64,000 nt of DNA, from assembly GCF_030065885.1 (NCBI RefSeq), contig NZ_JASJCS010000005.1, forward strand, positions 1 to 64,000, read 5' to 3'. The translations under genes were made by a program, and so were the position numbers. The DNA comes from Ilumatobacter sp. (lineage in GTDB: Bacteria; Actinomycetota; Acidimicrobiia; Acidimicrobiales; Ilumatobacteraceae). The notes under the pieces are model-generated. The model had not been told where the DNA came from and made no database searches. It saw nothing but the letters and a program-made list of their open reading frames with translations. This document shows, in pieces, positions 1 through 64,000 of this stretch (the first letter of the stretch is position 1; each line of letters opens with the position of its first letter).

Positions 1-554
1 CGATCCCACTCCCACGGCGTCGGTTCGAGCCCCAGCAGGTGACAGATCGTGACCGAGTTCGTACCGGCGTGGGCGACCAGCGCGATGCGAACGTCCGGCT
101 CGGCGATGGTCCAGACCGGGAGGTCGTGGTCCTTGCGGTGCACGCCGCGCTCGGCGAGGAAGGCCGTCGCTCCTTCGTGGATCCGGTCGGTGAACGCACG
201 GATCGACTCGCCGCCCTCGAGCCCGTGCCAGCGGTCGTCGACCGGGCGTTCGCGCATCTCCCGGTACGCCTGCTCGGCCTTCTCGGCCGGCGAGCCGTGC
301 CAGCCGGGGTCGCGGATCTCCTCGAGCCACGGCTGGATCGCCTCGTCCCTCCCGAGTCGCCCGAACAGCGGCGCGGCCGTCTGCCGAGCCCGCGTGAGCG
401 GCGACGCGTACACCTCGTCGAACTCCTCGCCGCCGAGCGCAGTGGCCATCCGCTCGGCCTGCCGGTGGCCGAGCTCGGTGAGTGGTGGGTCGACGACGTT
501 CAAGCCCTCCTTGACCCACTGGGGCTGGCCGTGCCGGATCAACGTGATCTCCAC
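1..554 (-). CDS. Histidine phosphatase (phosphoglycerate mutase) family protein, 3' end outside the window
   Basis: Minus-strand translation starts VEITLIRHGQPQWV (RHG catalytic motif) and runs to ...VRIALVAHAGTNSVTICHLLGLEPTPWEWD; open at window edge. Confidence 0.85.
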   Translation of the reverse strand, partial: MEITLIRHGQPQWVKEGLNVVDPPLTELGHRQAERMATALGGEEFDEVYASPLTRARQTAAPLFGRLGRDEAIQPWLEEIRDPGWHGSPAEKAEQAYREMRERPVDDRWHGLEGGESIRAFTDRIHEGATAFLAERGVHRKDHDLPVWTIAEPDVRIALVAHAGTNSVTICHLLGLEPTPWEWD

Positions 555-561
555 GGCGGCG

Positions 562-571
562 ACGGTACTCT
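562..571. promoter_or_regulatory. Overlapping divergent -10 elements, candidate bidirectional leaderless promoter
   Basis: ACGGTACTCT: TACCGT on minus strand 7 nt before GTG 554, TACTCT on plus strand 8 nt before GTG 580; the two hexamers share the central TA. Confidence 0.55.
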
Positions 572-579
572 GCCGGGCC

Positions 580-1335
580 GTGACCGATTCGTACAGTTCT
601 CCCGGCGCAGGGTGGTTCCCCGACCCGCTCGGCCGTCACGAGCACCGGTACTTCAACGGCACCCAGTGGACCGCGGACGTCGCCGAGGGCGGCCAACGGT
701 TCGTCGACCCGCTCGGGACCGATCCCGGCCCTCGCCCCGGCGCACCGCCGGGCGCACAGCCGTTCCCGGGCGGCCAGCAGGCGCGCAACGGCCTCGCGAC
801 GGCGGCGCTCGTGTGCGGGATCCTCGGCATGCTGTTCGCCTGGATCCCGTTCATCTTCGTCGTCGGACTCGTCCTGGCGATCCTCGCGATCGTCTTCGGC
901 ATCCGGGGCCTTCGCAAGTCGAACGTCGTGCACGTGGGCCGCGGCCCATCGATCACCGGGATCGTCACCGGGCTGATCGGCCTCGCCCTGGCGGTCGTCG
1001 GGATCGCCCTGTCGGTCGTGCTGTACCGGGCCGTCGACGACTTCGCCAGCCCGGGCCCCGTGGTCACCGACGTTGCGTCGTGCGACGTCGACGGCGCCGT
1101 CGCAGTCGTCTCGGGCGAGCTGACCAACGCGAGCGCACGCACCCGCGACTACACGGTGTTCGTCACCGTCGACCGCGACACCGAGATCTTCACGCTCGAC
1201 TCGATCCCGGCCGGCGAGACCGTCGGCTGGACGGTGACGACCACCGCACCTCGCAGCGGCCGCGACTGCGACGTCGAGGTCGTCGTGCAGGGGCCGTTCC
1301 CGTTCGGCGTCGAGATCGACCCGATCGACCCCTGA
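580..1335 (+). CDS. DUF2510/DUF4190-type membrane protein
   Basis: VTDSYSSPGAGWFPDPLGRHEHRYFNGTQWT (DUF2510-like) followed by GLATAALVCGILGMLFAWIPFIFVVGLVLAILAIVFGIRGL transmembrane pair; GTG start inside longer ORF. Confidence 0.8.
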   Translation: MTDSYSSPGAGWFPDPLGRHEHRYFNGTQWTADVAEGGQRFVDPLGTDPGPRPGAPPGAQPFPGGQQARNGLATAALVCGILGMLFAWIPFIFVVGLVLAILAIVFGIRGLRKSNVVHVGRGPSITGIVTGLIGLALAVVGIALSVVLYRAVDDFASPGPVVTDVASCDVDGAVAVVSGELTNASARTRDYTVFVTVDRDTEIFTLDSIPAGETVGWTVTTTAPRSGRDCDVEVVVQGPFPFGVEIDPIDP

Positions 1336-1373
1336 GCGAGCGCTCGCGACGCGACACCCATAGGGTGAACGCC

Positions 1374-1925
1374 GTGCAGACGGTCCCCGTCGAGCCCCCC
1401 GCCCAGCCGGCGAGCAGGAAGCTCGTCCGAGCGTTCCTGACGGTCGTCGTCGTCGTGTTCGCCGTGTTCTGGATCTGGGCGCTGTTCTTCGCCTCGAAGG
1501 AAGCCGTCAACAAGATCGACGATCGTGCGTGGGCCGCCCGCGCCGAGACGATCTGCACCGGCGCCAACGAGGAACGGCTCGAGCTGGCCGACTTCCGCAG
1601 GATCGACGACGGCGGCCCCGAGCTGATCCGCGAGCGCGCCACGATCGTCGACCGCTCGACCGACATCCTCGAGCGGATGCTCAACGAGGTGGTCGCGATC
1701 GAGCCGGCCGATCAGAAGGGCCAGGGCATCGTGCCACTCTGGGAGGACGACTACCGGACCTACCTCCAGGACCGCCGCAACTACGCCGACGACCTCCGCG
1801 AGACCGGCGAGAACCTCGCCTTCTACGAAACCGCGGTGGGCATCCCGGTCAGCGAGCGGCTCGAGACCTTCGCCGGCGACAACGAGATGCCGGCCTGCGC
1901 GCCGCCGCGCGACCTCAGCCGCTGA
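1374..1925 (+). CDS. Predicted single-pass membrane protein of unknown function
   Basis: C-terminal part of ORF 39..1925; one TM segment (LVRAFLTVVVVVFAVFWIWALFF) then soluble helix-rich domain; start chosen from TAGGGT-7nt-GTG (alternative GTG at 1365). Confidence 0.65.
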   Translation: MQTVPVEPPAQPASRKLVRAFLTVVVVVFAVFWIWALFFASKEAVNKIDDRAWAARAETICTGANEERLELADFRRIDDGGPELIRERATIVDRSTDILERMLNEVVAIEPADQKGQGIVPLWEDDYRTYLQDRRNYADDLRETGENLAFYETAVGIPVSERLETFAGDNEMPACAPPRDLSR

Positions 1926-1934
1926 TCGAACGAC

Positions 1935-1974
1935 CTCAGCTCGTGATTCGTCTGACGACGGTGGCGGGGCCCCG
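1935..1974 (-). repeat. Degenerate tandem copy of the last ~13 codons of the downstream-oriented acyltransferase gene
   Basis: 40-nt segment matches 1982-2022 with 2 substitutions and one indel; both encode ATV(V/I)RRITS*. Confidence 0.9.
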
Positions 1975-1982
1975 CCCTGATC

Positions 1983-2630
1983 TCAGCTCGTGATTCGTCT
2001 GATGACGGTTGCGGGGGCCCCGACGGCGACCGAGTAGTCCGGGATCTGACCGGCCACGACGCTGTTGGCGCCGATCACCACGTGCCGGCCGATGTGGGCG
2101 CCGGGCAGCACGACGGTGCCGTGGCCGAGCCAGGCGCCGTCGCCGATGACGACCGGCGCCTCGGGTTGGAGCTGCTGCGAGATCGGGCGGGTGACGTCCT
2201 CGTAGCCGTGGTTCTGGTCGGTGACGTAGACGTGGTGGCCGGTCCAGACGTCGTCGCCGATCTCGATGCAGAGGTGGCCGACGATGCCGCTGCCACGCCC
2301 GATCAGGCAGCGGTCGCCGATCGTGACCACCGGGTCGGTGATGCACTGCTGCCCGGGCACCATGCCCGCCGAGAGCGTGACGGCCGGGCCGATCATCGTG
2401 TCGGTGCCGATGTGGATGTAGCGCTCGTTCATCAACGTGTTCGGCGGGTGGCAGATGACGCTGTTGGCACCGAACGCACCGAACCGGCGACCGCGAGCGG
2501 TGTCGGGGCCGATCGCCGCCCACCGGTTGCCCGTCTCGCGCGCCCGGTGGATCAACTCCCCGGCAGCCCGGGTGAGCACGGACCTGGCGCGCCGCACCGC
2601 CGTGTCGGGAGGTCGATCGGCCTGCAGCAC
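1983..2630 (-). CDS. Left-handed beta-helix (hexapeptide repeat) acyltransferase
   Basis: Hexapeptide repeat pattern IGDRCLIGRGSGIVGHLCIEIGDDVWTGHHVYV...VVIGDGAWLGHGTVVLPGAHIGRHVVIGANSVV; GTG start VLQADRPP with TAGCGT 7 nt upstream. Confidence 0.85.
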   Translation of the reverse strand: MLQADRPPDTAVRRARSVLTRAAGELIHRARETGNRWAAIGPDTARGRRFGAFGANSVICHPPNTLMNERYIHIGTDTMIGPAVTLSAGMVPGQQCITDPVVTIGDRCLIGRGSGIVGHLCIEIGDDVWTGHHVYVTDQNHGYEDVTRPISQQLQPEAPVVIGDGAWLGHGTVVLPGAHIGRHVVIGANSVVAGQIPDYSVAVGAPATVIRRITS

Positions 2631-2663
2631 GCCGCGCACGCTACCGGTCGCTACGGTCGCGGC

Positions 2664-3701
2664 GTGCCCTCCGACCACCGCGACCCCGGCTCGATCTGCG
2701 ACGTCGACGGCGTGCTGGTGGGCCATCACCAGCGAACCGGGCGCGGGTGGCAGACCGGCACGACGGCGGTCGTCATCCCGTCCGGCGCCGTCGCGGCCGT
2801 CGACGTGCGAGGCGGTGGGCCGGGCACCCGTGAGACCGACGCGCTGGCACCCGGCAACCTCGTCGACCGGGTGCACGCGATCTGTCTGTCGGGCGGGAGC
2901 GCGTTCGGGCTCGCCGCCGCCGACGGCGTGATGGCTGTGCTCGAGGAGCGTGGGCTCGGCGTCCCGGTCGGTCCCGGCGAGCACGACGTGGTCCCGGTCG
3001 TCCCGGTCGCCGTGATCTTCGACCTCGCCCGCGGCGGGAAGTTCCGCAATCGGCCCGATGCGACGTTCGGCGAGCGAGCCGCGCGCCGTGCGAGCCGGAG
3101 CGATCGGCGCGGCACCATCGGGGCCGGCACCGGCGCACGCGCCGGCGGCCTCCAGGGCGGCGTCGGCATGGCGTCCGCGGCCGTCGACCCGCTCGGTGTC
3201 ACGGTCGCCGCCCTGGCGGTGGTGAACGCGTCCGGCTCGGTGATCGATCCCGCCAGCGCGCGACCCTGGTGCGACGACGGCCGCACGCGGCGCCCCTCCG
3301 GGGCCGACAAGGCGGCGCTGCGAAAGCGGCTGACCGCCGCGACCGCCCCACCGCAGCCGCTCAACACCACGATCGGCGTGGTCGCGACCGACGCCGCGCT
3401 CACGCGCCCCGAGGCGGGCCGGCTCGCACTGGCGTCGCACGACGGGCTGTCACGGGCGATCCGCCCGGCACACGCGCTCACCGACGGCGACGCGATCTTC
3501 GGCCTGTCGACGGGCGCGATCGAGCTCGCCCACGACGCCGCAGGTCTGGTCCGGGCCGGCGACTCGCGGGCCGCTCAGCTCAACGCCGTGTTCGCCGTCG
3601 CCGCCGACGTGTTCGCACGGGCGTGCACCGATGCGGTGCTCAGCGCCGAGTCGATCGGCGACGCGCCGGCGTACCGCGACGTCTGCCCGACCGCCTTCTG
3701 A
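2664..3701 (+). CDS. P1 family peptidase (DmpA/ornithine acetyltransferase-like fold)
   Basis: ICDVDGVLVGHHQ, CLSGGSAFGLAAADGVM, GTIGAGTGARAGGLQGGVG, NTTIGVVATDA motifs typical of the P1 peptidase family. Confidence 0.85.
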   Translation: MPSDHRDPGSICDVDGVLVGHHQRTGRGWQTGTTAVVIPSGAVAAVDVRGGGPGTRETDALAPGNLVDRVHAICLSGGSAFGLAAADGVMAVLEERGLGVPVGPGEHDVVPVVPVAVIFDLARGGKFRNRPDATFGERAARRASRSDRRGTIGAGTGARAGGLQGGVGMASAAVDPLGVTVAALAVVNASGSVIDPASARPWCDDGRTRRPSGADKAALRKRLTAATAPPQPLNTTIGVVATDAALTRPEAGRLALASHDGLSRAIRPAHALTDGDAIFGLSTGAIELAHDAAGLVRAGDSRAAQLNAVFAVAADVFARACTDAVLSAESIGDAPAYRDVCPTAF

Positions 3702-3773
3702 TCACCACGCCGAGCCGATCCACTGTCGCGGTCGCTGGGTCGGCGACGGCGCGGCTCCTTATGCTCGCCGTCG

Positions 3774-4616
3774 ATGGAGACGTTCACCTCGCCGTCCGCG
3801 ATGCGCACATGGGCCGAGTCCGAGCGTTCGGCAGGGAACAGGATCGCCGTCGTGCCCACCATGGGCGCGCTCCATGCCGGTCACCTCGCGCTGATCGAGG
3901 CCGGCAAGGAGCGTGCCGATCGCGTCGTCGTGACGATCTTCGTCAACCCGCTGCAGTTCAACGAACCGAGTGACTTCGACGCCTACCCGCGCCCGATCGA
4001 CGGCGACGTCGAAGCGTGCCGGCAGGCCGGCGTCGCCGCCGTGTACGCACCGACGGCGGCCACGATGTACCCCCCGCTCTTCCAGACCCACGTCGAGCCC
4101 GGGGCGCTCGCGGAACGTCTCGAGGGGCCGATGCGGCCCGGGCACTTCCGGGGCGTCGTCACCGTCGTCACCAAGCTGTTCGGGGCGACGCTCCCGCACG
4201 TGGCGATGTTCGGGCAGAAGGACTACCAGCAGCTGGCGATCGTCCGGCAGATGGCGGCGGACCTCGACGGGGGCGTCGAGATCGTCGGCGTGCCGACGGT
4301 TCGCGAGCCGGACGGCCTCGCACTCTCGAGCCGCAACCTCCTCCTCACCCCGGAGGACCGGGCGGCGGCCGTCGTCGTCAACCGGGCGCTCCGCGCCGCG
4401 GTCGAGCGGCATCACGACGGCGAAGCCGACGCCGGCGCCCTGACCGGGCTCGCCAGGTCGATCCTCGACGCCGAGCCGAGAGCGAACGTCGAGTACGTCG
4501 AGCTCGTCGACGCGGTGACGCTCGTACCCGTCGACGCCGTGCGGTCAGCCGCTGTGATCCTGACCGCCGCCTGGTTCGGTGAGGTACGGCTGATCGACAA
4601 CCAGCTCCTCGGCTGA
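3774..4616 (+). CDS. panC: Pantoate--beta-alanine ligase
   Basis: VPTMGALHAGHLALIE, VVTIFVNPLQFN, HFRGVVTVVTKLF, FGQKDYQQL, PDGLALSSRN motifs. Confidence 0.97.
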   Translation: METFTSPSAMRTWAESERSAGNRIAVVPTMGALHAGHLALIEAGKERADRVVVTIFVNPLQFNEPSDFDAYPRPIDGDVEACRQAGVAAVYAPTAATMYPPLFQTHVEPGALAERLEGPMRPGHFRGVVTVVTKLFGATLPHVAMFGQKDYQQLAIVRQMAADLDGGVEIVGVPTVREPDGLALSSRNLLLTPEDRAAAVVVNRALRAAVERHHDGEADAGALTGLARSILDAEPRANVEYVELVDAVTLVPVDAVRSAAVILTAAWFGEVRLIDNQLLG

Positions 4617-5480
4617 CACGTCGACCGCGACGACCGACATCGACAGGTCGGTGTCGACGTCGTCGATGATGCCCGAGAGCAGGATGCTGAGCACGACTCC
4701 GTTGAAGATCGCATGCCCGATGACGGTCGGCCCGATCCGCCGTGTGAGGTACGCCGACACGCCGAAGGCGACGCCGACGCCCGACAGCATCATGGCCAGG
4801 CCGACGTTGCCGACGCCGCGGATCGGGTCGACGTGGGCGACCCCGAACAGGACACCCTGCAGGCCGATCGCGAGGACCGGGCCCATGCGGCTCAGCAGGC
4901 CGCGCATCACGAGGCCGCGGAACACGAGCTCTTCGATGATCGGAGCCGCGATGACGGCTGTGACCGCCGTGGCGACCAGGTACGCACGGTCGGCCTCGAG
5001 GTCGGTCGCGCTGTCCACGTTGCTGCTGACGGGGATGTCGAGCACCAGGATCACGGCGCCGACGACCAGCTGGACGCACACCGCGGACATCCACGTGACG
5101 GGCCCCCAGCCGAGGTCGCTCCACTTGAATCGCCACCCGAGCGAGCCGAACCGACCCGCCCCCCACCGGCGCCGGACGTACCACCCCCATGCGATCGACG
5201 GGCCGTAACCGAGCGTGGCGAGGATGACGACGTAGACGATGACGGGCCAGTCGAAGTCGATCAGCGCATCGACCAGGAACTTCGCGGTGAGCAGCGAGGC
5301 GACGAGCACCGCGAGCGCGCCCAGCGCAGCGCCCAGCGGCAGGTCGGGGTGCTCCTCGGCTTCCTCGAAGACGGGTTCGGGCGCGGCCCAGACCGAGCCG
5401 TCGAAGTAGCGGTACCCCTGACCGCTCGGGTCGGGGTACCAACCGGCCGGAGCCGTCGTGGGTGGTGGCAGCTGTGTCAT
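4545..5480 (-). CDS. CPBP family intramembrane glutamic endopeptidase with N-terminal DUF2510-like region
   Basis: PAGWYPDPSGQGYRYFDGSVW N-terminus; IIEELVFRGLVMRGL and GVLFGVAHV, IGHAIFNG motifs of CPBP (Abi) proteases. Confidence 0.85.
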   Translation of the reverse strand: MTQLPPPTTAPAGWYPDPSGQGYRYFDGSVWAAPEPVFEEAEEHPDLPLGAALGALAVLVASLLTAKFLVDALIDFDWPVIVYVVILATLGYGPSIAWGWYVRRRWGAGRFGSLGWRFKWSDLGWGPVTWMSAVCVQLVVGAVILVLDIPVSSNVDSATDLEADRAYLVATAVTAVIAAPIIEELVFRGLVMRGLLSRMGPVLAIGLQGVLFGVAHVDPIRGVGNVGLAMMLSGVGVAFGVSAYLTRRIGPTVIGHAIFNGVVLSILLSGIIDDVDTDLSMSVVAVDVSAEELVVDQPYLTEPGGGQDHSG

Positions 5481-5568
5481 CGGAAGTGGCGACCAGCGTA
5501 GAGCCATGACGGCCCGACGGAGCTTGCTGCACCCACTCGGCCCACTCGGGGCAGGCACCGGTCGGGGG

Positions 5569-7149
5569 TCAGCCCGGCAACTCGCTCGGGATCCGCTCGG
5601 CGTACACCCACTCCTCGAAGAAGGGCCCGAGATCGACGCCGGCCGCCTCCTCCATGACGGCCCTGAACTGCTCGGTTCCGGCCGATCCGTCGAGGTGGGT
5701 CGCCACCCATGCCCGCAGCCCCGCGAAGAACGCGTCGTCGCCGACCGTCGCCCGCAGCGCGTGCAGGACCGCGCCCCCGCCCTGGTAGACGACGGTGCCG
5801 AACAGCCGCTCGGGCTCGGTGAGCGGCCAGCCGGTCCTCGGCAGCTGCCGGAAGGCGAGGCCGACGCTCGACTCGAGGTCGGCCAGCCCGACGTGGTCCA
5901 GCCACAGCCACTGTGCATACGTGGCGAACCCCTCGTTCAGCCAGATGTCGTTCCAATCCGCCGGCGACACCGCGTTGCCGAACCACGAGTGCGCGAGCTC
6001 GTGCGCCAGCAGCAGGTGCTGGAAGAAGCCCAGCTCGCCCGACATGTCGTCGGCGCTGAACAGCGACAGACCCTGCGTCTCCATCGCGAGCCCGCGCTGG
6101 GAGTCCGCGAGCGCCAGGCCGTACCGGTCGAACGGATACGGCCCGAACAGGTCGGCGAAGAACGTGAGCTGCTCGTCGGTCACGTCGAGGTACGGATCGA
6201 GCGTCTCGCGGCGATCGGCGAGCACCACGTGCTGCAACGCGACGCCGCTCGTCGACGTGCCGCCGTCGACGACGACGTAGTCGCCGACGAGCATCGTGAT
6301 CAGGTAGCTCGCCATCGGCTCGTCCTGACGCCACGTCCAGGTCGCGGTCTCGCTGTCCGAGGTCGAGCCGACGAGCGCACCGTTCGCGATCGCGGTCAGC
6401 TCGTCGGGCACGTCGACCTCGAACGTCCACGTGGCCTTGTCGGTCGGGTGGTCGTTGACCGGGAGCCACGTGCTCGCTCCGTCGGGCTCGTTGACCGCCC
6501 AGAGGCCGTCCTCGGTCGGGAACAGCCCGGCTCGATCGCCGAACCCCCCGCCCGGCGGGACCGCGACCTCGTAGTCGACGTCGACGCGCACGCGCTCGCC
6601 GGTCGCCAGCGGCTGCCCGATCTCGACGATCAGCTCGTCGTCGACGTGGTCGAACGCTGCGGTCCGCCCGCCGACGGCGACGTCGGCGACCACGAGGCCG
6701 TTCGCGTCGAGTGCGATGCGGTCGGTGGCCCGGGCGACGACGAGGTCGACGCCGACCTCCCCGGTCAGGGTCAGCGAGTCGGGGTCGTAGGAGATGACGA
6801 CGTCGTAGTGCTCGACGTCGATGTCCGCAGACCCGAGCCCCGGGATTCGGGTGTCGTCGACCGATGTCGAGCGCGAGAGTGGCTCGGTCACGGGTGGCGA
6901 CGTCGGAGGGCTGGTCGCCGTCGCACCGGTCGTCGGTGGGCTGGTCGTCGGTGCGCTGGTCGCCGGTGGGCCGGTCGTCGGCACCGTCGCCGAGGACCCG
7001 TCGGGCGTGGTGGCGATCACGATCGTCAAAGCCGTCTGCGAGGACGCGCGTGCGTCGACGACCGATGGCGCAGCCCGCGATGCGCAACCCGACAGCAGTG
7101 CGCAGACCACGACCAGGCTCGGGCCGGTCAGCCTGCTCGCTCCGTCCAT
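5569..7149 (-). CDS. M1 family metallopeptidase, predicted lipoprotein
   Basis: Lipobox-like LLSGCAS, Pro/Thr-rich linker, ETQGLSLF and HELAHSWFGNAV...NEGFATY zinc motif. Confidence 0.92.
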   Translation of the reverse strand: MDGASRLTGPSLVVVCALLSGCASRAAPSVVDARASSQTALTIVIATTPDGSSATVPTTGPPATSAPTTSPPTTGATATSPPTSPPVTEPLSRSTSVDDTRIPGLGSADIDVEHYDVVISYDPDSLTLTGEVGVDLVVARATDRIALDANGLVVADVAVGGRTAAFDHVDDELIVEIGQPLATGERVRVDVDYEVAVPPGGGFGDRAGLFPTEDGLWAVNEPDGASTWLPVNDHPTDKATWTFEVDVPDELTAIANGALVGSTSDSETATWTWRQDEPMASYLITMLVGDYVVVDGGTSTSGVALQHVVLADRRETLDPYLDVTDEQLTFFADLFGPYPFDRYGLALADSQRGLAMETQGLSLFSADDMSGELGFFQHLLLAHELAHSWFGNAVSPADWNDIWLNEGFATYAQWLWLDHVGLADLESSVGLAFRQLPRTGWPLTEPERLFGTVVYQGGGAVLHALRATVGDDAFFAGLRAWVATHLDGSAGTEQFRAVMEEAAGVDLGPFFEEWVYAERIPSELPG

Positions 7150-7309
7150 CGATCGCGACGGTACCGGGCGCTGCGGCACCGGTGTCGGCAGCAGATCGGT
7201 GCCTCCGCAGAGCGGCGACGGCTGCCACGGCTATGTCCGGACTTGGCAAGGTTTCCTCAAGCTTCGGACACCTCCGTCAAGACGACCTCTGCGACACCGA
7301 TGACAAACC

Positions 7310-9340
7310 GTGCTCGAACCCACCTCAGACGTCTCGCGCCGCCCCCGCCGTTGGAAGCTCTCCGCCGTGGCCGCCGCGATGGGCGTCGCCGTGGGCACCT
7401 TCGGACTGAGCACCGGCAGCTCCGTCAACGCCGTCGCCGACTCCGACTGGCTCGGCGTCGTCAACACGTACCGGGCGATGTCCGGTCTCGACGCCGTGTC
7501 GGCCGACGCCACCTGGTCGGCTCAGGCCGAGGCGCACTCGTGCTACATGCTGCAGAACGGCATCTCGCACGACGAGATCCCCGGCCGTCCCGGCTACACC
7601 CCAGGCGGCGACCTGGCCGGCAACAACGGCAACGTCGCCGTCAGCAGCTCGATCGCTGCATCGGCTCGCAACCACATCGACCTCTGGATGACCGGGCCGT
7701 TCCACGCGATCGGCATCCTGCGACCGAACCTCACGACCAGCGGGTTCGGGCTCTGCACGAACGCCTCGACACCCACCTGGCGCTCCGGCGGCACCCTCGA
7801 CGTGCTCCGCGGCATCGACAACAGCAAGCCGAAGCCCACCTCGGCGGTCGTGTTCCCCGGCGACGGCGCCACCGTGCCGCTGCACAGCTTCATCACCGAG
7901 TACCCGAACCCGGTGGACCTCTGCGGGTGGAGCGGCAGTGCAGGCCTCCCCCTCATCGCGATGCTGCCCAACGATCTCTCGACGGCCAACTCGACGCTCA
8001 GCGGCCCCAACGGGCCGATCTCGACCTGCACCCTGCACGAGGGCAACACCGGCGCCAACGGCCTGGCGCAGGCCATCCTCGACGGCGACAACGCCGTCGT
8101 CGTGATGCCCCGCGAGCCGCTGGCCGACGGCACGTACACCGCGACCGTCAACTCGGACGGCGGCAGCACCACGTGGTCGTTCACCGTCGACCGCGATGCG
8201 CCCCTGTCCGCCGAGGTGCCCGAGCTCCCCGACACCGAGCCGACCGCAACGTCGGCCCGCTTCGAGTCGGTCGACCCGTTCCGTCACGTCGACAGCCGCG
8301 AGGCGCTCGGTTCGGTCCGGCTGCGGGGCGGCAAGATCACCCGCATCCCGGTCGCCGGCGACGACGTCGTCGCCGTCAGCGCCAACTTCGTCGCCGTCAA
8401 CCCCGAGAACCACGGCTTCGTCACTGCGTTCAACTGCACGACCGAGCTCCCCACCGTGAGCACGATCGGCTACGGCCCCGGCGACGTCGTCGCCAACCAG
8501 GCGATCGTGCCGCTCCAGTCGGGCGACATGTGCCTGTACTCGCTGAAGTCGACCGACATCGTCGTCGACATCAACGGCTACTACACGACGAAGGGCGGCG
8601 ACGGGCTCCAGCCCCTGACGCCGAAGCGCCTGTACGACAGCCGTGACGCCGGCGAGACCAAGCTCCGCGCCGGTGTCGAGCTGCCGATCCAGATCGCCGG
8701 CGAGTTCGGTAGCGCACCCGCCGGAGCGCCGAGCGTGGCGATGAACGTCACGGTCACCGAGCCCACCGACCACGGCTTCCTCCAGGTCTACCCCTGCGGA
8801 TCGAGCACCGGCAGCCAGATCTCGTCGATCAACTACACGCCGATGGAGTCGCGGCCGAACTCGGTGGTCACGCCGCTCGACGACCGCGGCCGCATCTGCG
8901 TCCGCTCGTTGCGCGACACCCACGTCATCATCGACGTGACCGCGTACTTCGCCGAGACGTCGGGCTACGACTTCATCGCCCTCGACCCGATCCGCCTCTT
9001 CGACAGCCGCTCGCGGCACGACGACCTGAACTCGACGACCAACGGCACCCGCGTGAAGGCCGGGCAGATGGCCCGCCTCGACATCGCCGGCAACCGCGGC
9101 GTCCCCGCCGACGCGAAGGCGGTGTCGATCAACGTCACCGCCGTCATGGCCGACGGCCCGACGTTCGTCACCGTCTACCCGTGCGGGAAGCGCCCGACGA
9201 CCTCGAACCTCAACCTCCTGCCCTGGGAGCCGGTGGCGGCGAACGGGGCCATCGTCAAGCTCTCGCTGAGCGGCGAGCTGTGCGTCTACACCCTCGACGA
9301 CGCCCACCTGATCGTCGACATCAACGGCGTCTGGATCTGA
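7310..9340 (+). CDS. Secreted CAP-domain protein with three C-terminal R(L)xDSR-type repeats
   Basis: Signal-like N-terminus, CAP-type NTYRAMSGLDAV...AQAEAHSCYMLQNGISHDE...HIDLWMTGPFHAIGIL, then three ~110-120 aa repeats. Confidence 0.8.
   Translation: MLEPTSDVSRRPRRWKLSAVAAAMGVAVGTFGLSTGSSVNAVADSDWLGVVNTYRAMSGLDAVSADATWSAQAEAHSCYMLQNGISHDEIPGRPGYTPGGDLAGNNGNVAVSSSIAASARNHIDLWMTGPFHAIGILRPNLTTSGFGLCTNASTPTWRSGGTLDVLRGIDNSKPKPTSAVVFPGDGATVPLHSFITEYPNPVDLCGWSGSAGLPLIAMLPNDLSTANSTLSGPNGPISTCTLHEGNTGANGLAQAILDGDNAVVVMPREPLADGTYTATVNSDGGSTTWSFTVDRDAPLSAEVPELPDTEPTATSARFESVDPFRHVDSREALGSVRLRGGKITRIPVAGDDVVAVSANFVAVNPENHGFVTAFNCTTELPTVSTIGYGPGDVVANQAIVPLQSGDMCLYSLKSTDIVVDINGYYTTKGGDGLQPLTPKRLYDSRDAGETKLRAGVELPIQIAGEFGSAPAGAPSVAMNVTVTEPTDHGFLQVYPCGSSTGSQISSINYTPMESRPNSVVTPLDDRGRICVRSLRDTHVIIDVTAYFAETSGYDFIALDPIRLFDSRSRHDDLNSTTNGTRVKAGQMARLDIAGNRGVPADAKAVSINVTAVMADGPTFVTVYPCGKRPTTSNLNLLPWEPVAANGAIVKLSLSGELCVYTLDDAHLIVDINGVWI
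8259..9337 (+). repeat. Three divergent tandem protein-domain repeats within the CAP protein (about 8259-8584, 8604-8957, 8970-9337)
   Basis: Each unit has F(R/Y/F)xxDSR ... N(F/V)xAV ... GFV(T/Q)xxxC ... C(L/V)(Y/R)(S/T)L ... I(V/I)D(I/V)(N/T)(G/A). Confidence 0.75.
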
Positions 9341-9347
9341 CGCCCAC

Positions 9348-9382
9348 GATCGGCCGGGCGCTCCGCATGAGGCGCCCGATCG
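9348..9382. terminator. Candidate bidirectional hairpin between convergent genes
   Basis: CGGGCGC / GCGCCCG stem (9355-9361 with 9372-9378) in the 50 bp between converging stop codons. Confidence 0.45.
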
Positions 9383-9390
9383 AGTGACGA

Positions 9391-10914
9391 TCAGCGGTGG
9401 AGGTCGGCGTCGGCCACCCTCGCGCGGTACCGGATAGTGAACACCGAGTCCCCCGAGAGGACACCACCGCGACCGAGCATGCGACCGCCCTCCCAGTTCG
9501 ACAGACCGAGCTCGGGCGTGCGGAGCGCGTACTGACCGTCGACCCAGCGGGTGAAGCCGTCGCCGACGAACGGCGCGTCGACCGTCGACCAGAACCGCTC
9601 GTGTGCGTCGGCCGACTCGCTCACCAGCGAGGCGACGAAGTGGGGGCTGTATTCGTTGCAGAGCCGGACGGCCTCGGCCGCGTCGTCGACGACGTGCAGC
9701 GTCGCCTCGGGTGAACCCTCCCACTCCCACTCGTGACCGAGGCTCTCGACGTCGATCGTCGACACGAACGGTTCGTCGTGGGTGCCGTCGGCGCGGACCA
9801 CCGCCGATCGGCGTGAGCGGTCGCCGTCGGGCACGTACGGCCCGGCAGCCTCGGTGACGTGGACGCGACCGTCGGCGCCCCGCTGCTCGCCGGCGGCCGT
9901 GACGGCGCCGAGGAAGGCAGGCACCAGCTCGGCCGCGCGCTCACGCACGATGCAGCAGACGTTGAGCGTGTTGCAGACCTTGCGGTCGAGCGAGTGCGTC
10001 ACCGTCGATGCGAACCGTGCGGTGTCGGCCGTCTCGTCGGCGACGACCCACGCTCCCCCGGTGCCGTGCAGGCTGACCGGCACACCTGCGTGGCGGGCGA
10101 CAGCGCCGAGTTGGGCGACGGCAGGGCCCGAGCCACGCGCAACTGCCAGCGAGAGGCGCTCGTCGGAGAAGAGCGCCCAACCGGCTGCGTGCGCCGCCGA
10201 GGTCACGAGGCTGATCGTGCCCGCCGGCAGACCCGCCGCCACGAGCGCCGGCTCGAGCGCGTGCCGCACGATCGCCTGGGCCGTGCCGAGCGCGTCGGAG
10301 CCGATGCGGAAGACGACCGTGTTGCCGGTGCGCACGACACCGGCGGCGTCGGCGAAGACGTTGGGGCGACCCTCGAAGACGAACCCGACGACGCCGAGCG
10401 GGGCGCGACGCGCTTCGAGGGTCCATCCGTCGTGTTCGACGTGTCGCTCGAGCAGGTCGCGGCCGGCGTCGAGCTCGGCCCACGCCCGCAACCCGGCCAC
10501 CATGTCGCGGCGCATCGCGTCACCGAGCACGAGCCGGGTCGTCGAGCGGTTGCGGGCTGCGGCCTGCTCGACGTCGGCGGCGTTGGCCGCAGCGATCGGC
10601 GCGAACGACTCGTCGGCTTCGAGCAGGTCGGCGAAGCGCTCGAAGAAGTCGGTGATCTGGTCGTCGGTGTTGTGCGCGAGGCCGGCGAACGCCTCGACCG
10701 CGGCGGTGACCGCACCCGTGGCGACGGCGTGTTCGGCTTCGGGAACGTGGAGCAGCGAGCCGCTGCTCGGGTCGACCACGAGCCGATCCCCGCTTCGGAA
10801 CGCGGCGGCGAGCTCGTCGGACACGGTCGCCACCCGGTTGCCGCCGTACACGATGGCCTGGCCGGGTGCCAGCTCGGACAGGACGCCGGCACGCGGCGCA
10901 GTGGAGGTCGACAT
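9391..10914 (-). CDS. ProA-like (glutamate-5-semialdehyde dehydrogenase family) aldehyde dehydrogenase, divergent, with N-terminal extension
   Basis: APLGVVGFVFEGRPNVFADAAGVVRTGNTVVFRIGS and HSLDRKVCNTLNVCCIV (catalytic Cys region), GRMLGRGG; 507 aa. Confidence 0.8.
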   Translation of the reverse strand: MSTSTAPRAGVLSELAPGQAIVYGGNRVATVSDELAAAFRSGDRLVVDPSSGSLLHVPEAEHAVATGAVTAAVEAFAGLAHNTDDQITDFFERFADLLEADESFAPIAAANAADVEQAAARNRSTTRLVLGDAMRRDMVAGLRAWAELDAGRDLLERHVEHDGWTLEARRAPLGVVGFVFEGRPNVFADAAGVVRTGNTVVFRIGSDALGTAQAIVRHALEPALVAAGLPAGTISLVTSAAHAAGWALFSDERLSLAVARGSGPAVAQLGAVARHAGVPVSLHGTGGAWVVADETADTARFASTVTHSLDRKVCNTLNVCCIVRERAAELVPAFLGAVTAAGEQRGADGRVHVTEAAGPYVPDGDRSRRSAVVRADGTHDEPFVSTIDVESLGHEWEWEGSPEATLHVVDDAAEAVRLCNEYSPHFVASLVSESADAHERFWSTVDAPFVGDGFTRWVDGQYALRTPELGLSNWEGGRMLGRGGVLSGDSVFTIRYRARVADADLHR

Positions 10915-10922
10915 GGACGCGA

Positions 10923-10932
10923 AGCGTACGCT
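10923..10932. promoter_or_regulatory. Palindromic shared -10 element, candidate bidirectional leaderless promoter
   Basis: AGCGTACGCT is self-complementary; gives TACGCT 6 nt before ATG 10939 (+) and TACGCT 8 nt before ATG 10914 (-). Confidence 0.6.
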
Positions 10933-10938
10933 GGCCCG

Positions 10939-11655
10939 ATGGGTGAGCCCAACGACGGCCGGAACGACGGCGACGACCGGTTCTACTTCCGCCAGCTGCT
11001 CTCGGGACGCGACTTCGCGGTCGGCGACCAGATGGCCGCACAGATGGTCAACTTCGTCTATGCGATCGGCGACCGCGCGACCGGTGAGTGCCTGCTGGTC
11101 GACCCGGCGTACGACCCCGCCGGGCTCGTCGAGACGGTCGAAGCCGACGGCCTGCGCGTCACCGGTGTGCTCGCCAGCCACTACCACGCCGACCACATCG
11201 GCGGTTCGATCATGGGCTACGACATCGCCGGCATCGCCGGGCTGCTCGAGCACGTCTCGTGCCCGATCCACGTCCAGCGCGACGAGGTCCCGTGGGTCGT
11301 GCGCTCGGCCGGCGTCACCGAGGACGTGCTCGTCGGCCACGACTCGGGCGACGTCGTCACCGTCGGCGACGTCGAGATCACGCTCGTCCACACCCCCGGC
11401 CACACCCCGGGCAGCCAGTGCTTCGAGGTCGGCGGCAAGCTCGTGTCCGGTGACACGCTCTTCCTCGACGGATGCGGCCGGACCGACCTCCCCGGCAGCG
11501 ACCACGCCCAGATGATCGAGAGCCTCAAGCAGCTCGCCAAGGTCGACGACGACGTCATCCTCTACCCCGGGCATCGCTACTCGCTGGCGTCGAGCGCCAC
11601 GATGGGCGCCGTCAAGCAGTCGAACTACGTCTTCGACCAGCTGTTGGGATCCTGA
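10939..11655 (+). CDS. MBL-fold metallo-hydrolase (glyoxalase II/ETHE1-like)
   Basis: SHYHADHIGG, HTPGHTPGSQCFEV, SGDTLFLDGCGRTDLPGSD motifs. Confidence 0.9.
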   Translation: MGEPNDGRNDGDDRFYFRQLLSGRDFAVGDQMAAQMVNFVYAIGDRATGECLLVDPAYDPAGLVETVEADGLRVTGVLASHYHADHIGGSIMGYDIAGIAGLLEHVSCPIHVQRDEVPWVVRSAGVTEDVLVGHDSGDVVTVGDVEITLVHTPGHTPGSQCFEVGGKLVSGDTLFLDGCGRTDLPGSDHAQMIESLKQLAKVDDDVILYPGHRYSLASSATMGAVKQSNYVFDQLLGS

Positions 11656-11699
11656 TCGGGGTGCGCACGTGGCGCCGCTGATGTAGCGGCCGCCCTCCG

Positions 11700-11900
11700 G
11701 AGCTGCGGTGCTCGCTGCGCTGCGCTCCTCGCCTCCCTGCACGCGCGGGCGCGACCAGCTCGGCGACATGTCAGGCTTCGCCTCCCGAGCTGGCCGTCTC
11801 CGCGACGCCGCCGTTGGCGCCGCCGCTTCGACGCTCGCCCGCCTCGGTCCTACGACGCGGTCGGCCGATCTCGGCTGCGTCGGCTGCCGCCGCTCCCACG
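11700..11900 (-). repeat. Dispersed intergenic repeat, copy A
   Basis: Reverse complement contains GGGCGAGCGTCGAAGCGGCGGCGCCAACGGCGGCGTCGCGGAGACGGCCAGCTCGGGAGGCGAAGCC, matching copies at ~39.95 kb and ~61.75 kb. Confidence 0.75.
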
Positions 11901-13745
11901 CTACCAGGTGTCGATGTTGGGGCGGGGGGCGTCGTCCGGCGATCGTGGTGGGGCGGATTCGAGGAGGGTGGTGATCCAGCGGCGGGTGTCGGCGGGGTCG
12001 ATGACGTCGTCGATCTCGAAGTACTCGGCGATGCTGAGCGCCTTGCCGTGCTCGTAGAGGCGGCCAACGAGCTCGTCGAACAGCGCTTCGCGGGCGGCCT
12101 CGTCCTCACAGGCGTCGAGCTCGTTGCGGTAGCCGAGCCGCACGGCGCCCTCGAGGCCCATGCCGCCGAACTCGCCCGTCGGCCAGGCGACACACGCCAG
12201 TGGTGCCTTGGTGCTGCCGCCCATCATCGCCTGGGCGCCGAGCCCGTACGACTTGCGCAGCACGATCGAGACGAGCGGCACCGAGAGGTTGGCGCCGGTC
12301 ACGAACAGCCGGCTGCAGTGCCGCACGAGCGCGGTCTCCTCGACGTCGGGGCCGACCATCATCCCCGGCGTGTCGACGAGCGAGATGATCGGCAGGCCGT
12401 GTGCGTCGCACAGCTGCATGAAGCGGGCCGCCTTGTCGGAACCGTCGCTGTCGATCGCCCCGGCCAGGTGCGCCGGGTTGTTGGCGACGATGCCGACGGG
12501 ACGGCCCTCGACGCGCGCCAGGGCCGTGATCATCCCGACCCCGAAGTCGCGCCGGAGCTCGAGCACCGTGCCACGGTCGGCCACGAGCTCGATCGCCACC
12601 CGGACGTCGTAGCTCCGGAGCCGATCGACGGGGACCACGTCGCGCAGCTCGGCCTGGTCCGCCGCTTCCCAGTCGGCGAGCGTGCCCTGGAAGTAGCCGA
12701 GGTACTGCTTCGCCAGCGCGGTCGCTTGTGCCTCGTCGTCGGCGACGAGGTCGACCACGCCGTTGCTGCGCTGTACCTCGATCGGGCCGACGTCGGTCGG
12801 GGCGTAGACGCCGAGCCCGCCGCCCTCGATCATCGCCGGGCCGCCCATGCCGATGTTCGAATCCTTCGTCGCGATGACCACGTCGCAGCAACCGAGGATC
12901 GCGGCGTTCCCGGCGAAGCAGTAGCCGGCGTTGACGCCGACGAGCGGCACGGTCCCCGACAGGCGGGCGAAGAACAGGAAGGCGAGGCAGTCGAGACCGG
13001 TGACGCCGCTGGTGTCGGTGTCGCCCGGCCGGCCGCCGCCCCCCTCGGTGAAGAAGACGATCGGCAGCCGCAGCTGCTCGGCGAGCTCGAACAGCCGGTC
13101 CTTCTTGGCGTGGTTGCGGTGGCCCTGCGTCCCGGCCAGCACGGTGTAGTCGTACGAGACCGCGATCGCCCTGGCGGCGCGGCCGTCGAAGAGGTCGCCG
13201 TTGACCGTGCCGATGCCGCCGATCATGCCGTCGGCCGGCGTGCGGCGGATCAGGTCCTCGTGGTCGCGCCGTTTCCGCTGCGCGGCGATCGCGAGCGGCC
13301 CGTACTCGACGAACGAGCCCTCGTCGACGAGGTCGGCGACGTTCTCACGGGCGGTGCGGCGCTGCTTGCTGCGACGACGCTCGACCGCGTCCGGGCGAGC
13401 CGCATCGAGGCCGAGCTCGTGTCGCTCGACGACGTCGCGCAGGTCGCGGCGGTCCAGCCCCGATGGCACCGGTTCGGCAGCCGGCGGTGCGTCCTCAGCC
13501 GACGTCGCCGGAGCTGCCGCCGGGCCGAGCTCGACGAGCACGTCGCCCGGGTACACCGTCGACCCCGCCATCACCGCGACCGACACGACTTCGGCCGTCG
13601 CCGGTGCGACCACCTCGTGATGCAGCTTCATCGACTCGACCAGCGCAAGCACGGTGCCGGGTGCCACCACGCTGCCCGGCGCGACCTCGACCGAGACCAC
13701 GGTGCCCTGCAACTCCGACAGCACGGTGGTCGGCGGCTCGGTCAT
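11901..13745 (-). CDS. Acyl-CoA carboxylase: N-terminal biotinyl domain fused to carboxyltransferase
   Basis: LALVESMKLHHEVVAP (biotinylation motif) then RDLRDVVERHELGLDAARP...FFTEGGGGRPGDTD...GNAAILGCCDVVIA...VDTPGMMVGPDVE...GLGAQAMMGGS carboxyltransferase motifs. Confidence 0.88.
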   Translation of the reverse strand: MTEPPTTVLSELQGTVVSVEVAPGSVVAPGTVLALVESMKLHHEVVAPATAEVVSVAVMAGSTVYPGDVLVELGPAAAPATSAEDAPPAAEPVPSGLDRRDLRDVVERHELGLDAARPDAVERRRSKQRRTARENVADLVDEGSFVEYGPLAIAAQRKRRDHEDLIRRTPADGMIGGIGTVNGDLFDGRAARAIAVSYDYTVLAGTQGHRNHAKKDRLFELAEQLRLPIVFFTEGGGGRPGDTDTSGVTGLDCLAFLFFARLSGTVPLVGVNAGYCFAGNAAILGCCDVVIATKDSNIGMGGPAMIEGGGLGVYAPTDVGPIEVQRSNGVVDLVADDEAQATALAKQYLGYFQGTLADWEAADQAELRDVVPVDRLRSYDVRVAIELVADRGTVLELRRDFGVGMITALARVEGRPVGIVANNPAHLAGAIDSDGSDKAARFMQLCDAHGLPIISLVDTPGMMVGPDVEETALVRHCSRLFVTGANLSVPLVSIVLRKSYGLGAQAMMGGSTKAPLACVAWPTGEFGGMGLEGAVRLGYRNELDACEDEAAREALFDELVGRLYEHGKALSIAEYFEIDDVIDPADTRRWITTLLESAPPRSPDDAPRPNIDTW

Positions 13746-13901
13746 CCGCCGATCCTTGCAGGACGCCCGAGTCGATCCGAACCCCGAACGCGAACCCGAT
13801 CGGCCGGCCAGACCGCTCGCCAACTGCTCCTCGCCGACGCTCGTCCTCGGGCAAGCGGGGGCGACACCGCGCCGGAATGCGTCGCTGATCCAGGTCAGTG
13901 T

Positions 13902-14267
13902 CTAGTCGTCGCGACCGGTCCGAGGATGCCATCGGACCTCTTCGACGGTCGGAAACGGCAGAGGGTCCAACCACGTGTGGACATCGACGTCATGGAGTCG
14001 CCCGTTCCGGATCAGGAGCGTCATGCCGCCGACCGTCGCGCCGTTCTCGTCCACGATCTCGGCATCCACATCGAAGATCGACACCCCCGGATCAAGGCTC
14101 TCGTCGATGTTGACGAACCCGATCGAGCCGCAACCGCAAGAACAGGAGCGATACACCTCGGTCTCCGCCGTGAGCTGGGTGCGCAGAACGGCAGCATCGG
14201 CAACGTCGTGGGCGAGCCAAGCCTGCATCACCTCCAACTCGTTCGGCGAGATCCTCCGAGTATCCAT
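13902..14267 (-). CDS. Small conserved-looking protein with CSCGCG cysteine cluster, function unknown
   Basis: MDTRRISPNELEVMQAWLAHDV...YRSCSCGCGSIGFVNID...; intact 121-codon ORF. Confidence 0.6.
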   Translation of the reverse strand: MDTRRISPNELEVMQAWLAHDVADAAVLRTQLTAETEVYRSCSCGCGSIGFVNIDESLDPGVSIFDVDAEIVDENGATVGGMTLLIRNGRLHDVDVHTWLDPLPFPTVEEVRWHPRTGRDD

Positions 14268-14462
14268 CTCACAAGCCTGGCACGACGGCACCAGACCGGT
14301 GCCCGAGACCCGCGGGCTGGTCCAACTCGCGGTGCGGGACGGGTAGATCATCGAGGTGACAACTCAGCTTGCGCTCGCGGGCGGAGGTGGGCCGATCTCG
14401 GCAACCCAGGTTGTCAACTCCCGGGAACCTCCACCGGCCTCGCCGGTGAGCAATGCTTGCCG

Positions 14463-14481
14463 TCCGGCCGGCACGGCCGGA
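14463..14481. terminator. Candidate hairpin in structured intergenic region
   Basis: TCCGGCC-GGCAC-GGCCGGA perfect 7-bp stem; a second perfect stem CACCGGC-CTC-GCCGGTG at 14432-14448. Confidence 0.4.
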
Positions 14482-14518
14482 TCTCTCGAGACGGCCCAGA
14501 CGTTGCTGGGTACCGGCG

Positions 14519-15826
14519 CTAGTCGGATCCGGGGCGGCGTTGGAAGCCGGTGATCGACTGCTCCCCCATCACCAGCTCGGCAGCGACGGCAGCGAACAGA
14601 GCGGGGACGACGAAGTTCGGCTCGCCCGTGGTCTCGGCCACGAACATCACGGCCGCGAGCGGCACGCGGTAGCCCGCGCCGAGGAATGCCGCGATGCCGA
14701 GCAGCGTGTACAACGCCACGCGATCGGCGCTGATCAGCTCGGCGACGCCGCGACCGACGATCCCACCACCGACGACGAGCGGGATGAAGACCCCGCCGAC
14801 GCCGCCACCGGCCGTGGTGAGCGCGGCAGCGAGACAGCGGATCGCGAGCACGGCGACGAGGAGCCAGATCGCCAGATCCGGTTTGACGAAGAGCCATTCG
14901 CGGAACACCTCGTAGCCGGCACCGATGCTCAGCGACTGCCCCGTCAGCTCTCGCGTCACGAAGAACAGACCGACGAGGCCTCCGGCGCTGACGAACAGCC
15001 GCGCCGGCAGCGCCCGCAGCGAGAACCCCTTGGCGATGCGCATCATCTTCGCGAACGCTCTCGCACCGACCGCACACGTCGCCCCGACGAGCAACGCGCC
15101 CAGCAGGTCGATCAGCTCGAACGAACGGATCGAGAACTCACCGACGCTGAGGAGCGGCGTCGTGTTGCTCAGCGTGACGAACGTCAGGTAGCCGGTCGCG
15201 CTGGCGACGAGGGCCGGGAGCAGCATGCGGCGCGCCATGTCGTCGCGATACGGGACTTCGAGCGCGAAGATCGCCCCGGTCGCCGGCGCCTTGAAGATCG
15301 CTGCGACGCCCGCCGCCGCTCCGGCGACGAGCAGTGTCCGGTGATCGGTGCCGCGAAAGGGACGGGGTAGGCGGCGCTGGATCATCGTGCCGAGCGCTGA
15401 GCCTCCGTAGAGCGAGGGACCCTCGAGCCCCAGCGCGCCGCCCGAGCCCAGCGTGGCGATCGACGCGCCGATCCGGGCACCGAGGTGGCGGGGGCGGAGC
15501 CGGTACGCGGGATCGTGGAAGGCGCGCAGGTACTCGTCCGACGTCGCCGGCGAGGCACCCCCGCCCACGACCCGCAGGATGATGGCGGCGAGCACGAGCC
15601 CGAGCGCCGGGGAGATCGCGCTCAGCCAGAGCGGCGCGTGCAGCACGCCGTGGTACGCCTCTTCGACGAGGTACTCGAACCCTCGTACGCCCAGCCCTGT
15701 CACGACGCCGGTGATCGCGGCGAGCAACACGACCTCGCGCGAGCGCCGGACGAGCTCGCGCAGCTCGTCTCGTCGCACCTCGAACGAATCGGGGCGGAGA
15801 GCCCTCATCATCCGTCGGCGCCACAC
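14519..15826 (-). CDS. ClC family chloride channel/antiporter
   Basis: GSGGALGLEGPSLYGGSALG selectivity motif, GVAAIFKAPATGAIFALE, AAFLGAGYRVPLAAVMFVAETTG. Confidence 0.92.
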   Translation of the reverse strand: MWRRRMMRALRPDSFEVRRDELRELVRRSREVVLLAAITGVVTGLGVRGFEYLVEEAYHGVLHAPLWLSAISPALGLVLAAIILRVVGGGASPATSDEYLRAFHDPAYRLRPRHLGARIGASIATLGSGGALGLEGPSLYGGSALGTMIQRRLPRPFRGTDHRTLLVAGAAAGVAAIFKAPATGAIFALEVPYRDDMARRMLLPALVASATGYLTFVTLSNTTPLLSVGEFSIRSFELIDLLGALLVGATCAVGARAFAKMMRIAKGFSLRALPARLFVSAGGLVGLFFVTRELTGQSLSIGAGYEVFREWLFVKPDLAIWLLVAVLAIRCLAAALTTAGGGVGGVFIPLVVGGGIVGRGVAELISADRVALYTLLGIAAFLGAGYRVPLAAVMFVAETTGEPNFVVPALFAAVAAELVMGEQSITGFQRRPGSD

Positions 15827-15957
15827 GCGGACGCAGTGTACGACGCGGCCTGGTCGCGCGTTCAGCCCATTCGGCGGCTGTGCCGCACCGGCATCGGTTC
15901 GGCACAGCCGGCTGGTGGTCCCGGACTGGCGAACACGCCGCAGCTACCGTCGAGCAG

Positions 15958-16965
15958 GTGATCGTCGCGGCCTCAACCGACGAGTGCTGGGAAGAGTCGG
16001 GATCGTTGTGCCGATGGGTCTACGACCAGACCGACCAGAACGAGACCCTCGCCAACCTGAGCCAGTGGTTCATCGACTGGCCGCTGCGGATCCTGGTGGT
16101 CGTCGTCCTGGCGTGGATCCTCACGCGCCTGGCCCGGCGCTGGGTGGCGCGACTCGTGGCCCGCATCGTCGCTCCCGCCGAGCCGGTCAGGGAACGCCTC
16201 GAACGCATCGGCATCGACCTCCCGGACTCGATCGGCGAGCCGGTTCGAGATCCCCGTCGGCAGTCGAGGGCCGCGTCGATCTCGGTCGTCCTCACCAGCA
16301 CCGTGATCGTGACGATCTGGACCATCGCGCTCATCACGATCCTCGGCATCGTCGGGATCCAGCTCGGGCCCCTGCTCGCCGGCGCCGGCATCGCCGGTGT
16401 TGCTCTCGGCTTCGGCGCCCAGAGCCTGGTCAAGGACTGCATCGCGGGGCTGTTCATGCTGATCGAGGACCAATACGGACTCGGCGACGTGGTCGACCTC
16501 GGGGAGGCGATCGGCGTCGTCGAGGAGGTGTCGCTGCGGACGACCGTGCTGCGCAGCCTCGACGGCACGGTCTGGCACGTGCCGAACGGTGTCGTGCAGC
16601 GCGTCGGCAACCTCAGCCAGCTCTGGTCGGTCGCCCTCATCGACGTCGACGTCGCGTACGACACCGATCTCGAAACGGCCCGCGAGCTGCTCCACGGAGC
16701 TGCGGCGGAGGTCTGCGAGCGTGAGGAATTCGCGGAGCAGGTGCTCGAGGCACCGACCGTGCTGGGCGTCGAGCGACTCGGCGCCGACGGCATCACCCTG
16801 CGGCTGACGGTCAAGGTCGAGCCCGGCGCCCAGTGGAACCTGCAACGCGCCATGCGTGAGCACGTGAAGCACGTCTTCGACCGCGCCGCCATCGAGATCC
16901 CGTTCCCCCAGCGCACGGTCTGGATGAAGGTCCCGCCGAACGCCGACGCAACGGACCCCTCGTGA
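15958..16965 (+). CDS. MscS-family mechanosensitive ion channel
   Basis: LLAGAGIAGVALGFGAQSLVKDCIAGLFMLIEDQYGLGDVVDLG...TWHVPNG-type pore/beta-domain motifs. Confidence 0.92.
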   Translation: MIVAASTDECWEESGSLCRWVYDQTDQNETLANLSQWFIDWPLRILVVVVLAWILTRLARRWVARLVARIVAPAEPVRERLERIGIDLPDSIGEPVRDPRRQSRAASISVVLTSTVIVTIWTIALITILGIVGIQLGPLLAGAGIAGVALGFGAQSLVKDCIAGLFMLIEDQYGLGDVVDLGEAIGVVEEVSLRTTVLRSLDGTVWHVPNGVVQRVGNLSQLWSVALIDVDVAYDTDLETARELLHGAAAEVCEREEFAEQVLEAPTVLGVERLGADGITLRLTVKVEPGAQWNLQRAMREHVKHVFDRAAIEIPFPQRTVWMKVPPNADATDPS

Positions 16966-17017
16966 GCCCGACTCGACGACCCGACTCGCCCGGTCGCGTA
17001 CCGGCAGGAGGCCGTCG

Positions 17018-18499
17018 GTGACGGTCCTCACTGCGTTCCTGCACCGACCGACGACCTCGGCGCTCGTGATCGCCATCGTCGTCACCGTGGCAGGGTGGGC
17101 CGCCCACCGGTGGGCCGAGTGGTCGACGCGGCCCACCACACCCGAGCCGGGCCCGGCGCGCCGCCCGAAGCCGGTCCAGGGCGGCAGCGCCGAGACACCC
17201 GCCGTGATCGCGCTGCTCACCAACGGCTTCGACGTCCCGAAGAGCGCCGTCACGGCGACCGCGCTCGACCTCGCGGCTCGCGGGTGGATCCGCGTCGCCA
17301 CCACCGATCAGGAACTGGTCGTCATGACCCGCGGCAGCGGGGAGGCCGGCGATTCGCTGCGGAGCTACGAGCAGCAGGTCCTGAACCACCTCGCCTCGCG
17401 AGCGTTCAACGACGTGGCGTCGGCGAACACGCTCGCGATGTCGCACCACCGCCTGAACCGCCGCTGGTGGACGAGGTTCGGCCGGTCGGTCGCGGCCGAC
17501 GCTCAGGAACAGGGTCTCTGCCGCAGGCGCTACACGCCGACGCAGCTGGTCCCGCCGGCTGCGCTCGCCGTCACCGGCCTCATCGTGGCGTGGGTCGCGG
17601 CGCGCGGCGGTGACGAGATCGCGCTCACCGACTCGTGGGCATCGCGGGCCGTGTGGATCGGCGTCATCGGCGCAGCGGGTCTGCTGGCGTGGCGAACGGT
17701 CGAGCGCGCGATCGGCTCGAGCCAGCGACCGACCGAGGTCGGCACGCAGCGGACGTCCGCCTGGCTCGGCTACCGGCAGCGGCTCCGCGACCGGATCCCT
17801 GCCCACGCCAGCGTGCTCGCCCCGCCACCCCAACAGCTCGCCTTGGCACACGCGTCGGTCATGGGCGTCGCCGAACACGTCCTCGACGAGCTTCCTGCGG
17901 CACCCGAGGATCACGGCGTCGCGTGGTCCGAGGCCGGCGGCCGGCCGCACATCGTGCGGGTCCACTACCCGGTGCGGCCCGGGTTCGGCCAGCATCCCGT
18001 CAAGGTCGCCGCCGTCGGCGTCGTGCTCGTCGCAGCCGGCCGGTGGCTGAACGGCTTCCTCCAGCGGGTCGCCGACGGCGAGTCCCTCGAGTCCCTGCTC
18101 GAACGCGTTCCGGGACAGGTCGACCTGATCGAGGGCGTCGCCGAGGTGCTGGCGATCCTCTGCTGGATCCCGATCCTCGGTGGCATCTGGGCCGTGATCG
18201 CCGGCGCGGTCGACTCGATCGCGACCCGCGAGCGGGTCGGCGCCGTCGTCCGGGCGCGCCGGCCGGTCGAGGTGCTGCCGGGTCTCCTGCTGAACGTCGT
18301 GAAGCCGTTCGCCGAACGCGACCGGTTCTCGACGTACCTCGCCGTCGACGACGGTCGCCGGGTGAGCGTGTCGGCGTGGCTCGCGAACGAGCGGAGCGCC
18401 GCGCCACAGGGTGCGCAGGCCCGTGTCAGGGCGACGCCACTGCTCGGCTACGTGCGGTCGTCCGAACCGGTCGGCACCGCCGCCCGGGGTGACGGCTGA
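17018..18499 (+). CDS. Predicted membrane protein, DUF2207-like
   Basis: AETPAVIALLTNGFDVPKSAVTATALDLAARGWI resembles DUF2207 cytoplasmic region; TM segments; AGGAGG upstream of GTG start. Confidence 0.65.
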   Translation: MTVLTAFLHRPTTSALVIAIVVTVAGWAAHRWAEWSTRPTTPEPGPARRPKPVQGGSAETPAVIALLTNGFDVPKSAVTATALDLAARGWIRVATTDQELVVMTRGSGEAGDSLRSYEQQVLNHLASRAFNDVASANTLAMSHHRLNRRWWTRFGRSVAADAQEQGLCRRRYTPTQLVPPAALAVTGLIVAWVAARGGDEIALTDSWASRAVWIGVIGAAGLLAWRTVERAIGSSQRPTEVGTQRTSAWLGYRQRLRDRIPAHASVLAPPPQQLALAHASVMGVAEHVLDELPAAPEDHGVAWSEAGGRPHIVRVHYPVRPGFGQHPVKVAAVGVVLVAAGRWLNGFLQRVADGESLESLLERVPGQVDLIEGVAEVLAILCWIPILGGIWAVIAGAVDSIATRERVGAVVRARRPVEVLPGLLLNVVKPFAERDRFSTYLAVDDGRRVSVSAWLANERSAAPQGAQARVRATPLLGYVRSSEPVGTAARGDG

Positions 18500-18544
18500 C
18501 CGCACGAGACGACACGAGCGGCCGTCGTCGGCCAGGCTGTGCGG

Positions 18545-19024
18545 ATGGATCGCACCGCTGAATGGGACGACTTGCGCAACCGGTACCTGCGACCGGTCGA
18601 GGAACGACCGCCGACGACGGCCCGCGGCGTGCATCACCAAGCGCTGCTCTGCGCCGACGTCGAGACCACCATCCGCTTCTACGACGGTCTGCTCGGATTC
18701 CCGTTGACCGAGCTGTTCGAGAACCGCGACTACGAAGGCTCGACCCACTTCTTCTTCGACATCGGCAACGGCAACTCGCTGGCGTTCTTCGACTTCCCCG
18801 GACTCGATCTGGCCGAGTACCGCGAGGTGCTGGGCGGACATCATCACCTGGCCATCTCGATCGAGCGGTCCGAGTGGGAGGCGGCCCGGGACCGGCTGTA
18901 CGAGGCGGGCGTCGAGACGATGGAGGTCTCGGGTTCGTCGCTGTACTTCGCCGGTCCCGACGGTGAGCGGCTCGAGTTGATCAGCGACCCGCTCGGCGAG
19001 ATGTACGGCTCCAAGATCGGCTGA
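18545..19024 (+). CDS. VOC (glyoxalase/bleomycin resistance) family protein
   Basis: GVHHQALLCADVETTIRFYDGLLGFPLTELFENRDYEGSTHFFFDIGNGNSLAFFDF...YFAGPDGERLELI. Confidence 0.9.
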   Translation: MDRTAEWDDLRNRYLRPVEERPPTTARGVHHQALLCADVETTIRFYDGLLGFPLTELFENRDYEGSTHFFFDIGNGNSLAFFDFPGLDLAEYREVLGGHHHLAISIERSEWEAARDRLYEAGVETMEVSGSSLYFAGPDGERLELISDPLGEMYGSKIG

Positions 19025-19088
19025 GCCGGTCGAACGGCTCGGGAGGTGGTTTCTCCCCCGCGATCCGAGTCGTCCAGACTGACCTGCG

Positions 19089-19724
19089 ATGACCGCCGAC
19101 CACCGCCAGACCCTCGTCACCCTCGACCTCGAGGGTGTGCTCGTCCCCGAGATCTGGATCGCCGTCGCCGACCGCACCGGCATCGACGAGCTGCGCCGCA
19201 CCACCCGCGACGAGCCCGACTACGACGTGCTGATGCAGTACCGGCTCGACGTGCTCGCCCGCCACGGGCTCACGATGAGCCTGGTCGCCGACGTGATCGG
19301 TGGGCTGCGACCGCTGCCGGGCGCGCGAGCGTTCCTCGATCGCCTGCGGGCCGAGACGCAGGTGATCATCCTGTCGGACACGTTCGAGCAGTTCGCCGGG
19401 CCGCTGATGGAGCAGCTCGGGATGCCGACGGTGTTCTGCCACCGGCTCGTCGTCGTCGACGACCGCATCGCCGACTACCGGCTGCGGCAACCCGATCAGA
19501 AGCGGCGCGCGGTCGAGGCGTTCCGATCGCTCGAGTACCGAGTGGTGGCGGCCGGTGACTCGTACAACGACACGACGATGCTCGCCGCTGCCGACCAGGG
19601 CTTCCTGTTCCGTGCGCCGCCCAACGTCCGCGACGAGTTCCCCGAGTACACGGCCGTCGACGACTACGACGAGCTGCTTCCGCTGATCCTCGATGCCTTG
19701 GCCGCGCCTACGGTCGAATCATGA
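19089..19724 (+). CDS. thrH: Bifunctional phosphoserine phosphatase/homoserine phosphotransferase-like HAD protein
   Basis: [14 protein letters not shown] (DxEG ThrH signature), [28 protein letters not shown]. Confidence 0.88.
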
Positions 19725-20593
19725 ACACCGCACCGCTCGACAAGTCCTTCGTCACGGTCGACGGGAAGCGCATGGCCTACCACGAGGCCGGCACTGGCGA
19801 CCCCGTCCTCTTCCTCCACGGCAACCCGACGTCGTCGTACCTCTGGCGCAACGTCATCCCGCATCTGAGCGGCTCGTACCGCTGCATCGCCCCGGACCTG
19901 ATCGGCATGGGCGACAGCGATCCGCTCGACGACGTCGGTGAGGCGTCGTACCGCTTCGTCGAGCATCGCGAGTACCTCGACGGTCTGCTCGACCAGCTCG
20001 ACCTCGGCGACCGCGTCACGCTGGTGATCCACGACTGGGGGTCGGCGCTCGGATTCGACTGGGCCAATCGCCATCGCGACCGGGTCGCCGGCATCGCCTA
20101 CATGGAGGCGATCGTGCGTCCGATGTCGATGGACGACTGGCCCGAGCAGATCCGCGCCCTGTTCCAGGGGTTCCGCTCGGCCGCCGGCGAGGACATGGTG
20201 CTCGACAAGAACGTGTTCGTCGATCGTGTGCTGCCGAGTTCGGTGATGCGCGGCCTGACCGACGAGGAGATGGCTGTCTACCGGGCGCGATTCACAGAAC
20301 CGGGCGAGAGCCGCCGCCCGACGCTCACGTGGCCGAGGGAGATCCCCCTCGACGGCCCACCGGCCGACGTGGTCGAGATCGTCGGGGCGTACGCCGACTG
20401 GCTGGCGTCGAGCGACGTCCCGAAGCTGTTCGTCAACGCCGACCCCGGCGCGATCCTCGTCGGAGCCCAGCGCGATTTCTGCAGGTCGTGGCCGAACCAG
20501 ACCGAGATCACCGTTCGGGGCACACACTTCATCCAGGAGGACAGCCCCGACGAGATCGGCGCGGCGCTCGCCGAGTGGCGCGCCACGTTCTGA
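19721..20593 (+). CDS. dhaA: Haloalkane dehalogenase
   Basis: [66 protein letters not shown] (Asp nucleophile HDWGSALG). Confidence 0.9.
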
Positions 20594-20652
20594 CGCGCGG
20601 TGCCGAACCGCCGATTCGGCCGACCACCTCGACATCGGGGAAGCTGATCGCC

Positions 20653-21798
20653 GTGGACCGCACGCCGTACGACGACGCTCACGAGATGTTCCGGGCCTCG
20701 TTCCGGACGTTCCTCGACCGCGAGGTCGTCCCGCACCACGAGCGATGGGAACGAGAGGGCATCGTCGACCGAGACCTGTACCGGCGCGCGGGCGAGGCCG
20801 GGTTCCTGGGCTTCGCTGCGCCGGCCGAGTACGGCGGCGGTGACGCACCCGACTTCAGGTTCAACATGGTCGTGCTCGAGGAGCTGTGCGACGCCGACGT
20901 GCTCGCCTCGGGCTTCGGCATCACGCTCCACAACGACGTCTGCCTCCCCTACTTCCTCGCCGGCGACGACGAGCAACGCGCCCGGTGGCTGCCCGGCATC
21001 TGCTCGGGCGAGCTCGTGACTGCGATCGCCATGACCGAGCCCGGCATCGGCTCCGACCTGGCGTCCATGACGACCACGGCGATCCGTGACGGCGACGACT
21101 ACGTCGTGAACGGCGCCAAGACGTTCATCACGAACGGCATCGTGAGCGACGTGGTGATCGTGGCGTGCAAGACCGATCCGAGCCAGCAGCACCGCGGCAT
21201 GAGCCTGCTCGTCATCGAGAAGGACCGCGACGGCTTCACAATTGGTCGCAACCTCGACAAGCTGGGCCTCCACGCACAGGACACGGCCGAGCTGTTCTTC
21301 TCCGACGTCAGGGTCCCCGTCGAGAACCGGCTCGGCGACGAGGGCACCGGCTTCGTCCAGCTCGTCTCGAAACTGCCGCAGGAGCGCCTCTCGCTCGCCG
21401 CCGCCGGTCTCGCCCACGCCGAGTCGGCGTTCGGCCGGACCCTCGAGTACGTGAAGGAGCGTCAGGCGTTCGGGCGACCGATCGGCTCGTTCCAGAACAG
21501 CCGGTTCAAGCTCGCCGAGATGCGCACCGAACTCGACATCGGCTGGGCGTTCGTCGACCGCCAGATCGAGCAACTCAACGCCGGAACCCTCAGCGCCGAG
21601 GACGCCGCCGAGAGCAAGTGGTGGTGCACCGAGCTGCAGCAGCGGGTCCTCGACACCTGCCTGCAGCTGCACGGGGGGTACGGCTACATGAACGAGTACT
21701 CGATCGCCCGCGCCTACGCCGACGGACGGGTGCAGACGATCTACGGCGGCACGACCGAGATCATGAAGGAGATCATCGGCAAGTCCCTCGGCGTGTAG
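20653..21798 (+). CDS. Acyl-CoA dehydrogenase
   Basis: AMTEPGIGSDLASM, GAKTFITNGIVSD, QAFGRPIGSFQNSRFKLAEM, LHGGYGYMNEYSIARAYADGRVQTIYGGTTEIMKEII. Confidence 0.95.
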   Translation: MDRTPYDDAHEMFRASFRTFLDREVVPHHERWEREGIVDRDLYRRAGEAGFLGFAAPAEYGGGDAPDFRFNMVVLEELCDADVLASGFGITLHNDVCLPYFLAGDDEQRARWLPGICSGELVTAIAMTEPGIGSDLASMTTTAIRDGDDYVVNGAKTFITNGIVSDVVIVACKTDPSQQHRGMSLLVIEKDRDGFTIGRNLDKLGLHAQDTAELFFSDVRVPVENRLGDEGTGFVQLVSKLPQERLSLAAAGLAHAESAFGRTLEYVKERQAFGRPIGSFQNSRFKLAEMRTELDIGWAFVDRQIEQLNAGTLSAEDAAESKWWCTELQQRVLDTCLQLHGGYGYMNEYSIARAYADGRVQTIYGGTTEIMKEIIGKSLGV

Positions 21799-21852
21799 GG
21801 CGACAGCGGAGGGAGTGCCGCTTCGTCGGTGCCGGCTGCGAGACTCGTGGCC

Positions 21853-22689
21853 GTGCTGCACACACATGACTACTTCGTCTCGTCCGACGGCCTCCAGCTC
21901 TTCCGGCAGGCGTGGCTCCCCGACGGCGACCCGCGCGGCGTCGTCCTCGTGATCCATGGCCTGGGTGAGCACTCGGGCCGCTACGGGCACGTGGCCGACC
22001 GCCTCGCCGGGGCCGGCTACGCGGTGCATGCGCTCGACCATCGCGGCCACGGCAAGTCGAACGGCAAGCGGGCCTTCGTGAAGCGGTACGACGAGTTGAT
22101 GACCGATCTGGCCCAGTTCCGGCGGATGGTCGAGGAACAGCACCCCGAGCTGCCGCTCGTCGTGCTCGGCCACAGCATGGGCGGCAACCTGGCGGTCGGG
22201 CACGTCCTCGACCACCAGGACGGGGTGGCGGGTCTGGCCCTCAGCGGCGCGGCGCTGAAGGCGGGCGACGACCTCTCGGGTCCGCAGATCACGATCTTCA
22301 AGGCGATCGCCAGGGTGGTGCCCGGCTTCCGCCCGCAGGCCCTCAGCGCCGACGCGATCAGCCGCGACCCGGCGGTGGTCGCGGCATACCGTGACGATCC
22401 GCTCGTGTTCACCGGCAAGATCTCGGCCGGTCTCGGCGCCGCGCTCCTCGAATCGATGGACCGATTCCCGGCGCGCTACGGCGAGCTGCGGCTCCCGGTC
22501 CTGATCATGCACGGCACCGAGGACCAGCTCACCCCGATCGAGGGCTCCCGGGAGCTCGAGCGGCTGGCCACCAACGCCCACGTGACGAGCCACTACTTCG
22601 AGGGCCTCTACCACGAGATCTTCAACGAACCCGAGCAGGCGGAGGTGCTGGACGACCTGGTCGAATGGTTGGACGGCGTGACCGGCTGA
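21853..22689 (+). CDS. Alpha/beta hydrolase, monoacylglycerol lipase-like
   Basis: VLVIHGLGEHSGRYGHVADRLAGAGYAVHALDHRGHGKSNG, LGHSMGGNLAV, IMHGTEDQLTPIEGSRELE; start could be 21829. Confidence 0.88.
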   Translation: MLHTHDYFVSSDGLQLFRQAWLPDGDPRGVVLVIHGLGEHSGRYGHVADRLAGAGYAVHALDHRGHGKSNGKRAFVKRYDELMTDLAQFRRMVEEQHPELPLVVLGHSMGGNLAVGHVLDHQDGVAGLALSGAALKAGDDLSGPQITIFKAIARVVPGFRPQALSADAISRDPAVVAAYRDDPLVFTGKISAGLGAALLESMDRFPARYGELRLPVLIMHGTEDQLTPIEGSRELERLATNAHVTSHYFEGLYHEIFNEPEQAEVLDDLVEWLDGVTG

Positions 22690-22781
22690 GGCGACCGGCA
22701 GCCGGGGCTCCCACATCGGCCCGGTCAGAACGGGACCGAGTGCCCTAGGCGGCCCGAAAGCGCTTACATACGCTCGAATTG

Positions 22782-24116
22782 ATGCTGAGCCCAGACCGTT
22801 CGATTCCCGCGTCCCAACCCTTGCGCCGCTGGCCCGTGGTGGTCGGCGCGGTCCTCATCCAACTCTGCCTCGGAGCGATCTACGCGTGGTCGGTGTTCAC
22901 GCCCGACCTCAAGGACTCCGGATGGAGCAACGTCGAGACGCAGTTCGTGTTCTCGACCGGCTTGGCGAGCTTCGCGATCGTGATGGTGCTCGCCGGACGG
23001 AACCTCGAGAAGCTCGGCCCCCGCAAGCTGGCCGTGGCAGGCGGTCTCACCCTCGGCGTCGGGTACGCGATCGCGTCGATCGGGGGCGGTGACAGCTTCT
23101 GGCCGGTGCTGCTCGGTATCGGCCTCGTCGGCGGCTCCGGCATCGGGCTCGGCTACGTCGTCCCGATCGCCGTCGGCATGCGGTGGTTCCCCGATCACAA
23201 GGGCGCGATCACCGGCCTGGCGGTCGCCGGGTTCGGGTTCGGTGCGCTCGGCTGGATCAAGATCGCCGGCTCGTGGGGCGGCCTGATCGACGAGATCGGG
23301 CTCGGCTCGACGTTCTTCGCCTACGGCGTCGCGTTCGCGACGATCGTGCTGCTGGGGTCGTTCGCGATGACCATGCCGCCCGAGGGGTGGCTGCCGCCGG
23401 GCTTCACGCCGCCCGTCGCGGCCGGCGAGGGATCGGAGGACTTCACGCCCCGCGAGATGCTGAGGATGCCACAGTTCCACCTGATGTCGCTGACGTTCGC
23501 GATGAGCGCCGGCGCCGGACTGATGGCGATCGGGCTGATGAAGCTCTACCCGCCCGAGGTGCTGACCGACAACGGCCTGTCCGAGAGCGAGGCCGACGCG
23601 ATCGCCGGCACGGCGATGGCCGTCTTCTTCAGCCTCGCGAACGGTGCCGGCCGGGTGCTGTGGGGTGTCCTGAGCGACAAGCTCGGCCGCAAGCGGTCGG
23701 TGGTGACGATGGCAGCGACACAGGGCGCGTTCCTGATCCTGTTCATCCCGATGGCCTCGAACGAGTGGACGCTGTACCTGGCCGCCACGCTGATCGGCTT
23801 CAACTTCGGCGGCAACTTCGCCCTCTTCCCGGCGCTCACCGCCGACGAGTTCGGCAACAGCGCGGTCGGCAAGAACTACCCGTGGGTGTTCCTGTCGTAC
23901 GGCGCCGGCGGCATCGTCTTCCCGATCCTCGGCGGCTGGCTCGGCGACACCGGCAACTTCCCCCTCGCGTTCACGATCTGCGGCGTCGGCTGCGTGGTCG
24001 GTGCGATCGCGACGGCGATGGTGTTCCCGCCGAACCACGACGAGGCGACCGAGCCGCTGAGCGTGCACGGCTTCCTGCACCACGCCCACCTCTTCGACCA
24101 CGCCAAGTCGGCGTGA
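22782..24116 (+). CDS. OFA-family MFS transporter (oxalate/formate antiporter-like)
   Basis: GAVLIQLCLGAIYAWSVFTPDL, GLVGGSGIGLGYVVPIAVGMRWFPDHKGAITGLAVAGFGFGAL. Confidence 0.85.
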   Translation: MLSPDRSIPASQPLRRWPVVVGAVLIQLCLGAIYAWSVFTPDLKDSGWSNVETQFVFSTGLASFAIVMVLAGRNLEKLGPRKLAVAGGLTLGVGYAIASIGGGDSFWPVLLGIGLVGGSGIGLGYVVPIAVGMRWFPDHKGAITGLAVAGFGFGALGWIKIAGSWGGLIDEIGLGSTFFAYGVAFATIVLLGSFAMTMPPEGWLPPGFTPPVAAGEGSEDFTPREMLRMPQFHLMSLTFAMSAGAGLMAIGLMKLYPPEVLTDNGLSESEADAIAGTAMAVFFSLANGAGRVLWGVLSDKLGRKRSVVTMAATQGAFLILFIPMASNEWTLYLAATLIGFNFGGNFALFPALTADEFGNSAVGKNYPWVFLSYGAGGIVFPILGGWLGDTGNFPLAFTICGVGCVVGAIATAMVFPPNHDEATEPLSVHGFLHHAHLFDHAKSA

Positions 24117-24131
24117 TCGACGCCGAACGCT

Positions 24132-24159
24132 GACCGCGGCCGCCTCGACGGCCGCGGTC
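24132..24159. terminator. Strong GC hairpin after the MFS gene
   Basis: GACCGCGGCCG-CCTCGA-CGGCCGCGGTC, perfect 11-bp stem, 6-nt loop, 15 nt after stop; no T-tract. Confidence 0.6.
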
Positions 24160-24202
24160 GCTGGATGCCGGGAGACCGGTACCGGTCGCGCATACTTCCC
24201 TG

Positions 24203-25126
24203 GTGACCGAGCCGACGCGCCGCGACCTCGAGCTCGGGTTGCTCGGCACCGGCGTCGCGGTCGTGGCCTGGGGCTCGTCGGGCGTGATCGTCAAGGCGAT
24301 CGACCTGGGTGCGCTGTCGATCGGCTTCTGGCGGTTCCTCACGTACGCGCTGATCCTCGCCGTGTGGATGCGCTGGCGATCGACGCCGGTCACCCCCGCA
24401 ACGCTGCGGGCGAGCTTCGCCGGCGGCGTCAGCCTCGGCGTCGACGTCGTGCTCTTCTTCACCGCCGTGAAGCTGACGAACGTCGTCAACGCGACCACGA
24501 TCGGCGCACTGCAGCCCCTGGTCGTGGCGGTGTTCGCGGCGAAGCTGTTCGGCGAACGGATCCGCGGCCGCGACATCGCAGCGGCCGCCGTCGCGATCGT
24601 CGCCGTGGTGGTCATCGTCGTGGAATCGTCGGGCACCCCCGAGTGGAACGGATGGGGTGATCTCGCTGCGGTCGGCGCGCTCTTCGCATGGAGCGGGTAC
24701 TTCATCTTCTCGAAGCGGTCGCGTGGCACGCTCACCTCGCAGGAGTACACGGTCGGGACCGCCGTCTGGACGGGTCTGATCTGCCTCGGCACCGGCCTCG
24801 TCGTCGGCCAGGACATGTCGTTCCCCGCGGCCGATCAGTGGGTCCCGCTCCTGGGGTTGACGTTGGGTGCCGGGCTACTCGGCCACACGGTGATGAACTG
24901 GTCGCTCGTCCGCGTCCCCCTCTGGCTGGGCTCGACGCTGACGTTGCTGATCCCCGTCGTGTCGTCACTGGCGGCGTGGATCTTCCTCGACGAGCCGCTG
25001 ACCGCAGTCCAGATCGCCGCGATCTGCGTCGTGATCGCATCGCTGGCCACGATCGTGGCGACGCAGCCGACCCCCGAACCAGTTCGTGCGCCCCAGGCGC
25101 CGGCGGTCGCACCCGAGCACCCCTGA
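24203..25126 (+). CDS. DMT (EamA) family transporter
   Basis: [33 protein letters not shown]...[18 protein letters not shown]...[16 protein letters not shown]. Confidence 0.88.
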
Positions 25127-27412
<2,286 letters not shown>

Positions 27413-27436
27413 CCCGAGCAACCGGCTGGGGGCTTC

Positions 27437-28669
27437 GTGACCGCACCCCCACAGCGGGTGATGCTCCCGCTGACCCTGCTGGTCACGATGACCGCGTCGG
27501 CGTACCAGATCTTCGTCTTCGCAGTGCTGGCCTCGCCGCTCATCGACGACCTCGACCTGTCGCGGACGCAGATCGGTGTGGTCGGCTCGATCAACACAGC
27601 CGTCGGCGCCACGACCGCACTGCTCACCGGCCCGCTGACCGATCGAATCGGCGCCCGCCGGTCGGTCGTCCTCGTGCTGGCGATCAGCGCCGTCGGCATG
27701 GCGGCCATGGGCGTCGCACCGAACGTCTGGTGGCTCGGCGTGGCCGCCGTGATCGGCGGGATCCCGCAGGGCTGGGGCAACCCGGCCACCAACGCGGTGA
27801 TCTCGAGCCGGGTGCCTGCCGGCCGCCGGGGATCGGTCACGGGCATCAAGCAGTCGGGTGTCACGCTCGGCGTGTTCCTGTCCGGTGCCACGATGCCCAT
27901 CATCGCCAGCACGTGGAACTGGCGCGTGTCGGTGTGGTTCTACGCCGCGCTCTTCGCGCTGATCGCCATCGTCGCCCATGCAACGCTCGACCGTGACCCC
28001 GCAGCTGCCGCGACCGCACCCACGGATCGCCGGTCGATCGATGCGCCTGCGGTACCGGGTCGAACGTCGGTCGATCGCCGCATCGTGCGGCTTGCCGCCT
28101 ACGCGCTGCTGATGGGCACGGCCGGCGGAGCGGTCGGCAGGTTCTTCCCGCTCTTCGCCGAGGAGTCCGTCGGTTTCTCGCTCGAGACCGCGGGGCTGTT
28201 GACGGCACTCGCCGGTCTCCTCGGCATGGGTGTGCGGGTGCTCGTCGGCAGGTGGGCCGAGACCTGGATCGCGCCCACCCGCCTGCTCGGACTGCTCTCC
28301 GCGGTGGGCGTCGTGTACTGCCTGTCGCTCGCTGCGGCGACGCCGTCGACGAGCTGGCTGCTCTGGATCTCACCGCCGCTGAGCGCGATCGGGATCGCGG
28401 CCTGGAACGCAGTGGCGATGCTCGCGGTCATCACGTTCGTCGCCGTGTCACAGGCGGGGCGAGCGTCGGGCGTGGTGATGCTGGGCTTCCTCGGTGGCCT
28501 GACGATCTCGGCCCCGATCGCCGGCGTGGTGGTCGACCAGACCGGCGACTACCGGCCGGTCTGGTTGATCGCCGCCGCCCTCGCAGCGGCCGCTGCCGCG
28601 CTGATGCTCGTGACGACGCCGTCGGACGACGCCGAGCACGTGCATCCGGAGCCGACCGTTGGGACGTAG
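27437..28669 (+). CDS. MFS transporter
   Basis: 12-TM-like protein with [20 protein letters not shown] and GRWAETW motifs. Confidence 0.85.
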
Positions 28670-28860
28670 GCCTGCGTGGGCTCCGTGACGGCACATCGCC
28701 GCATCAGACTCGTCCGATTCGGCGCGGCGAAGCCCGCCGTGGCGGTCGTGGCCGGGCTCCCCTCGACGCCTCCGCGCACGACCCGATCCTCCTCACCGAC
28801 CACCAGCCGACGCCGGACGTCGGTCCGTACGCCGGCACGCAGACGGCGCCCCGGTGACGC

Positions 28861-29958
28861 TCAGGTGTCGGCGGCGGCTCGGTCCTGCGCGACCGCGTCG
28901 TACTGCTCGTAGTCGGTGGCGGTGTCGTCGGCGAACTCGAACTCCATCAGACCCGCCTCGCCCCACTTCTTGCGGAGGTAGCCGTCGTTGGCGTCGAGCA
29001 GGCCCAGCTTGCGCGTGTTGGGCACCAGCTTGGCGAAGAAGCCGCGCTGGAACGACGCCTGCGGGCTGAGCTCGAGGTTGCCGGCCGCTTCGAGCAGGTA
29101 GGGCACCACCGCCTCGACATCGACACCCAGCCGTTCCCAGACCTCGGGCGTCGTCGAACGGCTGCGGGAGCGGAGGGTGTTGTCGAGCATGAACTCCTGC
29201 CGCTCCTTGAGCTCGGCCTCGCTGAGATGCTCGTAGTACTCGCCGAGGCTGATGATGCCGAACGCGACGTGGCGTGCCTCGTCGGCCATGACGTAGCGCA
29301 GCAACTTCCTCAGGAGCGGCTCCTCGGTGCGGCGGAGCATGTCACCGAAGGCGGCGAGCGCCAGGCTCTCGATCACGATCTGCATGCCGAGGTAGGCGAT
29401 GTCCCACCGGGAGTCCTCGAGCAGCGCCATGATCTGGGCGTCGAGGAACGGGTTCATCGGGTAGGCCTCGCCGAGCTTCTCGTGCAGGTACTTCGCGAAC
29501 ACCTCGGTGTGGCGGGCCTCGTCCATGGTCTGGGTCGAGGCGTAGTACTTGGCGTCGATCCACGGCACCGTCTCGACGATCTTGGCCGCCGTCATCATCG
29601 CACCCTGCTCGCCGTGCATGAACTGGCTGAGCGAGGCCTTGAGGAACTCGATGCCCGCCTGCGTCAGCTCCTTCTCACCCCACGACGAGATCGGCGAGCC
29701 GGGGATCGTGGTCGCCTCGGCCACGATCCGCTGCACGCCGCTCGGCCGCTCGGTGACCAACCGCTCGGGATCGACGTCGATGCTCCAGTCGAGGTCGGTG
29801 ACGCTGTTCCACTGCGACGCCATCGCCTTGTTGTAGAGCGTGACGAGCTGCGCGCGATCGCGGTCGTAGTTCCACGTCATGATCCGCTCGGCGTGGTCGG
29901 TGATGTGACGGATGCTCTCGTCCATCTCGGTGCGGCTGGGGGCCTCGGCGATGCTCAT
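28861..29958 (-). CDS. Ferritin-like diiron protein (R2-like/AurF-like oxygenase superfamily), substrate unknown
   Basis: HGEQGAMM, DEARHTEVF and YVMADEARHVAFGI: two E/DEARH-type diiron motifs; AAGGAG SD upstream. Confidence 0.75.
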   Translation of the reverse strand: MSIAEAPSRTEMDESIRHITDHAERIMTWNYDRDRAQLVTLYNKAMASQWNSVTDLDWSIDVDPERLVTERPSGVQRIVAEATTIPGSPISSWGEKELTQAGIEFLKASLSQFMHGEQGAMMTAAKIVETVPWIDAKYYASTQTMDEARHTEVFAKYLHEKLGEAYPMNPFLDAQIMALLEDSRWDIAYLGMQIVIESLALAAFGDMLRRTEEPLLRKLLRYVMADEARHVAFGIISLGEYYEHLSEAELKERQEFMLDNTLRSRSRSTTPEVWERLGVDVEAVVPYLLEAAGNLELSPQASFQRGFFAKLVPNTRKLGLLDANDGYLRKKWGEAGLMEFEFADDTATDYEQYDAVAQDRAAADT

Positions 29959-30043
29959 GACGCGCTCGACTCCTTGTAGAGGGCAAGCAACACGCTAGGC
30001 CAGCGCCGCTGCGACCGACGAGATCAACGACGAGACGCGCCGA

Positions 30044-30086
30044 TCAGGGCTCCCATCCGGCGAACGTATCGATCATGAGCCGGACG
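30044..30086 (-). repeat. Degenerate tandem copy of the last 13-14 codons of the LLM oxidoreductase gene
   Basis: 43 nt with 3 mismatches to 30122-30164; both encode [13 protein letters not shown]. Confidence 0.92.
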
Positions 30087-30121
30087 AACCGGCTCGACAC
30101 CAACGCCCACACCCGTGCGGC

Positions 30122-31123
30122 TCACGGCTCCCACCCGGCGAACGTGTCGATCATGAGCCGGACGTCGTCACCCAGCGGGTAGAGGATCGGGCAGGTGCAA
30201 CCGTTGGCCATGTACTCGGCGACCTTCTTGCGGCACTCGTCGGCGGTACCGGCCGCGCAGATCATCTGCACGATGTCGTCGGGCACCAGCTTCGACGCCT
30301 CGACGACCTGCTCGTGCGTGGCCGGCCAGGTGAGCACCTTGTGGACCTCGTCGAGCAGCGACTCGGGCACACCCGACGCCTTCATGATGTGTGGCTGCTG
30401 ACCGAGGTACTGGGTGACCAGCAGTCGTGCGCCGTCGAGCGCGGCCTGGCGGTCCTCGTCGACCGAGCAGACGACGAGCTGTGGGCGGTCGAGGTCGTCG
30501 ACGGTCCTGCCCGCCTTGGCGGCCCCGGCCGCGAGGTGCTCGAGCGCGCGCCGGTTGTAGTCCGGCGAGACGAGGTAGTTGAGCACGACCCCGTCGGCGA
30601 TCTCGCCGGTCAGCTCCATCATCTGCATGCCGGTCGCACCGATGTAGATCGGCACGTCCTTGGGTCGTCGCTCCTGGTGGACGTAGTCGAGCTCGACGCC
30701 GTCGAGATGGACGTGGACACCGTCGATCGTGACCGTCTCGTTGCCGAGCAGGGCTCGAACCGCGTCGACGACCTCGCGCATGACGGTCAACGGCCGGGCG
30801 CGCTCGATGCCGACCTTCGCCGCCAACGGATCCCACCACGCGCCGAGACCGCAGATGATGCGGCCAGGTGCCAGGTCGTCCAACGTCGAGAACATCGAGG
30901 CGAGTCGTGCAGCGTTCCGGCTCCAGATGTCGATCACGCCCGACCCGACCTTGATCGACTCGGTGCTGGCCGCGAACGCCGCCATCGGCACGCTCGCCTC
31001 GCGGACCAGGCGGGAGTCGGCCTGCCAGACCGCCTCGAAACCCCGCTCCTCGGCGTACTGGGTGTAGGCCATCGCGTCGCGGATGGGGTGAGCATCTTGC
31101 AGGTACAGGGCGAGTCGGGTCAT
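30122..31123 (-). CDS. LLM class (F420-dependent-like) oxidoreductase
   Basis: [38 protein letters not shown]...[40 protein letters not shown]...[27 protein letters not shown]. Confidence 0.9.
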
Positions 31124-32175
31124 GGCATGTCCTCCAGTCGCTGGAACAGTCGCTCGGCAGCCTCGGCGGCCTTGGCGCGGATCTCGGTGGCGTCGACCCT
31201 GGTCGGCAACCCGTCCTCGAGGACGACGTCGCCGTCGATCTCGATGCGCAGCGGTCGAACACCCGGGCTGAACGCCAGTCGCCATGGGTCCATCGGCTCG
31301 TAGGACCACGTGACGCGGTCGTCGCCGGCCTCGGGGAAGAGGCGCCTGTTGACGTCGAGCATCGCCCACACCGGATCTGGAGTGGATCGCACATCGTGCT
31401 CGCGCAGCCTCGCGTACGCGACGCGGAACTCGTCGAGCATGTCCGCTCCGATGCCGTCGGTGCCGAGCGCGATCGGGTTGGCGAACCGCGTGGGGCGGGC
31501 GTAGCCGACCGCGTTGTTCATGTTGGAGCGGGGGTTGTGGACGATGGTGCCGGCGAGGCCGTGATCGTCCGCGAGGTGGACGCCGTGGATGAGCAGCCAC
31601 CGGTCGTCGGCGAGATGGCGGAGGCGGTCGGCGGCGCCGGCATCGTCGGCGCCCTCGGCGACGTGAATGTGGACGCCGACGCCGAAACGCGTCGCGAGAT
31701 CGGCGGCACGCTCGAGCGTGTCGTCGGTGCAGGTGAACGCGGCGTGCACGCCGACGTAGCCCCGACCGCCCTCGCTCAGGAAGCGTTCGTTCTCGGCGAG
31801 CCCGCGGCGCGCACCGTCGGCGCCGTGCCGGTCGGTCACGCCGTAGCTGCACGACACGCGAACGCCCACCTCGGCGCAGGCGTCGGCGATGATGCCCAGC
31901 GAACCGTCGATCGCGCTCGGCGACTCGTGGTGGTCGATGATCGCGGTGCAGCCCCGCTCGAGCGCCTCGAGCGCGCCGAGCTTGGCCGACCAGTGGATCG
32001 TGTCGGCGTCGAGGGCCCGGTCGAGCCGCCACCACACCTGTTCGAGGATCTCGATGAACGACGTCGGGGTGCGCGGCGGCGCGGGCATGCCACGGGCGAG
32101 CGCCGAGTACAGGTGGTGGTGGGCGCACACCATCCCCGTCGTCTGGTCGGGCCGCAGCTCGGGAGGCTCGGTCAT
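31120..32175 (-). CDS. Amidohydrolase, SsnA-like
   Basis: [72 protein letters not shown]; stop overlaps next ATG (ATGA). Confidence 0.85.
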
Positions 32176-34409
32176 GGTGCCAGTGCAGCGAGCACACGGT
32201 CGGGGGTCAAGGGGAACGTGTCGAACCAGACGCCGGTGGCGTCGTGCAGCGCGGCGATGACGGCCGGTGCATACGTCATGTAGGGCATCTCGGCCATGCC
32301 TCTCGCCCCCCACGGCCCACGCGGGTCGGCGAGCTCGAGCACGACGCTGTCGATCCGCTCGGGTGCGTCGCCGATGCCCGGGATGAGGTACCCGCTCAGC
32401 CGCGGGTTGAGCACCCGGCCCTGCTCGACGAGGAGCCGCTCGCTGAGCACGTAGCCGTGCGCCTGCACCACTGCGCCCTCGACCTGGCCAACCACCGACT
32501 GCGGGTTGATGGCACGGCCGACGTCGTGTGTGCTGACCACCCGGTCGACCACGATGTGCCCGGTGCCCCGGTCGACGGTGAGCTCGACCGCCTGGGCGAC
32601 GTAGCCGTAGCTGAAGTTCGGCACGCACTCCCCCGTGTCGGGGTCGAGCGGCTCGGTCGGCGGCGGCACGAACCGGAAGTGGCCGACGGCCGGCCGGTGG
32701 CCCTCGCGCCACGACTTCTCCGCCTCCTCGGCGGCGCCGAGGATCGAGTTGCCCGACATGAACGTCAGACGTGAGGCCGACGCCGAACCCGCGTCACCCG
32801 ACGACGACGTGTCGGAGAACCGGCCGTGCACGTGCTCGAACGGCACACCCGTCGCATCGGCGGCCATCTGCACGATGGCGGTGTGCGCACCCTGCCCGAC
32901 GTCGGCGCCGGCGTGGAACACCTCGGCCGAAGCCGGCCGGTCGGCGTCGTCGGCCCCGTGGAGCACGATCCGAGCCTCGCACCGCTCGGGGAACCCGAAC
33001 GAGAACCCCACGTTCTTGAACGCACACGCGAAGCCCCGGCCCCGAGCGAGCTCGCTGCTGGCGGGCGCCAGCGTGGCGAACGGCGAGAAGCCCTCGGCCG
33101 GCGCGAGCGGCTGATCGAACGCAGCCTCGCTCGCGCAGCGGTCGATGACCTCGGGCAGCGTGACCCCCGCCGGCATGACGGTCTGAGTGATCCCGATGCT
33201 GCCGTCGCGCAGGGCGTTGCGGCGGCGGATCTCGACGGGGTCGATGCCGAGCTGCTCGGCGAGCTTGTTCATCTGCGACTCGGCGACGAAGGCCGCTTGC
33301 GGGCCGCCGAATCCGCGGAACGCCCCGCCGGGGACCGTGGTCGTGTACACGGCGTGGCTGTCGATCCGGGCGTTCGGCACCTCGTACGGACCGGCCTGCC
33401 CGAGATGGCAGTTCCCCAAGACCTTGTTGGTCGTGTAGTTGTACGCACCGGCGTCGAGCCAGGCCTCGCTCTCGACGGCGACGATCCTGCCGTCGGCGTC
33501 GGCGCCCCACTTGGCCCTGATGCGGCCACGGTGGCGCTTGTGGTGGCCGACGATCGATTCCTCACGCGACCAGTGCGCGGCGATCGGCCGTCGCTCGCCG
33601 CGCTCGGCGAGTCGCCACGCCGCGAGCGCGAGCACGATCTGGAGCGACATGTCCTCGCGGCCGCCGAAGGCCCCGCCGATCGCGGGATAGATCACCCGCA
33701 CCTGTTCGGCGGGGAGGTCGAGCGCGTGGGCGATCTGCTCTTGATCCTCGTGGGTCCACTGCCCGGCCACCTCGACCGTGACCCGTTCGTCGTCGTCGAT
33801 GTACGCGACGCCCGCCTCGGGCTGCAGGAACGCGTGCTCCTGGTGCGGCAGCTCGTAGGTCGCCTCGACGACGGCGACGGCACGGGCCCACCCCGCCTCC
33901 ATCGACCCCTTCCGGATCTTGTACGTGTGGTACTCGTTCGTCGGCTTGCCGTTGTGTGCGTGCACGAGCGGGGCATCGGGCGCCAGCGCGGCGTCGATGT
34001 CGGCCACGACAGGCAGGTCGTCCCACGTGGCGTCGATGGCCGCCGCCGCGGCATCGGCCTGCTCGGCGGTCTCGGCGACGACGAGCGCGAGGTGGTCCGC
34101 CTCCCAGCGGCTGACGTCGCACGGCACCTCGCTGCGGCCGGTGTGGTCGACCGTGATGAAGACCGGTTGGTCGAACATCGTCAGCCCGTACTCGTTGACG
34201 GGAACGTCGGCCCCGGTCAGGACGGCGACGACGCCGGGCATCTGCTCGGCGGCGGCGGCGTCGAGCGAGACGAGGCGGGCGTGCGGGCGGGCGGTGAAGA
34301 CGGCCTTCGCGACGAGGGCGCCGGCCGGCGCCCGATCACCCGGATAGTCGGCCGCGCCGACCACCTTGTCGTACGCATCGACGCGAGCCGGCGCAGCGCC
34401 GATCGTCAC
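32172..34409 (-). CDS. Xanthine dehydrogenase family molybdopterin-binding subunit
   Basis: [78 protein letters not shown]. Confidence 0.95.
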
Positions 34410-35866
34410 GCTTCGCTCCCCCGCTCGGCTGCTGCTGTCACCGCGACCTCGATCGACTTGTAGCCCGTGCAGCGGCAGAGGTTGCCCGCCAGGCCGGCTC
34501 GCACCTGGTCGAGCGTCGGCTCGGGCACCTCGTCGAGGAGGGTCGCCGACGAGACCAGCAGTCCGGGTGTGCAGAAGCCGCACTGCACGGCGCCGGCGTC
34601 GACGAACGCTGCCTGGACGGCGTGCAGCCTGCCGTCGGTGCCGAGCCCCTCGACGGTGCGGATCTCGCACCCGTGCGCACGGGCGGCGGGCACCAGACAG
34701 CTCATCACCACGGCGCCGTCGAGCCGGACCGCGCACGCCCCGCACTCCCCCTCGGCACAGCCTTCCTTGACCCCCGTCGCTCCGGCGCGATCGCGGAGCC
34801 ATTCGAGCAGCGTGACACCGACCGCACCGGCGGCCTCGACGCGATCGCCGTTCACGCTCGCCACGATCGGCTCGTCGGTCGTGCGCGAGACGGCTTCGTC
34901 GGCCGGCGGGTACCGACCGTCGAACCCCGGCGTCCACAGCAACGGGGGGTCGTGCGGCCAACACCGGTCGACCTCGTCGGCAGCGATCGCCTCCAGCGCG
35001 CGCCGTGTCATCGTGCGAACGAGGTCGAGCCGGTACGTGGCCGGTGCTCGGAGATCGTCGATCGGCGACGCGGCGGCCACGGCGGCCGAGACGGCCTCGT
35101 CGATGGTGCCGTCGTCCAACGGGCGGCCCGCCAGCGCCTCCTCGACGCCGGGCACGAGGACGACCGTCGGCGCCACCGAGCCGAGCGCCAGGGTTGCGCC
35201 GCCCACCGCGCCGTCGTCGCCGAGCTCGACCACGGCCGTCAGATGGACGACCGAGATCGCCTGGGCGCGGCGGAGGCCGGCCTTGACGAAGATGCCACGC
35301 TGCCGAGCCGTCATCGCCGGGAACGTGACCGCCGTGACCATCTCGTTCGGGGCCAGACCCGTGGAGCGGAACCCGGTGATGAAGTCCTCGACCGGCATGC
35401 TGCGGGTCCCGTCGACGGAGGCCAACTCGACGGACGCGCCGAGTGCGAGCAACGGCGAGATCGTGTCGTTCGCCGGGCTGGCGGTGACGACGTTGCCGAC
35501 GACGGTGGCACGGTTGCGGAGCTGGGGTGATCCGACCTCCCAGCACGCCTGGGCGAGCGGCAACGCGTCGCGGCGGCAGGTGGCGCTCGCCACGACCTGG
35601 TTGTGGGTGACGAGGGCACCGAGCCGGACGATCCCGTCCTCGACGCCGATCGTGGCGAGTTGCGACAGCCGGCTGACGTCGATCAGCACGTCGGTCTCCG
35701 CGTGCTCGCCGCGGTCGAGCTCGACGAGGAGGTCGGAGCCGCCGGCGACGATGCGGGCGCGGCCTCGCAGATCGTCGAGCAGGGTCAATGCGCCCGCCAG
35801 CGTCGACGGGGATTCGTAGCGAGACACCCGGGTCGGTGCCCGCTGGACGTCGTGCAGCGTTGTCAT
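34406..35866 (-). CDS. Molybdenum hydroxylase FAD-binding subunit fused to C-terminal 2Fe-2S domain
   Basis: IVAGGSDLLVEL, GSPQLRNRATVVGNVVTASPAND (FAD) then GCAEGECGACAV, CGFCTPGLL, NLCRCTGY (2Fe-2S). Confidence 0.93.
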   Translation of the reverse strand: MTTLHDVQRAPTRVSRYESPSTLAGALTLLDDLRGRARIVAGGSDLLVELDRGEHAETDVLIDVSRLSQLATIGVEDGIVRLGALVTHNQVVASATCRRDALPLAQACWEVGSPQLRNRATVVGNVVTASPANDTISPLLALGASVELASVDGTRSMPVEDFITGFRSTGLAPNEMVTAVTFPAMTARQRGIFVKAGLRRAQAISVVHLTAVVELGDDGAVGGATLALGSVAPTVVLVPGVEEALAGRPLDDGTIDEAVSAAVAAASPIDDLRAPATYRLDLVRTMTRRALEAIAADEVDRCWPHDPPLLWTPGFDGRYPPADEAVSRTTDEPIVASVNGDRVEAAGAVGVTLLEWLRDRAGATGVKEGCAEGECGACAVRLDGAVVMSCLVPAARAHGCEIRTVEGLGTDGRLHAVQAAFVDAGAVQCGFCTPGLLVSSATLLDEVPEPTLDQVRAGLAGNLCRCTGYKSIEVAVTAAAERGSEA

Positions 35867-35901
35867 GGGTGCGCCTCGAACGCTACAGCGGCGGGGGCCG
35901 G

Positions 35902-36861
35902 TCAGGCGGATACAGGTGTCAGCGGCTCGCGTCCCGCGAGGATCTCGACGACGTTGCGGGCGGCCAGCTCGGCCATCGCCGAGCGGGTCTCGATCGTGGC
36001 CGAACCCAGGTGCGGGACGAGCACGACGTTGTCGAGCCCGAGCAGGTCGGGGTGGACGTCGGGCTCGTGCTCGAACACGTCGAGTGCAGCCCCCGCGATG
36101 CGACCGTCACGGAGCGCGGTGGCGAGCGCCGCCTCGTCGACGATCGGCCCCCGCGCGGTGTTGACGAGAAACGCCGTCTCCTGCATGCGATCGAGCGCGG
36201 CCGCGTCGATGAGGTGATGGGTAGCGTCGGAGTACGGGCAGTTCAACGACACGACATCGCTGGTCTCGAGCAGCTCGTGCAGCCCGACGAGGCGGGCGCC
36301 GAGCCGCTCCTCGGTCGCCGCGTCGACCGCCCGACGGTTGTGGTAGGCGATGGTCATCCCGAACGCCCGAGCGCGATCCGCGAGCGCCTCACCGATCGCC
36401 CCCATGCCGATCACCCCGAGCTGCCGCCCTTGCAGGCCGCTGCCGAGCATCATGAACATCCCCCACTGCCAGGGAGTTCCCGCCCGGATCAGACGCTCAC
36501 CCTCGCCGAGGCGTCGTGTGACCATCAGCGTCAGCGCCATCGCGAGGTCGGCCGTGGCGTCGGTGAGCACGCCCGGCGTGTTCGTGACCACGACACCGCG
36601 CTCCCGGCAGGCGGCCACGTCGATGTTGTTGTAGCCGACCGCGACGTTCGCGACGACGCGCAGCCCCGGCCCGGCAGCGAGGAACGCGTCGTCGACCCGA
36701 TCGGTGAGCAGGGTGACCGCGGCGTCCGCGGTCGCGAGTTGCCGATCACGGACGTCGTCCGGGATGGGCTCGTCGGCGTCCCACGCCCACACCTCGCCCG
36801 CCCGGCGGAGCACGTCGAGGCCGGCCTCGGGGATGCGGCCGGTGACCACGATCCGGCTCAT
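35902..36861 (-). CDS. D-2-hydroxyacid dehydrogenase (glyoxylate/hydroxypyruvate reductase-like)
   Basis: VVANVAVGYNNIDVAACRERGVVVTNTPGVLTDATADLAMAL, LGVIGMGAIGEALADRA, NTARGPIVDEAALATAL, PHLGSATIETR. Confidence 0.92.
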   Translation of the reverse strand: MSRIVVTGRIPEAGLDVLRRAGEVWAWDADEPIPDDVRDRQLATADAAVTLLTDRVDDAFLAAGPGLRVVANVAVGYNNIDVAACRERGVVVTNTPGVLTDATADLAMALTLMVTRRLGEGERLIRAGTPWQWGMFMMLGSGLQGRQLGVIGMGAIGEALADRARAFGMTIAYHNRRAVDAATEERLGARLVGLHELLETSDVVSLNCPYSDATHHLIDAAALDRMQETAFLVNTARGPIVDEAALATALRDGRIAGAALDVFEHEPDVHPDLLGLDNVVLVPHLGSATIETRSAMAELAARNVVEILAGREPLTPVSA

Positions 36862-38048
36862 GCGGCGTCCACCCAGTCGGCCAGACGGCCGAGCCCCTCG
36901 CCGATGTCGTCGACCGAGATCCCCGAATACGCCAGCCGGACGTAGTGCTCGGTCTCGTCGGGTGCGGCGGTGCCGAAGTGGTGGCGGGTGCAGAACGAGA
37001 CGCCGGTCTCGTGCAGGGCGGCGGTGGCGAACTCGGTCACCGAGCCGAACCCGAGCCGCTGGACCGCCTCGGTGACGTTGGGGAACACGTAGAACGTGGC
37101 CTCGGGCCGGGAGCAACGTACGCCGGGCACGGCCGCGAGCCCGGCCACGGTGGCGTCGCGACGTCGCTCGAGCTCGCTCAGCAGGGCCTCGGATCCGGAC
37201 GGGTCGCGCAGCGCCTCGACCCCGGCTTCCTGCACGAAGTGGGTCGTGCAGGACTCGTCGTTGGTGTTGAGCTTGGCGATCTGCTCGGCGATCGCGACCG
37301 GGGCCACCGCGCAGCCGAGCCGCCACCCGGTCATCGCGAACTTCTTCGAGAATGTGTAGAGGATGACCGTGCGCTCCTGCATGCCGGGGAGCGACGCGAT
37401 CGAGGTCGAGGTGCCCGAGTAGCGCATCTCGAAGTACGCCTCGTCGGACAGCACGGCGAGATCGTGCTCGACGGCGAGACGAGCGATCTCGTCGCGTTCG
37501 TCGGCACTGCTCTCGCAGCCGAGCGGGTTCTGGAGGTCGTTGTAGATCAGCAGGCGCGCTCGGGGGGCGAGCTCGCGGAGTCGGTCGAGGTCGATCGCGA
37601 AGCCCGCCTCCGTCTCGGCGTAGCCGTAGGGCAGCGGCGTGCCGCCGTGATACTCGATCTGGCTCTCGTAGATCGGGTACCCGGGGTTGGGATACAGCAC
37701 GCCGTCACTCGGGTTCATCAGCGTCTGGATGAACTTGGTGATCACCGGCTTGCCACCCGGCTGCACCACGACGTTCGAGGTGTCGACACGCATGCTCCTC
37801 GCTCGGCCGATGTCGTCCGCGAGCGCCTCTCGCAAGGCGGGGATGCCCGGTGCCGGGCAGTAGCCGGTCTTGCCGTCGGCGACCGCGCGGTGCATCGCGT
37901 CGACGATGTTGGCCGGGGTCGGCAGGTTCATGTCACCGAGGTGGAACGGGAAGACCCGGTTGCCCCGAGCCGCCCAGTCGGCCGCCGCCTGCGACACGGT
38001 GAAAGCCGTCTCGGTTCCCAGTCGTTCGAGTCGTTCGGCCAGTTGCAC
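36858..38048 (-). CDS. Class I/II PLP-dependent aminotransferase
   Basis: LLIYNDLQNPLG, LSDEAYFEMRYSG, TVILYTFSKKFAMTGWRLGCAVAP (PLP lysine); ATGA overlap with the following gene. Confidence 0.93.
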   Translation of the reverse strand: MQLAERLERLGTETAFTVSQAAADWAARGNRVFPFHLGDMNLPTPANIVDAMHRAVADGKTGYCPAPGIPALREALADDIGRARSMRVDTSNVVVQPGGKPVITKFIQTLMNPSDGVLYPNPGYPIYESQIEYHGGTPLPYGYAETEAGFAIDLDRLRELAPRARLLIYNDLQNPLGCESSADERDEIARLAVEHDLAVLSDEAYFEMRYSGTSTSIASLPGMQERTVILYTFSKKFAMTGWRLGCAVAPVAIAEQIAKLNTNDESCTTHFVQEAGVEALRDPSGSEALLSELERRRDATVAGLAAVPGVRCSRPEATFYVFPNVTEAVQRLGFGSVTEFATAALHETGVSFCTRHHFGTAAPDETEHYVRLAYSGISVDDIGEGLGRLADWVDAA

Positions 38049-38121
38049 GGTTCCCTCCCCCGGGGATCATCGCCCGATCGAACGGACGAGCGGCTCGACG
38101 ACCGTACCAACCGCCGCCGCT

Positions 38122-38156
38122 GTTCCGCAATGCAGAACCGTTCCGCGATACGGAAC
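38122..38156. promoter_or_regulatory. Two tandem palindromic operator-like sites upstream of the aminotransferase operon
   Basis: GTTCCGCAATGCAGAAC (38122-38138) and GTTCCGCGATACGGAAC (38140-38156), 18-nt centre-to-centre, GTTCCG-N5-C(A/G)GAAC. Confidence 0.65.
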
Positions 38157-38186
38157 GGGATCGAGATCGACGTTGCGGTCGCGAGG

Positions 38187-38507
38187 TCAGCGGCCGGCGG
38201 CGATGCGCACGCGCTGGAGCGTGCGGACGCGGGCGGACGCGATGTCGGCCGCGAGCGCCTGCCAGGCCTCCTCCGCGGTGGCTGCCTCGGCCGCCGCGAC
38301 CGACACCTCGCCGTCGTAGCGCTCGGCCTCTGCGATCCAGACCGGCTCGACACGGAGGAGCCGGCCGTCGAGCCCGCGAACGTGGTTCTCGCGGAAGTCG
38401 AGCGTCGTCCGCCAGCCGGCCCGTTCGAGGTGGCGCCGATCGGCCGGCTGCAGCACCGCGCCGTGCTGGCGGGACCGCTGACTGGGACGGCGGACGCTGG
38501 AAGGCAT
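38187..38507 (-). CDS. Small hypothetical protein
   Basis: MPSSVRRPSQRSRQHGAVLQPADRRHLERAGWRTTLDFRENHVRGLDGRLLRVEPVWIAEAERYDGEVSVAAAEAATAEEAWQALAADIASARVRTLQRVRIAAGR; CAGAAT 7 nt before ATG. Confidence 0.55.
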   Translation of the reverse strand: MPSSVRRPSQRSRQHGAVLQPADRRHLERAGWRTTLDFRENHVRGLDGRLLRVEPVWIAEAERYDGEVSVAAAEAATAEEAWQALAADIASARVRTLQRVRIAAGR

Positions 38508-38593
38508 TGCGACCATTCTGATCGAGCGCGCCTGTGGAACGTCAGCCCCCAAAACGTGTGAATTGGCGTGTGGATTACCTGGGGACGGCTGCG

Positions 38594-39037
38594 TCAACCT
38601 GTGGGTTCCGCGACGAAGACCGGGATCACGCGATCGGTCTTCGCCTGGTACTCCGCGTAGTTCGGGAAGACCTCGACGGCTCGGTCGAACCAGGCCTGAC
38701 GCTCGTCGCCCGTGACCTCGCGGGCGACGAACGACGCCGGCTCGGGACCGTCCTGGATCGTGACGCCGGGGTCGGCCACGAGGTTGGCGTACCACCCCGG
38801 GTTGCTCGGCGCCCCGCCCTTGGAGGCGACCAGCGCGTAGTCGCCGCCGTGCTCGACGCGCATCAGCGCGATCTTGCGGACCTTCCCCGACCGGTGGCCG
38901 CGCATCGTGACGACGATGATCGGGATGCCGGTGTCGCGCAGCGTGTTGGCCCGTGTGCCGCCGGACGCCTCGTACTCGGCGACCTGGTCACGGACCCAGT
39001 CCCACGCGCTCGGCTCGTACTCACCCTCGATCTGCAT
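38594..39037 (-). CDS. Nitroreductase family deazaflavin (F420)-dependent oxidoreductase, Ddn-like
   Basis: GIPIIVVTMRGHRSGKVRKIALMRVEHGGDYALVASKGGAPSNPGWYANLVADPGV. Confidence 0.92.
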   Translation of the reverse strand: MQIEGEYEPSAWDWVRDQVAEYEASGGTRANTLRDTGIPIIVVTMRGHRSGKVRKIALMRVEHGGDYALVASKGGAPSNPGWYANLVADPGVTIQDGPEPASFVAREVTGDERQAWFDRAVEVFPNYAEYQAKTDRVIPVFVAEPTG

Positions 39038-39094
39038 CGCACCAGTGTACGAGCCGTGCGCCGCCGGCTGCGGGGCCGAGGTTACGGTGTGGGC

Positions 39095-39856
39095 ATGGCC
39101 GATGTCTTCCACCTCGCGCTCGAACGCGGCGATCTGCAGGACGCTGCCGTCGCCATCCTGCCCGGGGACCCGGGGCGCGTCGGCAAGATCGCCGAGCGGT
39201 TCGACGGCCAGACGCAGCTCGCCGCGAACCGCGAGTACACGAGCGCGCTGGGCCACGCCGGCGACGCGCGGGTCGTCGTGTGTTCGACCGGCATCGGTGG
39301 ACCGTCGACGTCGATCGCCGTCGAAGAGCTCGCACAGCTGGGCGTCCGGACCTTCCTGCGCGTCGGCACCACCGGCGCGATCCGGTCCGACATCGACATC
39401 GCCGACGTGATCGTCACCACGGGCGCGGTCCGCCTCGACGGAGCCAGCCAGCACTTCGCCCCGCTCGAGTACCCCGCCGTCGCCTCGCACGACTGCACCA
39501 CCGCGCTCGTCGCTGCGGCACGCAACACCGGCGTCACGGCACATGTCGGCATCACGGTGTCATCCGACACCTTCTACCCGGGCCAAGAGCGATACGACAC
39601 GGTCTCGGGGTTCGTTCCCCGGCATCTGCGCGGGAGCCGCGACGAGTGGGCGGCCCTGCACGTCCTCAACTACGAGATGGAGGGGGCGACACTGTTCACG
39701 ATGTGCGCCGCCAACGGCTGGCGGGCCGGCATGGTCAGCGGTGTGCTCGTCAACCGGACCGTGCAGGAGATCCCCGACGAGGCGACCCACGACCAGGTCG
39801 AAGACGCCGCCGTCCGCGTGGTCGTCGAAGCCGCCCGCACCCTCGCCGCGGGCTGA
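39095..39856 (+). CDS. udp: Uridine phosphorylase
   Basis: AVAILPGDPGRVGKIAERFD, STGIGGPSTSIAVEELAQLGVRTFLRVGTTGAI, NYEMEGATLFTM. Confidence 0.9.
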   Translation: MADVFHLALERGDLQDAAVAILPGDPGRVGKIAERFDGQTQLAANREYTSALGHAGDARVVVCSTGIGGPSTSIAVEELAQLGVRTFLRVGTTGAIRSDIDIADVIVTTGAVRLDGASQHFAPLEYPAVASHDCTTALVAAARNTGVTAHVGITVSSDTFYPGQERYDTVSGFVPRHLRGSRDEWAALHVLNYEMEGATLFTMCAANGWRAGMVSGVLVNRTVQEIPDEATHDQVEDAAVRVVVEAARTLAAG

Positions 39857-39949
39857 GACGCCCCACTCTCCGACCCGGACGACAGCGGTCGGCCGTGCGG
39901 GCGAACCCGATCCGGCTCGGCCGTGTTGTGGGACCGCGTCGCACGGCCG

Positions 39950-40074
39950 AGGTGGGTGAGCGTCGAAGCGGCGGCGCCAAGGGCGGCAGAGCGGAGACGG
40001 CAACTCGGTCAGGCCAAGCCGGTCATCTTGCCCCACTCGACCGCGCTCGCACGGGCGAGGAGGCGAGGAGCGCG
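39950..40074 (+). repeat. Dispersed intergenic repeat, copy B
   Basis: GGTGGGTGAGCGTCGAAGCGGCGGCGCCAAGGGCGGCAGAGCGGAGACGGCAACTCGGTCAGGCCAAGCC...GAGGAGGCGAGGAGCGC aligns with copy A over ~150 nt. Confidence 0.75.
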
Positions 40075-40150
40075 CCAGTTCTCTGCGAGAACTGGTTCGC
40101 AGCCGAGCTCCCGCAGGGCCGGAGCCAATGGCTCGGCCACGTGCGTGGCC
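40075..40150. terminator. Hairpin cluster between convergent udp and DUF3048 genes
   Basis: CCAGTTCTC-TGC-GAGAACTGG (40075-40095, perfect 9-bp stem); GGCC(G)GAGCC-AAT-GGCTCGGCC (40117-40138); GGCCAC-GTGC-GTGGCC (40135-40150). Confidence 0.55.
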
Positions 40151-40158
40151 CGTTGCAG

Positions 40159-41265
40159 CTAGCGCCAGGCGAGGTTCTCGGCCTGGTTGCGGGGCACTTC
40201 GACCCAGGTGCGCCCCGGTTGGAGGCGGATCTCGTTGAGGTCGTCGATGTTGTCGTACAGGCCGAACGGGCTCGTCGGCTCGAACCGCAACCACACGCCG
40301 AGGTGGAACGTGCCGCCGGTGAACACGACGACGGGGTTCGAGCCGAGCACCTGGGCGTCGGGGTTGCCGTCGAAGACGTTCCGCCCGTAGTCGGCCAGCA
40401 TCACGACGACGTTGTCGGTCCACACCGGGACGACGTCGTCACCGTCCTCGGTGGTGTGCTCACGACCGTTCTGCTCGCGGAAGTAGCGGCCCGACTCGGG
40501 GTCGTACTCCCAGCGCACCTCGGTCGAGTCGAGGGTGATCTCGATGATCGTGGCCGGATCGCCGGTGAGCTCTTCACCGGGGCGCAGGTACGAGAACAGG
40601 AGCGGGGGCCGGCCGGCCTCGTCGGTGGTCTGGGCCCAGAGCACCTCGGTGCTCGAGAAGAGGTTGTTCGCATCACGTCGTCCCGGTCGGCGGTAGTAGC
40701 CGCTCGAGAAGACGGCGTTCAGGTCGACGAGATCGGACTCGCGCACCGCACGGGTCACCGCCGGGTTGCCGCCGCTCCATGCGAACAGCGGCCGGTCGAG
40801 CGCCCGCAGCAGCTCGATGTCCTGGGCCCGTCCCGAGCGGATCGGCCCGACCGGGTCGTTGCCCTCGGAGTGGTAGATCGCAGCGAGCCGGGTGACGTTG
40901 TCGTTGATGATCTGCTCGATCACGAGGTCGGCGCGGTTGAGTCCGGACTGCGGGATGACCGACTGCGGCGCGTTGGTGATCTTGACCACCAGCGCCGGGC
41001 GGTCGGGCACCTCGGACGGGTCCGAGATCGGCTCGCCCGTGAGCGGCATGCGCGGGACGTCGGGAATCGTCGTGCTGGGCGCCGGGGGCAACGTCGTCGT
41101 GCTCGTCGTCGGAGGCAACGTGGTCGTGGTGGACGTGCTGGTCGACGTCGGCGGCACCGTCGGCTCGGTGCTGGATGCGACGGCCTCGTCCTCACCCCCC
41201 GAGCAGGCGGGGGCGAGCAGGGCGATGGCGACGAGCGAGCCCGTCAGGATGGGGGTTCGGTTCAC
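40159..41265 (-). CDS. DUF3048 domain lipoprotein (YerB-like)
   Basis: Lipobox-like LAPACSG, Ser/Thr/Pro linker, RPALVVKITNAPQSVIPQSGLNRADLVIEQIINDNVTRLAAIYHSEG...VGPIRSGR. Confidence 0.88.
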   Translation of the reverse strand: MNRTPILTGSLVAIALLAPACSGGEDEAVASSTEPTVPPTSTSTSTTTTLPPTTSTTTLPPAPSTTIPDVPRMPLTGEPISDPSEVPDRPALVVKITNAPQSVIPQSGLNRADLVIEQIINDNVTRLAAIYHSEGNDPVGPIRSGRAQDIELLRALDRPLFAWSGGNPAVTRAVRESDLVDLNAVFSSGYYRRPGRRDANNLFSSTEVLWAQTTDEAGRPPLLFSYLRPGEELTGDPATIIEITLDSTEVRWEYDPESGRYFREQNGREHTTEDGDDVVPVWTDNVVVMLADYGRNVFDGNPDAQVLGSNPVVVFTGGTFHLGVWLRFEPTSPFGLYDNIDDLNEIRLQPGRTWVEVPRNQAENLAWR

Positions 41266-42167
41266 AGTTCTCTCAGGAGTGCGATTCGCTCTTCGAGCGG
41301 CGGGTGTGTGTTGAACAGTCGATGCGTGCCGCCCAATCGACCGCGGTCGCCCACTCCGCTCATCGGCTGTTCGATCCACAAGTGTGCCGTAGCGGTGGAC
41401 GCAGAATGCGTCACCGTCGTGTCTTCCTGGAGCTTTTCGAGCGCCGAGATGAGCCCGGGCGGGTATCGCGTCATCTGGCAGGCGCTGACGTCGGCGAGGG
41501 TCTCACGTTGGCGCGAGATCGCGGCCTGCATCACCTTGGCGATGATCGGGGCGAGGATCAGCAGGGCGAAGCCGACCAGCGCGAGCGGGTTGTTGTGGTT
41601 GCCACGGTCACCCGAGCGCCGGACGCGGCCGCCGTTCCACCACATCGCGCGGATCGCGATGTCGCTGATCAGCGCGACCGCGCCGACCATGGTGACGGCG
41701 AGCGTCGAGATCAGGATGTCGTAGTTGCGGATGTGACTGAGCTCGTGGGCGACGACGCCCTCGAGCTCGACGCGGTTCAGCTTCTCGAGCAGGCCGGTGG
41801 TGACGGCGATCGACGCATGCTTGGGGTTGCGACCCGTGGCGAACGCGTTGGGTGCCGGGTCGTCGACGATGTACACGCCCGGCTTCGGAAGGCCGCTCGC
41901 GATGCACAGCCCCTCGACGAGATTGTGGAGACGGGCGTACTCCTGCGGGTCGGCGGGCCTCGCCCGGCTGACAGCGAGGGCGATCGCATCGGACTTCCAG
42001 TAGCTGCCGAACGCGACGACGCCGCCGATGACGAGTGCGACGATCGTGACCGGGATGCCGCCGCCGAACGCCAAGCCGAACGCGGCGCCGACGAGGCCGA
42101 CGACGACGACGAAGCCGACGACCAGCAGGACACTACGCCGCTTGTTGGATTGGATGAGCTCGTACAT
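41262..42167 (-). CDS. htpX: M48 family metalloprotease HtpX
   Basis: VVAHELSHIRNYDILISTLA (HExxH), ATGRNPKHASIAVTTGLL. Confidence 0.95.
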   Translation of the reverse strand: MYELIQSNKRRSVLLVVGFVVVVGLVGAAFGLAFGGGIPVTIVALVIGGVVAFGSYWKSDAIALAVSRARPADPQEYARLHNLVEGLCIASGLPKPGVYIVDDPAPNAFATGRNPKHASIAVTTGLLEKLNRVELEGVVAHELSHIRNYDILISTLAVTMVGAVALISDIAIRAMWWNGGRVRRSGDRGNHNNPLALVGFALLILAPIIAKVMQAAISRQRETLADVSACQMTRYPPGLISALEKLQEDTTVTHSASTATAHLWIEQPMSGVGDRGRLGGTHRLFNTHPPLEERIALLREL

Positions 42168-42187
42168 GCCGGGGGGTCAGCGACGAC

Positions 42188-42742
42188 TCAGAACTCGACC
42201 GTCGGGGCCGAGCGGGCGGCCTCGTCGGCCTCGAAGTACTCACGGCGCTCGAACTTGAGCATCCGGGCGAAGTACATCGTCGGGAACTGCTGGAGCTTGT
42301 TGTTGTAGCCCAGCACGCTGTCGTTGTAGAACTGCCGCGCGTAGGCCACCCGCCCCTCGGTCGCCGTCAGCTCCTCCTGCAGCGCCAGGAAGTTCTGGTT
42401 GGCCTTGAGGTCGGGATACGCCTCGCCGAGCGCGAACAGCTGTCGCAGCGTGCCGGTCAGCATGTTCTCGGCCTGGGCCTGCGCGGCGGGCGTGTCGGGC
42501 GCCTCGACGGCGGCGTTGCGGGCCCGGATGACCGCGTCGAGCGTCTCCTTCTCGTGGGCGGCGTAGCCCTTGACGGTCTCGACGAGGTTGGGGATCAGGT
42601 TGAGGCGGCGCTTGAGCTGCACGTCGATCTGCGACCACGCGTTCTCGATCTGGTTCCGGCGGCGAATGAGTCCGTTGTAGGCGCTGATCAGGTATGCAGC
42701 AAGCACGACCAGCACGATCACCAGGATGATGACGATCCACAT
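42188..42742 (-). CDS. lemA: LemA family protein
   Basis: YNGLIRRRNQIENAWSQIDVQLKRRLNLIPNLVETVKGYAAHEKETL, FYNDSVLGYNNKLQQFP. Confidence 0.95.
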   Translation of the reverse strand: MWIVIILVIVLVVLAAYLISAYNGLIRRRNQIENAWSQIDVQLKRRLNLIPNLVETVKGYAAHEKETLDAVIRARNAAVEAPDTPAAQAQAENMLTGTLRQLFALGEAYPDLKANQNFLALQEELTATEGRVAYARQFYNDSVLGYNNKLQQFPTMYFARMLKFERREYFEADEAARSAPTVEF

Positions 42743-42803
42743 AGGGCGCCCAGTGTACGGGGCCGACCCGGCGTGTTGGCCGATGCTCGGCGCGCGGCGT
42801 CCG

Positions 42804-43880
42804 CTACATCACCAGCTGGTCGTAGATCGCCACGTACTCGGCGGCGAGCCGTGACATCGCGAAGTCGTCGGCCCGCCGCGTGCCGTGCGCGACGAGCTGC
42901 GCGGCGAGCGTTCGGTCCTGGAGGACCCGGCGGAGCGCTGTCGCCAAGGCTTCGACGTCGCCCGGTGGGACGAGCACCGCATCGACGCCGTCGGTCGCCA
43001 CGTTGCGGTAGCCGTCGAGCGCACTGGCGACGACCGGTGTGCCGGCCGCCATCGCCTCGATCAGCACCACCCCGAACGACTCGCCGTGCAACGACGGGGC
43101 ACAGAAGACGGACGCCCCGCGCAGGCGCGCCACCTTGTCGGCTTCGGAGATGCGTCCGAGCCATTCGAGCCGGCGGTCGTCGCCGTACTCGTCGCGCAGC
43201 CGAGCGGTATCGGGGCCGTCACCTGCCACCCAGCAGGTCACATCGAGGTCGAGGGTGCGCAGCGCCGCCAGCAGCACGTCGAGCCCCTTGCGCTCCTCGT
43301 GACGGCCGAGGAAGAAGATCGCCGGCCGGTCGTGCTGCTGCGGTCGTGCGGCCCGGATCTCGGTCGTCTCGACCCCGTTGAACAGCTTCTCGTACTCGCC
43401 GCCGAGATACCCCTGCACCAGCGCCAGAGCGTCCTTCGAGACGACGACCTTGTGGTCGATGCGGTCGAGCAGCCGTCTCAGCATCGGCGCGAGGATGCGG
43501 TAGCTGCTCGATCGTCCCGCCGCGTGGAACGTGCCGACGATCGGCGCAGTGTGGAGCGTGACGGTCGTGATCGCCGGACCCGGTGCGAGCGGCTCGTGCA
43601 CGTGCAGGACGTCGAAGCCCTCGTCGCGGAGGACGCGGGCGGTCCGCAGTGCCGCGGACGGATCGGGCGCGACCGGCGCCACCGAGCCGTTGGCGGCGGT
43701 CGGCAGGCTGTCGCCGAGCGGCGTGACGAAGGGTTCGGGCGGGGGGCCGTCGCAGGGACCGAGCACCCGGACCTCGTGGCCGGCGCGCCGCAGCTCGCGG
43801 GCGAGGCCGAGCACCTGGGCCTGCACGCCGCCGGGGATCGACAGGCTGTACGGGCACACCATCCCGACGCGGAAGCTCAC
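42804..43880 (-). CDS. pimA: GT4 glycosyltransferase, PimA-like phosphatidylinositol mannosyltransferase
   Basis: VGMVCPYSLSIPGGVQAQVLGLARELRRAGHEVRVLGP, LHVHEPLAPGPAIT, CAPSLHGESFGVVLIEAMAAGTPVVASALDGYRNV; synteny with thrS-HIT-pgsA-patA. Confidence 0.88.
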   Translation of the reverse strand: MSFRVGMVCPYSLSIPGGVQAQVLGLARELRRAGHEVRVLGPCDGPPPEPFVTPLGDSLPTAANGSVAPVAPDPSAALRTARVLRDEGFDVLHVHEPLAPGPAITTVTLHTAPIVGTFHAAGRSSSYRILAPMLRRLLDRIDHKVVVSKDALALVQGYLGGEYEKLFNGVETTEIRAARPQQHDRPAIFFLGRHEERKGLDVLLAALRTLDLDVTCWVAGDGPDTARLRDEYGDDRRLEWLGRISEADKVARLRGASVFCAPSLHGESFGVVLIEAMAAGTPVVASALDGYRNVATDGVDAVLVPPGDVEALATALRRVLQDRTLAAQLVAHGTRRADDFAMSRLAAEYVAIYDQLVM

Positions 43881-43948
43881 GGCTGCGACCGTAACGCAGT
43901 CATCGACTCCACGATGCGGGCCGGTCGACGGAGCCCGGCCGACGCGGT

Positions 43949-46570
43949 TCAGACCAGAGCGGCGTCGGGCTGCCCGAAGCGCCGGTCGAGCTCGGCCGCC
44001 TCCAGGGGGTGCGAGAGCAGGTAGCCCTGCCCGAGGTCACAGCCGTAGCGGCGGAGCTCACGCAGTTGCAGGGTCGTCTCGATGCCCTCGGCGACCGTGA
44101 GCAGGTCGAGCGACTCGGCGGTCTGCAGGATCGTTCTCGCCAGCGTGTTGCCGCGCGGGTCGCGACCGAACTCCTCGATCGACTGCCGGTCGATCTTCAG
44201 CAGGTCGACCGGGTGTCGCTGCAGGTAGCTCAGCGAGCAGTAGCCGGCGCCGAAGTCGTCGACGGCGAACCTGAACCCGATCTCGCGGAGGCGGCGGACC
44301 GTCTCGGTCGCCCGATCCCCTTCGTCGACCAGCACGGTCTCGGTGATCTCGAAGATGACGACGCTCGGGTCGACGTGGTGGCGGTCGACGATCGCGGCGA
44401 CGCGGTCGACGAAGTCCGCCTGCCGGATCTGGACGGCCGAGATGTTCACGCTGAGGTAGAGGTTGGGGCGCCAGCGCGCCGCCTGGGCCAGCGCCTGTTC
44501 GAGGACCCAGTAGCCGATCGGGACGATCAGGCCCGACCGCTCGGCGATCGGCACGAACTCACCGGCCGGCACGTCGCCGTGCTCGGGGTGGTGCCAGCGG
44601 ATCAGCGCCTCGGCGCCCGTGACCTGACCACTTCGCATGTCGACGAACGGCATGTACACCAATCGCAGCTGCTGCTTGTCGAGGGCTTCGCCGAGCTCGC
44701 CGCGGTACTCGAGATGCTTCGTCGCGACGAGCCGCATCGCCGGATCGAAGATCCGGATCTGCCCCTTGCCGGCGCGCTTGGCCTCGTACATGGCGATGTC
44801 GGCGTCTCGCAGCAGGCTGGTGGTCGACATGCCGGGTGTTGCAACCGCGACGCCCACGCTGGCCAGCACGGCGACGTCGTACCCGGCGATCGAGACCGGC
44901 TCGCGGAGGTTGTCGAGGAGCCGCTCAGCGACGTCGATGGCGCGCTCGATGCCGCCGCGGTCCTCGAGCAGGATCGCGAACTCGTCGCCGCCGAGCCGTG
45001 CGGCGGTGTCACCGCTGCCGGCCGCCCGGCGGATCCGGTCGGCGACGGTCTTGAGCACCTGGTCGCCGACGCCGTGCCCCAGCACGTCGTTGACGGACTT
45101 GAAGTCGTCGAGGTCGACGAAGAGCACCACGACCGGGTCGGCCTCGGGCCGTGCGACGCGGAGCGCGTGGTCCATCCGGTCGAGGAACAGCGCCCGGTTC
45201 GCGAGACCGGTCAGCTCGTCGTGGAAGGCACGGTGGCTGAGCTGGCGCTCGAGGTTGCGCTGCTCGGTGACGTCGCGGAACGTGGCGACGATGCCGTCGA
45301 CGGCCGAGCCGCCCACCAGGTTGGCGACGACCACGTCGGCCTTGCGCTCCTGGCCGTCGGCGTGCACCACGGTGGCCTCGAACTCGACGGTGCCGCCGTG
45401 ACCGAAGTCGACGAGGCGGGCGAGTTGCCGGCCGGCGCTGTCGCGCTCGTCCGGCGTGATGATCTCGACGAGGTGGCGTCCGGCCCAACTCTCGGGGTCG
45501 TAGCCGAGCGTGGCGCGGAGACCCGGGCTCGCATAGCTCACCCGGCCGTCCTGGTCGGTCAGCAGCACGACGTCGCTCGAGTGCTCGACCATCGCCGCCA
45601 GGCGATCGTGGCCCCGCTGCTCGGTGAGCAGGCGGACCTGATCGACGAGTCGCCACATACGGGCCAGCGCCAGCACGATGACGCTCACCGTCGCGAGCGA
45701 GACGACGAGGAACGACGACGTCGACGACAGGCCGGTCGCCAACATCAGGATCAAAGCCCCGAGTGGCACCAGCGCCGCGACGAGGAGCCCGAAGATCTGC
45801 GACCAATGGACCCGGACCGGACCGCCGGTGTCGACGATCACGACCCGCAGCGACGGCAGCGTGACGAGCACGGCGAACAGGATCGGCCCGACCATCGGCG
45901 CGGCCGCCGCGAGCGAGGACGGCTCGAAGTCGCCCTCGTACGAGACCCAACCGGCCGCGGCGTGCCCCGCGCCGAGCGAGGCGAAGGCCAAGGTCATCAT
46001 CTCGAAGACCGGGCTGCTCCCGTCGCCGGCCGACACGCGACGTGCGGCGAGGAAGGCGAGCAGTCCGTCCAGCAGCGGCAGGATCCAGATCCACGCCGCG
46101 ACCTCGAGCGGGAATCCCTCGTCCTCGATCCAGGGACCCGTGATGCCGAGCCAGATCAGGGCGGTCAGGGCGATCGCGTAGATGATCGGCTCGGAGCCGG
46201 CGAGCAGGTCGCGGGAGTGGCGCTGATCCGACGTGATGCTCGCGACTCCGACGAAGAGCGCAGGATACGCGAGCAACCCGACCGCATGGAACCCACCTGG
46301 GAACGACCAGGGCTCGGTCCCGTACCACTCTGCGGAGCCGACCGCTGTGGCTGCGGTCATCAGCACGAAGCCGACGGCGACCAGGGCCCATGGCACCGGC
46401 CGCACCGGCTTGCTGACCACGATCATCGTGAAGACTGCGAGCGCGGCGAGTGCCGGGGCAGCTGCGAGCAGCCATTCCGCCGCCCGGCTCGGGGGCGCGA
46501 GAACGTATGCCACGACGAGTGCCGCGCCTACCAGCGCGACACCCAGGGGCGCGACCCGTGAGCGGTTCAT
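43949..46570 (-). CDS. Membrane PAS-GGDEF-EAL protein (putative bifunctional c-di-GMP enzyme)
   Basis: Multiple TM segments, PAS (DVVLLTDQDGRVSYASPGLRATLGYDPE), ARLGGDEFAILLED, GAEALIRWHHPEHGDV, FAVDDFGAGYCSLSYLQRHPVDLLKIDR. Confidence 0.95.
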   Translation of the reverse strand: MNRSRVAPLGVALVGAALVVAYVLAPPSRAAEWLLAAAPALAALAVFTMIVVSKPVRPVPWALVAVGFVLMTAATAVGSAEWYGTEPWSFPGGFHAVGLLAYPALFVGVASITSDQRHSRDLLAGSEPIIYAIALTALIWLGITGPWIEDEGFPLEVAAWIWILPLLDGLLAFLAARRVSAGDGSSPVFEMMTLAFASLGAGHAAAGWVSYEGDFEPSSLAAAAPMVGPILFAVLVTLPSLRVVIVDTGGPVRVHWSQIFGLLVAALVPLGALILMLATGLSSTSSFLVVSLATVSVIVLALARMWRLVDQVRLLTEQRGHDRLAAMVEHSSDVVLLTDQDGRVSYASPGLRATLGYDPESWAGRHLVEIITPDERDSAGRQLARLVDFGHGGTVEFEATVVHADGQERKADVVVANLVGGSAVDGIVATFRDVTEQRNLERQLSHRAFHDELTGLANRALFLDRMDHALRVARPEADPVVVLFVDLDDFKSVNDVLGHGVGDQVLKTVADRIRRAAGSGDTAARLGGDEFAILLEDRGGIERAIDVAERLLDNLREPVSIAGYDVAVLASVGVAVATPGMSTTSLLRDADIAMYEAKRAGKGQIRIFDPAMRLVATKHLEYRGELGEALDKQQLRLVYMPFVDMRSGQVTGAEALIRWHHPEHGDVPAGEFVPIAERSGLIVPIGYWVLEQALAQAARWRPNLYLSVNISAVQIRQADFVDRVAAIVDRHHVDPSVVIFEITETVLVDEGDRATETVRRLREIGFRFAVDDFGAGYCSLSYLQRHPVDLLKIDRQSIEEFGRDPRGNTLARTILQTAESLDLLTVAEGIETTLQLRELRRYGCDLGQGYLLSHPLEAAELDRRFGQPDAALV

Positions 46571-46672
46571 CAGCTGTTCATCGGCTCCCGGGCGATGCGG
46601 GTTGAGTTCGGTCCGCTCGACCCGTGTTCTCCCGGGCCGATCCCGACCCGTCGGTCCGATCCGGCGACCGGC

Positions 46673-47602
46673 TCACTCGTATCCGGGGTCCGACGGCCAG
46701 TTGGGCTGGAACAGGTGCCACTGCTGCGGTGACCGCCTGATCAGCCCCTCCAGCTCGCGCGCCAGCGCCTGGGTGACGTGGGCGACGTCGGCCCGCAGCC
46801 CCTCACCGCTCCGCTCGGCAGCGACCGGGGGGCGGACCAACCCGAAGTGCCCGTCGGTCCGCTCGGTGAAGTAGACCGCCGTCGGAAGCAGCGGCGCACC
46901 CGTCCGCAGAGCGAGCGTCGCCGGCCCGGCGGGCAGCGTCGTCACCTCCCCGAAGAACTCGACCTCGACACCCGTTCGCTGGATGTCACGGTCGCACAGG
47001 AGGCACACGATGTCGTTGCGCCGAAGTGCGCGCAGCACCTCGCGGCCTGCGTCGGGACCGAGGGCGACGACGTTCATGCCGAGGGCGGCTCGCAACTCGG
47101 CGAACCACTCGAACAGCTCGGGTGGTTCGATCTCCTCGACCACGACCGTGAGACCGTGGCCCCGATCGGCGAGCCAGCGGCCGGCCCACTCCCACCCCCC
47201 GAGGTGGGGCAACGCCAGGATCGCACCGTTGCCGAGCTCGAGCGCGTCGAGCACGTGCTGGTAGCCATCAGAGCGCATCCCCCGATCGACCATGCGGACC
47301 GGCAGGTGCGGCAAGCGGAAGCTCTCGAGCCAATAGCGCGTGTACGAATCGAACGCCTCCTGCGCGGCCCGCCGGAGGCGGATCCCCCCGAGGGTCGGGT
47401 CGACCCGTCGGAGGTGACGCGTGATCATGGCCCGGCGCTCGGGGCTGGCGACGTTGGCACCGAGCCCGATCGTCGGCGCGATCCCCTGCGCGGCGAATCC
47501 CGGCAGGCCCCGTGCCGCGAGCGCAGCCAGACGGTACCCACCCATGGTGACGGCGTCGGTCAGGTCACGACCTCGCGACCGCGGCGCCGCCGACGGCGTC
47601 AC
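46673..47602 (-). CDS. patA: Phosphatidylinositol mannoside acyltransferase-like (LpxL/HtrB superfamily)
   Basis: ILALPHLGGWEWAGRWLADRGHGLTVVVEEIEPPELFEWFAELRAALGMNVV, GVEVEFFGEVTTLPAGPATLALRTGAPLLP; syntenic position. Confidence 0.85.
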   Translation of the reverse strand: MTPSAAPRSRGRDLTDAVTMGGYRLAALAARGLPGFAAQGIAPTIGLGANVASPERRAMITRHLRRVDPTLGGIRLRRAAQEAFDSYTRYWLESFRLPHLPVRMVDRGMRSDGYQHVLDALELGNGAILALPHLGGWEWAGRWLADRGHGLTVVVEEIEPPELFEWFAELRAALGMNVVALGPDAGREVLRALRRNDIVCLLCDRDIQRTGVEVEFFGEVTTLPAGPATLALRTGAPLLPTAVYFTERTDGHFGLVRPPVAAERSGEGLRADVAHVTQALARELEGLIRRSPQQWHLFQPNWPSDPGYE

Positions 47603-48324
47603 TCCTGGCGCCGTGGCACCCGCTCCCGCAACGGCACCCGCGTGCGCCGGCGCTCGGTGCGCGCCTCTCGCCGGGTCTCACGACGCTCGCGTCGGAGGTC
47701 GATCCGCGCCTGGGTCACGGGCGCGACCGCAGCCTGCCGCCAGACCTTGACGAACCGCTGGATCGCCGTGATCGAGATCAGGATCAACATCCCCCACATG
47801 ATCCACACGAGTGCGCCGTCGAGCCACGGCTCGATGAACAGGCCGACGCAGATGACGACGATGCGCTCGGCGCGTTCCATCAACCCGCCCTTCGCGTCGA
47901 GACCGAGCGATTCGGCCTTGGCGCGCTGATAGGAGATGACCGACGACACCGCGGACACGGCGAACGGCAGCACGGCGAGCCGCGGATCCTCGGTCTCGGC
48001 GAAGTAGTACGCGATGCCGCCGAGCAGCAGCGCGTCAGTGATCCGGTCGACCGTCGAGTCGAAGAAGGCACCTCGCTGGCTCGCTGCCTCGGAGGCCTTG
48101 GCGAGGGCTCCGTCGAGGAGGTCGGGCAGCGCGGCGAGGATGACCAGCACGAGCCCGAGCCGGAGCCTGCCGGCGCCGACGGCGACAGCGGCGGCGGCCC
48201 CGACGACGAGGCCCACGACCGTCAGATGGTCGGGCGTCAGCTTGGTCTTGCGCAGGGCCGCACCGAGGGGCTTGACCGCAGCGTCGACCGGCGCCCTGAA
48301 CTTGCCGTCGAACACGTCAGTCAC
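47599..48324 (-). CDS. pgsA1: CDP-alcohol phosphatidyltransferase (PgsA1-like phosphatidylinositol phosphate synthase)
   Basis: DLLDGALAKASEAASQRGAFFDSTVDR (CDP-AP motif with K in place of R); syntenic position. Confidence 0.85.
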   Translation of the reverse strand: MTDVFDGKFRAPVDAAVKPLGAALRKTKLTPDHLTVVGLVVGAAAAVAVGAGRLRLGLVLVILAALPDLLDGALAKASEAASQRGAFFDSTVDRITDALLLGGIAYYFAETEDPRLAVLPFAVSAVSSVISYQRAKAESLGLDAKGGLMERAERIVVICVGLFIEPWLDGALVWIMWGMLILISITAIQRFVKVWRQAAVAPVTQARIDLRRERRETRREARTERRRTRVPLRERVPRRQE

Positions 48325-48913
48325 CCGGTGGGCGTCCGGCCCACCGCTCGGGGTTGTCCTCGACGAGGTGCTGGACGACGTGGCCGTCGACCGCGTCGAC
48401 GAGGACGAGCCCACGGCGCGTCGGCGGCTCGTCGGCCGAGTAGCAGAGCACCCGCCACGTCGGTCGGCTGCGGAGCCCGTGCCACACCTGCTGAGCCGAC
48501 GCGTGGCCCACCGGGAAGCCGATCGCCCGCTGCGCCTCGACCAGTGCCTGCTTCTCGTCGACGCGCATGCGCCAACCCGACGAGATGTTGATCGCTCCGG
48601 CGGCCCCGAGGAGCACGGCAGCCCACGCGGTGCCACCGTTCACGAGCGCCGACGAGTCGCGGCTCGTCAGGTAGACGAGCAGGCAGATCGCCGCCAGGCC
48701 GAGGTAGATCGCGCCGGGGATCCGACGGCGGGAGTTGTCGGGGAACTGGTAGGCGCCGACGAACTCGGAGGGCACCAGGTCGTCGGGGAGCTCGTCGCGA
48801 ATGTCATCGGACGATGACACGACCTCGTCGGCCGACGAGGCGCCACCGTCGGACGGCGACACGTCGTCGGACGGCGACACGTCGTCACGAGCGACGGGAT
48901 CGGGAGCAGTCAT
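48317..48913 (-). CDS. Predicted membrane protein of unknown function in the PIM cluster
   Basis: Asp/Ser-rich N-terminus, two TM segments, overlaps pgsA start by 8 nt. Confidence 0.7.
   Translation of the reverse strand: MTAPDPVARDDVSPSDDVSPSDGGASSADEVVSSSDDIRDELPDDLVPSEFVGAYQFPDNSRRRIPGAIYLGLAAICLLVYLTSRDSSALVNGGTAWAAVLLGAAGAINISSGWRMRVDEKQALVEAQRAIGFPVGHASAQQVWHGLRSRPTWRVLCYSADEPPTRRGLVLVDAVDGHVVQHLVEDNPERWAGRPPGD
48851..48886. repeat. Exact 2 x 18-nt in-frame tandem repeat
   Basis: GGACGGCGACACGTCGTC repeated twice; encodes repeated DDVSPS on minus strand. Confidence 0.9.
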
Positions 48914-48925
48914 GACGCGGCCAGC

Positions 48926-49432
48926 CTACTGGCCCGGCCAGGCACTCCGAATCCGTTGCGCGGTGTCGTCCAGCGGTTCCGGCAGTGTCCGCGTGTTCGC
49001 GATGGCGGTCATGAAGTTCGAGTCGCCGGTCCAGCGCGGCACCACGTGCACGTGCAGGTGCTCGCTCACCGACCCGCCGGCGGGACGGCCGAGGTTCAGC
49101 CCGACGTTGACACCTTCGGGCCGATAGGTGGCCTTGATGGCGCGCACGGCATCGGTCACGGTCGCCCACAGCTCTGTCGCCTCGTCGTGGTCGAGCTGCT
49201 CCAGGTCGCCGATCTCGCGGTACGGCAGCACGAGGAGGTGGCCGGTGCTGTACGGGTACGCGTTGAGGATCGCGAAGCAACGGTGGCCGCGGTGGACGAT
49301 GTTGGCCTCGTCGTCGCTGAGTCCCGACGAGAGGATCCGGCTGAAGACGCTCCCCTGGTCCGGATCGGGCGGCGTCGGCTCGATCGAGCTGACGTAGCTC
49401 GCACGCCAGCCGTTCCAGAGGCGTTCGAGCAT
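48926..49432 (-). CDS. HIT domain protein (AP4A phosphorylase/Rv2613c-like)
   Basis: HLHVHVVPRW triad, RCFAILNAYPYSTGHLLVLPYREI. Confidence 0.93.
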   Translation of the reverse strand: MLERLWNGWRASYVSSIEPTPPDPDQGSVFSRILSSGLSDDEANIVHRGHRCFAILNAYPYSTGHLLVLPYREIGDLEQLDHDEATELWATVTDAVRAIKATYRPEGVNVGLNLGRPAGGSVSEHLHVHVVPRWTGDSNFMTAIANTRTLPEPLDDTAQRIRSAWPGQ

Positions 49433-51414
49433 CAGGGAGCGAAGACCTGGCTGTGGGCCGCAGCGAGCTCGTCGGTGAACCGGGCGATGAAGTCGGCCAC
49501 CCCGACGCCTCGCTCGACCTCTCCTCCGCGCGGGTTCACCCCCACGGTGTCGGCCGCGACGTCGTCGTCGCCGACGACGAGGATGTAGGGCAGCTTCTCG
49601 AGCTTCGACGCGCGGATCCGCTTGCCCAGCGCGTCGCCGGCGCCGATCACGTCGACGCGCGCACCGGCGTCGGCCAGCCGCTCGGCGACCTTCTCGGCGT
49701 ACTCCTCGTGGGCGGTGGCGACCGGTAGCACGCGTACCTGCAGCGGTGCCAGCCACGTGGGGAAGTTGCCCGCGTAGTGCTCGATCAGCACCCCGAAGAA
49801 CCGTTCGATCGATCCGAAGAGCGCGCGGTGCAGCATGATCGGCCGGTGCCGGTCGTTGTCGGCGCCGACGTACTCGAGATCGAAGCGCTCGGGCAGCTGG
49901 AAGTCGGCCTGGATGGTCGACAGCTGCCACGACCGCCCGATCGCGTCGCGGACGTCGATGTCGATCTTCGGGCCGTAGAACGCGGCGTCGCCCTCCTTGA
50001 CGTCGTACTCGAGCCCGTGGCGCTCGAGCGCCGAGGCCAACGCCGCGGTCGCGCGCTCCCAGATCTGGTCGGACCCGACGTACTTGTCGGGATCCTTGGT
50101 CGAGAGGTTGAAGGTGAAGTCCTGGAACCCGAACGCCCGCAGCACCGACAGCACGAAGTCGAGCAGCGAGGCGATCTCGTCCGCGAGCTGGTCCTCGGTG
50201 CAGTAGATGTGGCTGTCGTCCTGCGTGAAGCCGCGGATCCGCATCAGCCCGTGCAGCGTGCCGGCCCGCTCGTAGCGGTAGACGTTGCCGAGCTCGAACA
50301 AGCGCAGCGGCAGCTCGCGATAGCTGCGCTGCCGGCTCTTGAAGATCAGGCAGTGGATCGGACAGTTCATCGGCTTCATGTAGTAGGTGCCGTTGTCCAT
50401 CTCCATCGGTGGGTACATCCCGTCGGCGTACCAGTCGAGGTGCCCGGAGGTCTCGAACACGCCCGACTTGGCGAGGTGTGGGGTGTACACGAACTCGTAG
50501 CCGCCGTGCTCGTGCCGGTCGCGGCTGTAGTCCTCCATGAGCTTGCGCACGATGGCGCCCTTCGGGTGCCAGACGGCGAGCCCGCCACCGAGCTCGCTCG
50601 GGAAGCTGAGCAGGTCGAGCTCGGTCGCCAGCTTGCGGTGATCGCGCTTCGCGGCTTCCTCGAGCCGGTGGAGGTGCTCCGCGAGGGCCTGCTTGGACTC
50701 CCACGCGGTACCGTAGATGCGCTGCAGCATCGGGCCGTGCTCGTTGCCGCGCCAGTAGGCCCCGGCCACCTTCTGCAGCTTGAAGTGACCGAGGCGGCCG
50801 GTGGTGGGCACGTGTGGCCCGACGCACATGTCGATGAACTCGTCGGTGTTGCGGTAGGCGCTGATGGTGCCGCCGTCGCCGACTTCGCCCGCGTCCTCGG
50901 CGTCGGCGTCGGCCGACTCGACGCGTTCGATGATCTCGACCTTGTAGGGCTGGTCGGCGAACACGTCCTTGGCCTCGGCCATCGACATCTCGCTGCGCAC
51001 GAACGGCTGGTTGGCCTTGACGATCTCGCGCATCTCGGCCTCGATCGCGACGAGGTCGTCGTCGCTGAAGGTCGCGCCGCCAGGCAGGTCGAAGTCGTAG
51101 TAGAAGCCGTTCTCGATCGCCGGACCGATCGAGAACTTCGCACCTGGAAAGAGCCTGGTGACCGCCTGCGCCATGACGTGCGCCGTCGAGTGACGGAGCA
51201 CGTGACGGCCCGAATCGGTGTCACCGGTGATGATCGCCACGGTGCCGCCGTCGGGCAGCTCACGCGTCAGGTCGGTCTCCTCGCCGTCGACGGTGGCCGC
51301 GACGGCGGCCTTCGCGAGCCGCTTGCCGATCGATGCCGCGAGATCGAGCGCCGTCGACCCCGACGGCAGCTCGCGCTCGGATCCGTCGGGGAGGGAGATG
51401 GAGATGTTCGACAT
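49432..51414 (-). CDS. thrS: Threonine--tRNA ligase
   Basis: TGS domain, HSTAHVMAQAV, MNCPIHCLIFKSRQRSYRELPLRLFELGNVYRYERAGTLHGLMRIRGFTQDDSHIYC, HRALFGSIERFFGVLIEH. Confidence 0.98.
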   Translation of the reverse strand: MSNISISLPDGSERELPSGSTALDLAASIGKRLAKAAVAATVDGEETDLTRELPDGGTVAIITGDTDSGRHVLRHSTAHVMAQAVTRLFPGAKFSIGPAIENGFYYDFDLPGGATFSDDDLVAIEAEMREIVKANQPFVRSEMSMAEAKDVFADQPYKVEIIERVESADADAEDAGEVGDGGTISAYRNTDEFIDMCVGPHVPTTGRLGHFKLQKVAGAYWRGNEHGPMLQRIYGTAWESKQALAEHLHRLEEAAKRDHRKLATELDLLSFPSELGGGLAVWHPKGAIVRKLMEDYSRDRHEHGGYEFVYTPHLAKSGVFETSGHLDWYADGMYPPMEMDNGTYYMKPMNCPIHCLIFKSRQRSYRELPLRLFELGNVYRYERAGTLHGLMRIRGFTQDDSHIYCTEDQLADEIASLLDFVLSVLRAFGFQDFTFNLSTKDPDKYVGSDQIWERATAALASALERHGLEYDVKEGDAAFYGPKIDIDVRDAIGRSWQLSTIQADFQLPERFDLEYVGADNDRHRPIMLHRALFGSIERFFGVLIEHYAGNFPTWLAPLQVRVLPVATAHEEYAEKVAERLADAGARVDVIGAGDALGKRIRASKLEKLPYILVVGDDDVAADTVGVNPRGGEVERGVGVADFIARFTDELAAAHSQVFAP

Positions 51415-51562
51415 GACTCGAAAAGTCTACGACGCCGACCGCCGTGCCGACGCGACGTTTGTCGCTGCACGGCCGCCCCGGCTCGCAGCACGCGGCCTGG
51501 TCGCCGGCCGCTGCGGATCGAGCGGCGAGCCGGCGTCGATGTCGGTTCACTACGGTCGACGC

Positions 51563-51949
51563 ATGCACATCCGCCCGGAGCTCGCTCTGTTCGCGTTGCT
51601 CGTCGCATCGTCGTGTGGCGGGAACGGGGCCGGTGACGCCGCTGATCTCACCGCCGAGGAGACCGACTGCCCTGCACTGGTCACGTGGTTCGACGCGCAG
51701 CAGCAGTTCCTCGACGACGTCGGCGACCGGTCCGTGGCCGAGCTCGGGGCAGGGTCCGATGCGGTGCGGAACGCCGGCGTGCGACTCGGCGCCCTGCTGC
51801 TCGAGGCCAGCCGCGAGGCCGCTGCGTTCGACTGCGAGGAGGCCCTGTCGGTCGGCGCCGAACCTCGGTGCCGGCAGATCGCACAGCTCCGTGCCGGGGG
51901 CGACGGCGGACAGCGGTTGCTGGCCGAGCTCACGGCCGAGTGCGCGTGA
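51563..51949 (+). CDS. Small predicted lipoprotein
   Basis: MHIRPELALFALLVASSCGGNGAG lipobox; TACGGT 6 nt before ATG. Confidence 0.65.
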   Translation: MHIRPELALFALLVASSCGGNGAGDAADLTAEETDCPALVTWFDAQQQFLDDVGDRSVAELGAGSDAVRNAGVRLGALLLEASREAAAFDCEEALSVGAEPRCRQIAQLRAGGDGGQRLLAELTAECA

Positions 51950-51959
51950 CGCAGACGGG

Positions 51960-52718
51960 TCAGCCCGCGGCGACGAGTGCCCGGTCAGGCGCGGGGTCGT
52001 GGTGCTCGGAGACGGAGCCGACCTGGGAGTGGACGACCTCCTCGGCCTCGGATTGCCCGGCGTAGACGTTCTTGTAGATCTGGCCGGTCATCTCGCGGAT
52101 CTCGAACATGACCTCGTCCATCATCGATCGCCAGGCCAGATGCTCGGGCCCGCGGCCCTCGTACCGCTCGGGCCGGATCGGGCGGCCGATCTCGATCGTG
52201 CACGAACGCCTCAGCTTCGGCATCTTCGCATCGGGCGGTTGGATCTCGTCGGTCCCGGTGATGCCGACCGGGTACACGGGGCAGCCGATCTTCATGGCGA
52301 GCCGTGCGGCTCCGGTGCGCGCCTTGTACAGGTACCCGTCACGGCTGCGGGTGCCCTCGGGGAAGATCCCGAACAGCTCGCCGCGCCGGAGGACCTGTTC
52401 GGCGGTGTCGAGGGCGGCCTGGCTCTTGCTGCCCCCGGAGCGATCGATGGGGATCATGCCCAACGCCGGGAAGAGGTACTTCGTCTTCCAGTCGTCGAGG
52501 TACTCAGCCTTGCCGACGAAGCTGATGTTGCGCGGCAGCGTCAGCATGAGGAACGCCGAGTCGAGGAAGCTGATGTGGTTCGGGCAGAGGATGGCCGGAC
52601 CGTCGTCGGGGAGCCGCTCGTATCCCGACTGCTCGATCGTCCACAGCTTCGTCGCGAGAGGACGGGCCACGGCGCGGGTGCGCGACTGCAGCTTGTTGGC
52701 GCCGGCACCACTCGTCAT
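51960..52718 (-). CDS. 1-acyl-sn-glycerol-3-phosphate acyltransferase (PlsC-like)
   Basis: CPNHISFLDSAFLM (NHxxxxD), GIFPEGTRSRDG. Confidence 0.92.
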   Translation of the reverse strand: MTSGAGANKLQSRTRAVARPLATKLWTIEQSGYERLPDDGPAILCPNHISFLDSAFLMLTLPRNISFVGKAEYLDDWKTKYLFPALGMIPIDRSGGSKSQAALDTAEQVLRRGELFGIFPEGTRSRDGYLYKARTGAARLAMKIGCPVYPVGITGTDEIQPPDAKMPKLRRSCTIEIGRPIRPERYEGRGPEHLAWRSMMDEVMFEIREMTGQIYKNVYAGQSEAEEVVHSQVGSVSEHHDPAPDRALVAAG

Positions 52719-52788
52719 GGAAGCAACTGTACGGCAGGGCCGGGAGGCTGTGGGTGACGAATCATGGAAATCCGGTGAACGGCCGGTT

Positions 52789-53925
52789 TCAGGACCGATC
52801 GAGCACCACCCCGAGCAGGTCGGCCGCAGCACGCGTCGACTCACCGCGTGCGGCCGCGGCGTCGACGGCCGCCACGGCCCCGGGCGAGTCGAGATCGTCG
52901 TCGAGCCGCTCGCGTACCTCGTCGATGAGATCGACCGGCGCTCCGTCGGCCGCTGCTCGCCACGCGGCGAGACGCTCCTGATTGCGCGCCATCAGACCGT
53001 CGTCCCACTCCCATTCCGTCCGGTAGTGGTGCTCGATCAATCCGAGGCGGATGGTCATCGGGTCCCATTCGGTTCGGAGGCGATCGACGAACACGAGGTT
53101 GCCGAGGCTCTTCGACATCTTCTCGCCGTCCATGCTGATCAGCGCGGTGTGCATCCAGTGCTTGACGAAGGGTTCGCCGGTCGCCGCCTCGGACTGGGCG
53201 CGCTCGCACTCGTGATGCGGGAAGATCAGATCGGCGCCGCCGCCGTGCAGGTCGATGGTCGTTCCCAGCTCGCGCAGCGCCAGCGCGCTGCACTCGATGT
53301 GCCAGCCGGGCCGGCCGGGGCCCCACATCGTGTCCCAGGAGGGCTCGTCGGACTCGGAGGGATGCCAGAGCACGAAGTCGAGCGGCGAGCGCTTGTTGGG
53401 ATCGTCAACCTTGCCGCCGCGCTGCCGTGCGAAGTCGAGCATCTCGGCCTCGGTGTAGTTGCTCAGGCTGCCGAACGAGTCGTACTTCGTCACGTCGAAG
53501 TAGACCGATCCGCCCGACTCGTACGCGTAGCCGCGGTCGAGCACCATGCCGATGAACCCGCGGATGTCGGCGATGGCGGACGACGCACGAGGCGTCGACG
53601 CGACGGGGAGTGCGTTGAGCGCCTCCATGTCGCGCTCGAATCGCGCCTCCTCGGCCGCCGCGAGATCGAGGTAGTGCACGCCGAGCTCGCGTGCCTTGGC
53701 GAACAGCGGGTCGTCGACGTCGGTGACGTTGCGGACGCACAGCACGTCGTGGCCCTTGTCGATGAGGTGCCGCTTGAGCACGTCGTAGGAGATGAACGTC
53801 GCAGCGTGCCCGAGGTGCGTGGCGTCGTACGGCGTGATCCCGCAGATGTACATGTGCACGAGCTCGCCGGCCTCGAACGGGACGACGGCGCGCCGGGCGG
53901 TGTCGTACAGGCGCAGGGTCGACAT
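52789..53925 (-). CDS. mshC: Cysteine--1-D-myo-inosityl 2-amino-2-deoxy-alpha-D-glucopyranoside ligase (mycothiol biosynthesis)
   Basis: MYICGITPYDATHLGHAATFISYDVLKRHL, HIECSALALRELG, HGGGADLIFPHHECE, MSKSLGNLVFV; 378 aa, short relative to CysS. Confidence 0.88.
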   Translation of the reverse strand: MSTLRLYDTARRAVVPFEAGELVHMYICGITPYDATHLGHAATFISYDVLKRHLIDKGHDVLCVRNVTDVDDPLFAKARELGVHYLDLAAAEEARFERDMEALNALPVASTPRASSAIADIRGFIGMVLDRGYAYESGGSVYFDVTKYDSFGSLSNYTEAEMLDFARQRGGKVDDPNKRSPLDFVLWHPSESDEPSWDTMWGPGRPGWHIECSALALRELGTTIDLHGGGADLIFPHHECERAQSEAATGEPFVKHWMHTALISMDGEKMSKSLGNLVFVDRLRTEWDPMTIRLGLIEHHYRTEWEWDDGLMARNQERLAAWRAAADGAPVDLIDEVRERLDDDLDSPGAVAAVDAAAARGESTRAAADLLGVVLDRS

Positions 53926-53927
53926 GC

Positions 53928-54605
53928 TCAGGCGTCAACCGCGAGCGGGTCGCGTTTGATTCCCGTGAGCTTGGGGGCGACGCGCGTCTTGTACCTGACG
54001 TTGAGCTGCAGGAGCACGGCGGTGAACGCCTCGATCGCCGTCGCGTTGGAGAGCTCGCCGGCGTCGAGCGGCCGGCAGCCGGGGATGTGCGCCACGATCT
54101 CGCTGATCGTTCGTACGGCCGCCGGGTCGTCGCCGCAGATCAGGACGTCGGACTCGATCGGTTCGCCGATGTGACCGAGCTCGGTCGCCGGCAGGTGGTG
54201 GAACGCTGCGACGACGTTGCTGCCGGGCACCGCAGCCTGCACATGTGCGGTCACGCTGCCACGTGGCGGGACGAGCGGCTGGAACTCGCGGCCGACCCGC
54301 ACGAGCGCGTTGGCCATGCTGACCACGATCTTGCCGCGCAGCGCATCCTCGTGGTCCTGTGCCATGGTGGCCGCCGAGTCCCACGGGGTGGCGATGACGA
54401 CGATCTCGCACTCCGCCGCAGCCGCGTTGTCGCCGTAGCCGAGCAGTTCGCCGATCTCGGGATACTGCTCGACGAATGCGTCTCGACGCTCCATCGCGCG
54501 GTACTTCGAGCGCGACCCGATCATCGACGCATAGCCCACGCTGGCCAGCCGGGCGGCCAGCGCGCTCCCAGCCGGTCCGCTGCCGCCGATCACACCGATG
54601 CGCAT
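53928..54605 (-). CDS. npdG: NADPH-dependent F420 reductase
   Basis: MRIGVIGGSGPAGSALAARLASVGYASMIGSRS, VVIATPWDSAAT, VVAAFHHLPATELG, LICGDDPAA. Confidence 0.88.
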   Translation of the reverse strand: MRIGVIGGSGPAGSALAARLASVGYASMIGSRSKYRAMERRDAFVEQYPEIGELLGYGDNAAAAECEIVVIATPWDSAATMAQDHEDALRGKIVVSMANALVRVGREFQPLVPPRGSVTAHVQAAVPGSNVVAAFHHLPATELGHIGEPIESDVLICGDDPAAVRTISEIVAHIPGCRPLDAGELSNATAIEAFTAVLLQLNVRYKTRVAPKLTGIKRDPLAVDA

Positions 54606-54729
54606 GTGTCGAGCCTTGCACATCGCCCGGCGGAGGTCCGCACCCGCTGCCGGGACGGTCCCGGCCCGGAACGACGGGGCCGGACGGGAAGGCCGCCGCA
54701 CCCCGCGTGGGCGGCTACGTTCGGCACGC

Positions 54730-55509
54730 ATGGGATTGCTCGACGGCAAGAAGATCGTCATCACCGGCGTGTTGACGGATGCATCGCTGGCGTTCGGCGT
54801 GGCGCGGATCGCGCTCGACGAAGGTGCCGACATCGTGCTCACCGGTGCCGGCCGTGCGCTCAGCCTCACGCGCCGCACCGCCCGCAAGCTCGGGCAGTCG
54901 AACGGCCAGGACATCGACGTGTTCGAGTTCGACGTCACCGTGCCCGACCAGGTCCAGAGCGTGCACGACGCCGTCGCGTCGAAGTGGGGGCGCGTCGACG
55001 GCGTGCTGCACGCCATCGGGTTCGCGCCCGAGTCGTGCCTGGGTGACGGCTTCATGGACGCCCCCTGGGAGGACGTGGCGGTCGCGATGCACGTCTCGAC
55101 CTACTCGCTCAAGACGCTGGCCGACGCCTTCGTGCCGTTGATGGATCAGGGCGGATCGATCGTCGGCCTCGACTTCGACAACCAGCAGGCGTGGCCCGCG
55201 TACAACTGGATGGGCGTCGCGAAGTCGGCACTGCAGAGCCTGTCGAGGTACCTCGCGAAAGAGCTCGGCCCTCAACAGATCCGGTGCAATCTCGTCGCAG
55301 CCGGCCCGATCAAGACGATGGCGGCGAAGTCGATCCCCGGCTTCCAGCTCTTCGAGGACACGTGGGACGGCCGGGCCCCGCTCGGCTGGGACGTCCAGAA
55401 CGCCGAGCCCGTCGCCCGGGCCTGCGTGGCGCTGCTGTCGGACTGGTTCCCGGCCACGACCGGCGAGATCGTCCACGTCGACGGCGGCTACCACGCCGTC
55501 GGTGCCTGA
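54730..55509 (+). CDS. fabI: Enoyl-ACP reductase FabI/InhA family
   Basis: GLLDGKKIVITGVLTDASLAFGVARIALDEGADIVLTG, GVLHAIGFAPES, YNWMGVAKSALQSLSRYLAKELGPQQIRCNLVAAGPIKTMAAKSIPGF. Confidence 0.93.
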   Translation: MGLLDGKKIVITGVLTDASLAFGVARIALDEGADIVLTGAGRALSLTRRTARKLGQSNGQDIDVFEFDVTVPDQVQSVHDAVASKWGRVDGVLHAIGFAPESCLGDGFMDAPWEDVAVAMHVSTYSLKTLADAFVPLMDQGGSIVGLDFDNQQAWPAYNWMGVAKSALQSLSRYLAKELGPQQIRCNLVAAGPIKTMAAKSIPGFQLFEDTWDGRAPLGWDVQNAEPVARACVALLSDWFPATTGEIVHVDGGYHAVGA

Positions 55510-55547
55510 GGCGGACGGGTACTCACACGCCACGCAAGCCGACGAGT

Positions 55548-56729
55548 TCAGCTGCCGCTGCGATCCTCGCTTGCGTACGAGCCCACCAGAACGGTGCTGC
55601 GGAGCCAGTCTCTGATCACGGCTGCTGCGGTGCGGCTGGTGATCGAGGAGACGGCGTCGAAGGCGTGCTGGGCGCCGTAGACCGGGACGAGCTCGACGGA
55701 TCGGCCGGCCGCTCGCAGCGCGTCCGCGAACTGCTGCCCCTCCCCGATCGGCACGAGCGTGTCGTGCGTGCCGTGGACGAGCAGCATCGGCGGGCTCTCG
55801 TCGTGGATCCGGTCGAGGGGTGACACGGCCCGGTATCGGTCCCCTGCGTCGTCGACCGTCTCGAGCATGACCTCGTCGCGGATCTTGTGCCAGTGCGCCC
55901 GCATGCGATTGCGGTTCGCCATGTCGTAGACGCCGTAGATGCCGACGCACGCGTCGACCTGCTCCGCCTCGTCGGTGGCGGTGAGCGCCGCCATTGCGGC
56001 CAGGTGCCCTCCGGCCGAACCGCCGCCGATCACGACGGTCGACGCAGTCGCCGGCCCGCCGAGGAACTCCGCCCGGGCCCACCGCACTGCGTCGCGAATC
56101 GTCTCGATCTGGTGCTCGACAGAGACCTTCGGCGTGAACGGGTACCGCACCGACGCGACGACCCACCCGTCCAGCGCCAGCGCATGATAGAGGTCGCGTG
56201 CCTGGCGTTGCGGCTCGCCGCCCGTCCAGCCGCCGCCATGGACGTAGACGAACAGCCGCTCGGGGCGCTCGGACCGCACCGAACTCGCACGGATCACGTC
56301 GACGGGGCGGGCGCCGGGGCGGTCGACGCGGTGGTGCTCGTCGACGCCGTCGGGCGTCGTGATCGGTACGCCGGTGAGCAACGCCCGACCGCGCCCACGG
56401 GGGACCCCGCCGACGACCCGACGCCGGAGCCGCCACACGCCGATCCAGCCCCGGACGATCGCCCAGACCAGCAGCAACGCCGACGCGACGAGTACGGCAC
56501 GCCCGAACCGCCCGACGGCGAGATCGGCGCCACCCATCGCCACGCCCAGCGAGAGCACCGCGACGTGGATCAGGAGCACCAGCGGCGCCAGTTCGGCCAC
56601 CACCATCGCCGGCAACCACATCGGCGAGTACCGCCGGGTCGGGTCGCCGACCGGCTTGGCCGCGTTCCACGTGAGCGGCAGGCCGACGAGCGCGCCGGCC
56701 AGCAGCACCATGGCGCCGAGCGTCGACAT
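55548..56729 (-). CDS. Alpha/beta hydrolase (HSL/carboxylesterase-like) with N-terminal membrane region
   Basis: VYVHGGGWTGGEPQRQARDLYHALALDGWVVASVRYPFTPK, VVIGGGSAGGHLAAMAAL, LVHGTHDTLVPIGEG. Confidence 0.88.
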   Translation of the reverse strand: MSTLGAMVLLAGALVGLPLTWNAAKPVGDPTRRYSPMWLPAMVVAELAPLVLLIHVAVLSLGVAMGGADLAVGRFGRAVLVASALLLVWAIVRGWIGVWRLRRRVVGGVPRGRGRALLTGVPITTPDGVDEHHRVDRPGARPVDVIRASSVRSERPERLFVYVHGGGWTGGEPQRQARDLYHALALDGWVVASVRYPFTPKVSVEHQIETIRDAVRWARAEFLGGPATASTVVIGGGSAGGHLAAMAALTATDEAEQVDACVGIYGVYDMANRNRMRAHWHKIRDEVMLETVDDAGDRYRAVSPLDRIHDESPPMLLVHGTHDTLVPIGEGQQFADALRAAGRSVELVPVYGAQHAFDAVSSITSRTAAAVIRDWLRSTVLVGSYASEDRSGS

Positions 56730-56815
56730 GACCACATGCTGACACGGCCACCGTCCACTCCTCGACCGGGGCTGGCTCTCGCCACCTCCGCACAGCCATG
56801 CCGTAGGGTCGCCAC

Positions 56816-58057
56816 GTGTCCGGCTCCGACGTCCTGACGGTCGCAGTGTGCATCGTCGGCTACGCGCTGATCTGCCGTCGCGTCTCGGCGTGGTGGGTCA
56901 CGATGCCGATCGTCTTCGTCGCACTGGGCGTGGCCACCGATGCCCTCGAGATCGTCGAGCTCGACATCGCGATCGACGAGGTGGCGATCCTCGCCGAGGT
57001 CACGCTCGCCGTGATCCTGTTCGCCGACGCCGTGCGGATGAACGTCAACGAGCTGCGGCGCGGCGCCGAGCTGCCGCTGCGGCTGCTGCTGATCGGGCTG
57101 CCGCTCACCGTGGCGATGTCGACGGTGATGACGTGGTGGCTGCTCGGGACGACCTTCTGGGCCGCAGCGCTCATCGCGGCCGTGCTCGCCCCGACCGACG
57201 CCGCCGTGGGCGAGGCGGTCGTCGCCGACCCGTCCGTGCCGCAACGCATCCGGCAGGCGCTCAACGTCGAGGCCGGACTCAACGACGGTCTGATCGTGCC
57301 GGCATTCGTGCTGTTCGCCGAGCTGACACTCGACGAGACCCGGAGCGGCAGCGAGTGGGCCGAGTTCGTGATCCGCCAGGTCGGCGGGGGCCTCGTGGCG
57401 GGTGTGGTCGCAGGCGGTCTGGGCGCGTACGTCCTGGGGCTCGCCATGCGGGCGGGGTGGACCGAGGGCGTGTACTCGCAGGTCGGCACGTTGGCGCTGG
57501 CCGTCGCGACGTTCGTCGCCGCCACCGAGCTCGACGTCAACGCGTTCATCGCCGCCTTCGTCGCGGGGCTCGCCTTCGGCACGATCCTCGACGACGAGAC
57601 CGCCGACCACCTCGACGAGTACACCGCCGACTCGGGCGCGCTGCTGGCGATGGTGGCGTTCTTCGTGTTCGGCAACCTGTTCGTGATCGACGCGTTCGAT
57701 TCGACGCGCTGGCAGGTGCTCGTGTGCGCGGCGTTGGCACTGACCGCCGGTCGCATGATCCCGGTGGCGATCGCCACGTCGTTCACGGGCCTGCAACGAC
57801 CGACGGTGGCGTTCCTCGGCTGGTTCGGCCCGCGTGGCCTGGCGTCGATCGTGTTCGGCGTGCTGCTCCTCGAAGAGGAGCTCCCCGACGCCGACGACCT
57901 CTTCGGCGTCATCACGCTCACCGTCTTGGCCAGCATCGTGCTGCACGGTCTGTCGGCATCGCCGGGAGCGGCCGCCTACGGCCGCTGGTACGCGCGGCAC
58001 GAGGCGATCCCGATGCCCGAGAGCGAACCGACCATCGATCGCCGCCTCCGGCGATAG
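56816..58057 (+). CDS. CPA1-type cation:proton antiporter
   Basis: [47 protein letters not shown]; 12-TM-like. Confidence 0.9.
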
Positions 58058-58116
58058 GTGCCGATCGCGTGCGCCCCGCCGTTCGCGGTGGGCGGCGCGT
58101 CGGTAGGGTCGACGCG

Positions 58117-60147
58117 GTGAACCGACTCGCCGCCGAGACCTCCCCTTATCTCCGCCAGCATCGCGACAACCCGGTCGACTGGTACCCGTGGGGCGACGAG
58201 GCGTTCGCGGCCGCCCGCGAGCGCGACGTGCCGGTGCTGCTGTCGGTCGGCTACTCGGCCTGCCACTGGTGTCACGTCATGGCGCACGAGTCGTTCGAGG
58301 ACGACGAGGTCGCGGCCGTGATGAACGACAGGTTCGTCAACGTCAAGGTCGACCGCGAGGAGCGACCAGACGTCGACGCGGTCTACATGGACGCCGTGCA
58401 AGCCTTGACGGGCCGCGGCGGATGGCCGATGACCGTCGCGATGGACGCGGACGGTCGGCCGTTCTGGGGCGGCACGTACTTCCCCAAGGAGTCGTTCCTG
58501 AAGCTGCTCGCCGCGCTCGACGACGTGTGGCGCAACCGGCGCGGCGAGCTCGAGCAGAACGCGACGGCGCTCGTCGAGGCGATCGGGCGCAGCGCGACCA
58601 CGACACCCCAGTCCGACATCCCACCGATCGACCTGATCAACGACACGCTCGGCAAGGTCGCGGGCGCCTTCGACAGCGAGTGGGGCGGGTTCGGACAGGC
58701 GCCGAAGTTCCCGTCGACGCACCATCTCGAGTTGATCCTCCGGGCTTACATGACCACCGGCGCCGACGACGCCAAGACCGTGCTCGTCACGTCGCTCGAC
58801 GCCATGGCGTCGGGAGGCATGTACGACCACATCGGCGGTGGGTTCGCCCGCTACTCGGTCGATCGCGAGTGGCTCGTCCCGCACTTCGAGAAGATGCTCT
58901 ACGACCAGGCGCTGCTCGTGCAGATCTACCGGCAGGCCCACTCGGTGCTCGGCCTCCCCCACTACCGGCAGATCGTCGACGAGACGATCGGGTACGTCCT
59001 GCGAGACCTGCGCCATCCCGACGGCGGCTTCTTCTCGGCCGAGGACGCCGATTCGCCCGACGAGCACGGCCACGGCGTCGAAGGGCTGTTCCACACCTGG
59101 ACCCCCGACGAGGTCCGGGCCGCACTCGCCGGCATGGACGACGAGGCGATCGAGCTCACGCTGGGGTGGTTCGACATCACCGAGGGCGGCAACTTCGAGG
59201 GGCGCTCGATCCCGAATCGGATCGGGCATCGGGCGCAGCTCCGCCGGCCCCCGGTCATCGAGGAGGCACGCCAACGGCTGTTCGCCACGCGTGAACGCCG
59301 GCGGCGCCCCGGTCTCGACGACAAGGTGCTGACCGAGTGGAACGCGATGTTCCTCAGCGCGCTCGCCGACGCCGCTGCGGTGCTCCGCCGCGAGGATTGG
59401 AAGGCGGCCGCGATCGCCAACGGCGAGTTCCTCGTGCGTGAGCTCCGCGGGCCGGACGGCCGCTGGTTCCGTTCCTGGCAGGCCGACGGGCAGCCCCGGG
59501 CCCGCCACGCGGCGCTCGCAGCCGATCACGCGGCGCTCGTCGAGGCGTTCGTCCGCCTCGCCGAGCTCAGCGGTGAGGCGCGGTGGATCGACGCCGCGAG
59601 GCAGACCGCCGACACGATGCTCGACTGGTTCTGGGACCCCGAGCAGGGCGGTCTGTTCACCACCGCAGAGGACGCCGAGGCGCTGGTCGTCCGGCAGAAG
59701 GACCTCCACGACGGCGCCACCCCGTCGGCGAACTCGTCGGCCGCTCGCGGGCTCCAGCGTCTGGCGGCGTTGACCGGCGAGCAGCGGTACCGCAACCACG
59801 CCGATCGCATCCTCCAGCTGCTCGGCACCGTCGTCGAACAGCTGCCCGGTGGCACGTCGAACGCCCTGATCGCGCTCGAGCAACGACACCGGGGCCCCAC
59901 CGAGCTGGCGATCGTCGGCGACATGCCGATGCTCGTCCGCCTCGCCCAGTCCGTGTGGCGACCCGACCTCGTGTTGGCCTGGGGCGAGCCCTACGACTCG
60001 CCGCTGTGGGAGAGTCGCGTCGAGGGCAAGGCCTACCTCTGCCGCGACCATGTGTGCGAAGCGCCGGTCGACACCGTCGAGGCGCTGTTCGAGCAGCTGA
60101 CCGGTCAGCCGGCGCCCGAGGACCTCACCAGCCGCCTCGGTGGATGA
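58117..60147 (+). CDS. Thioredoxin-domain (DUF255/YyaL-like) protein
   Basis: [84 protein letters not shown]. Confidence 0.96.
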
Positions 60148-60730
60148 TCTCGCCGGTCCGGCGTCGGGGACGGGCGGCGCTGCGGCCCTTGCGTTCCGGC
60201 TCGTCGGCGGGGTGACCGAGTGCGATCGCGCCGAGCAGGCCGAGCCGCTCGGGAACGCCGAGTGAACGCCGGAGCTCGTCCTCGCCGCGGAACACGCCGA
60301 AGAAGAGCGCGCCGAGACCACGGTCCTCGGCAGCCAGCAACAGCGTCATGACCGCCATCGACGCGTCGATGGTCCAGTACGGCGCCGGCCATGCTTCGGG
60401 CCCGGCGCCGAGGCCGGTCGAGGCCTTGTCGGGCTCGGCGTACCGGTCGACGTAGGCCTGCGGATCGGCGAACGGCAGCAGGACCGCGGGCGCATTGAGC
60501 AGCCGCTGCCAGGCGAACTGCGTCCGGCGCGAGGCGGGCAGCGTGATGTCCCAGAACCGGGCGGTCTGCGCACCTTCGAGAGCGACGATGTGCCAGCCCT
60601 GAGTCTTGCCGGCGCTCGGCGCACGGCTGGCGAGATCGACGAGATGCTCGAGCAACCCCTCGGTGATCGGCTCGGCGGTGAACGCCCGAGTCATCCGCCG
60701 AGACCGCACCACGTCCGAGAACTCCGCCAT
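60125..60730 (-). CDS. Nitroreductase family protein
   Basis: [63 protein letters not shown]; overlaps the preceding gene by 23 nt. Confidence 0.9.
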
Positions 60731-60948
60731 CACCCCAGTATCACCGAACGTGCGAGGGTCCCGTGCCCACATCACCCGGAGGTCAAGGACCGCGCCCATC
60801 CGCCGCGCAGACGTGCCCGAGCCAGAGTCGCGACCCCAGCTTGCTGAGACGGGATCGATGTCGTCGAGCACAAGGCGCGACGAACCCGAGTTGCCTCGCG
60901 GCAACGAGCGGTGAGGCGCAACGCAGTGATCGGCGAGATCGGCCCGTC

Positions 60949-61602
60949 TCAGCGGCGGCCGAGTTTGACGAGGTCTTCGGCCATCGTCCAGCCGTAGACG
61001 ATCATCGCGTCGCCGGCGGCCTGGTCGACCGACTCGAACATCTCGACCACGTCGGCGTCGAGCGCGTCGGGTTTGGACGACTCGAAGTCGAGGAAGCCGG
61101 ACTGCCCGTTCTTGGCCACGAAGGTCTGCGCCTCGTACTTGGCGTCGACGCCGAACCGCTTGGCGAGGCGCCGCCCCCAGGCACGCTCCTCGCCGACGGC
61201 ACGGACACCCGGTGACGGCGTGACCTCGTCGAGCTTGTCGAACGCCTCGACGGCATCGGCCGTGACGAATCGGGAACCCACCACGACATCCTCGTCCGGG
61301 AAGGCCATCAGCGCCCGGTGATACGCCTCGTGCATGAGCCCGCGCAGCACGGTGTCGCGCTTCGAATGACGGCGCACGCTGAGCATTCCGATGAGCACGC
61401 AGGGTGTTCCACCGATCCGCTCGAGCGTCGAGAACATGTAGCCGTGCAGCTTCTCACCGATCCGGGCGGTGGTGACGAGCACCCAGTCTTCCTTCGCCTT
61501 GGAGATGGCGCCGATGTCGAACGCTCCCTCGATCGAGCCCATCTCGTCGAGGTCGGCATCGGTCAGTGAAACGGCGTCATTGGTGAAGACTTCGAGCGGC
61601 AT
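60949..61602 (-). CDS. Hypothetical protein, possibly lineage-specific
   Basis: Intact 217-aa ORF (MPLEVFTNDAVSLTDADLDEMGSIEGAFDIG...) with SD-like GGGAGAGGGG upstream; no family recognised. Confidence 0.65.
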   Translation of the reverse strand: MPLEVFTNDAVSLTDADLDEMGSIEGAFDIGAISKAKEDWVLVTTARIGEKLHGYMFSTLERIGGTPCVLIGMLSVRRHSKRDTVLRGLMHEAYHRALMAFPDEDVVVGSRFVTADAVEAFDKLDEVTPSPGVRAVGEERAWGRRLAKRFGVDAKYEAQTFVAKNGQSGFLDFESSKPDALDADVVEMFESVDQAAGDAMIVYGWTMAEDLVKLGRR

Positions 61603-61740
61603 ATCCCCTCTCCCGGACGATTCGGACCTACATTCTGCCACCGATTCCGTCGCCTTTCACAAACGGAAGAAGCTCGAGGGGCTCGGCCCGAACAGCCCTA
61701 CACGCTGGCTCGAGCCGCTCGGATGCCCGATCGCTCGTCG

Positions 61741-61800
61741 CGACGTCCGGTGGGCGAGCGTCGAAGCCGCCGCGGAGACGGCGAGCTCGGGAGGCGTCGC
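61741..61800 (+). repeat. Dispersed intergenic repeat, copy C (shorter)
   Basis: GGTGGGCGAGCGTCGAAGCCGCCGCGGAGACGGCGAGCTCGGGAGGCG, matches core of copies A and B with ~19-nt internal deletion. Confidence 0.7.
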
Positions 61801-61833
61801 TGCCGGTTGATCGACGAGTACCCGAGCGCAGCA

Positions 61834-61852
61834 GGACCGGGTTCCCCGGTCC
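61834..61852. terminator. Candidate dnaE terminator hairpin
   Basis: GGACCGGG-TTC-CCCGGTCC perfect 8-bp stem ~90 nt beyond the dnaE stop. Confidence 0.5.
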
Positions 61853-61940
61853 GGTCCCCACGTTCGCCACCACCGAGTTGCGCCCATTCGGACCGAACGG
61901 AGCGAGCGCAGCGAGCGAGTGAGGCCGATGTCCGGCCGAG

Positions 61941-64000
61941 CTACAACAACACCGCGTCGTGGCCGAACGCCACCCGCAGTTCGCCCACCGCCCGGTCGAT
62001 GTCGACCCGGAACTCGTCGGCGAGGCGCAGGATCTTGCCGTTGCCGATGTCGACCTGCACGACCGAATCGCCGGGATGGTCGCGCAGGATCCGCTTCAGT
62101 CGCTGGATCTTCAACTCGTCGAGCGTGTGGGCCGGCAGGCGCAGGCGCAGGGGCGGCGCGGGACCGTCGGACAGCCCGCTCAGCACCTGGACGTCCTGGG
62201 CGATGAGCCCGAACCGTGACTCGTCGCGCTTGTCGAGGCGGCCCCTGACGGCGACGATGATGTCGTCTTCGAGCTTGTGGCCCTGCTCCTGCAGCGTCCG
62301 CGGGAACACGGTGACCTCGATCGACGACTCGAGGTCCTCGAGCACGAAGACCGCCATCTGGTCGCCCTTCTTGGTGAACTTCCGGGCGAGGTTGGTGATG
62401 ACGCCGCCGACCTTGACCTGGGCGCCGTCCTCCATGTCCTGCAGATCGATCAGCGCGTGCTCGACCTGCCGCTTCAGCGCGGTCTCGACGCCGAACAGCG
62501 GGTGGTCCGAGACGTAGAGGCCGAGCATCTCCTTCTCGTTCTTGAGCTTGTCGCTCTTGTCGAACTCGATCTCGGGCACGGGGAGCCGCTCGTCGAAGCC
62601 GTTCGATGCACCGTCGCCGCCCTCGTCCTCGGTGTCTCCCCAGTCGCCGAAGAGGCTCATCACACCGCGATCGCGCTCGCGCCTCCGTTCGATCGTGGTG
62701 TCGAGGATCTGTTCGAACGCGGCGAGCAGCCCCCGGCGCGGATGGCCGAGCTGGTCGAACGCGCCCGCCTTGATGAGCGACTCGACGGTGCGCTTGTTCA
62801 GCACCTGTTCGGGCACCCGCTCGGCGAAGTCGTAGAACGACTCGTACGAGCCGTTCTCGGCCCGCTCGGCGAGCAGCTGCTCGACGAGACCCTCCCCCAC
62901 GTTGCGCACGGCTGAGAGCCCGAACGTGATGGCCCCCGGGCTACCGACGGAGAGGCCGACCTCGTCGGGCACGTCGGCGGCGGGAATCGCGGCGAAGTTC
63001 GTCACCGACCGGTTGATGTCGGGCGTGAGGACCTTGATCCCGGCCGACCGGCAGTCGGACAGGTAGACGGCCGCCTTGTCGAGGTTGCTCTTGACGCTGG
63101 TCAACAGGCACGCGAAGTACTCGACCGGGTAGTGCGCCTTGAGGTAGGCGGTCTGGTACGTCACGAGGCCGTACCCGAACGTGTGGCTCTTGTTGAACGC
63201 GTAGTCGGCGAACTTCTCGATGATGTCGAACAGCTGCCGGCCGAGGTCCTTGCCGTACCCGGTGCGCTCGACGCCGGCCTCGAACGCGTCGCGTTCCTTG
63301 GCCATCATCTCGCGGATCTTCTTGCCGCATGCCTTGCGGAGGTTGTCGGCCTCGGCCAACGAGTAGCCCGCGAACTTCTGGGCGACGCGCATCACGCTCT
63401 CCTGGTAGATCATCAGGCCGAACGTGTCGTCGAGGACCTCCTGGGCGTCGTCGTGGAAGTACTCGACCGGCTTGCGACCGTTCTTGCGGTCGGCGTAGTC
63501 GTAGTGCATGTTGACGCTCATCGGGCCGGGCCGGTACAGCGCGAGCACAGCCGAGACGTCCTCGAAGCTGTTGGGCGCCATCGCCTTGAGCAGCTGCCGC
63601 ATCGGTGGCGACTCGAGCTGGAACACGCCGATCGTGTCGCCGCGTGACAGCAGGTCGAACGTCCGCTGGTCATCGAGCGAGACGGCATCGATGTCGAACG
63701 CCGGATCGCGCGACGCCCTGATCATCTCTTGCGCGTCGGAGATGACGTCGAGGTTGCGCAGGCCGAGGAAGTCCATCTTGAGGAGCCCGAGCTCTTCGAC
63801 GCCGTGCATCTCGTACTGGGTGACGACGGGGGCATCCTCCGGGTCCTGACCGGACTCGGGCTTGCGCTGGATCGGCAGGTAATGGGTGACCGGCTCCTTG
63901 GTGATGACCACCGCCGCGGCGTGGATGCCGTCGGAGCGCTTCAGCCCCTCGAGGCCCTTGGCGACGTCGACGACCTTCTTGACGTCGGTGTCGGTGTCGT
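61941..64000 (-). CDS. dnaE: DNA polymerase III subunit alpha, C-terminal part (5' end outside window)
   Basis: GLLKMDFLGLRNLDVI, LALYRPGPM, GLMIYQESVMRVAQKFAGYSLAEADNLRKACGKK, FNKSHTFGYGLVTYQTAYLKAHYPVEYFACLL. Confidence 0.97.
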   Translation of the reverse strand, partial: DTDTDVKKVVDVAKGLEGLKRSDGIHAAAVVITKEPVTHYLPIQRKPESGQDPEDAPVVTQYEMHGVEELGLLKMDFLGLRNLDVISDAQEMIRASRDPAFDIDAVSLDDQRTFDLLSRGDTIGVFQLESPPMRQLLKAMAPNSFEDVSAVLALYRPGPMSVNMHYDYADRKNGRKPVEYFHDDAQEVLDDTFGLMIYQESVMRVAQKFAGYSLAEADNLRKACGKKIREMMAKERDAFEAGVERTGYGKDLGRQLFDIIEKFADYAFNKSHTFGYGLVTYQTAYLKAHYPVEYFACLLTSVKSNLDKAAVYLSDCRSAGIKVLTPDINRSVTNFAAIPAADVPDEVGLSVGSPGAITFGLSAVRNVGEGLVEQLLAERAENGSYESFYDFAERVPEQVLNKRTVESLIKAGAFDQLGHPRRGLLAAFEQILDTTIERRRERDRGVMSLFGDWGDTEDEGGDGASNGFDERLPVPEIEFDKSDKLKNEKEMLGLYVSDHPLFGVETALKRQVEHALIDLQDMEDGAQVKVGGVITNLARKFTKKGDQMAVFVLEDLESSIEVTVFPRTLQEQGHKLEDDIIVAVRGRLDKRDESRFGLIAQDVQVLSGLSDGPAPPLRLRLPAHTLDELKIQRLKRILRDHPGDSVVQVDIGNGKILRLADEFRVDIDRAVGELRVAFGHDAVLL

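Follow-up and report, generated by a model that had tools for sequence, protein, structure and literature searches.

A palindromic −10 element as a probable shared promoter of two divergent, predicted leaderless genes in Ilumatobacter

Bidirectional promoters that arise from symmetry of the −10 element were described by Warman, Grainger and colleagues (Nat Microbiol 2021), whose findings we take from the accounts in PMC12825309 and PMC10268837. In this class, divergent transcription start sites (TSSs) lie 7–25 bp apart on opposite strands and opposing polymerases, as reported for E. coli, cannot bind together; TSS distances of 23 and 18 bp are both named as common in the bidirectional promoters of that species (PMC12825309). 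The TA-led leaderless genes of Actinobacteria, in turn, lack a Shine-Dalgarno sequence, have a TANNNT roughly 12 bp ahead of the start codon and make up about 20% of genes (Zheng et al. 2011, PMC3160421). Each of these phenomena is known already; for their combination, a two-way shared −10 with leaderless output on both sides, we found no description in the open-access literature searched, with its partial coverage.

Here we consider a candidate for this combination in a 64,000-nt stretch of Ilumatobacter sp. DNA (contig NZ_JASJCS010000005.1; hereafter the window), located between a ProA-like (gamma-glutamyl phosphate reductase-like) gene and an MBL-fold hydrolase gene. As in the −10-symmetry promoters, its −10 hexamers overlap on opposite strands with their key bases coinciding, an arrangement in which two polymerases would exclude each other sterically, and the two TSSs would be separated by 23 bp if each lay 7 nt from its −10, or by 25 bp if transcription began at the start codons, which is within or next to the 23-bp class of the published promoters. 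The class found most often in E. coli and Salmonella is, however, the 18-bp one (TANNNTA), whereas the Ilumatobacter locus is predicted to be of the 23-bp type, with its register kept across the genus; moreover, the accounts in PMC12825309 and PMC10268837 do not mention leaderless products, whereas both products here are predicted leaderless mRNAs of conserved genes. The locus and the leaderless signal of a complete congener (G038, below) also agree with the published TANNNT picture of TA-led genes, although these are described as one-sided, with divergent sharing not discussed (PMC3160421), while the Ilumatobacter locus is two-sided. A further relative is the lysG-lysE pair of M. tuberculosis (PMC5648196), two divergent genes, again in an actinobacterium, whose promoters overlap and are accompanied by an inverted repeat, and one of whose transcripts is leaderless. 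Unlike the present locus, it has a 108-bp gap, a LysR-type regulator, leaderless output on one side and an inverted repeat with an 11-bp spacer. If the reading proposed below is right, the locus joins a symmetric bidirectional promoter to leaderless mRNAs, both conserved over the genus and re-evolved in relatives. It would then provide a natural test of the limit of promoter compression and of whether two genes that compete for one −10 are kept in balanced expression, and would point to a sequence-only route to bidirectional promoters in uncultured high-GC bacteria, in which a shared TANNNT can fix the start codons of divergent pairs.

The gap between the ProA-like and MBL-fold genes

Positions 10912–10941 read CAT GGACGCGA AGCGTACGCT GGCCCG ATG on the plus strand of the window (Table 1). 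The intergenic region offers no space for a Shine-Dalgarno leader toward either gene, and no Shine-Dalgarno-like string lies between −10 and start in the spacers GGCCCG (MBL side) and TCGCGTCC (ProA side). The two TACGCT hexamers overlap at offset +4 on opposite strands with TA in common, which is the symmetric register of a bidirectional promoter, and the first T of TANNNT stands 12 bp (MBL) and 14 bp (ProA) upstream of the start, within the genus-wide peak for TA-led genes. The first-pass annotation had reported the 24-bp gap, the palindrome and a TACGCT 8 nt and 6 nt before the two ATGs, and our re-reading of the sequence agrees with it throughout. Its further statement that the palindrome holds the only AT step needs rewording: the TA at 10927–10928 is the sole TA step, but another A/T dinucleotide, AA, occurs at 10922–10923.

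Table 1. Features of the two divergent loci in the window (−10 hexamers and start sites are predictions)
Feature	Position	Strand	Remarks
ProA-like gene	9391–10914	−	507 aa; Aldedh family (aldehyde dehydrogenase)
Intergenic region	10915–10938		24 bp, between ProA-like ATG 10914 (minus) and MBL ATG 10939 (plus)
Palindrome AGCGTACGCT	10923–10932	both	two −10 hexamers TACGCT, central TA common; register ANNNTANNNT
−10 hexamer TACGCT, ProA-like gene	10923–10928	−	8 nt before ATG 10914; predicted TSS 10914–10916
−10 hexamer TACGCT, MBL gene	10927–10932	+	6 nt before ATG 10939; predicted TSS 10939
MBL-fold hydrolase gene	10939–11655	+	238 aa; Lactamase_B; GloB-like, under equivalog cut-off
Histidine phosphatase gene	3–554	−	cut by window/contig edge; divergent partner at 562–571
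Shared −10 ACGGTACTCT	562–571	both	same register as 10923–10932
TACCGT in ACGGTACTCT		−	7 nt before GTG 554
TACTCT in ACGGTACTCT		+	8 nt before GTG 580
DUF2510/DUF4190 gene	580–1335	+	divergent partner at 562–571

A canonical σ70 promoter with a −35 element is not found at this locus. Across ten congeneric species, no TTGACA-like −35 hexamer stands out above background 15–20 bp upstream of either −10: the best matches reach 2–3 of six bases in nine species and 4 of six in the tenth (L024), the same as at random window positions, and a TTGGG on the ProA side corresponds to conserved Pro-Asn codons of the MBL gene. Both neighbours of the palindrome are enzyme genes, with no regulator gene flanking it. 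With 113.6 bits against ProA (TIGR00407), the ProA-like protein stays below the curated cut-off of 317.45 and is not assigned to that family; it is nonetheless the best proA-type match in the source genome, as its counterparts are in three complete relatives, and a clear ProB is present in the source genome (405.7 bits; C172). Possibly, this protein is the family's true ProA in a diverged form.

Our preferred reading, which we consider highly probable, is that AGCGTACGCT is one shared symmetric −10 of a bidirectional promoter giving two leaderless mRNAs. What speaks for it is the sequence itself, which is conserved without change in the genus at nearly fixed spacings, along with the leaderless signal seen genus-wide and the finding that overlapping −10s in the family take two symmetric registers only. 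RNA polymerase with the housekeeping σ factor would bind AGCGTACGCT in either orientation. Read on the plus strand, TACGCT would place the transcription start on the A of the MBL ATG or a neighbouring base, and read on the minus strand on or beside the ProA-like ATG, so that both mRNAs would be leaderless and would have to be translated as such. The arrangement also fits an argument of economy, in that in 70% GC DNA this register yields two TANNNT boxes from four fixed A/T bases rather than six. Given that the central TA is common to both hexamers, one polymerase would be accommodated at a time. The mutually exclusive initiation proposed in the first-pass annotation is thus plausible in the steric sense, from the overlap of the hexamers, but should not be read as regulation, because none of the five bidirectional promoters tested in E. 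coli was active enough for competition to occur without activation, which suggests little competition at low activity (PMC12825309).

Conservation of the palindrome and the leaderless background

Taken alone, without conservation, the palindrome is weak evidence, because perfect 10-bp palindromes occur in the window at 0.0029 per bp and would be expected in about 4% of 24-bp gaps. To this extent AGCGTACGCT, which is found once in the whole 5.04-Mb genome, could be a chance feature of a GC-rich gap. Conservation refutes that reading, to which we assign a negligible probability. Homologues of the MBL and ProA-like genes were found across the Ilumatobacteraceae, the named relatives being Ilumatobacter and other Ilumatobacteraceae/Acidimicrobiia, and in 10/10 genomes of the genus the two genes diverge, with AGCGTACGCT unchanged at the locus. 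The spacing TACGCT-6-ATG to the MBL gene is the same in all ten; that to the ProA-like gene, TACGCT-8-ATG/GTG, is kept in nine, with 7 nt in the remaining one. Over these ten species all ten columns of the palindrome are invariant while the spacers on both sides vary (invariant columns 10/10 versus 1/14; Fisher p=5.6e-6), which places the palindrome beyond chance. The string is the sole genome copy in seven of the ten, and the extra copies in the other three do not look like shared divergent starts. The first-pass annotation had named orthologues that keep the gene pair and lack the palindrome as the observation that would count against it; none occurs among the ten genomes of the genus.

We then compared the locus with the leaderless genes of the genus at large, using 1.2 Mb of G038 and 0.4 Mb of a second congener (G019), with gene starts from a home-made gene caller that misplaced some of them and in one G038 scan missed the MBL/ProA locus itself. 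In G038 (1.2 Mb), the share of genes with a TANNNT 6, 7, 8 and 9 nt before the called start is 7.1, 5.6, 4.3 and 2.3%, respectively, compared with some 0.2% for other distances. A box of leaderless type was located close to a possible start in about 290 of 1044 genes; part of this number is background, as the same count with control patterns and spacings came to 39–113. TACGCT is a common hexamer among these boxes (18 of 292). Because TANNNT is so strongly enriched 6–9 nt before starts genome-wide, predicted leaderless genes are a main mode in the genus.

All NNN bases of the two hexamers are conserved, which is more than TANNNT strictly requires and was counted against a promoter-only reading. 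We dropped this conservation as proof of a second function, since one-sided leaderless −10s can be conserved nearly as well: the boxes of four window genes (IDH, PNP, FabI and DUF255; labelled by eye, and hand-picked with a bias to conserved ones) are kept in 8/9, 8/9, 7/8 and 5/7 congeners. In an unselected pairwise set of orthologous boxes from G038 and G019, 23 of 56 are identical and 28 have the same spacing. The fixed hexamers at the palindrome thus lie at the high end of normal and do not by themselves demand an extra function, because ordinary leaderless genes appear to keep theirs almost as well.

Registers of overlapping −10 elements across the family

To follow the locus beyond the genus, we examined 55 MBL loci across the family. 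Where a divergent partner of the MBL gene was recognised, it was of one of two kinds, the ProA-like gene itself or an oxidoreductase of the Gfo/Idh/MocA type (a Pfam assignment made for one locus, P0003), in the latter case with ProA further along. Overlapping −10s occur in two registers only, namely ANNNTANNNT (offset +4, 22 loci, 20 of them found by script and two, L019 and L223, by eye after the ORF/start filters of the script had missed them) and TANNNTA (offset −1, 8 loci). The former comprises ten loci of g1, further ones in g5, g7, g11 (2), g13 (1) and g14 (5), and L019 and L223, and the latter loci in g9, g11, g13 (2), g18 (2) and g22 (2). These are the two offsets at which a pair of A/T bases is used on both strands at once; geometrically, they equate to TSSs 23 bp (+4) and 18 bp (−1) apart. 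Perfect palindromy is unnecessary, because other loci pair unlike hexamers on the two strands, as in AGCGTAGGCT, ACCGTAGCGT and TAGCGTA. In genus g21, each gene of the MBL/ProA pair has its own, separate box, TACGCT-8 on the ProA side and TANNNT-6 on the MBL side, and through most of the family a TACGCT is retained 6–9 nt ahead of the partner gene, also at loci with separate promoters. Outside the genus, then, some loci do lack the palindrome, but they retain leaderless-type −10s, either in a shared, non-palindromic symmetric register or as separate boxes. This points to two TANNNT hexamers at leaderless distance as the feature conserved family-wide, a more general form of the first-pass idea of a symmetric two-way −10 with two leaderless mRNAs, which the 10/10 conservation, the nearly fixed spacings and these TANNNT pairs together favour.

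The same comparison bears on whether the palindrome could primarily be an operator for a dimeric regulator of one or both genes, its likeness to a −10 being secondary. Its perfect twofold symmetry and the invariance of its ten bases are what such a site might show, and operators often overlap short divergent promoters, as does the inverted repeat between lysG and lysE of M. tuberculosis (PMC5648196). We nevertheless regard this as improbable: the family loci just described drop the palindrome and yet keep TANNNT at leaderless distance on both sides, the TACGCT box recurs at ordinary leaderless genes, and the string is unique in most of the congeneric genomes. Neither recurrence upstream of co-regulated genes in the ten congeneric genomes nor a regulator gene among the locus neighbours was found. 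A single-target operator may overlap the shared −10.

It is also conceivable that one direction only is a real promoter, that the second TACGCT simply follows from the symmetry, and that the other gene is expressed with a leader from a promoter inside the opposite coding sequence. The divergent RNA of bidirectional promoters is often antisense and non-coding (PMC10268837), and a GGAGG is present at 10903–10907. A Shine-Dalgarno-led MBL start via this GGAGG was considered and rejected, its position not being conserved in congeners and its distance from the MBL ATG, more than 25 nt, being too great. Given that both hexamers and the MBL spacing are fixed in the genus, with the ProA spacing nearly so, and that genera with separated promoters (g21) keep a TANNNT of its own at leaderless distance for each gene, we give this one-directional reading very little credence.

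Returning to the shared promoter, a tree of the MBL proteins unites g1, g14, g5, g7 and g26 in one supported clade, nearly all of the ANNNTANNNT form and mostly as AGCGTACGCT, and requires at least five changes of the ANNNTANNNT state on supported branches; by this reconstruction, the register arose more than once. Outside the family, MBL genes often have a one-sided leaderless box. At one locus from another family (L312; f3, G229), the MBL gene and an unrelated divergent gene share a −10 in the +4 register, ACCCTACGAT. Judged by eye, the N-terminus of the latter resembles a ketopantoate-reductase-type protein; the locus is an apparent independent origin. In two g14 genomes (G100 and G111; L013 and L019), only a short Gfo/Idh remnant lies between the palindrome and ProA, a 108-codon frame in L013. 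With the direction of change being our assumption, such remnants plausibly show how ProA could have come under the shared promoter by deletion. It is tempting to speculate that selection maintains, in high-GC actinobacteria, a promoter class of its own to which these loci belong, with a shared −10 and two leaderless outputs, in which partners (Gfo/Idh, ProA-like) are exchanged around a constant core and the two enzymes are made in a ratio governed by the orientation of the polymerase. We offer this tentatively, as a possibility that we doubt more than we credit. If true, start codons would be held at a fixed distance from a four-base A/T core, with transcription start, translation start and choice of direction all within about 30 bp.

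A second shared −10 and further divergent pairs

The window contains a second shared −10 in the same register (562–571; Table 1). Its ten bases are identical in G054, G038 and G090, with both genes present, which places the design in four species. In G019 and G112, by contrast, no match to the DUF2510 gene was found in the stretch searched; the phosphatase box is kept there and the partner-side box is gone. Because the partner-side box is missing where the DUF2510 gene was not found, the comparison is a small natural control, in which the second half of the element appears to be kept for the partner gene.

In the 1.2 Mb of G038, divergent pairs with a shared +4 −10 also occur on C1 near 7852, 111520 and 556394, the last being the orthologue of window 562–571. 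A start-agnostic scan of the same 1.2 Mb for the register +4 layout gave 6 cases versus 1–5 in shuffled DNA, and because this excess is small, single cases outside the conserved loci are not proof. Several other divergent pairs in this sequence have back-to-back −10s at hexamer offsets of 12–16, with start codons 34–36 bp apart, which is possibly a preferred compact spacing.
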